NCBI GenBank assembly: GCA_014359355.1
Contig: JACIZP010000333.1
Span: forward strand, 1 to 34,555
DNA from: Calditrichota bacterium
GTDB lineage: Bacteria; Zhuqueibacterota; Zhuqueibacteria; JANLFK01; Oleimicrobiaceae
Reading direction: 5' to 3'
DNA length: 34,555 nucleotides
Positions 1-34,555 of this stretch are shown piece after piece (within the stretch, counting starts at the first letter, position 1; every line of letters begins with the position of its first letter). Below the pieces are notes generated by a model. That model was not told the origin of the DNA. It did no database searches and saw only the letters and a list, made by a program, of their open reading frames with translations. The position numbers were made by a program, and so were the translations under genes.

Positions 1-1
1 C

Positions 2-748
2 GCCAAGGCTGGGGTGCAGAAGCTGACCTTGGGTGAGGGCAACAACATTGTCAACTTGCCCATCGAGGTGAGCTCTGGCACCACGTTGGACGTAGGGCAG
101 AGCGTGTTAGCGGGCAACGGCATCTTTGTCTTGAATCCTGGCGCAACGCTGGCAACGGCTCACAGCGATGGCGTGGCGGGCTTCTTGGGGACATTGCCAG
201 CCGGAGTGGTGACGCTGAGCACTGCTGCCAACTACACGTTCAATGGAACCACGCGCCAGGTAACCAGCGCGGCGATGCCATCGGTAGTGAATGATCTGAC
301 CATCAACAACTCTGAGGGAGTGGTCCTATCGCAGCCCACCACCATCAACGGCGTGTTGCACCTGGTCGCCGGCGAGTTCGATAACACGATTCCCTTTGTG
401 TTGGGCCCCAACGGCTCGATCTCCTTTGAGGGAGGCAGTCTTAAGGTGAGCGTCGGGGTGGTGGAACGGGAACCAGAAGTGCCGACGCAATTTGCGCTCT
501 TGCAAAACTACCCGAATCCGTTCAATCCGGTGACCACGATTCGCTACATGTTGCCCGTCAGCGCTCACGTGACTTTGACGGTGTACGACGCAAGCGGACG
601 TCAGGTGGCGCAACTTGTGGATGCTAAGCAAGGCCCGGGTGTCTACGCTGTCCTGTGGAACGCTACGGATGTTGCCAGCGGCGTGTACTACTGCCGGCTT
701 ACCGCTGGATCGTTCACCCAGGCGCGCAAGCTGGTCGTGACGAAGTGA
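2..748 (+). CDS. C-terminal part of a secreted beta-rich protein with a T9SS sorting domain (5' truncated)
   Basis: The reading frame is open from base 2, so the gene starts before the window; a GTG at 14 is in frame but has no ribosome-binding site. The visible part (about 244 residues) has two regions. Residues 1-150 (counted from the GTG) are rich in G, T, N and V, with short beta-strand-like units such as 'DLTINNSEGVVL' followed by 'TINGVLHL', typical of filamentous beta-solenoid surface proteins. Residues 155-244 form a type IX secretion (Por) C-terminal sorting domain: 'LLQNYPNPFNP' at 163-172, then the VYDASGRQV strand, GVYAVLW, and a final GVYYCRL plus KLVV strand. The family is exported through the outer membrane and the domain is removed or anchored. 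The function of the missing N-terminus cannot be seen. A strong terminator follows, so this gene ends its own transcription unit. Confidence 0.85.
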   Translation, partial: AKAGVQKLTLGEGNNIVNLPIEVSSGTTLDVGQSVLAGNGIFVLNPGATLATAHSDGVAGFLGTLPAGVVTLSTAANYTFNGTTRQVTSAAMPSVVNDLTINNSEGVVLSQPTTINGVLHLVAGEFDNTIPFVLGPNGSISFEGGSLKVSVGVVEREPEVPTQFALLQNYPNPFNPVTTIRYMLPVSAHVTLTVYDASGRQVAQLVDAKQGPGVYAVLWNATDVASGVYYCRLTAGSFTQARKLVVTK

Positions 749-755
749 CGCAAAC

Positions 756-795
756 GCCCCCCTCGTACGCAAGCGTGAGCGAGGGGGGCACTTTT
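756..795 (+). terminator. Intrinsic terminator after the first T9SS protein
   Basis: A 10-bp GC-rich stem (756-765 pairs with 780-789) encloses a second short stem (acgc at 767-770 with gcgt at 773-776), and is followed by TTTT at 792-795. It begins eight bases after the stop codon. It separates the upstream transcript from the pectate lyase gene, which starts at 835. Confidence 0.85.
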
Positions 796-834
796 GTACC
801 CAATGGCTGCGAAAGCAAGACTCGCTGAGGAACA

Positions 835-2907
835 ATGACGTTCTCAAATCGCCGTGTGCCGTGGCTTGCGCTGCTGACATTCTTCGTTTTACCTGCAGTG
901 AGCAGAGGGCAGGAGCCCCCTTCTGGACTAAACGTGTATTGGGGCCACATTCCTGGAGGCGACAGGGTGTTCTACATTGCCCCGCACGGGGAGAACGCCA
1001 ATCCGGGCACGTTGGACCAACCTTGGGCAACGCTTGACTACGCGACTAATCAGGCGCAACCCGGCGATGTATTTGTGCTGCGAGGAGGGGTCTATTACCA
1101 CAATGCGACCATCAAGATCTCTCGGCACGGCACGGCCGAAAAGCCGATAACCATCGTGGCGTACCCGGGAGAGACGCCAATACTGGATTTCTCTGGTCAG
1201 GCAGAAGAGAGCAGTCAGAATGGCATCCGCCTCAATGGCTGGTATTGGCATGTCATCGGAATCACCGTACGGTACGCGGGCCATAACGGCATCCGCATGG
1301 ATGGGAGCTACAACATCCTGGATCAAGTGACGGCTTACGGCAACCGCGACAGCGGCATTCATATGGCCGGAAATGCTTCGTACAATCTCATCAAGAACTG
1401 CGACAGCTTTTGGAACTTTGACCGGATTAGCGCAGGCGAAAACGCGGATGGGTTTGGGGCAAAGTTCGACATTCTCCCAGGGAACCATTTCTATGGATGC
1501 CGTGCGTGGGAGAATTCTGACGACGGCTTTGACTTCTGGCGCGCAGCAAACACGATTACCGTGGAGAACTGCTGGGCGTTCCACAACGGTGACCCGTCGT
1601 TGTTCGGGAATCCCGCGAACTTTGGGGGAGACGGCAACGGCTTCAAACTCGGCGGTGACTATGTGCCGGGCGACCATGTCGTTGTGCGGTGCCTGGCCTT
1701 CGACAACCTTGGCCCGGCTCGACAGTCGAAAGGCTTCGACCACAACAACAACACGGGTGCCTTGACTCTATTGCACAATACCGCCTACAACAACGGGAGG
1801 AACTTCTACTTTCCGAGGGACCCAATTCGAGGCCAATCGCTATTTGTGAACAACCTGAGCGTGACGTCTTCGGTGCTGGCCACGGTCCCGCCAACTGCAG
1901 TTGTGGCGGGCAACAGCTGGCAAATTGGGGTTTCGCTCGATGAGGACGTGTTCCTCAGCGTCGATACTCAGCTTGCAAAGTCGGCGCGGCAGAGAGACGG
2001 TTCCCTTCCGGAGGTTGAGCTCCTTAAGCCAAAGCCAAGCAGTCCTGTTGTCGACCGTGGGGTTCTTTCTGGGCAGCCCTACTGCGGCAGTGCTCCCGAC
2101 ATAGGCGCCTACGAAGTGGAGATGGGAGAATGGCATGGGCCGTTTGTCGAGCGCGGTTCAGGGGCAAAGATCAAAGAGCTGCTCGTGTACGATGTGGAGA
2201 ACGCACAGGGGTGGGGCGTGCGTGCCGATTTCGCTCAGGGCATGGATCCGTACGGAGACGGAACAACTGTGCTGTCGGTCCCCGAGGGATTGCGCGTGTG
2301 GGAATGGGTCCAGACATCCCCCGGTTCGCGAACCAAGAACTATCTGTTTACCCTGGCCGAGTTTGTCACCGAAGAGGCATGCGAGATCTTTGTGGCCCAT
2401 TCTACCCGCATTGCTGCGAAACCTGAGTGGCTACAGGAGTACGAGTCTACGGGTCTAACCCTCACCCTCGCCGGCGCCGGGGGGGCGCAGGAAGTGTTGG
2501 CGTTGTTTCGTAGAGCTACTGAACCGGGAGACAGGGTCGTGCTTGGGCGGAACTCTAAGGACGGCACGACCGCCGCCGCCATGTACCTCGTCCTCGTCGG
2601 CTCGACATCGCAAGGAGTTGCAAGCGGCGACCTCTTCGTACCCGCAGAATTGGACCTTGTCAAGGCCTATCCGAATCCCTTTTCTGGGTCAACCACCATC
2701 CGGTACGAAGTTGGAGCGGCAGGCTACGTCGCCCTGCAAGTGTTTGATCTGAACGGAAGGCAAGTGGCTGAGCTCGCGAAAGGTCTCCATCAGCAGGGCA
2801 CGTACGCCGTAACTTGGCAGCCTGACGCCCTCCCGGTGGGGGTCTACTTCTGCCGGCTTCGCACGGGGAAGAATCTGGGGGTGCAGAGGCTTCTGTTGCT
2901 CCGTTGA
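835..2907 (+). CDS. Secreted pectate lyase, polysaccharide lyase family 9, with T9SS sorting domain
   Basis: The protein has 690 residues and probably cleaves polygalacturonate by beta-elimination outside the cell, leaving 4,5-unsaturated ends. Residues 1-25 look like a signal peptide (basic start, hydrophobic LALLTFFVLPAV). Residues 45-430 form a right-handed parallel beta-helix. The family-9 active site can be matched: Asp205, Asp229, Asp230 and Asp233 have the same spacing as the calcium ligands Asp209/233/234/237 of Dickeya Pel9A, and Lys271 in 'GNGFKLGGD' matches its catalytic Lys273. A linker or beta-domain (430-600) follows. A T9SS sorting domain (605-690) has 'VKAYPNPFSGSTTIRY' and ends in YFCRL and LLLLR strands. 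GAGGA at 826-830 supports the ATG. The downstream kduI, kduD and uronate genes fit the lyase product. Family assignment is strong; exact substrate (pectate or rhamnogalacturonan) is inferred. Confidence 0.9.
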   Translation: MTFSNRRVPWLALLTFFVLPAVSRGQEPPSGLNVYWGHIPGGDRVFYIAPHGENANPGTLDQPWATLDYATNQAQPGDVFVLRGGVYYHNATIKISRHGTAEKPITIVAYPGETPILDFSGQAEESSQNGIRLNGWYWHVIGITVRYAGHNGIRMDGSYNILDQVTAYGNRDSGIHMAGNASYNLIKNCDSFWNFDRISAGENADGFGAKFDILPGNHFYGCRAWENSDDGFDFWRAANTITVENCWAFHNGDPSLFGNPANFGGDGNGFKLGGDYVPGDHVVVRCLAFDNLGPARQSKGFDHNNNTGALTLLHNTAYNNGRNFYFPRDPIRGQSLFVNNLSVTSSVLATVPPTAVVAGNSWQIGVSLDEDVFLSVDTQLAKSARQRDGSLPEVELLKPKPSSPVVDRGVLSGQPYCGSAPDIGAYEVEMGEWHGPFVERGSGAKIKELLVYDVENAQGWGVRADFAQGMDPYGDGTTVLSVPEGLRVWEWVQTSPGSRTKNYLFTLAEFVTEEACEIFVAHSTRIAAKPEWLQEYESTGLTLTLAGAGGAQEVLALFRRATEPGDRVVLGRNSKDGTTAAAMYLVLVGSTSQGVASGDLFVPAELDLVKAYPNPFSGSTTIRYEVGAAGYVALQVFDLNGRQVAELAKGLHQQGTYAVTWQPDALPVGVYFCRLRTGKNLGVQRLLLLR

Positions 2908-3199
2908 AGCTGCGCCCGAGCTGGGGAGGTACGCGGCAAACGGTCGTTTCGATGTCACGGGGGATCCCGGGCTGCCTTGACACGGTGACCGCAAGGTGCA
3001 CCGGACTACTCTCGCGGGTTCACATGCCCGCTATTGCTTAGCAGCATGGGTTTCGCTCCATTTGGTGGAGGCTGAAACCGCGTGGCGCGTAGGTAGCTGG
3101 CCCATGGGGTGCAAGAGACTCTGGGCTATGCGGAAGTGATGACAAGGTCCCGGTCCCAAACGGCCCCTCCGAGAGGACCAGGACAAAGGGAGGAAAACG
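2908..3199 (+). other. Gap between the pectate lyase and DUF4861 genes, with inverted repeats
   Basis: I see no gene here. At 3049-3079 there is an imperfect hairpin: GGTTTC (3049-3054) with GAAACC (3074-3079), then CTCCA (3056-3060) with TGGAG (3066-3070). It has no T-run, so it is either an operator-like site or an mRNA structure. At 2938-2949 AAACG and CGTTT form a small inverted repeat around GT, resembling LacI-family operator halves. A perfect TTGACA at 2977-2982 lacks a convincing -10 at the usual spacing. A promoter for the downstream genes probably lies here, but I cannot fix it. Confidence 0.35.
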
Positions 3200-4450
3200 A
3201 TGCGATTGTCAACCATGGCTCTGGGCGTAGCCTTGTTGGCAAGCTTGACGTGTGGCAAGTCTGACTTGGAGCGCGTCTATCCGGAGACGGTTGTCCTATA
3301 CGCACAGAACCCGACTGCGTTCCCTCGCAGGGACGAACCGGTGACCCTTGACATCAGCCGCATCAAGGCGAAAGCCCCGGATTTCAACCCCAGGGCCTAT
3401 GTGCTGCTCTGTGCGGGGACAGAAATAGCAAGTCAGGCGGAAGACTTGGACGGAGATGGACAACCGGAGAACATCACGGCCGTGCTGGACTTGCCGGCGA
3501 GCGGCAAGAGATTGTTGCGCCTAAGGTACGCCCCAGAAGGTTCAAGAGAGCGGACTTACCCGAAGAGGACACAGGCCGAGCTCTCTGTCAAGACTGGTGG
3601 CGAGTTCGTGGGACGCAAGTACGTGGGTGGTCATTTCGTAAACGTGCGCTCGCTCCGTGTGCCCCCCGAGCACACCGATCATTCCGAATTCATCCGCTAC
3701 GAAGGTCCCGGTTGGGAATCCGATTTGGTGGGATACCGTTTCTACCTGGACTGGAGGAACGCAATCGATGTCTTCGGCAAAAAGGTGCCCAAGATGGTGC
3801 TCCACGACGTGGGACAGGACGGATTTGAGTCGTACCACCAGATGGCCGACTGGGGCATGGATATCCTCAAGGTGGGCGAATCGCTGGGCATCGGTTCCCT
3901 CGGTATGTGGGTCGACGGCCAGGCACAGCGCGTGAGCGTGACGGACAGCGTCGTGTGTGAGGTGGTACTCAACGGACCGGTACGATCGCTCATCAGGACC
4001 AAGTATTTCGGCTGGAAGGTGGGCGGCAAGGCCTATGACCTTGTGTCCGAGCTTACCATAGTGGCCGGTAGCCGCATCACCACCCACCAAGTTCAAATCT
4101 CTGGTGAGGCGCCTAACGTGTGTACCGGAATCGTCAAAGATCCCTCAGCAGAACTTCTGCGTTCGGGCATAGGGGGAGATTGGGCGTACATGGCTACCTA
4201 CGGCAAACAGAGCCTTGCCGGAGATAGCTTGGGGTTGGCCGTGCTCTTCAGAACCCACGATTTTGCTGGGTATGCAGAGGATGAGCACAGTCACGTGGTG
4301 CTCTTGCGCCCTGAGAACGGAAGGGTGACCTACGCTTTCTTGGCTGCGTGGGAGGGAGAGCCCTCGGGGATCAAAACCAAAGCGGAATTTCTCAAGTACT
4401 TAGACGAAACGGTGCAGAGGTTGGCCAACCCAGTCGTCGTTGCCCACTGA
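3200..4450 (+). CDS. DUF4861 family exported protein of a pectin locus
   Basis: The protein has 416 residues and begins with a hydrophobic export signal (MALGVALLASLTCG). The Cys at 18 is preceded by SLT, which is not a canonical lipobox, so a lipoprotein is possible but unsure. The body matches the DUF4861 family as I know it: a region with 'GPGWESDLVGYRFYLDWRN' (about 170-190), then DVFGKKVPKMVLHDVG, and 'DWGMDILKVGESLGIGSLG'. Members are common in Bacteroidota pectin and rhamnogalacturonan loci. Their fold suggests a carbohydrate-binding or carbohydrate-modifying protein, but I know of no firmly established activity. GGGAGG just upstream of ATG 3200 is a strong ribosome-binding site. It lies between the lyase and kduI, so a role on pectin fragments in the periplasm is inferred. 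Confidence 0.8.
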   Translation: MRLSTMALGVALLASLTCGKSDLERVYPETVVLYAQNPTAFPRRDEPVTLDISRIKAKAPDFNPRAYVLLCAGTEIASQAEDLDGDGQPENITAVLDLPASGKRLLRLRYAPEGSRERTYPKRTQAELSVKTGGEFVGRKYVGGHFVNVRSLRVPPEHTDHSEFIRYEGPGWESDLVGYRFYLDWRNAIDVFGKKVPKMVLHDVGQDGFESYHQMADWGMDILKVGESLGIGSLGMWVDGQAQRVSVTDSVVCEVVLNGPVRSLIRTKYFGWKVGGKAYDLVSELTIVAGSRITTHQVQISGEAPNVCTGIVKDPSAELLRSGIGGDWAYMATYGKQSLAGDSLGLAVLFRTHDFAGYAEDEHSHVVLLRPENGRVTYAFLAAWEGEPSGIKTKAEFLKYLDETVQRLANPVVVAH

Positions 4451-4535
4451 CACCGGTACTCGAAGAGGGAGCAGACTGGCCCCAGCTGGCCCTGGCTCTC
4501 CGCGACGACGACCGATTAGCTGGGAGGAAATTCTT

Positions 4536-5366
4536 GTGGAGATACGCTATCCTGCTGACCCGATTCGCTTCCAGCGAATGACCACCGAGGAAATCCGAGG
4601 CTCTTTCCTCGTGGACACTCTCTTTGTGCCTGACGAAGTCGTCTTGCTCTACTCCGAAGTCGACAGAGCGGTTCTCGGATCCGCTGTGCCCGTGACGAAG
4701 CCGCTCCATCTCGGTGCATCGAGGGAACTTGCGGCAGACTACTTCTGCGAGCGCCGCGAACTCGGGCTACTCAACGTGGGTGGGACGGGAAGGGTGGTCG
4801 TGGACGGGAAGAGCTACGAGTTGCGCAACAAGGATATGCTGTACATTGGTCAGGGCGCGAGAGACGTCTCATTTGAAAGCGAACGCTCAGACGTCCCTGC
4901 TGCCTTCTACCTGCTCAGCTTCCCTGCCCATGCGGCTTTCCCCACCAGAAAGGTGGCGATGGAGGAGGCCGAAGCAGTGCATCTTGGCCAGGCGGCCAAT
5001 TGCAACGAGCGGACGATTTACAAGTACATCCACCCCGGGGGGATCAAGAGCTGCCAGCTGGTCATGGGCCTCACGGTGCTCGCACCAGGCTCAAACTGGA
5101 ATACCATGCCCCCGCACACGCACGAGAGACGCACGGAGATCTACCTCTACTTTGACATGGCTGAGGAGACGCGGGTATTTCACTTCATGGGCATGGCGGA
5201 AGAGACACGCCACATCGTGATAGCCAATCGCCAAGCGGTCATTTCGCCCAGCTGGTCCATTCATGCCGGTGTGGGCACAGGACCCTACTCCTTCTGCTGG
5301 GGTATGGGTGGCGAGAATCAGACCTTCGAAGACATGGATGTCATTGAGATGACAAGGCTCAGGTAG
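4536..5366 (+). CDS. kduI: 5-dehydro-4-deoxy-D-glucuronate isomerase (KduI)
   Basis: KduI converts the ketouronate formed from unsaturated galacturonate (5-keto-4-deoxyuronate) to 2,5-diketo-3-deoxygluconate (EC 5.3.1.17) in the cytoplasm. I place the start at GTG 4536, because GGAGG lies at 4523-4527 and the product then begins MEIRYPADPIRF and has 276 residues, the normal family length. An in-frame ATG at 4440 would add 32 unrelated residues that overlap the preceding gene. The cupin metal site is complete: His194, His196 and Glu201 in 'HTHERRTE', and His243 in 'SPSWSIH'. These match E. coli His196, His198, Glu203 and His245 with a constant offset of two. The 'NTMPPHTHERR' and 'GGENQTFEDMD' signatures are also present. 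kduD follows after 30 bases, so the two steps are co-encoded. Confidence 0.96.
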   Translation: MEIRYPADPIRFQRMTTEEIRGSFLVDTLFVPDEVVLLYSEVDRAVLGSAVPVTKPLHLGASRELAADYFCERRELGLLNVGGTGRVVVDGKSYELRNKDMLYIGQGARDVSFESERSDVPAAFYLLSFPAHAAFPTRKVAMEEAEAVHLGQAANCNERTIYKYIHPGGIKSCQLVMGLTVLAPGSNWNTMPPHTHERRTEIYLYFDMAEETRVFHFMGMAEETRHIVIANRQAVISPSWSIHAGVGTGPYSFCWGMGGENQTFEDMDVIEMTRLR

Positions 5367-5396
5367 CACCCGAGCAAGACATTGTGTGAGGGAGAG

Positions 5397-6158
5397 ATGA
5401 TTCTGGACAAGTTCCGCCTAGACGGAAAAGTGGCAATTGTGACAGGCGCGGCGCGCGGACTCGGGCAGGCCATGGCCGTTGGCCTGGCGGAAGCAGGGGC
5501 CGACGTGGTGGTTGTCGATGTGCTGGACATGGAACAGACCACACGGTGCATCGAGGACTTGGGCAGACGCTGCGCGGCCGTAAAGACCGACTTGCGCAAG
5601 CTCGAAAGCATCGACCTGATTGTGCGACAAGCCCTGGAGCGCATGGGCTCCATCGACATACTGGTCAACAACGCTGGCATCATCCGGCGCGCTCCTGTGC
5701 TGGAGTTTGAACTGAAGGACTGGGATGAGGTGATGGACGTCAATGTGCGCACGCTTTTTTTCCTCACCCAGGCGGTGGCAAAAGTGATGGTCCAGCAGGG
5801 GAGAGGGGGGAAGATCATCAACATCGCATCCATGCTCTCCTTCCAGGGGGGCATCCTTGTGCCCTCATACACGGCCTCGAAAAGCGCCGTAATGGGTTTG
5901 ACTCGCCTGCTGGCCAACGAGCTTGCTCCCCACAACATCAATGTCAACGCCATTGCCCCAGGGTACATGGCCACCGACAACACGGCTCCCCTGCGCGCGG
6001 ACCCGGTGCGGAGCAAAGCAATCCTCGAGCGAATCCCTGCGGGAAGATGGGGCGAACCGGAAGACCTGAAAGGCGTCGTCGTGTTTCTGGCTTCAGAAGC
6101 TTCGGCCTATATGCACGGCTATACTGTGGCGGTGGACGGTGGATGGTTGGCCCGCTAA
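5397..6158 (+). CDS. kduD: 2-dehydro-3-deoxy-D-gluconate 5-dehydrogenase (KduD), SDR family
   Basis: KduD reduces 2,5-diketo-3-deoxygluconate to 2-keto-3-deoxygluconate (KDG) with a nicotinamide cofactor (EC 1.1.1.127). The product from ATG 5397 has 253 residues. Classical short-chain dehydrogenase landmarks are in place: the nucleotide-binding TGAARGLG at 16-23, NNAG at 91-94, the catalytic Ser145, Tyr158 and Lys162 (SYTASK), and the terminal DGGWL. AGGGAG at 5389-5394 precedes the start closely. A TTG at 5382 is in frame but less likely. The general SDR fold is certain; the specific role rests on position directly after kduI and on the KduD-like sequence. KDG kinase and aldolase are not in the window and must be elsewhere. 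Confidence 0.88.
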   Translation: MILDKFRLDGKVAIVTGAARGLGQAMAVGLAEAGADVVVVDVLDMEQTTRCIEDLGRRCAAVKTDLRKLESIDLIVRQALERMGSIDILVNNAGIIRRAPVLEFELKDWDEVMDVNVRTLFFLTQAVAKVMVQQGRGGKIINIASMLSFQGGILVPSYTASKSAVMGLTRLLANELAPHNINVNAIAPGYMATDNTAPLRADPVRSKAILERIPAGRWGEPEDLKGVVVFLASEASAYMHGYTVAVDGGWLAR

Positions 6159-6315
6159 GCGGTATCTTGACTGCTCGCGCCGTGACGTGCATGTCGGCTG
6201 CAGGTGCTGGTAGGATTGGTCCGGAGCTCATCGTGGGATGCGCTTCATGCTTCCGCACGGCGGTGCTCACCGACACCGCCTGCGCGCGTTCATTTCTTAG
6301 AGAGGAAGCACGAGT
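6159..6315 (+). other. Gap upstream of the TRAP transporter genes
   Basis: This 157-base gap divides kduID from the transporter genes. It holds an inverted repeat, GGCGGTG at 6259-6265 with CACCGCC at 6274-6280 (8-base loop), about 35 bases before the dctP start codon. A TAGGAT at 6211-6216 could be a -10 but has no good -35. The repeat could be an operator or a processing hairpin that changes transporter expression relative to the enzymes. I see no coding potential. Confidence 0.35.
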
Positions 6316-7287
6316 ATGAGACGTAGTTTGCTGCCCGTGCTGCTTGCTGCTTTGCTTGTTTCTTGTTCGCAGTCTGGCGGAAGAACGCGGGTTCTGAAGC
6401 TTGCGCACGCCCTGGACACCAATCACCCCGTGCACAAGGGCATGGTGTACATGGCCGAACGCGTGGCTGAAAAGTCCCACGGACGACTCCGAGTGGACAT
6501 CTACCCAAGCGGGCAGTTAGGCGACGAGAGGGAACTAATCGAGTTGCTGCAAATCGGTAGCTTGGCCATGACCAAGGTGTCCACCGCCCCCTTGGAGGCG
6601 TTCGTGCCTGAAATGGAGATATTCGGCATCCCATACGTGTTCAGGGACGATGAACACCGCTGGAAGGTACTGCGTGGCGACATCGGGAGGAGACTGCTGC
6701 TGGCAGGGGAGAGGTTTCTCCTTCGCGGCATGTGCTACTACGACGCCGGCAGCCGCAGCTTCTACACGAAAAAGGTCCCAATTATGCAACCCGGCGACCT
6801 ACGAGGCCTGAAGATTCGGGTCATGAATAGTCCTACTTCCTTCAAAATGATACAGACGCTGGGCGGCTCGGCTACGCCGATCCCGTGGGGTGAGCTTTAT
6901 ACTGCCCTCCAGCAAGGCGTGGTGGACGGAGCAGAGAATAACCCACCCAGCTTCTACTTCTCGCGTCACTACGAAGTTTGCAAGTACTACTGCCTGGATG
7001 AGCACACATCAATCCCCGACATTCTCCTGATGAGCACCACGGTGTGGGAGACTCTTTCGCTCGAGGAGCAGAAGTGGTTGCAAGAAGCGGTGGACGAGTC
7101 GGTTGACTACCAACGAAAACTTTGGCAAGAGTCATCGGAGCAGGCCCTGCAGGAGGTGCAAAAGGCGGGAGTTCAGGTGCTGCACCCCGACAAAGCTCCT
7201 TTTAGGCGCGCGGTGCAAGAGATGTACGACGCCTACAAAGGGACGCCTATCTATGAGCTGATTCAAGAGATTCAACGGGTGGAGTAG
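6316..7287 (+). CDS. TRAP transporter substrate-binding lipoprotein (DctP family), probably for uronates
   Basis: The protein has 323 residues and is a periplasmic solute receptor of a TRAP (tripartite ATP-independent periplasmic) system. Residues 1-17 are a lipoprotein signal with lipobox LVSC (Cys17), so it is membrane-tethered rather than free. The DctP fold is clear: 'LKLAHALDTNHPVHKG' near the start, 'YPSGQLGDERELIELLQIG', and 'LRGLKIRVMNSPTSFKMI', where Arg168 is the conserved arginine that binds the substrate carboxylate, followed by 'GVVDGAENNP'. GAGGAAG upstream of the ATG is the ribosome-binding site. The two membrane subunits follow at once. Characterised relatives bind C4-dicarboxylates, sugar acids or uronates; a galacturonate or unsaturated oligogalacturonate ligand is inferred from the neighbours. 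Confidence 0.93.
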   Translation: MRRSLLPVLLAALLVSCSQSGGRTRVLKLAHALDTNHPVHKGMVYMAERVAEKSHGRLRVDIYPSGQLGDERELIELLQIGSLAMTKVSTAPLEAFVPEMEIFGIPYVFRDDEHRWKVLRGDIGRRLLLAGERFLLRGMCYYDAGSRSFYTKKVPIMQPGDLRGLKIRVMNSPTSFKMIQTLGGSATPIPWGELYTALQQGVVDGAENNPPSFYFSRHYEVCKYYCLDEHTSIPDILLMSTTVWETLSLEEQKWLQEAVDESVDYQRKLWQESSEQALQEVQKAGVQVLHPDKAPFRRAVQEMYDAYKGTPIYELIQEIQRVE

Positions 7288-7298
7288 GGAGACCTGCT

Positions 7299-7811
7299 AT
7301 GGCAAAGTTGACCGGATACATCACCAGAGCCCTTGGTATTTTCCTCAGTTTCCTCATGGCGACCATGGTGCTGGATGTTACGTGGCAGGTTTTCACGCGC
7401 TTCGTGCTTCGCAATCCCAGTTCGTATACCGAGGAGCTGGCCAGGTTTCAGCTGATGTGGGTCGGTTTGCTTGGTGCCAGCTATGCGTACCGCACCAAGG
7501 CACACTTGGGAATCGACGTGCTGGCTACCAGGCTGACAGGCAGCAAACGGAAAATCCTTGAGGTGGCGATAAACCTGCTGGTACTTCTCTTCGCTCTGTT
7601 CGTGATGGTTATTGGCGGAATACGTCTTGTGCAGCTCACCTTCACCCTTGGTCAGGTGTCTACTGCCCTCGGGGTGCCAATGGGGTACGTCTACTCGGTA
7701 CTGCCGATTTCGGGTTTTCTCATGATCTACTTTGCCCTTCATTTCATCGTGGAAACGTTGCGTGAAAAGCAAGCCCCTGCAATCCCCAGGCAGGTCGGCG
7801 AGCCGATCTGA
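7299..7811 (+). CDS. TRAP transporter small permease subunit (DctQ family)
   Basis: The product has 170 residues with four predicted membrane helices (about 10-30, 48-68, 88-112 and 125-150), the standard DctQ topology. The motif 'RNPSSYTEELARFQLMWVG' between helices one and two is typical of the family, as is 'AYRTKAHLGIDVL'. DctQ forms the membrane complex with the large subunit DctM and is needed for sodium-driven uptake of substrate delivered by DctP. It starts 11 bases after dctP, with GGGAG upstream, and is followed by dctM after 44 bases. It carries no substrate information itself. Confidence 0.93.
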   Translation: MAKLTGYITRALGIFLSFLMATMVLDVTWQVFTRFVLRNPSSYTEELARFQLMWVGLLGASYAYRTKAHLGIDVLATRLTGSKRKILEVAINLLVLLFALFVMVIGGIRLVQLTFTLGQVSTALGVPMGYVYSVLPISGFLMIYFALHFIVETLREKQAPAIPRQVGEPI

Positions 7812-7855
7812 GCAATGAACCGAACGGAGGCACAACTCAAGAGGGAGTTTGCTCA

Positions 7856-9151
7856 ATGGATCTGTCAGTGGTGACGTTGGTTGTGAGCTTTGTTCTTCTG
7901 CTCGCTATGAACGTGCCCATCGCCATCGCCATCGGTATCGCCACGACCTTGACGATGCTCTTTACTATTAGCCCAGTGCCGGCTCTCACCACAGTGGCAC
8001 AGCGCATGGCCACCGGAATCAACAGTTTCACGCTGTTGGCAATTCCCTTCTTCATTCTTTCTGGCCAGCTCATGGGCAGAGGCGGGATTGCAAGGCGCCT
8101 TATTGACCTCGCCAAGGCTCTGGTCGGGATGCTTCCGGGAGGGTTGGCCTACGTCAACATCCTCGCCTGCATGTTTTTCGGCGCTATTTCCGGATCCGCG
8201 GCCGCGGCCACCTCAGCAATCGGCGGCTTCATGATTCCGACGATGAAGAAAGAGGGGTACGATGCCAACTTTAGCACCGCAGTCACAGTGACAGGAGCGA
8301 CGACGGGGCTACTGATCCCACCTTCGAACGTGCTGATCGTCTACTCATTGGCCAGTGGAGGTGTTTCCATCGCAGCTTTGTTCATCGCCGGGTACCTGCC
8401 CGGGATTCTCTTAGGCTTGGGTCTGATAGCCGTGGCTGCAGCGATTGCCGTGGCCAAGAAATACCCGGTCGGGGAAAAGGTGTCGCTCCTTGAGGGAGGG
8501 CGGAGGCTTTTGGATGCGATTCCCAGTCTCCTGCTCGTTGTGGTGGTCATTGGCGGCATTATCGCCGGCTTCTTTACTGCTACGGAAGCGAGCGGGATTG
8601 CCGTCCTCTATTCCTTTCTGCTCTCGGTGGCGATCTATCGGGAAGTGAAGATCCGAGAGCTGCCGCAGATCCTCCTCAAGACGGTAGAGACGACGGCCAT
8701 CGTCATGCTGCTGATTGGAGCCTCCTCCGGAATGTCGTGGATTCTCTCCTACGAGAACATTCCGCAGAATGTCAGTGCGGCCCTTATTGCTCTCACCGAC
8801 AGCAAGCTGGCGATTCTGCTCATCATCAACATCGTCTTGCTCATCGTGGGCACGTTCATGGACATGACCCCCGCAGTTCTCATCTTCACGCCGATCTTCT
8901 TGCCGGTAGTGGTTCGCCTTGGCATGAGTCCACTGCACTTCGGCATCGTCCTGGTTCTGAACCTTTGCATCGGGCTCTGTACACCTCCGGTCGGTTCGGT
9001 GCTTTTTCTGGGATGCGGCGTCGGCAACACCACCATTGCACGCATCACCCGAACGCTGGTGCCTTTCTATCTCGGCATGATCGTCGTCTTGCTGATCGTG
9101 ACCTATGTGCCTTGGTTCAGCTTGTTCCTGCCTAGGCTCTTCGGGTACTGA
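7856..9151 (+). CDS. TRAP transporter large permease subunit (DctM family)
   Basis: The product has 431 residues and about 12 hydrophobic segments, the size and pattern of DctM, the ion-coupled transport channel of TRAP systems. Recognisable family segments include 'LAIPFFILSGQLMGRGGIA' in the first half, 'GAISGSAAAATSAIGGFMIP', 'GLLIPPSNVLIVY', 'GTFMDMTPAVLIFTPIFLP' and 'LCIGLCTPPVGSVLFLG' in the second. The repeated pattern reflects the internal inverted repeat of the family. The start is ATG 7856 with GGGAG about ten bases upstream. With the DctP and DctQ genes it makes a complete transporter embedded among uronate enzymes. Confidence 0.94.
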   Translation: MDLSVVTLVVSFVLLLAMNVPIAIAIGIATTLTMLFTISPVPALTTVAQRMATGINSFTLLAIPFFILSGQLMGRGGIARRLIDLAKALVGMLPGGLAYVNILACMFFGAISGSAAAATSAIGGFMIPTMKKEGYDANFSTAVTVTGATTGLLIPPSNVLIVYSLASGGVSIAALFIAGYLPGILLGLGLIAVAAAIAVAKKYPVGEKVSLLEGGRRLLDAIPSLLLVVVVIGGIIAGFFTATEASGIAVLYSFLLSVAIYREVKIRELPQILLKTVETTAIVMLLIGASSGMSWILSYENIPQNVSAALIALTDSKLAILLIINIVLLIVGTFMDMTPAVLIFTPIFLPVVVRLGMSPLHFGIVLVLNLCIGLCTPPVGSVLFLGCGVGNTTIARITRTLVPFYLGMIVVLLIVTYVPWFSLFLPRLFGY

Positions 9152-9212
9152 TAGCCTAAGGTAGCGGATGCTCGCTCACCATGGTGGTGCCACGAAAACC
9201 TTGGGAGGACGA

Positions 9213-10628
9213 ATGAGGAAGAGAGGGATGCTTGCTGCTGACCGCTTCTTTGATCCTGATGCGAAGACCCGCAAGATCGCGCGTACGCTCTACGAGGGCG
9301 TAAGGGGCCTGCCCATAATCAGCCCCCATGGCCATGTCGACCCGCGCATCTTCGCGGAAAATCGCCCTTTCCCTGACCCCACAGAGCTGATCCTCATTCC
9401 GGACCACTACATCTTCCGCATGCTCTACTCGCAGGGTATCCCGTTGGAGTCGTTGGGCATTCCCACGCTGGACGGGACGCCGGTGGAGACCGACCACCGC
9501 AAGATTTGGCAGTGTTTTGCCGACCACTACTTCCTCTTTGCTGGGACGCCGACTTCTCTGTGGCTCGCGTACGTTTTCGAGGAGGTGTTTGGCATCCAGC
9601 AAAAGCTGGACAGCAGTTCCGCGATGAAGATCTACGATGAGATCTCGGAGAAGCTGCGCAGTCCAGAGTTCTTGCCTCGTTCCCTCTTCGAGCGGTTTAA
9701 GATCGAGGTCCTCACCACCACCGATGCGGCCACCGATACGCTTGCCCAGCACCGCAGGATCAGGGAATCAGGCTGGCAGGGCAGGGTAATTCCCTGTTTT
9801 CGTCCGGATGGAGTGACGGACCTGTTGGCGAAAGGGTGGAGGGAAAACGTCAACAGGCTAAGTGAGGTGAGCGGCATCGAGATAGACTCGTACGGAAAGT
9901 TCATTGAGGCACTCGAGGAACGGAGACGTTTCTTCAAGGCAATGGGTGCAGTGTCCACTGACCATGCCGTGGAGAGTCCCTACACACACGAGTTGAGTCG
10001 GAGGCAAGCTGAGGTCATTCTTCAACGCGCACTCAAGGGAAAGGCAACAGCCCAGGACGCGGCGCACTTCACGGCGCACATGTTGATGGAATATGCCCGC
10101 ATGAGCATCGAGGACGGGTTGGTAATGCAGATTCATCCCGGCTCTTTCCGGAACCATAATCAGTTTGTTTTCCGGCGCTTTGGTCCAGACAAGGGGTGTG
10201 ACATCCCGGTGGTAACGGAGTACACCAGGAACCTCTACGAACTGTTGAACAAGTATGGGAATGACACCCGCTTGACCCTCATTGTGTTCACTCTGGATGA
10301 GTCGGCATATTCGAGGGAGCTGGCTCCCTTGGCCGGGCACTACCCCGCCATGCGTCTGGGACCTCCCTGGTGGTTCCACGACAGCATCGAAGGGATGATC
10401 CGCTTCCGCAAGATGGTGACCGAAACGGCCGGCATTTACAATACGGTGGGCTTCAACGATGACACCCGGGCCTTTCCGTCCATCCCGGCGCGACATGACC
10501 TGGCACGGCGGATGGACTGCAACTTCTTAGCTGGGTTGGTGGCGCGCAAGATCATCGATATGGCCGAAGCCAAGAAGCTGAGTCGGGCTTTGGCTTACGA
10601 TCTGCCTAAGCAGGCGTACAAGCTGTGA
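9213..10628 (+). CDS. uxaC: Uronate isomerase (UxaC)
   Basis: UxaC isomerises D-galacturonate to D-tagaturonate and D-glucuronate to D-fructuronate (EC 5.3.1.12) in the cytoplasm. I choose ATG 9213 because GGGAGGA lies at 9203-9209 and the product then has 471 residues, equal to the E. coli enzyme (470). ATG 9168 is in frame but has no such site. The amidohydrolase-type metal motif is 'SPHGHVDP' (His39 and His41). Other family segments are 'LIPDHYIFRMLYSQGI', 'MQIHPGSFRNHN', 'PPWWFHDS' and 'FNDDTRAFPSIPARHD'. It stands between the transporter and the tagaturonate epimerase, which uses its product. Confidence 0.96.
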   Translation: MRKRGMLAADRFFDPDAKTRKIARTLYEGVRGLPIISPHGHVDPRIFAENRPFPDPTELILIPDHYIFRMLYSQGIPLESLGIPTLDGTPVETDHRKIWQCFADHYFLFAGTPTSLWLAYVFEEVFGIQQKLDSSSAMKIYDEISEKLRSPEFLPRSLFERFKIEVLTTTDAATDTLAQHRRIRESGWQGRVIPCFRPDGVTDLLAKGWRENVNRLSEVSGIEIDSYGKFIEALEERRRFFKAMGAVSTDHAVESPYTHELSRRQAEVILQRALKGKATAQDAAHFTAHMLMEYARMSIEDGLVMQIHPGSFRNHNQFVFRRFGPDKGCDIPVVTEYTRNLYELLNKYGNDTRLTLIVFTLDESAYSRELAPLAGHYPAMRLGPPWWFHDSIEGMIRFRKMVTETAGIYNTVGFNDDTRAFPSIPARHDLARRMDCNFLAGLVARKIIDMAEAKKLSRALAYDLPKQAYKL

Positions 10629-10638
10629 AGGGCCGAGT

Positions 10639-11913
10639 ATGTGTAGCGCAATAGGTGAATCGAACTTGGAGCTGGGAAAATACTCATTCGGTCTCGGCGA
10701 CCGCTTCGGGTTGCAAGGGAAAGCGCTTCTCCGGGCCGTGGTTGAAGCTCGCCCGCTCGGCGTGGAGGTGACACCGGTGTGGAACAAGTCCTACCGCGAG
10801 CACGTCATCGTTGGCAGTAGGCCTGCAGACACGCGGAAAGAAGCAGATGAGGCCGTGCGGGCCCTGGGCTGGAAGGGGCCCTACTTCGTCGACGCAGACC
10901 ATGTCACCGCCACGAGCGTCACTTTCTTTGTGGAAGACTGCGACTTTTTCACGGTCGACGTGGCCGAGCAGATAGGAAGACCATCGGCAATCGACCGCCT
11001 CGAAGATTTTGTGAGGCGAAATGAAAGGTACCTTGGTGAACTGACGATTTCCACCGACGCCCGGTTCCGCGTGGGAAGGGCCGAACTGGAGCGGATTGGT
11101 CGTCGCTACTTGGCCGCGATTGATGAGTTAGAAGCGGTGTATCAGCTGATAACCCGCCATCGAGATGGCGCGCCCTTCGTCCTCGAGTTGTCCATGGACG
11201 AGACCGCTGAGCCGCAGCATCCTGTGGAGCTCTTCTTCTTGCTGTCGGAGGTCGCGGACAGAGGCATCCCCCTTGCGACCATTGCACCGAGGTTTCCAGG
11301 AAAGCTGCACAAGGGTGTGGACTATGAGGGGAACGTCGAGGAATTTGCGCGACACTTTGCTCTCATGCTCGAGACCCTGCAGTTGGCAGTTGGTGAGTTC
11401 GCTTTGCCCAAGGCTCTCAAGTTGAGTCTCCATTCCGGGAGCGATAAGTTTGCCCTCTATGGGCCGATCAGAGAGGCCCTATTCCGGCATGATGCGGGCC
11501 TCCACATCAAGACGGCAGGCACGACCTGGCTTGAGGAGCTGGCCGGACTGGCAGAAGTCGGCGGCGACGGTCTCAGTGTCGCCAAAGAGATCTACCGCCA
11601 AGCGTACCAACGCCTTGAAGAACTGGTGGCACCTTACGCGGCAGTCACGAAGATTGTCGCAAGAAAACTCCCGGAGCCAGTGGAAGTAGACAGGTGGAGC
11701 GAAGATGAATTTGTGGGTGCCCTGCGAAATGAACCAGGCAACTCTCGTTTCAATGAGAATTTCCGGCAGTTGCTTCACGTGGCATACAAAATCGCTGCAG
11801 AGATGGGAACCCGCTACACCAACCTCGTGTTGAAGCATGAGGATACCATTTCGGCCAACGTAACCAAGAACATTCTGGAGCGTCATATTCGACCTCTTTT
11901 CTTGGGAGAGTGA
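10639..11913 (+). CDS. uxaE: Tagaturonate epimerase (UxaE family)
   Basis: The product has 424 residues and resembles the UxaE family known from Thermotoga maritima, which interconverts D-tagaturonate and D-fructuronate (EC 5.1.2.7) and so joins the galacturonate branch to the glucuronate branch without altronate. Segments I associate with the family are 'KYSFGLGDRFGLQGKALL', 'GPYFVDADHVT', 'FPGKLHKGVDYEGN', 'LKLSLHSGSDKFALYGPI' and 'HIKTAGTTWLEELAGLAE'. Several His and Asp residues in these segments may bind a metal. The gene starts 11 bases after uxaC and ends four bases before the next dehydrogenase, consistent with one operon. No altronate-forming UxaB or altronate dehydratase UxaA is present here, which supports the epimerase route. 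Assignment is from recall of family sequence, not a search. Confidence 0.85.
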   Translation: MCSAIGESNLELGKYSFGLGDRFGLQGKALLRAVVEARPLGVEVTPVWNKSYREHVIVGSRPADTRKEADEAVRALGWKGPYFVDADHVTATSVTFFVEDCDFFTVDVAEQIGRPSAIDRLEDFVRRNERYLGELTISTDARFRVGRAELERIGRRYLAAIDELEAVYQLITRHRDGAPFVLELSMDETAEPQHPVELFFLLSEVADRGIPLATIAPRFPGKLHKGVDYEGNVEEFARHFALMLETLQLAVGEFALPKALKLSLHSGSDKFALYGPIREALFRHDAGLHIKTAGTTWLEELAGLAEVGGDGLSVAKEIYRQAYQRLEELVAPYAAVTKIVARKLPEPVEVDRWSEDEFVGALRNEPGNSRFNENFRQLLHVAYKIAAEMGTRYTNLVLKHEDTISANVTKNILERHIRPLFLGE

Positions 11914-11916
11914 AAC

Positions 11917-12696
11917 ATGGGCTACCTCGAGGAGTTGTTCGGTTTGGACGGCAAGGTGGCAGTGGTTATTGGTGGGGGTGGCGTGCTTGGCGGCGCCATG
12001 TGCCTGGCGTTGGCGAAGGCTGGCGCGAAAGTGGCCGTCGTCGACCTCGATCAAGAGAAGGCCGCGGCGCGCGCCGCAGAGATAGCAGCGCTGGGGAGGG
12101 AGGCCATTGCGGTGCCCGCAGATGCCGCTACCAAGAGCGACCTGGAAGCGGCAGAGCAGACCGTAGAGAGGACCTTCCACCGCGTCGACATTCTCATCAA
12201 CGCGCCGGGTATCAACTCTGCGACACCATTTTTCGAGATCACCGAGGAAGAATGGAACAAGATTTTGGACGTGAATCTCAAGAGCATGTTTCTTGCCTGT
12301 CAGATATTTGGCAAGAAGATGATCGAGCAGGGTGAAGGAGGGAGCATCATCAACATCTCTTCGGCCTCGTCTGGCCCCCCTCTTTCCAAGGTCTTCACGT
12401 ACAGCATTTCCAAGGCCGGCGTGAACAATCTCACGCAGTTTCTGGCAAGGGAGTGGGCCCCGCATAGGGTGCGCGTCAACGCAATTGCCCCTGGCTTTTT
12501 CCCCGCGGAGCAGAACCGAAGACTTCTCACCAAGGAGCGCACCGAGGCCATTCTGAGGCATACGCCCATGGGTCGCTTCGGGGAGGCGGAAGAACTCGCC
12601 GGGGCAGTGCTCTGGCTGGCTTCCGAAAAGGCGTCTTCCTTCGTTACGGGGGCCATCATTCGTGTGGATGGCGGGTTTTCCGCGATGACCATTTGA
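11917..12696 (+). CDS. SDR oxidoreductase, probable D-fructuronate reductase (mannonate-forming)
   Basis: The product has 259 residues and is a classical short-chain dehydrogenase. The nucleotide motif is IGGGGVLGG rather than TGxxxGxG, and the usual NNAG is replaced by INAPG (94-98). Tyr162 and Lys166 (YSISK) are catalytic. 'APGFFPAEQNRRLL' after the active site is what I associate with the SDR-type fructuronate reductase of Bacillus (YjmF/UxuB), which makes D-mannonate from D-fructuronate. Its position directly after the tagaturonate epimerase, the enzyme that supplies fructuronate, supports this. A gluconate 5-dehydrogenase or another sugar-acid dehydrogenase remains possible. The stop codon is immediately followed by the ribosome-binding site of gnd. 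Confidence 0.75.
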   Translation: MGYLEELFGLDGKVAVVIGGGGVLGGAMCLALAKAGAKVAVVDLDQEKAAARAAEIAALGREAIAVPADAATKSDLEAAEQTVERTFHRVDILINAPGINSATPFFEITEEEWNKILDVNLKSMFLACQIFGKKMIEQGEGGSIINISSASSGPPLSKVFTYSISKAGVNNLTQFLAREWAPHRVRVNAIAPGFFPAEQNRRLLTKERTEAILRHTPMGRFGEAEELAGAVLWLASEKASSFVTGAIIRVDGGFSAMTI

Positions 12697-12710
12697 CGGG
12701 AGAGGCAGGC

Positions 12711-14120
12711 ATGGAAGAGCATGATGTCGGCGTGGTTGGTCTCGGAGTGATGGGACAGAACCTCGCCCTGAACATGGAACGCCACGGCTATTCAGTTGCT
12801 GGCTTCGATCTCGATGAAGGCAAACGGCACGAGTTCAGTCGGAAGGGATCGGGAAAGAGTGTTGCAGCCTACGGCACGCTTGAGGAGTTTCTTGTGCACC
12901 TGCATACTCCCAGGAAAATCCTCATTATGGTTCCGGCAGGCCAGGCGGTCGATGCGGTCATCAACAGCTTGAAAGGACAGCTTGCCGCTGGGGACATTCT
13001 CATCGATGGTGGGAATAGCCACTTCTTGGACACTGAACGACGCCTCAAGCAACTTGAAGAGACGGGCATACTGTTCGTTGGCAGCGGCATTAGTGGCGGT
13101 GAGGAAGGAGCTCTTTGGGGTCCCGCGATCATGCCGGGAGGCAACCCCGAAGCCTGGCCCCACCTCCGGGAAATGCTGCAGGCTATCGCCGCGAGGGCCG
13201 ATGATGGAACTCCGTGTTGCACATGGATCGGGCCTGGCGGTGCGGGACACTTCGTTAAGATGGTGCACAATGGCATCGAGTACGCTGACATGCAGATGAT
13301 CAGCGAGGCCTATTTCCTCATGGCGCGCCTCCTCGGTCTCAGCGCGGAGCAGATGGCGACCGTTTTCGAGAACTGGAATGCCGGGGAGCTCAAGAGCTAT
13401 TTGATCGAGATCACTGCCCGTGTCTTGCGCAAGAAAGACGAGGAAACGGGCGAGCCGCTCGTTGAACTGATTCTCGATACTGCAGAGCAGAAGGGCACGG
13501 GGAAATGGACCAGCCAGGCCGCACTTGACCTGGGAGCACCGGCGCAGACAATTGCCGAGGCTGTCTTCGCCCGGATGCTGAGTGCACTCAAGGAAGAGCG
13601 CGTAAGAGCAGCCGAGCTCCTATCGGGCCCACGACCTGTGCCTGTGCCCGAGAGTGAGGGCTTCATTGAGAAGATACGCCAGGCTCTCTACGCGGCGAAG
13701 ATCTGTTCCTATGCCCAGGGCTTTCAGATCATGCGGGCTGCCGACCGCGAGTACGGCTGGCACCTCGATTTTGGCGCGATCGCTTCCGTGTGGCGGGCGG
13801 GCTGCATCATCCGGGCGCAGTTCTTGGATAGAATCAGGGAAGCCTACGGGAGAACGCGGGATCTGGCGAATCTGATGCTGGACGCCTATTTCGGAGAGGC
13901 CCTGCGCAATTGCCAAGAGGCATGGCGCGAGGTCATTATCCGGGCCGCGGAAAACGGAATCCCTTGTCCGGCGCTGAGCAGTGCACTTGCTTACTACGAC
14001 GGCTATCGGAGCGCCATCTTGCCCGCCAATCTGATTCAGGCGCAGCGCGACTATTTTGGAGCGCATACGTATCGACGGGTCGACAAGCCAGGCGTATTTC
14101 ACACAGTGTGGACAGACTGA
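12711..14120 (+). CDS. gnd: 6-phosphogluconate dehydrogenase, decarboxylating (Gnd)
   Basis: Gnd oxidises and decarboxylates 6-phosphogluconate to ribulose 5-phosphate and CO2, reducing NADP or NAD (EC 1.1.1.44 or 1.1.1.343). From ATG 12711, with GGGAG at 12698-12702, the product has 469 residues, the standard long form (E. coli 468). The dinucleotide fold 'GLGVMGQNLALN', substrate loop 'GISGGEEGALWGP', catalytic Lys183 and Glu190 in 'HFVKMVHNGIE' (the canonical numbers), and the signature 'QKGTGKW' are all intact. Gnd belongs to the pentose phosphate pathway and is unusual inside a pectin operon. Placed between the mannonate-forming SDR and a LarA-type epimerase, it suggests that uronate carbon enters through 6-phosphogluconate. 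The identity is certain; the pathway role is inferred. Confidence 0.96.
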   Translation: MEEHDVGVVGLGVMGQNLALNMERHGYSVAGFDLDEGKRHEFSRKGSGKSVAAYGTLEEFLVHLHTPRKILIMVPAGQAVDAVINSLKGQLAAGDILIDGGNSHFLDTERRLKQLEETGILFVGSGISGGEEGALWGPAIMPGGNPEAWPHLREMLQAIAARADDGTPCCTWIGPGGAGHFVKMVHNGIEYADMQMISEAYFLMARLLGLSAEQMATVFENWNAGELKSYLIEITARVLRKKDEETGEPLVELILDTAEQKGTGKWTSQAALDLGAPAQTIAEAVFARMLSALKEERVRAAELLSGPRPVPVPESEGFIEKIRQALYAAKICSYAQGFQIMRAADREYGWHLDFGAIASVWRAGCIIRAQFLDRIREAYGRTRDLANLMLDAYFGEALRNCQEAWREVIIRAAENGIPCPALSSALAYYDGYRSAILPANLIQAQRDYFGAHTYRRVDKPGVFHTVWTD

Positions 14121-14131
14121 AAGAGGACACG

Positions 14132-15391
14132 ATGCTCATAGGAAGGGGAGATCCAGTAGGGTTCCTCTCTGAGGAAGAGGTTTGCGGGATAGTTCTTCAG
14201 GCGCTCTCGCAGCAGAAGTTGGCGGGCAAGCGCGTGCTCGTAATAGTGCCGGACCTCACCCGCAACGCGCCCATTCCGCTGTTCTTCAAGCTGCTGGTGG
14301 AGACGCTTCGTCCCCAGGTGAAGTCGCTTGATTTCATGATTGCCCTGGGGACACATCAGCCACTCAACACTCGCAAGATTGCCGAGCGCGTGGGCGTCTC
14401 CATTTCCGATCTCCAGACGTGCTACAAGGACATCGGCTTCATCAACCATGCGTACGACAAGGCCGAAGAACTGACTGTGATCGGCACCATCTCAGAAGAG
14501 GAGGTGGCCGAGATCTCTGCGGGATTACTCAAAGAGGTGGCCCGAGTTACTGTCAACAGGCGCCTTTTTGATTACGATTTGCTTCTCATTCTAAGTCCAG
14601 TAGTACCGCACGAGGTCGCCGGTTTTTCTGGGGGGAACAAGTACCTTTTCCCAGGAGTTTCCGGGGCGGAATTCATAGACTTTTTTCATTGGCTTTCAGC
14701 GATCATTACAAACATCGTTCTGAACGGCATTAGGGACAATCCTATAAGGAGACTTTTGGACCGCGCTGCTTCTTTTCTGAGCGTTCCTCGGCTGTACTTC
14801 AACATGGTGTGCCACGAAGGCGCGCTCAAGGGTCTCTATGTCGGGGATAACGAGGAGGCGTGGTCGAGGGCCGCTGATCTCTCGGCGCAGGTCCACATTC
14901 GCTACGTCGATCGGCCCTATAGCCGGGTGCTGGGCATCGCGCCCCCGAATTACGAGGACCTCTGGGTCGCAGGCAAGGTCATGTACAAGCTGGAGCCGGT
15001 GGTGGCCGACGGAGGGGAACTGATCATTTATGCCCCACACATCGCAGAGATTTCACACACACACGGTGCGATATTGCGACGAATTGGCTACCACGTGCGC
15101 GACTACTACTTGGCACAAATGGAGCGCTTTGCAGACGTACCGCGCGGGGTGCTCGCACACTCCACACATGTGAAAGGCGCCGGGAGCTACAAGGACGGCG
15201 TAGAGCGGCCCAGGATCAACGTATCTCTTGCGACCGCCATTCCCGAGGGTATCTGCAGGAAGATCAACCTTGGGTACCGAGACTGGAGAAGTATAGATCT
15301 GGATGGGTGGCGCAACCGGGAAGAGGAAGGCGTGTTGCTTGTGGAAAAAGCCGGAGAGGTGCTCTACAGGCTACGGACGGCGCAACCCTGA
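14132..15391 (+). CDS. LarA-family nickel-pincer-dependent racemase/epimerase, candidate mannonate/gluconate 2-epimerase
   Basis: The product from ATG 14132 (AAGAGGA just upstream) has 419 residues, the usual LarA length. LarA enzymes use a nickel-pincer nucleotide and swap the C2 configuration of 2-hydroxy acids. The key residues match Lactobacillus LarA: His160 in 'VPHEVAGFSGGNK', Lys170 (cofactor-attached Lys184) ten residues on, and nickel ligand His186 (His200) sixteen after that. His106 in 'INHAYD' fits catalytic His108. The 'GTHRP' of lactate racemase, whose Arg contacts substrate, is 'GTHQP' here (Gln76), so a substrate other than lactate is likely. Some LarA homologues are D-gluconate 2-epimerases, and D-mannonate is the C2 epimer of gluconate. 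The gene follows fructuronate reductase and gnd. Substrate is inferred. LarB, LarC and LarE, which make the cofactor, are not in the window. Confidence 0.85.
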   Translation: MLIGRGDPVGFLSEEEVCGIVLQALSQQKLAGKRVLVIVPDLTRNAPIPLFFKLLVETLRPQVKSLDFMIALGTHQPLNTRKIAERVGVSISDLQTCYKDIGFINHAYDKAEELTVIGTISEEEVAEISAGLLKEVARVTVNRRLFDYDLLLILSPVVPHEVAGFSGGNKYLFPGVSGAEFIDFFHWLSAIITNIVLNGIRDNPIRRLLDRAASFLSVPRLYFNMVCHEGALKGLYVGDNEEAWSRAADLSAQVHIRYVDRPYSRVLGIAPPNYEDLWVAGKVMYKLEPVVADGGELIIYAPHIAEISHTHGAILRRIGYHVRDYYLAQMERFADVPRGVLAHSTHVKGAGSYKDGVERPRINVSLATAIPEGICRKINLGYRDWRSIDLDGWRNREEEGVLLVEKAGEVLYRLRTAQP

Positions 15392-15539
15392 GGAGCACGA
15401 TGAGCTCTGCGAGGTGGGCACAGGCAGAGGCAGGTTTTCTTGCTGTTTGTTTGTGGCTACCATGATGGTAAGCTCGCGTTGCGAGCCTTGGTGCGTTGCG
15501 GTTAGTCTTAGGCATGGATGACCTACGGGAGTGGACACG
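15392..15539 (+). other. Gap after the LarA homologue with small palindromes and a possible 21-codon ORF
   Basis: Two small inverted repeats lie side by side: TACCAT-G-ATGGTA at 15459-15471 and GCTCGC-GTT-GCGAGC at 15472-15486. Neither has a T-run, so they are not clear terminators. A 21-codon frame starts at ATG 15400 with AGGAG at 15391-15395 overlapping the preceding stop, and ends at TGA 15463-15465; its product is mildly hydrophobic and matches nothing I know. The following HAD gene has its own GGGAG. Confidence 0.35.
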
Positions 15540-16439
<900 letters not shown>

Positions 16440-16543
16440 TCGATGGGGAGGGTGCTAAGCCGGGAAATGGCGTGCGTCATAAGATTCGTTATGTTACCAG
16501 ACGCCTACCTCACGCATCGCCTCCCCTCCCTTTTTCGCGTCTG
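16440..16543. other. Convergent gap between the uronate operon and leuS
   Basis: About 100 bases separate two convergent genes. GGGGAGG at 16445-16451 can pair with CCTCCCC at 16520-16526, and GCGTG (16470-16474) with CACGC (16511-16515), giving an extended weak structure; TTTTT follows at 16531-16535 but four bases away. I do not see a clear intrinsic terminator for either direction. Confidence 0.3.
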
Positions 16544-19003
16544 TCAACCCACCACCACATTCACTAACTTATCCGGCACGACGACTACTCGACGGATGCT
16601 TCGCTCACCGACAAACTTGCGCACGCGTTCATCGCTGAGCGCCAGATTCTTCAACGTCTCCTCGGACGAACCTCGCTGCACCGACGCCGAGGACCGAAGT
16701 TTGCCGTTGACCTGAAAGACCACCGTGACGAGGTCCCGCGTGGCGAGCTTCTCATCGTAGGCCGGCCAGCCGGAGTCGAACACACTGTAGGGCCCGCCGA
16801 TTTGCTCCCACAGCTCCTCGCCGAGGTGCGGCGCGAATGGGGCCAGGCACTGGATAAGGGTTCGCATGGCTTCGCGCAGCACTCGCTCATTCTGCTGCTC
16901 CACGGGCACCTCTTCCCGGTATGAATAGATGCCCGACACAAACTCCATGAGCCTGCTGATTGCCGTATTGAAATGGAAACGCTCAAGGTCCTGGGTAACG
17001 GCCTTCACCGTCCGGTGCTGGAGGTGAAGCAGCTCGCTGCTTCGCTCGCTCTCGTTGCCACGCGGCGGCTGCTCGCGGAACATTTGCACAAGACGCCACA
17101 CTCGGTTGAGGAACCGATACACGCCGGCAATGCCCTCGTCGCTCCAATCGCCGCCCTCGGTGTAGTCGCCCATGAACATCATGAACATGCGGAAGGTATC
17201 CGACCCGTAGCGGTCAAGGTATGGCTCCGGGTTGATCACGTTGCCGTGCGATTTTGACATCTTGGCGCCCCGGTTGGTGATGATACCCTGATGCACCAAG
17301 CGCAGGAACGGTTCATCGAACTTCACGAGCCCCATATCGTGGAGGGCCATGGTGAAAAAGCGCGCATACAGCAAATGCATCACCGCATGCTCGGCACCCC
17401 CCACGTACTGATCCACCGGCAGCCACTTGTCAACGACCTCCGGGTCAAACGGTCGGTCGTCGCAGTGGGGACTCGGAAACCTCAGGAAATACCAGGAAGA
17501 GCAGACGAAGGTGTCCATCGTGTCCACTTCGCGGCGCGCCGGTCCACCGCAGCGCGGGCACTTCGTGTTGACGAACTCCGGCACAGTGGCCAGAGGGGAC
17601 TCACCCTGACCGGTAAATTTCACGTTCTGTGGGAGAAGCACGGGCAAATCCTTCTCCGGAACAGGTACTATACCGCACTTCTCGCAGTAGACAATAGGGA
17701 TCGGCGCGCCCCAGTATCGCTGGCGGGAAATCAGCCAGTCTCGAAGCTTGTAGGTAACCCTGAACTCCGCCATCCCCTGTCCTTGCAAAGCCTCCACGAT
17801 TGCTTTGCCGCCAGCTTTCCACTCCATACCCGAGAATCCACCAGAGTTGACGAGCACGCCGGGCCCTTCGTACGCACGGTCTGGAGGCAAGGCCTCCCCC
17901 GCTGGTGGTGCGACCACCTGCACAATAGGCAGACCATACTTCACGGCGAATTCATAGTCCCGCTGGTCATGGGCAGGCACCGCCATCACTGCGCCTGTCC
18001 CGTACGAAAGCAGCACATAGTCGGCAATCCAGATCGGGATCTCGCGGTCATTAATGGGGTTGACTGCGAAGGCGCCCGTGAACACGCCCGTCTTCTCTTT
18101 TTCAGTGCTGGTTCTCTCTATCTCGCTCTTCTTGCGGCACCACTCGACGTACTCTCGCACCTGAGCCTGCTGCGACTCCGTAGTGATCTTTTCCACCAGG
18201 GGATGTTCCGGCGCAAGAACCATGTAGGTCGCCCCGAAGAGTGTGTCCGGCCGCGTGGTGAACACCTCCACGGTGGCCTGGTGGCCCTTCACCGGGAACC
18301 GAATCTGAGCACCTTCGCTCCGCCCGATCCAGTTGCGCTGCATGGTGATTGTCTTCTCCGGCCACTGCAGCTTCTTGTGACCTTCCAGAAGGCGCTCAGC
18401 GTATTTGGTGATGCGGAAAAACCATTGCTCCAGGTCGCGGCGGGTGACCTCAGTCGAGCAGCGTTCGCAGCGCCCCTCGATCACCTGCTCGTTGGCCAGT
18501 ACCGTCTTGCATTGTGGGCACCAGTTCACTGGCGCCTTTGCCCGATAGGCAAGCCCATGTTCATAGAGTTTGAGGAAAAACCATTGCGTCCACTTGTAGT
18601 ACCGCGGCGAACTGGTATCGATTTCCTTTTCCCAGTCGTACATGGCGCCGAAGCGCTCAAGTTGTTTGCGAATGTAGCGAATGTTTTCCGCGGTGCTAAT
18701 GGCGGGATGAATGCCCTTCTTGATGGCATAGTTCTCGGCCGGCAACCCAAACGCGTCGTACCCCATGGGCTCGAAAACGTTGTAGCCCTGCATTCGCTTG
18801 AAGCGTGCCCAGCTATCCGTGGGCGCGTAGTTGTACCAGTGACCGATATGGAGCTTGTCGGCAGACGGATACAGAAACATCACCAGGCAGTAGAGCTTCT
18901 TCTCTGTCTTGGACATATCGGTGCGGTACAGGCCGGTTTCCTGCCACTTCCGCTGCCATTTCTCCTCGATCTCAGCGAATGGATAGCCACCTTTCCTGCT
19001 CAC
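16544..19003 (-). CDS. leuS: Leucyl-tRNA synthetase
   Basis: LeuRS charges tRNA-Leu with leucine (EC 6.1.1.4). The product has 819 residues, normal for bacterial class Ia LeuRS. The HIGH motif appears as 'DKLHIGHWYNY' near residue 45 and KMSKS as 'GAKMSKSHGN' in the C-terminal half. A zinc-ribbon-like region 'CPQCKTVLANEQVIEGRCERC' segment (Cys pairs around residues 160-178) and the CP1 editing domain with 'VFTTRPDTLFGATY' lie between them. The start is GTG 19003 with GGAGG about six bases upstream. The gene stands 79 bases downstream of tRNA-Pro(CGG), with a terminator and an embedded promoter in between. Confidence 0.97.
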   Translation of the reverse strand: MSRKGGYPFAEIEEKWQRKWQETGLYRTDMSKTEKKLYCLVMFLYPSADKLHIGHWYNYAPTDSWARFKRMQGYNVFEPMGYDAFGLPAENYAIKKGIHPAISTAENIRYIRKQLERFGAMYDWEKEIDTSSPRYYKWTQWFFLKLYEHGLAYRAKAPVNWCPQCKTVLANEQVIEGRCERCSTEVTRRDLEQWFFRITKYAERLLEGHKKLQWPEKTITMQRNWIGRSEGAQIRFPVKGHQATVEVFTTRPDTLFGATYMVLAPEHPLVEKITTESQQAQVREYVEWCRKKSEIERTSTEKEKTGVFTGAFAVNPINDREIPIWIADYVLLSYGTGAVMAVPAHDQRDYEFAVKYGLPIVQVVAPPAGEALPPDRAYEGPGVLVNSGGFSGMEWKAGGKAIVEALQGQGMAEFRVTYKLRDWLISRQRYWGAPIPIVYCEKCGIVPVPEKDLPVLLPQNVKFTGQGESPLATVPEFVNTKCPRCGGPARREVDTMDTFVCSSWYFLRFPSPHCDDRPFDPEVVDKWLPVDQYVGGAEHAVMHLLYARFFTMALHDMGLVKFDEPFLRLVHQGIITNRGAKMSKSHGNVINPEPYLDRYGSDTFRMFMMFMGDYTEGGDWSDEGIAGVYRFLNRVWRLVQMFREQPPRGNESERSSELLHLQHRTVKAVTQDLERFHFNTAISRLMEFVSGIYSYREEVPVEQQNERVLREAMRTLIQCLAPFAPHLGEELWEQIGGPYSVFDSGWPAYDEKLATRDLVTVVFQVNGKLRSSASVQRGSSEETLKNLALSDERVRKFVGERSIRRVVVVPDKLVNVVVG

Positions 19004-19020
19004 TTCAACCTCCTGGTGTC

Positions 19021-19049
19021 AATATGTACACCTTAAAGAAAAAGTTCAA
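19021..19049 (-). promoter_or_regulatory. Candidate leuS promoter embedded in a terminator
   Basis: On the minus strand TTGAAC (19044-19049) is followed after 17 bases by CATATT (19021-19026), giving four of six matches in each hexamer. The -35 element lies in the 3' arm of the terminator stem of the preceding tRNA. The expected start point leaves only a short leader before GGAGG and GTG 19003. The arrangement would let leuS be transcribed although a terminator stands directly upstream. Confidence 0.45.
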
Positions 19050-19079
19050 TCCTCCGGTCTCCTTCGCCGTGGATTGAAC
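19035..19079 (-). terminator. Intrinsic terminator after tRNA-Pro(CGG)
   Basis: A 9-bp stem (19071-19079 with 19044-19052) with an 18-base loop is followed on the minus strand by TTTTTCTTT (19043 to 19035). It starts three bases after the tRNA CCA end, which is the right place to end the tRNA transcript. Confidence 0.8.
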
Positions 19080-19081
19080 CG

Positions 19082-19159
19082 TGGTCGGGGCGGGCGGATT
19101 TGAACCGCCGACCTCCTGCTCCCGAAGCAGGCGCGCTATCCGAGCTGCGCTACGCCCCG
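19082..19159 (-). tRNA. tRNA-Pro, anticodon CGG, with encoded CCA
   Basis: The cloverleaf folds on the minus strand: acceptor CGGGGCG pairs with CGCCCCG, D arm GCGC/GCGC, anticodon stem CCTGC/GCAGG with loop TTCGGGA (anticodon CGG, reads CCG), T arm GGCGG-TTCAAAT-CCGCC, and discriminator A at 19085. CCA is encoded at 19084-19082. It lies six bases after the stop codon of the YqaA-like gene, so it is probably cut from a shared transcript. Confidence 0.97.
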
Positions 19160-19165
19160 TTCTGG

Positions 19166-19819
19166 CTAAACAACATACTTCAGAAACAAGAAGCCGCCGA
19201 TCAGCAGTACCAAGAAGACCACCGTCGCGGCATTGAAGTAGCGGTCAATCAGTCTTCTGACCTTCTCTCCCCACACGTAGAGCAAAAGAGCCACCGCGAA
19301 GAAACGCATCCCCCGCCCGAGAATCGACGCTATCACGAAACTCGAAAGGGGCGACCCGGCGGCCCCTGCCGATATCGTGAAAATCTTGTAAGGGATAGGC
19401 GTGAGAGCAGCCGACAAGACGGCCCAGAAGCTGTACTGATTAAAGGTGTCAAAAAGCCGCCGGAAAAGCTCCTCTGCATGATAGAAGTGTACTATCCTCC
19501 ACCCTATTGCTTCCATCAGCGCGACGCCAATTCCATATCCGCCAAGCCCGCCGATGACTGAGGCGGCTGTGGCAGAGCCTGCATAGTGGAAGGCGCGCTT
19601 CGGCACGGCCAAGGCCAGCGCGATCAACAAGACATCGGGTGGGACTGGAAAGAATGAAGACTCGGCAAATGCAAGGAGCACCAGTGCCAACCAGCCGTAA
19701 GGCGTCTCAGCCCACTTCAGCACCCAATCATAAAGTCTGCGAATGGGATTTGCAGCCTTGCGCTTGGCTTCTTCCTTCGCGCCCAACACCCCCAACGCTA
19801 TTTTCCCTGCATTTTGCAC
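19166..19819 (-). CDS. YqaA/VTT-domain (DedA-like) membrane protein
   Basis: The product has 217 residues and about five membrane segments. The VTT/DedA hallmark is 'FAESSFFPVPPDVLLIALAL' (about 50-70): a glutamate followed by a proline-rich re-entrant turn. A second part has 'ALTPIPYKIFTISAGAAG' and 'GRGMRFFAVALLLYV', the other half of the conserved re-entrant pair. Bacterial VTT proteins take part in membrane lipid or undecaprenyl-phosphate recycling; YqaA itself has no settled function. The start overlaps the end of the glycosyltransferase gene by 22 bases, and tRNA-Pro follows the stop. A role in lipid-linked sugar handling together with the glycosyltransferase is inferred. Confidence 0.87.
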   Translation of the reverse strand: MQNAGKIALGVLGAKEEAKRKAANPIRRLYDWVLKWAETPYGWLALVLLAFAESSFFPVPPDVLLIALALAVPKRAFHYAGSATAASVIGGLGGYGIGVALMEAIGWRIVHFYHAEELFRRLFDTFNQYSFWAVLSAALTPIPYKIFTISAGAAGSPLSSFVIASILGRGMRFFAVALLLYVWGEKVRRLIDRYFNAATVVFLVLLIGGFLFLKYVV

Positions 19820-20550
19820 TTTGTTTGACCCAGTCCGGACCGTTCTCTTTGTAAGGCTATCATCAACTTCAGGAAGCGTATGGTGTCACTCCACCGCGAG
19901 ATGTGGCTTCCCTGACTGCTATAGGAAGAAGCAATGGGCACCGTTCCGATTCTGAAGCCTGCCCACGCCGCCCTCACCAGAAACTCGCTTTCCGTCTCGA
20001 AATGAGTCGTCCTCAGGCTGATCCCCTTCAAGACCTCAGTTCTAAACAGGCGGAACCCGCACTGGCTGTCCGGAATCGCAACTCCCGCCACATAGGACAC
20101 GATTGCCGAGCTCAAGCAGTTGCTCAAATAGCGATCGAGCGGCATCGCCCCCCTGCGCGACATCCGGTCGCCGACGACAATGTGTAGGTCGCACTCACGG
20201 AGCCGCTGCAAGAAGCGTGGCGTCTCTTTCGGCTCGTGCTGCCCGTCGGCGTCGATCGTGAGGACAAGATCCGCCCTTGCTTCCACCGCGAAAAAGCCGG
20301 AACGCAGTGCCGCGCCTTTGCCGCGATTTTGAGGATGCCGAATGAGGAAGCATCCAAGCTCCCTCGCAACCCGTGAGGTCCCGTCGGCCGACCCGTCGTC
20401 CACCACCCATATGGGGATATCGCCAAGGGCTGTACGCAACCCATCAACGACATCTGGCAGGGTTCCCGCAGCATCCAGCGCCGGTATGACTGCTGCAATG
20501 CGAGTCTCATCCTGCCCCGCTCCCCCGAAATGTGCCGCGCCGCTCTTCAC
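19798..20550 (-). CDS. Family 2 glycosyltransferase (polyprenyl-phosphate mannosyl/glucosyl type)
   Basis: The product has 250 residues and a GT-A fold. 'AVIPALDAAGTLPDVVDGL' is the nucleotide-binding start, 'WVVDDGSADGT' the second strand, 'NRGKGAALRSGF' the following loop, and 'TIDADGQHEP' carries the DxD metal site. The later 'SQCGFRLFRTEVL' segment is typical of dolichyl- or undecaprenyl-phosphate sugar transferases (DPM1-like). No C-terminal membrane helices are present. It starts with GTG at 20550, with only a weak AGGCGA site. A promoter is visible 100 bases upstream. It is coupled to the VTT protein gene by overlap. Donor and acceptor sugars cannot be told from sequence. Confidence 0.88.
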   Translation of the reverse strand: MKSGAAHFGGAGQDETRIAAVIPALDAAGTLPDVVDGLRTALGDIPIWVVDDGSADGTSRVARELGCFLIRHPQNRGKGAALRSGFFAVEARADLVLTIDADGQHEPKETPRFLQRLRECDLHIVVGDRMSRRGAMPLDRYLSNCLSSAIVSYVAGVAIPDSQCGFRLFRTEVLKGISLRTTHFETESEFLVRAAWAGFRIGTVPIASSYSSQGSHISRWSDTIRFLKLMIALQRERSGLGQTKCKMQGK

Positions 20551-20764
20551 TGCTCGCCTGCGGAAACGCTGCCAGCCCTACCGACGGAGCTTGGGAAGCT
20601 TACGGCTCGCAAACAGACGCATGCGACGCCTGTGCTCGTTACGCAAATTTACTCTATTCGCGAACAAAATGCAACCCAAATCTTAGCTTGGCTTGACGGC
20701 AATGCACTGGGTCCCTCTTCTTCGCCGCTCACCCCGCATGGCAGTCCAGCACCAGTACGCAATT
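20551..20764 (-). other. Gap upstream of the glycosyltransferase gene
   Basis: The stretch holds one promoter (20646-20674, listed separately) and a leader of about 85-90 bases before the glycosyltransferase start codon. I see no gene on either strand. Confidence 0.5.
20646..20674 (-). promoter_or_regulatory. Promoter of the glycosyltransferase-YqaA-tRNA transcript
   Basis: On the minus strand TTGCAT (20669-20674) is followed after 17 bases by TAAATT (20646-20651), running on into TG. The -10 also fits the TAnnTTTG element of Bacteroidota promoters. The same TTGCAT and spacing recur upstream of rimP, which supports both. Confidence 0.55.
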
Positions 20765-20804
20765 GAGAAAAGGCCCGCGCCTGCCACAGGTGCAGGTGCG
20801 GGCC
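20765..20804 (-). terminator. Intrinsic terminator after tRNA-Pro(GGG)
   Basis: A 13-position GC-rich stem (20792-20804 with 20772-20784, one mismatch) with a seven-base loop is followed on the minus strand by TTTTCTC. It begins 11 bases after the tRNA 3' end and should end the merR-tRNA transcript. Confidence 0.88.
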
Positions 20805-20812
20805 ACGAGCGT

Positions 20813-21273
<461 letters not shown>

Positions 21274-21310
21274 CCCCACGCCTCGGAGTCCGCTACCTGG
21301 TGACGCTGTA

Positions 21311-21339
21311 ACTATAGCAAATTGTGGGGAAATAGTCAA
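21311..21339 (-). promoter_or_regulatory. Sigma70-type promoter of merR and tRNA-Pro(GGG)
   Basis: TTGACT (21334-21339) and TATAGT (21311-21316), each five of six, are separated by exactly 17 bases on the minus strand. It overlaps the stop codon of the deacetylase gene. The start point falls about 30 bases before ATG 21273. Confidence 0.8.
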
Positions 21340-22097
21340 GTGATTTTTGAGGACATCACCAAAATGCTCCCTCGCGAGGCAAAACTCACGAGTCTCTCCG
21401 CGAAAAAGGGCAAGGCTTCGCTCCTCCCCTCCGCTTTTCTCGCGAAGCACCGGAGACTATCAAACAGATAGATGGCTCTTCGCTCCCGATTGAAGGGCCA
21501 CAACCTTGGCCTCTTCAACTCTCTCGATACATACATGCCATAGGCCGCCTCGTAGCCTGCCTCTTGCACCGCTGCAACCACTCGGGCAGAGAAGACACCG
21601 AAGGGGTATGAGAAAAAGTGCACGGGTCGGCCTATCCGATCCTCCAGCAACGCCTTCGAGTCCCTGAGCTCTGTGCGCAGGCGAGCGGGGCTGACCAAGG
21701 TTAATGGCACATGCGAGAACGAGTGGGAGCCGATTTCCCATCCGGCCGTTGCCAGCGTCGAAAGCTGCTGCCAACTCAGATGCTGCACTGGCCCACTAAA
21801 GCGCACGTCCCAGGCGTTACTCTTGCCCACGTATCCGGCGATGACAAACACGCACGCGCGAAAGCCGTACCGTTGCAGCACCGGAAACGCATTGCTGTAA
21901 ACGCACTCGTACCCGTCGTCGAACGTTATGCACACGCGCTTTAACGTGGAAGATGTATCAATCTCTTCGCCGGGAAGGCACGAAGTGAACCCGTGGTTGG
22001 CCAGGTACTTCATCTGCCGGGCGAAAGCACGCGGCGTCACCCGCGTGACCCCGGCATAAAACTTGTCATCAACCAGATGGTAGGCCAGGGTGGTCAC
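21336..22097 (-). CDS. Polysaccharide deacetylase (NodB-fold) family protein
   Basis: The product has 253 residues from GTG 22097, which has GGCGGA six bases upstream. GTG 22103, two codons earlier, forms a GTGA overlap with the stop of the peptidase gene, so translational coupling is likely either way. Carbohydrate esterase family 4 motifs are present: 'ITFDDGYE' (Asp60 and Asp61, the base and metal ligand) and 'SHSFSH' (His125 and His129, metal ligands), and 'YPFG' as motif 3. The fold removes N- or O-acetyl groups from peptidoglycan or other polysaccharides. I see no signal peptide or membrane anchor at the N-terminus, so it may act in the cytoplasm or be exported in another way. The substrate is unknown. 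Confidence 0.87.
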   Translation of the reverse strand: MTTLAYHLVDDKFYAGVTRVTPRAFARQMKYLANHGFTSCLPGEEIDTSSTLKRVCITFDDGYECVYSNAFPVLQRYGFRACVFVIAGYVGKSNAWDVRFSGPVQHLSWQQLSTLATAGWEIGSHSFSHVPLTLVSPARLRTELRDSKALLEDRIGRPVHFFSYPFGVFSARVVAAVQEAGYEAAYGMYVSRELKRPRLWPFNRERRAIYLFDSLRCFARKAEGRSEALPFFAERLVSFASRGSILVMSSKIT

Positions 22098-22099
22098 TC

Positions 22100-23383
22100 T
22101 CACTCCGCCGGTTGTGCGGGGAGCTGAGGCCTTATTCGCGAGGGTCCCCGGGTGCGCCGCTTGGGTTCGAGGCGGGTCACGATCAGTCTGTCTTCCGCAA
22201 GCAGCTCTGCTGCCACTTGTTGGACATCCCTCAGCGTGACGGCCTCGATCTGGGCGATGGTCTCTTCCAACGAGCAGAAGGACTGCAGGTAGATCTCCAG
22301 TTTTGCCAACCTGCTCATGCGACTCGAGGTATTCTCCAGGGCAAGCACCAGGTTGCCCTTGAGTTGGGACTTGGCGCGGAGAAGTTCTTCCCCGGGGATA
22401 CCGTTCTGGCAAAGCGCCTTCAGCTCAGCCAGGACAAGGTCCGTGCACAGCGCCAGTCTATTTGGCTCGGTGGCAAAATAGACCCCCAGCAAGCCGGTGT
22501 CGCTGAAAAAGTCGACGAAAGAGTAGACGGCGTAGGCCGCGCCGTGCTCCTCTCGCACGCGCTGGAAGAGCCGCGAGCTCATACCTGCACCCAGAATGGT
22601 ATCCAGCACCAGGAGCGCGAACTTGCGTGGGTCGGCGTAGGGGTAGGCGCGGCCGCCAATGCAGACGTGTGCCTGCGCGCATTGCTGGTGCCGTGCGTGC
22701 CCGCACGGCGGTTGCACAGGCGGTTGCCGCAGGGGGCGGTTGTTCTCCGGCAAGTCTGAGAATCCGCGTTCCACCAACCCGACGAGCAGTTCGTGACTGA
22801 TGCTCCCGGCTGCAGCGACAACCATCCGCCCCTTGGTGTAGTGAGAACGCAGGTAGTCAGCCAGCTCCGCCCGCGTGAATCCCTTGACGGTCGCCTCTTC
22901 GCCGTACACCGGGTGGCCAAGAGGATGGCCAGGGAAGACGTCCTCGTAGAGATAGTCGAAGATCACGTCCTCGGGTGTCTCCCGCGAGTGGTCCATCTCG
23001 CGGAGGATGACCTCTTTTTCCTTCTCAATGTCACTCTCTGCCAACAGCGAGTTCTGCAGAATGTCAGCCAGCACATCCACCGCCAGTGGCAGGTGCTCGT
23101 CCAGCACATGGGCGGTGTAGCAGCAAAATTCCTTGGAGGTGTAGGCATTAAGGCTTCCACCAACATCCTCCAGGGCCTCGGCGATCTGGCGGGCGGTCCT
23201 CCTCGTGGTGCCCTTGAAGAGCATGTGCTCCAGAAAGTGAGAGACGCCCTTCAATGCGGGCGTCTCATCTCGGGAACCGGTCTCCACCCACACTCCCAAA
23301 GCCACGGAGCGGACGGCTGGCATGTACTCGCTCACCACCCGCAGCCCATTGGTGAGGACCGAACGTGCGTAGGTCTCTTTCAA
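22100..23383 (-). CDS. M16 family zinc metallopeptidase (processing peptidase-like)
   Basis: The product has 427 residues and the two-domain size of the mitochondrial-processing-peptidase-like subgroup. The inverted zinc motif is 'HFLEH' (His49, Glu52, His53) with the third ligand Glu129 in ILREMD 76 residues on. The C-terminal domain lacks the motif, as expected, and shows the 'GAGMSSRLFQRVREEHGAAY' substrate-binding segment. The start is TTG 23383; AAGGAG lies 13 bases upstream, longer than ideal, and no better start is in frame. A pnp-M16 peptidase order is widespread (YmxG of Bacillus), so the position agrees with the family. The physiological substrate is not known. Confidence 0.92.
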   Translation of the reverse strand: MKETYARSVLTNGLRVVSEYMPAVRSVALGVWVETGSRDETPALKGVSHFLEHMLFKGTTRRTARQIAEALEDVGGSLNAYTSKEFCCYTAHVLDEHLPLAVDVLADILQNSLLAESDIEKEKEVILREMDHSRETPEDVIFDYLYEDVFPGHPLGHPVYGEEATVKGFTRAELADYLRSHYTKGRMVVAAAGSISHELLVGLVERGFSDLPENNRPLRQPPVQPPCGHARHQQCAQAHVCIGGRAYPYADPRKFALLVLDTILGAGMSSRLFQRVREEHGAAYAVYSFVDFFSDTGLLGVYFATEPNRLALCTDLVLAELKALCQNGIPGEELLRAKSQLKGNLVLALENTSSRMSRLAKLEIYLQSFCSLEETIAQIEAVTLRDVQQVAAELLAEDRLIVTRLEPKRRTRGPSRIRPQLPAQPAE

Positions 23384-23425
23384 ACTGCTGACTTTGTCTC
23401 CTTCTTGGTCCGTTAGCGGGACACG

Positions 23426-25504
23426 TTAATCCTTCAGAAGCGCCTTGCGGCTGAGGTCGAGCTTGCCGTCGCTTTCGATGCGCAGCAGCTTCACCTCAAC
23501 CTTCTCCCCCACTTTCAGAACATCCTCCACCCTTTCCACGCGACGGTTGGAGATTTGCGAGATGTGGAGCAGGCCCTCCTTACCGGGAAGAATTTCGACA
23601 AACGCGCCAAAGTTGGTGATCTTCTTGACCACGCCCACGTAGGTCCTGCCCACTTCTGGCTCTGCGGTGAGGGCTTCTACCATGCGGCGAGCCTCGTTGC
23701 ACGCGTCCGGGTCAACAGAGGCGATGAGGACGGTACCGTCGTCCTCAATGTCAATTGTCGCGCCAGTGGTCTGGATAATCTCCCTGATGGTCTTGCCTCC
23801 TGGGCCGATGACTGTGCCGATGGCATCCACCGGTATCTTGAAGGAAACGATGCGCGGTGCGTAGCGCGAGAGCTCCGGCCGCGGCCGGTCCAAGACACTG
23901 TCCATAATGTCCAGGATGCGCAACCTGGCAGCGCGTGCCTGATGGAGCGCTTCCTGCAGGACCTGGCGGGAGAGTCCGGAAGTCTTGATATCCAGCTGGA
24001 AGGCCGTGACGCCGGTACGGCTGCCCGCCACCTTAAAGTCCATATCGCCGAGGTGGTCTTCTTCCCCGAGGATGTCGGTGAGGATGACGGTGCGCTCGTC
24101 ACCTTTCACCAGGCCCATGGCGATGCCCGCCACGGCGCCCTTCACTGGCACGCCAGCGTCCATGAGCGAGAGCGAACCGGCACACACGGTGGCCATCGAG
24201 GAAGAGCCGTTCGACTCCAGGATGTCGGAGACAATGCGGACGGTGTACGGGAAGACCTCGTCGCTGGGGATCATCGGCTTCAACGCCCTTTCGGCCAGGT
24301 TGCCGTGGCCGATTTCACGCCGACTTGGTCCACGCACTGGGCGCACCTCTCCGACCGAAAAAGGCGGGAAGTTGTAGTGCAGCATGTAGCTCTTCCAGAA
24401 TTCGCCTTCCAGGTCGTCGATCTTCTGTTCGTCCATCTTGGTGCCGAGCGTGGTTGCGGCCAAGGCTTGCGTCTGTCCGCGCGTGAAAAGCGCCGAGCCA
24501 TGGGCACGGGGCAACACGCCGACCTCACAGGTCACCTCGCGGATGGCCTCGGGTCGACGACCGTCCAGACGGCGATCCTCCTTAAGGATCATCGCCCGCA
24601 CAATCGCTTTGACGCGCTCTTCGATGAGCTTGTTGATGACCGGCTCGCTTTCGGGGAATTCCTCTGCCAGGGCCTCGACGATTTCATTCTTGATTGCCTC
24701 CAGGGCTTCGCTGCGCTTTGTGCGGTCGGTCTGCCGGAGCGCCTCTTCCAGCCTGTTCCCCAGCAAGGTCTGTACCCGCTCCACGAGCGTCTGCTCGGGC
24801 TCGCAGCGCTCATACTCCCGCTTCGGCTTGGCGCACTCGGCGGCCAACTGCCGTTGGAGCTCGACGATTGCCTTGATGTGAGCATGCCCAAAGTCGAGCG
24901 CAGCCAGCAGGTCGTCCTCCGGAATCTCACGTGCTTCGCCCTCGACCATAATGACCGACTCTTCCGTGCCAGCCACCACGAGGTCGAGGTCGCTCTCTTC
25001 CAGTTGGGCAAACGTCGGGTTAACGACGAATTGCCCGCGGAGCCTTCCCACCCGCACAGCGCCCACTGGACCATTGAACGGAATGTCCGAAATCGTTAGC
25101 GCCGCAGAAGCTCCGATGACGCCCAGGATGTCGGCATCGTTCTCCCTGTCAGCCGACAGGACCCAAACGATGACCTGCACTTCGTAAGGGAAATCCTCCG
25201 GGAAAAGTGGCCGGAGAGGCCGGTCGATCAGGCGCGCATTGAGCACCTCGGTCTCACTCGGGCGTCCCTCCCGCTTGAAAAAGCCGCCGGGGATTTTTCC
25301 TGCTGCGTAGGCCTTCTCGCGATAGTCTACCGACAGCGGGAAAAAGCCCTGGGGCGGCAAGGGTCGGTCGCCCGCCACAACTGTGGCCAGAATGACGCTG
25401 TCGCCAAACTGCACCCACGCTGCGCCGTCAGCCTGCTTTGCTAACTTGCCAGTTTCTATGATGAGCTTGGAATGCCCAAGCTCCATCTCCTTACGTACAA
25501 CCAT
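23426..25504 (-). CDS. pnp: Polyribonucleotide nucleotidyltransferase (PNPase)
   Basis: PNPase degrades RNA 3' to 5' by phosphorolysis (EC 2.7.7.8) and is a core of RNA turnover. From ATG 25504, with GGAGGA just upstream, the product has 692 residues. Domain order is complete: first RNase PH domain with 'FFPLSVDYREKAYAAGKIPG', alpha-helical linker, second RNase PH domain with the catalytic 'LGDMDFKVAGSRTGVTAFQL' segment (two Asp and a Lys, matching E. coli Asp486/492 and Lys494), KH domain with 'IGPGGKTIREI' and a C-terminal S1 domain ('EGLLHISQIS'). A longer frame to 25585 would run into the leader stem-loop. rpsO lies upstream, the usual order, with a large stem-loop between. Confidence 0.97.
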   Translation of the reverse strand: MVVRKEMELGHSKLIIETGKLAKQADGAAWVQFGDSVILATVVAGDRPLPPQGFFPLSVDYREKAYAAGKIPGGFFKREGRPSETEVLNARLIDRPLRPLFPEDFPYEVQVIVWVLSADRENDADILGVIGASAALTISDIPFNGPVGAVRVGRLRGQFVVNPTFAQLEESDLDLVVAGTEESVIMVEGEAREIPEDDLLAALDFGHAHIKAIVELQRQLAAECAKPKREYERCEPEQTLVERVQTLLGNRLEEALRQTDRTKRSEALEAIKNEIVEALAEEFPESEPVINKLIEERVKAIVRAMILKEDRRLDGRRPEAIREVTCEVGVLPRAHGSALFTRGQTQALAATTLGTKMDEQKIDDLEGEFWKSYMLHYNFPPFSVGEVRPVRGPSRREIGHGNLAERALKPMIPSDEVFPYTVRIVSDILESNGSSSMATVCAGSLSLMDAGVPVKGAVAGIAMGLVKGDERTVILTDILGEEDHLGDMDFKVAGSRTGVTAFQLDIKTSGLSRQVLQEALHQARAARLRILDIMDSVLDRPRPELSRYAPRIVSFKIPVDAIGTVIGPGGKTIREIIQTTGATIDIEDDGTVLIASVDPDACNEARRMVEALTAEPEVGRTYVGVVKKITNFGAFVEILPGKEGLLHISQISNRRVERVEDVLKVGEKVEVKLLRIESDGKLDLSRKALLKD

Positions 25505-25554
25505 TCTTCCTCCGTAAACTACTCCCTCGGGGAGGCCGCGTCCCTCCATGCCGC

Positions 25555-25594
25555 CGCTGCGCTTGAGGTACCTTCTTTCCCTCAATTCGCAGCG
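25555..25594 (-). promoter_or_regulatory. Stem-loop in the rpsO-pnp gap, possible pnp control element
   Basis: Outer arms 25555-25561 and 25588-25594 (7 bp) and inner arms 25563-25568 and 25580-25585 (6 bp) form a stem broken by a small bulge, closed by an 11-base loop. It has no T-run. It stands about 50 bases before the pnp start codon, where E. coli has the RNase III-cleaved stem-loop through which PNPase controls its own synthesis. Confidence 0.6.
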
Positions 25595-25612
25595 CGTAGG
25601 AGGCAGAATTGC

Positions 25613-25882
25613 CTACCTGCGAATTCCGAGCTCGTCGATCAAGCGACGATAGCGCTCGACGTCCTTGCGCCGCAGGTACTCGAGGAGTCGCCGCCTCTTG
25701 CCGACCAGCATCATCAGGCCGCGCCTGGAATGGTGGTCCTTGACATGCGTCTCCAAGTGCGCGGTGAGCTCCTTGATGCGCGCGGTCATGAGCGCAATCT
25801 GCGCCTCTGTCCGCCCCGAGTCTACAGGCGTGCTGCCGTACTTGCTGATGAGTTCTGCCTTCTGTTCTTTGGTCAGGGGCAT
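25613..25882 (-). CDS. rpsO: Ribosomal protein S15
   Basis: The product has 89 residues, the standard S15 length, and binds 16S rRNA in the central domain of the 30S subunit. '[20 protein letters not shown]', '[19 protein letters not shown]' and '[12 protein letters not shown]' are the family core. ATG overlaps the ribF stop by one base (TAATG), implying coupled translation. pnp follows. Confidence 0.98.
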
Positions 25883-26832
25883 TAGTCTCTCCTCTCCGTG
25901 TTCTCGAAAAATGCCTGACTTGCCACTACATCTGCTTCAATCTGACGCGCCAAATCATAGGGGGAATCGAAACGGCGTTCGCCGCGTATGCGGCCCAGAA
26001 ACTCGACGCCTATCTCCTTGCCATAGAGCTCTCCCTCATAATCGTAGATGTGCACTTCGAGCACTGTCGCCTCGGTCTCGCCACCGAAAGTGGGGCGAAC
26101 TCCGATATTGAGAATCCCCCGTTTCGTGCGCTCGCCGATCGCAACCCGCACCGCATAGATCCCCGATTGGGGAATCAGCTTCTCCTTTGCTGGGCGGATG
26201 TTGGCAGTGGGGTAGCCCAACTGCCGCCCCAGCCCCCTTCCGCTCACCACGGTGCCCCGCACCGTGTAGTTCCGTCCCAGCAAATGGGCTGCCGCCGCGA
26301 CGTCCCCGTGCGCGAGGAGTTGGCGGATGCGTGTGCTGCTCACTGCGGCCCCATCCACCACGACTTTATGAACTACCTCGACCTCGAAATGCAGTTTCTT
26401 CCCCAGAGCGCGGAGCGTGTCAATCGTGCCCGAGCGGCCTTTGCCAAAGGTGTGGTCATAGCCCACCACCACATCCGATGCTCCGAGGCTCTCACAAAGC
26501 ACACGCTGGACGAATTCCGCAGGGCTCAACTCCGCTATGGCTGCAGTAAAGGGGAGCGCCACCAGGATTTCCACGCCGGTCCCCTCCAACAAGCCAGCCT
26601 TCTCCTCGAACGTGGAAAGGAGATGGAGCACGGGGCGATCTGGTCTGCGCACCACCAGTTGCGGGTGGGGCTCAAAAGTGACCACCACAGCTGGTCGATC
26701 TTTGCGTGCCGCGCGCGCCAGTGTCCTTTGGATGATGGCACGATGGCCGAGGTGCACCCCATCGAAGGTACCGACGGTCACAACAGAGCTTTGTAGAAAC
26801 CCTGAGGGCGGAACGCTACGTACTATCTCCAT
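25882..26832 (-). CDS. ribF: Bifunctional riboflavin kinase/FAD synthetase
   Basis: RibF phosphorylates riboflavin to FMN and adenylates FMN to FAD (EC 2.7.1.26 and 2.7.7.2). The product has 316 residues. The N-terminal adenylyltransferase domain shows '[16 protein letters not shown]' with the HxGH-like motif, and '[15 protein letters not shown]'. The C-terminal kinase domain shows '[15 protein letters not shown]' with the PTAN motif and '[19 protein letters not shown]'. It starts directly after the truB stop and overlaps rpsO by one base. truB-ribF-rpsO is a widely conserved order. Confidence 0.97.
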
Positions 26833-27504
26833 TTATCCTGATGGCCGAAAATGCAGGTTCCCTAACTCGTCCACGCCGATGGCCTGCTCTATGCGAAATG
26901 GTCCGATCGCCACCCGCTGCAGCGTTTTCAACGTGGCCCCGCAGCCCAGATACCTACCAAGCTCTGCCACGAGGCTTCGCACATAAGTCCCCTTGCCACA
27001 TTCCACGACAAAATCGACAAAGGGGTGCTTCACCCGCACAGGATCGAAGCGAAACACCTTCACCGTGCGAGGTTCGCGCGCCACCTCCTGCTGCGCCCGT
27101 GCCAATTGATAGAGCCTCTTGCCGCCGACCTTGACGGCGGAATACATGGGCGGTGTTTGCTTGATCTCCCCCACCAGTCGTCCCATCGCCTCCAGCAGGT
27201 GTGCACGACTGAATCGGGTTCGCGAACGAGCACGGCTCACTACCCTGCCGGTGATATCCAAGGTGTCGGTCTCCACGCCGAGCTCCATTATGCCGGTGTA
27301 GACCTTGGGCAGAGCCATGAGCTCCGGTACCTTTTTCGTCGCCGTGCCCACGCAGACCAGGAGCACCCCCTCGGCGAAAGGGTCGAGCGTTCCGCTATGC
27401 CCTACGCGTCGCACCCCGAGCGTCTTCCTCACCAGCTGCACCACATCGAAAGAGGTCCAGCCAATGGGCTTGTTGATGTTCAGGATTAGCCCTTGCTCCG
27501 ACAC
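26833..27504 (-). CDS. truB: tRNA pseudouridine-55 synthase
   Basis: TruB makes pseudouridine at position 55 in the T loop of tRNAs (EC 5.4.99.25). I place the start at GTG 27504, seven bases after the rbfA stop. A longer frame to 27594 would add 30 residues that overlap rbfA and resemble nothing in the family. The product then has 223 residues, a short form. 'NKPIGWTSFDVV' opens the domain, 'GHSGTLDPFAEGVLLV' carries the catalytic Asp, and 'PPMYSAVKVGGKRLYQLAR' and 'VECGKGTYVRSL' follow. No clear PUA domain remains at the C-terminus. It is immediately followed by ribF. Confidence 0.95.
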   Translation of the reverse strand: MSEQGLILNINKPIGWTSFDVVQLVRKTLGVRRVGHSGTLDPFAEGVLLVCVGTATKKVPELMALPKVYTGIMELGVETDTLDITGRVVSRARSRTRFSRAHLLEAMGRLVGEIKQTPPMYSAVKVGGKRLYQLARAQQEVAREPRTVKVFRFDPVRVKHPFVDFVVECGKGTYVRSLVAELGRYLGCGATLKTLQRVAIGPFRIEQAIGVDELGNLHFRPSG

Positions 27505-27511
27505 AAGGGGC

Positions 27512-27874
27512 TCAGTCCTCAGTGCCGGTCCCCTCTGCTCGGCGCAGGAGGGTTTCGATGCGGTCGGCGCGGTCAAGGGTGTCATCGTACACAAAGCGCA
27601 GCTCGGGAGTGTACCTCACTTTAATGCGCGCGCCCAGTTGACTGCGCAGAAAGCCCGCCGCCCGTTGCAGAGCCTGCATCGTCGCCTCGCGGGCTACGGG
27701 GTCATTGAGCGTGGCAACATAAACCTTTGCCAGACGCAGGTCATCGCTCACGGTGACCTCGGTAATGGTCATCTCCCCGACGCCGGGATCCTTCACGTGC
27801 CGGAGGATGATGGCACTGAGCTCGCGCTTGACAAGCTCACCGACGCGCAACGATCTCTTGTACGAAGGATGCAT
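27512..27874 (-). CDS. rbfA: Ribosome-binding factor A
   Basis: RbfA is a KH-fold assembly factor that binds the immature 30S subunit and helps 16S rRNA 5' end maturation. The product has 120 residues, the family norm. 'SLRVGELVKRELSAIIL' is the N-terminal helix, 'ITEVTVSDDLRLAKVYVATL' the central strands, and 'RTPELRFVYDDTLDRADRIE'-like sequence (here YTPELRFVYDDTLDRADR) the C-terminal signature. It stands between ylxP and truB in the classic nusA-infB cluster. Confidence 0.96.
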   Translation of the reverse strand: MHPSYKRSLRVGELVKRELSAIILRHVKDPGVGEMTITEVTVSDDLRLAKVYVATLNDPVAREATMQALQRAAGFLRSQLGARIKVRYTPELRFVYDDTLDRADRIETLLRRAEGTGTED

Positions 27875-27882
27875 TGGCTGCC

Positions 27883-28164
27883 TCAGAGTATTTCTGAGCG
27901 GTAGCCCAGGATTTGCACTTGCCTTTCGCCTTCGACAAAGTTGTAGATCTTGGCCAGCATTTCATCCACGAAGCGCTGCTCATTGCCGATGGTCACCACG
28001 CCGAGAGTCACTCGTTGCCACTTCTCCGTGTCGCCCACTTCTGCTACGCTCACGTTGAAGCGGTTGCGCAGCCGCGCCTTCAGGCTGCTGAGCACGAAGC
28101 GCTTTGATTTCAGCGACCCACTGTCGGGGATGAACAGCTCAAACTGGGAAAGGCCGACAAACAT
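27883..28164 (-). CDS. ylxP: DUF503 family protein (YlxP-like)
   Basis: The product has 93 residues. 'LFIPDSGSLKSKRFVLSSLK' and 'RFNVSVAEVGDTEKWQRVTL' are the DUF503 core, an alpha-beta fold of ferredoxin type. The family sits between infB and rbfA in many bacteria, as here, and is linked to translation or ribosome assembly, but its exact role is unsettled. It starts 26 bases after infB and ends eight bases before rbfA. Confidence 0.92.
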   Translation of the reverse strand: MFVGLSQFELFIPDSGSLKSKRFVLSSLKARLRNRFNVSVAEVGDTEKWQRVTLGVVTIGNEQRFVDEMLAKIYNFVEGERQVQILGYRSEIL

Positions 28165-28190
28165 ACTGTGCTCGCCCTCGGCACCGTGGA

Positions 28191-30815
28191 CTAGAGCTTC
28201 CGCTCCGTCTTGATAACTTCGTACGTCTCGATGATGTCGCCCTCGTGGAGGTCGCTAAAGTTTTCAATGGCAATGCCACATTCAAACCCGGCAGCGACCT
28301 CACGCACGTCGTCTTTGAAGCGCTTGAGCGAGGCGATCTTTCCTTCGTAAATGAGCCGATCGGCGCGATAGACCTTGGCGCGGTCACTCCGCGAAATCTT
28401 GCCGCTCTGCACATAGCACCCTGCGACCACTCCTACCTTGGGCACCCGGAAGATCTGCCGCACCTCGGCAGTGCCGCTGAGCTTCTCGGTAAAGACGGGC
28501 TCGAGCATGCCCTCCAGAGCAGCCTTGACATTCTCCACGGCATCGTAGATGATGTTGTACAGGCGGATGTCGATGTCCTCTTTGGCCGCAAGCTCACGCG
28601 CCTCGATCGTAGGACGAATGTTGAAGCCGATGATAATTGCATCAGAGGCCGAAGCCAGAAGCACGTCCGATTCGGAAATCGCGCCGACGCCCTTGTGCAC
28701 CACGTCCACGGCAACCTCGCCAGTGCTGAGCTTCATGAGGGCATCGGTGAGGGCCTCCACCGACCCGTCCACGTCTGCCTTGACGATGACGCGCAGCTGT
28801 TTTACCCTTCCGTCGCGGATTTCCTTGGAAATCTGGTCCAAGGTCTTGTGGCGCATGCGCCGCGCCTCTTGCTCGCGATGGAGCTGCTGCCTGCGCTGGC
28901 TAATCTCTCGGGACTCGCGCTCGGAACTGACCACCACAAACTTGTCGCCCGCCTGCGGCACTTCGGCAAAGCCGAGGACCTGGGCAGGACAAGAGGGTCC
29001 TGCCTCGGTGATCTTCTTGCCACGATCGTCGAACATACTGCGCACGCGGCCAGCAACCTGCCCTGCGACGAACGGGTCGCCCACGCGGAGCGTTCCGTCT
29101 TGCACCAACACCGTGGCAACCGGCCCTTTGCCCTTGTCCAAACGCGCCTCGATGATGACGCCACGCGCCAGCCGCTTCGGATTGGCCCGCAGCTCGAGGA
29201 GCTCAGCCTCGATAAGGATCATCTCCAGCAGGCGATCTACGCCAAGACCGGTCTTGGCCGAGATTTCGGCGCATTGGTGTTTGCCGCCCCAGCTCTCCAC
29301 AAGTACGCCGTGGTCAGCTAACTGCTGCTTGATGAGGTCCGGATTGGCCCCCGGCTTGTCCACCTTGTTGATGGCCACCACAATCGGCACCCCGGCAGCC
29401 TTGGCGTGATTGATAGCCTCAACCGTCTGAGGCATGACCGCATCGTCGGCAGCCACAACGAGCACGACGATGTCGGTGACCTGTGCCCCACGGGCACGCA
29501 TGGCCGTAAAGGCTTCATGGCCGGGGGTATCGAGGAAGGTGATGGCCTTGCCGTTCACCATCACCTCGTAGGCGCCAATGTGCTGGGTGATGCCCCCAAC
29601 CTCGCCCGCGACGATGTTGCTCTGGCGGATCCGGTCCAACAACGAAGTCTTGCCGTGGTCCACGTGGCCCATGATGGTGACCACCGGAGGTCGCGGCACG
29701 AGGTCCTTTTCGTCCTGTTCCTCTTCCATTGCCTCCAGCAGATCGGCGCCAAACTCCTCCACTTGCTCCACATCATAGCCAAACTCAGAGGCAACCAGGA
29801 CGATGGTGTCCATGTCGAGCCGCTGATTCATGGAAGCCATAACGCCCAGGCGCAAGCACTTGCCAATCACCTCGGCAGGCTCGACCCCCAGCAGATCCGC
29901 CAGCTCTGCTGCTGAGGCGTACTCGGCCACGCGAATGACTTTGCGCTCGGGCAGGACTTCGAGCTCCTCTTCCTCCTGGGCACGTCGGCGTGGTCGTTTG
30001 CGCCCCACGTCGGCCATGCGCGCCAACGTGTCGCGGATGCTCTTCTCGATCTCCTCCTCGGTGAACTGGGGCTTCCGCCGCTTCTGACGCTTGCGGAGCT
30101 TTTCCTTCTTGGCCTCTTCGACTGGCGGCAGGGCAACGGCTTCCTCTTCCGCCTCGACAACGCGCTTCTGACGTTTGCGCTTCTTCTTTTTCTTCGGCTT
30201 CGCCTCTTCGACCAGAGGAGCAGCCTCCGCCCCCTCGGCAACCGGTGGTGCAGCTACAGCCTCTTCAACTTTCTCTTCCTCAACTTTTGGCTCTTCCACC
30301 ACCTCTGCTGGCCGCCTTGCCGGTTCGCCGGTCACCGGGAGCTCAACGATGCGCACCCGGCGGTGTGCGGGCTTCGGGGGTGCGACCTCTTTGGCTTCGG
30401 CAGCGGGTTCCTGCAATGCGGGCTGCACAGGACGGGCCTCTTCGGCTTCCACAGGCGCGGCTTCTGCGACTGGTGCCGGTGCCAGGGGTTCCTCGACCAG
30501 TTTGCGCAGACGTGGCTTGCGTTTGGCGAGCTGGCTGACCGCCTTGATGCGCTCCTGGAGCTCCAGGCGTGCCGCCGCCCACTTTTGCTCCTCCTGCAAC
30601 CTCTTGTCGCGGAGCATTTTGCGGAATTCGCGGTCGGCATCCGAGACGTGGGCGGTCTTGCCGTACTTCTTGACGACCTCCGCGTACGCCTCGTCGGTGA
30701 CCACACTCATCTGGTTGCGCACATCGAACTTGAGGTGCTGCAGAAACTCGATCAGCGCCTCGTTCGAAATGTTGAATTCCTTGGCAACCAGATATACTCG
30801 CCTCTTGGTACTCAA
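28191..30815 (-). CDS. infB: Translation initiation factor IF-2
   Basis: IF-2 is the GTPase that places initiator fMet-tRNA on the 30S subunit and promotes subunit joining. I choose TTG 30815: AAGGAG lies ten bases upstream and the product starts with the IF2_N domain ('[20 protein letters not shown]'). GTG 30851 is in frame but lacks a good site. The product has 874 residues. After IF2_N there is a long charged linker rich in Lys, Glu, Pro and Ala with a tract of [11 protein letters not shown], then a second N-domain, and the GTPase: 'GHVDHGKT' at 383-390, DTPGHEAF and NKVD. C-terminal domains C1 and C2 end in '[20 protein letters not shown]'. Identity is certain; the start is likely. Confidence 0.97.
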
Positions 30816-30864
30816 CGCCTGCGCACTCCTTGCGTATAGCACCTCTTCCACAGCCGGGTGTCGC

Positions 30865-32112
30865 CTACTCGTTCAATTCTTTGGTGACCGCGGCGACGAT
30901 CTCCTCCGCAGTCTTTTGTCCGATGCCACGAATGTTCATCAGACCCTGGACGTCAGAGTCCAGCACGTCCCGCACGTTCTGCAGCCCCGCGCTCAGCAGC
31001 TTGCGCACTACCGAGGGACGAAGCTCCGCCACCGTCGTAAGCGGCCGGTCCTTGAGCCGCTCCAACTTGATCAAATCCTTGTATTCCGACTCCTTGACCG
31101 GCTGGATGTCATAGCCCGTGAGTCTCGATGCCAAACGCCTGTTCTGCCCTCCTCGCCCGATCGCCAGGGAAATCTGATCGTCAGGCAGCATGGCGATCAC
31201 CGTCTTGTTGTCCTCGTCCAAAATGATGCGCGACGGCTTGGCAGGGCTCAGCGCGCGGCTGACAAAGATCTCCGGCTCACTGCTCCAGTTGATGATGTCG
31301 ATCTTCTCGTTGTTGAGCTCTTTGACGATGGACTGGATGCGAATTCCTTTCATGCCCACACACGCACCCACCGCGTCGATGCGCTTGTCGTTGGAATAGA
31401 CGGCAATCTTGGTACGCTCTCCAGGCTCCCGGGCGATGGCCTTGATTTCGATGATGCCATCGCTGATCTCGGGCACCTCGAGCTCAAACAGTCGGATCAA
31501 GAAGCGCTCGTCTGCCCGCGAAACGATGACCTGCGGACCCTTAGTCGTCTGCTCCACTTTCTTTACGAGCACCTTGATGGTGTCCCCGCGCCGGTAATGC
31601 TCGGTTGGGATCTGCTCGGACGGGGGCATCAACACCTCGGTGCGGTCCACCACCAGGTAGACACCTTCGCGTGCCGTCACCTGACGAATGTCGCCGCTCA
31701 CGATTTCGCCGATCCGTTGCGAAAACTCCTGGTACGTAGACTCCTTCTCCAACTCCTTAAGCCTCTGGCTCAGGTTTTGGCGCGCCGAGAGGATGAGCCG
31801 CCGCCCAAAGCTGCGCGGGTCCACGATCTCCACAAAGTCGTCGCCGATCTCCAAATCGGGCTCGACCTTGCGGGCGGATTCCAGGTCGATCTCGCAAGTC
31901 TCGTCGGTGACTTCCTCCACGATCTTCTTGTTCTGATATATCTCGATCTCGCCCTTTTCGAAATTGACAAAGATGTCGAAGTTGTCGGTGGTGCCAAAGC
32001 GTTTCTTGATCATGCCCATGAACACCGACTCGATGATCTCAGCGAGGACCTCCTTGTCGATGTTGCGCTCCTTGGCCATTTCGGCAAAGGCTTCAACGAT
32101 TTCGCTCTTCAT
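30865..32112 (-). CDS. nusA: Transcription termination/antitermination factor NusA
   Basis: NusA binds RNA polymerase and nascent RNA and modulates pausing, termination and antitermination. The product has 415 residues. Order of domains: N-terminal RNAP-binding domain ('EVLAEIIESVFMGMIKKRFG'), S1 domain ('GEIVSGDIRQVTAREGVYLV'), KH1 and KH2 domains ('VGACVGMKGIRIQSIVKEL' and 'ISLAIGRGGQNRRLASRLTG'), and a C-terminal helix-hairpin-helix ('LMNIRGIGQKTAEEIVAAV'). It starts 48 bases after rimP and is followed by infB, the conserved order. Confidence 0.97.
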   Translation of the reverse strand: MKSEIVEAFAEMAKERNIDKEVLAEIIESVFMGMIKKRFGTTDNFDIFVNFEKGEIEIYQNKKIVEEVTDETCEIDLESARKVEPDLEIGDDFVEIVDPRSFGRRLILSARQNLSQRLKELEKESTYQEFSQRIGEIVSGDIRQVTAREGVYLVVDRTEVLMPPSEQIPTEHYRRGDTIKVLVKKVEQTTKGPQVIVSRADERFLIRLFELEVPEISDGIIEIKAIAREPGERTKIAVYSNDKRIDAVGACVGMKGIRIQSIVKELNNEKIDIINWSSEPEIFVSRALSPAKPSRIILDEDNKTVIAMLPDDQISLAIGRGGQNRRLASRLTGYDIQPVKESEYKDLIKLERLKDRPLTTVAELRPSVVRKLLSAGLQNVRDVLDSDVQGLMNIRGIGQKTAEEIVAAVTKELNE

Positions 32113-32160
32113 ACCAAAAACACCCTCTGCAGCTGATTCCCTTTCAAAGCAAAGTTAGCC

Positions 32161-32610
32161 TCACCACCTGGGCTGCACTTTAGCCAGACGGACGTCTTTG
32201 AGCTCCAAAGTGCGCAACTCTCCCTTACAGTCGAGCACAATGTTCCCGGAACTGACCTGTTTGAGCACGCCGACGACAGTGCGCGACCTTTCCCCTTCCT
32301 GATAGTCGACCTTCAGCGTCCGCTCAAGATTGCGCTGAAAATCGCGCTCCGAACGCAAGGGCCGGTCCAGCCCTGGAGAGGAGACCTCCAAAGTATAGCT
32401 CGTCGGGATGGGGTCCTTGCGGTCCAACAGGTCGGAGATCTTCTGGCTCAGCTCCGCACACCGGGCAAGGGTGATGCCGCCGTCCACATCGACGAATACG
32501 CGGAGGACCTGCCGTCCCGGCCGTCCCTTCAGCTCGACGTCGACGAGGTCAACCTCCTCCCCTGCCAGCGCCTGCTCGACCAACGCGCGAATGTCTTCTT
32601 TGCTCGTCAT
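32161..32610 (-). CDS. rimP: Ribosome maturation factor RimP
   Basis: RimP assists late assembly of the 30S subunit. The product from ATG 32610 has 149 residues, the usual size; a frame to 32694 would include the leader hairpin. 'VDVELKGRPGRQVLRVFVD' with 'GGITLARCAELSQKISDLL' is the N-terminal domain, and 'YTLEVSSPGLDRPLRSERDF' is the family signature joining it to the C-terminal SH3-like domain. The ribosome-binding site is weak (GGCAAGACA). It opens the rimP-nusA-infB operon. Confidence 0.95.
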   Translation of the reverse strand: MTSKEDIRALVEQALAGEEVDLVDVELKGRPGRQVLRVFVDVDGGITLARCAELSQKISDLLDRKDPIPTSYTLEVSSPGLDRPLRSERDFQRNLERTLKVDYQEGERSRTVVGVLKQVSSGNIVLDCKGELRTLELKDVRLAKVQPRW

Positions 32611-32628
32611 TGTCTTGCCACAGTCAAC

Positions 32629-32657
32629 AAAAAAGTGGGTCTGGCTTCGACCCACTT
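32629..32657 (-). terminator. Terminator-like hairpin in the rimP leader
   Basis: A 9-bp stem (32649-32657 with 32633-32641, seven-base loop) is followed on the minus strand by TTTTTT (32634-32629). It lies between the TPR gene and rimP and would end the TPR transcript. The promoter found at 32666-32694 starts RNA just before this hairpin, so the rimP operon must transcribe through it, which makes it a possible attenuator or 5' protective structure. Confidence 0.7.
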
Positions 32658-32665
32658 GCGGCAAA

Positions 32666-32694
32666 AATATATGAAAATCTTGCTTAAGATGCAA
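32666..32694 (-). promoter_or_regulatory. Promoter of the rimP-nusA-infB operon
   Basis: On the minus strand TTGCAT (32689-32694) and TATATT (32666-32671) are 17 bases apart in an AT-rich gap. TAttTTTG, which fits the Bacteroidota -7 consensus, overlaps the -10. The expected start is near 32659. Confidence 0.6.
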
Positions 32695-32719
32695 GAACTT
32701 TTATCCACGCCTCTCCTTT

Positions 32720-33394
32720 CTATCCGCGTACCTCCCCCAGGAGAAGCTGTGCCTGGGTCTTTTCTTGGGCGTCTGGGTACTTGTCCAACAGCAGGCGCAA
32801 CACCCGCTCGGCCTCGTCGCGCTGGCCGGCGAGTGCGTAGCACCTCCCTGCTGCCAAAAGGTGCTTTGGGGCGAGCAGTTCTTCGCCATAGCGCTTGGCG
32901 ACTTCTTCGTAGCGGCGGGCGGCCTGTGCGTAGTTCTTCTCTTGCTCCAGGCACTCGGCCACGGCCGCGTTGGCAGCGGCTGCCAAGAAGCGCACCTTGC
33001 CCACCTTGCGCGCAGCCTTTTCGTAGTACCTCATGGCCTCTGCGTACTCGCCCTGCTCATAAAGCGCATTGCCCAGGTGCAGGAAAGCGAGGCTACCGTT
33101 CTTCGTCCCGCCATAGTCCTCCACGGCGCTGCGCAGGATATCGGTGGCCGAGGTTAGGTCCATCCGCTGATAGGCGCTAAACCCGCGTGCCAGCTCCACG
33201 GCAGCTTTTCCTTCTGCGGCGCGTTTCCCGGCGCGAATCAGTCCCGCAGCCAAGATGATGATCACGATGGCTGCCGCAGCCCCAATGACAAATTTGCTGT
33301 TCTCCTCGAGGTACTTGGTCACCTTGGCGTAGGTGGTGACGAACTTATCTTCCTTGATTTCTCGTCGTGTCAGGCGCTTCTTCGGTTTCAGCAT
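32720..33394 (-). CDS. Membrane-anchored TPR protein (YfgM/Tol-Pal associated type)
   Basis: The product has 224 residues from ATG 33394, with GGGAG five bases upstream. A cytoplasmic basic stretch (2-30) is followed by one membrane helix, 'FVIGAAAAIVIIILAAGLI' (about 34-53). The outside part (60-224) is a run of tetratricopeptide repeats, seen as 'FLHLGNALYEQGEYAEAMRY', 'AECLEQEKNYAQAARRYEEV' and 'AAGRCYALAGQRDEAERVL'. Such proteins are protein-interaction scaffolds; YfgM in E. coli links the Sec translocon to chaperones. The exact partner here is unknown. tRNA-Arg lies directly upstream and shares the promoter. Confidence 0.85.
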   Translation of the reverse strand: MLKPKKRLTRREIKEDKFVTTYAKVTKYLEENSKFVIGAAAAIVIIILAAGLIRAGKRAAEGKAAVELARGFSAYQRMDLTSATDILRSAVEDYGGTKNGSLAFLHLGNALYEQGEYAEAMRYYEKAARKVGKVRFLAAAANAAVAECLEQEKNYAQAARRYEEVAKRYGEELLAPKHLLAAGRCYALAGQRDEAERVLRLLLDKYPDAQEKTQAQLLLGEVRG

Positions 33395-33432
33395 GCTCGC
33401 TCCCAGGCTGATGGTGTCAGTTCGTTTCTCGG

Positions 33433-33507
33433 TGCCCCTAGCAGGACTTGAACCTGCGACACATGGTTTAGGAAACCACTGCTCTATCCGTACTGAGCTA
33501 TAGGGGC
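33433..33507 (-). tRNA. tRNA-Arg, anticodon CCU
   Basis: The minus strand folds with acceptor GCCCCTA/TAGGGGC, anticodon stem GTGGT/ACCAT with a loop TTCCTAA (anticodon CCT, reads AGG), and T arm GCAGG-TTCAAGT-CCTGC. Discriminator is A at 33433; the following bases read CCG, so the terminal CCA is not encoded. Confidence 0.96.
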
Positions 33508-33655
33508 GGATGCGCGCGGTGGCAAGCGTTCTTGCCGGCGACAATTATACAAAATTCGCGCGGCAAACGCAAGGGCATTTTGGCGCAAGGGTGGAAAGGT
33601 GAGGAAACCCAGGAAGCGGAGAATGCAGCAAAGCTGTTTGTCAACCCCACTGGGC
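33508..33655 (-). other. Gap upstream of tRNA-Arg
   Basis: This 148-base gap contains the promoter at 33544-33572 and no visible gene. I see no convincing terminator for the hydrogenase operon that ends at 33656; a TTGACA on the minus strand about 20 bases past that gene has no -10 partner. Confidence 0.5.
33544..33572 (-). promoter_or_regulatory. Promoter of tRNA-Arg and the TPR gene
   Basis: A perfect -10 TATAAT (33544-33549) lies 17 bases downstream of TTGCGT (33567-33572) on the minus strand, about 37 bases before the tRNA 5' end. TTGC at -35 recurs in the other promoters of the window. Confidence 0.78.
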
Positions 33656-34111
33656 TCAGGAAAGGCGGCTGAGGAGTTGCTCAACCGCCTGCGGAATCGC
33701 CTGGCGCACGGCAGGGGTGGTACACTGCTCGACAAAGGTCTCGGTGTCAGCTACCTCCACCGTCAGGACTTCGACAAGTTGCGGTACCGCAATTCCCATG
33801 CGGCGCGCGAGGTCGAGCGCCGCACGCAGGCCGATGTGGTGTGCGGAGAGGAAACTGCCCGGTTCTCCCAGGTCGTCAACGGTGAGCCACTGCAGCGTGC
33901 CCGGAGCGCTGCGACCCGTGCGCACCGAGTCGACGATGATCGCTCGGTCGTAACCCTCCAACAGCTCCGCCAAGTAGAACCCTGCGAGCTGCGTCTCTTT
34001 GACGTCCACCTCCTGCCCTTGCAGACGACGGCCCAGTTCCCGTGCGATGTAAATGCCGACGCCGTCGTCTGCAAGGAGGGTGTTGCCCATCCCCAGGACG
34101 AGCGTTTTCAT
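33656..34111 (-). CDS. [NiFe] hydrogenase maturation endopeptidase
   Basis: The product has 151 residues from ATG 34111, which overlaps the hydrogenase stop (ATGA). The HyaD/HybD/HycI family fold is clear: 'LVLGMGNTLLADDGVGIYIA', with the conserved Gly-Asn and the Asp that contacts nickel, then 'AIIVDSVRTGRSAPGTL' with a second Asp, and 'LSAHHIGLRAALDLA' with the His that completes the nickel site. These proteases sense nickel in the precursor large subunit and cut its C-terminal tail after the CxxC motif. The neighbouring large subunit carries such a tail, so this is very likely its dedicated protease. Confidence 0.93.
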   Translation of the reverse strand: MKTLVLGMGNTLLADDGVGIYIARELGRRLQGQEVDVKETQLAGFYLAELLEGYDRAIIVDSVRTGRSAPGTLQWLTVDDLGEPGSFLSAHHIGLRAALDLARRMGIAVPQLVEVLTVEVADTETFVEQCTTPAVRQAIPQAVEQLLSRLS

Positions 34112-34555
34112 CTGCGGAGGGTGCGCAGCACTCGCCCCCTGTGGTCGTGGATGGTCACTTCCAGCGGCGTCTCGCCGGGTAGGGAGTGTGTGGCACAGGC
34201 GAAGCACGGGTCATAAGCCCGGAAGGCCATCTCCACCATGTTCAACAGGCCTCCGGATACTTCGCCGCCCTTGATCAGCCCCTTCGCCGCCTTCTCGATG
34301 GACATGGCAATGGCCGCGGCATTATTCACGGTCGCCACGATGAGGTTCGCTTTGGTGATGACGCCGCGCTCGTCGGTCTGGTAGTGGTGATAGAGCGTGC
34401 CGCGCGGTGCCTCCACCACGCCAATTCCTTCGGTGGGCGTCTCCGTAGGTATCGTGCGAATGTTGGGGTCGAGGATTTCTTCGTCCTGGGCCAGCTCCAA
34501 GAAGCGCTCGGCAGCGTAGAGCAGCTCAATCAGGCGCGCCCAGTGGTAGGCCAGC
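34108..34555 (-). CDS. [NiFe] hydrogenase large (alpha) subunit, C-terminal part
   Basis: The frame is open to the edge of the window, so about 149 C-terminal residues are seen. The metal-binding motif 'DPCFACATH' supplies the last two cysteine ligands of the [NiFe] centre. After the His there are 25 more residues, the removable tail of an unprocessed precursor. 'PTETPTEGIGVVEAPRGTLYHHY' region and 'VNNAAAIAMSIEKAAK' are family features; the DPCxxCATH form resembles cytoplasmic group 3 enzymes, though the small subunit and other genes are outside the window. The protease gene follows with a 4-base overlap. Confidence 0.93.
   Translation of the reverse strand, partial: LAYHWARLIELLYAAERFLELAQDEEILDPNIRTIPTETPTEGIGVVEAPRGTLYHHYQTDERGVITKANLIVATVNNAAAIAMSIEKAAKGLIKGGEVSGGLLNMVEMAFRAYDPCFACATHSLPGETPLEVTIHDHRGRVLRTLRR

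Follow-up and report, generated by a model that had tools for sequence, protein, structure and literature searches.

The open reading frame at positions 14,132 to 15,391 of the window, that is, of the entire stretch of 34,555 nucleotides that was analysed, most probably encodes a GntE-like C2 epimerase of the NPN type, which would interconvert D-mannonate and D-gluconate in the breakdown of pectin. We infer its substrate, its loading with NPN and the direction of its reaction from the evidence laid out below. A GntE-type epimerase is part of an already known pathway; the mannonate-to-gluconate shortcut, known from Thermotoga, is here extended to a broad clade, encoded in at least 582 stretches from Planctomycetes, Chloroflexi, Calditrichota/KSB1 and others. 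The analysis also corrects which Arg is to be regarded as the substrate-binding one.

The reading frame is free of stops from the ATG at 14,132 to the TGA at 15,391 and specifies a full-length protein, with a start codon that agrees with the starts of its orthologues in the alignment and that follows the stop codon of gnd after 11 bases. The protein has both the Lar_N domain (PF09861, E=2e-21) and the LarA fold that define the LarA superfamily. Its best sequence match in the PDB is GntE2 of Thermotoga maritima (4nar; 221 bits with phmmer), and this is also the best fold match of its structure model (pLDDT 92.9), with a TM score of 0.85 in Foldseek, as compared to 0.67-0.76 for the LarA structures. 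The features of the locus are collected in Table 1.

Table 1. Genes and epimerase residues of the locus, with positions in the window
Feature	Position	Strand	Basis
KduI	4440..5366	+	NF002091, 419 bits
KduD	5382..6158	+	TIGR01832, 397 bits
TRAP transporter DctP-DctQ-DctM	6316..9151	+	Profile matches
UxaC, uronate isomerase	9168..10628	+	NF002794, 542 bits
UxaE, tagaturonate-fructuronate epimerase	10639..11913	+	PF16257, E=2e-51
SDR, D-mannonate oxidoreductase-like (putative fructuronate reductase)	11917..12696	+	NF006132, 293 bits (cut-off 281)
Gnd, decarboxylating 6-phosphogluconate dehydrogenase	12693..14120	+	TIGR00873, 697 bits (cut-off 427)
Predicted LarA-superfamily hexonate 2-epimerase, GntE-like, 419 aa	14132..15391	+	ORF, Lar_N, 4nar sequence and fold match
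DLTR motif: Asp41 and Arg44 = LarA Asp72 (catalytic) and Arg75 (carboxylate/NPN)	14252..14263	+	Alignment; invariant 102/102
His75-Gln76 = LarA catalytic His108 and variable Arg109	14354..14359	+	Alignment, clade residue counts
His160-Glu161-Val162 = catalytic His174 and specificity loop; EV = hexonate-group signature	14609..14617	+	Alignment, clade residue counts
Lys170 = LarA Lys184, NPN contact	14639..14641	+	Alignment, clade residue counts
His186 = LarA His200, NPN contact	14687..14689	+	Alignment, clade residue counts
Trp278 ... Gly281-Lys282 = helix 11 specificity residues and catalytic Lys298	14963..14977	+	Alignment, clade residue counts
HAD-family hydrolase, conserved operon partner	15531..16439	+	PF13419

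In LarA, numbered here as in PMC7583248, Arg75, Lys184 and His200 contact the cofactor, while Asp72, His108, His174 and Lys298 are catalytic (PMC7583248). The seven equivalents, Asp41, Arg44, His75, His160, Lys170, His186 and Lys282, are each invariant in all 102 clade members. At the level of sequence, this bears out the initial annotation, which had assigned the protein to the LarA family with intact cofactor chemistry. The same annotation had pointed to a GTHQP motif and to His160, Lys170 and His186 as nickel-pincer residues. The motif (A71-L-G-T-H75-Q76-P77, residues 71-77) is present, and the three residues stand at spacings of 10 and 16, identical to those of LarA His174, Lys184 and His200 in the alignment. 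Lys170 and His186 indeed correspond to NPN contacts, but His160 is the equivalent of the catalytic His174, for which no cofactor contact is listed in PMC7583248.

It had further been proposed that the substrate-binding Arg is lost to Gln76 and that the carboxylate pocket and the substrate are changed as a consequence. Gln76 does immediately follow the catalytic His75, and the aligned lactate racemases of known structure carry Arg at this position; even so, the proposal is now highly improbable. In the phmmer alignment with Lactobacillus plantarum LarA, His75-Gln76 is paired with His108-Arg109, while Asp41-Leu-Thr-Arg44 is paired with Asp72-His-Thr-Arg75; LarA Arg75 sits in DHTRP. The equivalent of Arg75 and both histidines are the carboxylate-binding residues according to PMC11851776, in which the carboxylate-binding Arg of I. 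pallida LarA is printed both as Arg73 and as Arg75. Since Arg44 aligns with Arg75, the carboxylate and cofactor Arg of PMC7583248 and PMC11851776, the substrate-binding Arg is, as judged from the alignment, the invariant Arg44 and not the residue at position 76. The 20 signature residues given in PMC7583248 do not include LarA Arg109. Across the 102 clade members, position 76 is mostly Pro (64), followed by Gln (29, so that GTHQP is not rare noise), Leu (3), Arg (2), Met (2) and Ala (1). The homologue of known substrate also speaks against the proposal: GntE2, a proven hexonate epimerase with the same kind of substrate, has Arg at this position. Given the variation at this position in the clade and the Arg of GntE2, Gln76 appears to be unimportant and to say nothing about the substrate. 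As a specificity determinant, it was ruled out on the grounds of this variation and of its failure to align with Arg75.

The residues linked to specificity in PMC7583248 are Glu161-Val162, Trp278 and Gly281 of helix 11, and Gly339 of helix 14. This E-V, W, G-K pattern agrees with the hexonate groups 18, 19 and 20 of PMC7583248, and the pocket has all the elements expected for GntE (E-V/S, W, a small residue preceding the catalytic Lys and another on helix 14). Because of these residues and the operon, the substrate is probably not lactate, as had been anticipated on the basis of Gln76, which is not what supports it. Lactate racemase was ruled out by profile score (70.8 bits with NF033504 vs a cut-off of 460), by the pocket, with EV instead of the hydrophobic FF/LM loop, and by the tree, in which the clade groups with GntE2 and group 18, apart from the lactate racemases (100/99). 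L. plantarum LarA (5huq/6c1w) shares the DxTR motif, both catalytic His, Lys184, His200 and Lys298, but has FF or LM in the loop and Y-Q-x-V where the epimerase has EV and W-V-A-G, and the structural identity is 17-18%.

In many aspects the epimerase is reminiscent of GntE2 (LarAH20), the D-gluconate 2-epimerase of T. maritima. Besides the fold, the two share the catalytic and NPN residues, the Glu after the second His, Trp and A-G-K on helix 11, and the operon context gnd-uxaE-SDR. They differ in overall sequence (34% identity), in the residue after the first catalytic His (Arg in GntE2, Gln or Pro in the clade) and at position 162 (Ser in GntE2, Val here); furthermore, a HAD gene is present in the operon here, gntK is not, and genes for NPN synthesis were not found in the genome. 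LarAH group 18 (NCBIfam NF052594), a putative hexonate epimerase, has the same E-V, W, K pocket signature and takes the corresponding place in the operons of other genomes, but the examined group-18-type sequences have Asn before the catalytic Lys, where the epimerase has Gly. Membership of this group was ruled out (177.1 bits vs a curated cut-off of 500, group members scoring 557-639). The clade could be LarAH group 19.

The genes are arranged in the order KduI-KduD-TRAP-UxaC-UxaE-SDR-Gnd-LarAH-HAD, with gaps mostly below 50 bases, except for 157 before DctP and 139 before HAD; a DUF4861 gene also lies upstream of the epimerase on the same strand. This is a hexuronate operon with gnd, uxaE and an SDR, as expected for GntE, and it corresponds to the UxaR-regulated pectin locus gnd-uxaE-uxaD-gntE-gntK of T. 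maritima (PMC3750489). Both congeners (L145, L146) have essentially the same arrangement. In a sample of 80 loci from several phyla, a few of which are the same locus reached twice, the neighbours of LarAH are Gnd (41), SDR (35), HAD (27), UxaE (22) and UxaC (15), Gnd and the mannonate-oxidoreductase-type SDR being the commonest identified ones. The same slot is taken by a GntE2-like LarAH in L134 and by a group-18-type LarAH in L138-L141, which is to be expected if all of these distant enzymes perform the same step. Upstream of the operon, at 835-2907 of the window, lies a gene for a Pel9A-like protein that has a right-handed beta-helix and a C-terminal sorting domain, likely a secreted enzyme of the pectate lyase type.

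Galacturonate derived from pectin would enter the cell through the TRAP transporter, the ligand of which is assigned by context, and be converted to tagaturonate by UxaC, to fructuronate by UxaE and to D-mannonate by the SDR. The epimerase would then invert C2 to yield D-gluconate, a kinase, none of which was identified here, would form 6-phosphogluconate, and Gnd would pass this on into the pentose phosphate pathway. Conversion of mannonate to gluconate feeding Gnd is the best reading because UxuA was not found in the window's genome with a profile that was positive in five controls. In a LarA-like chemistry, His75 and His160 would alternate as acid and base, and the C2 hydride would be accepted and given back by the carbon of NPN, which Lys170 and His186 would keep in place. 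Arg44 and Lys282 may hold the carboxylate, and Glu161, Trp278 and the small Gly281 and Gly339 would leave space for the polyol chain.

GntE2 epimerises D-mannonate, albeit with a weak KM of 17 mM (PMC7583248), which counts against the mannonate/gluconate reading. The main alternative is a phosphorylated substrate, in which case a mannonate kinase would act first and the epimerase would convert 6-phospho-D-mannonate into 6-phospho-D-gluconate, the direct substrate of Gnd. It owes this position to Lactobacillus suebicus, extracts of which phosphorylate mannonate first and epimerise it afterwards, by an epimerase the gene of which is unknown (PMC6978723). The adjacency of Gnd and LarAH, together with the lack of an identified gluconokinase, fits such a route, as does the high KM of GntE2 for free mannonate. 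It nevertheless seems improbable, since GntE1, GntE2 and LarAH15 are active on free D-mannonate and no phosphate-binding feature was identified at the level of sequence in the epimerase. Epimerisation of another hexonate or aldarate of uronate metabolism, for example, altronate or glucarate, has been suggested for group 19, to which the clade could belong and which has a KM for mannonate of 120 mM and a gene context of uronic acid metabolism (PMC7583248). For the present protein this is quite unlikely, as the prevalence of Gnd and the mannonate-oxidoreductase-type SDR among its neighbours fits mannonate and gluconate.

The preferred conversion of free mannonate to gluconate calls for a gluconate kinase. 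No gluconokinase is present in the operon, where gntK would adjoin a typical gntE, and none was identified in the genome, in which the FGGY matches are a xylulokinase, a rhamnulokinase and two ribulokinases; a P-loop GntK was not found over the cut-off in 16 genomes. In other loci, the cluster contains a kinase of the PfkA type (PRK14072) or of the PfkB type. Among the 41 loci with Gnd, 15 have PfkA only, 11 PfkB only, one both and 14 neither, an avoidance with a P of about 0.01 before correction, for which lineage is a confounder. The gene that immediately follows the epimerase encodes a PRK14072-type PfkA in L055, L061, L071 and L134, and a PfkB in L048, L057, L062 and L127. Both congeners carry a PfkB that is 51% identical to the PfkB kinases of the clusters. 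The PfkA- and PfkB-type kinases are candidate gluconate or mannonate kinases and, when adjacent, are, like the conserved HAD protein, candidates for the missing steps.

The HAD hydrolase retains the motifs DSDG and GDxxxD as read from its sequence. In many phyla it accompanies Gnd and the epimerase as a conserved partner, and its presence near LarAH (27 of 80 loci) is associated with that of Gnd (Fisher p=1.4e-5). Some HAD phosphatases are repair enzymes that protect Gnd from 4-phosphoerythronate. It could be guessed, by analogy, that the HAD protein of this operon has such a role.

Genes for LarB, LarC and LarE were not detected over the cut-off in the window's genome (G000), a draft that is about 96% complete, nor in the congeners G001 and G002, and this counts against the GntE reading, although the three genes usually accompany members of the LarA superfamily without strictly defining it. 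Matches below the cut-off in the window's genome (LarB, 36 bits; LarE, E=3e-10) presumably stem from enzymes with a different role, for instance PurE and ATP pyrophosphatases distinct from LarE. The genome nevertheless encodes four LarA homologues, including the epimerase. A full-length orthologue of the epimerase occurs in 50 of 194 genomes, 14 of which have all three cofactor genes, seven some and 29 none, the latter being the window's genome and 28 of its 49 orthologue-bearing relatives; every NPN-binding residue is kept. A gap in the draft is an unlikely explanation, as 18 of these 29 genomes, including the two congeners, are at least 95% complete. Absence as a trait of the whole clade was ruled out: LarC is found in 29 of the 34 genomes reached through named loci, in various phyla, and LarE is encoded near LarAH in L098 and L109. 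The clade as a whole is therefore NPN-linked and the absence regional. Several LarA homologues without any of the three genes over the cut-off are found in G000-G005, G008, G039, G134 and others, and LarC without LarB or LarE over the cut-off in G011, G027, G049, G052 and G054.

About 15% of genomes show the inverse pattern, LarBCE without LarA (PMC11796402); for LarA without LarBCE, no paper on the point was found in the literature searched. The absence could reflect uptake of NPN, another route of synthesis, or divergence of the homologues beyond the reach of the profiles. Around the three remaining LarA homologues, superficial inspection of the loci revealed no obvious candidate for a replacement gene. 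We consider it possible, if only tentatively, that the epimerase and the three further homologues function without LarB, LarC and LarE, with NPN obtained from other microbes or by a new route. If so, NPN would either be shared among organisms or be made in a different way. Like the missing gluconokinase, this pattern is more interesting than Gln76, and it deserves to be followed up.

Of the three other homologues of the window's genome, one (L001, 835-2118, minus strand) has the broad-spectrum LM loop and lies directly beside L-rhamnose isomerase, and it presumably handles lactate from rhamnose. Another, LarA/malate-racemase-like, belongs to a cluster (L153, 41-10027, minus strand) that both congeners have for the most part and that also encodes a GlcD-like FAD oxidase, a cysteine-rich CCG protein and a GcvH-like protein. 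The last (L003, 829-2133, minus strand) has Arg aligned with the catalytic Lys298 and a PL loop after His174, and possibly catalyses another reaction.
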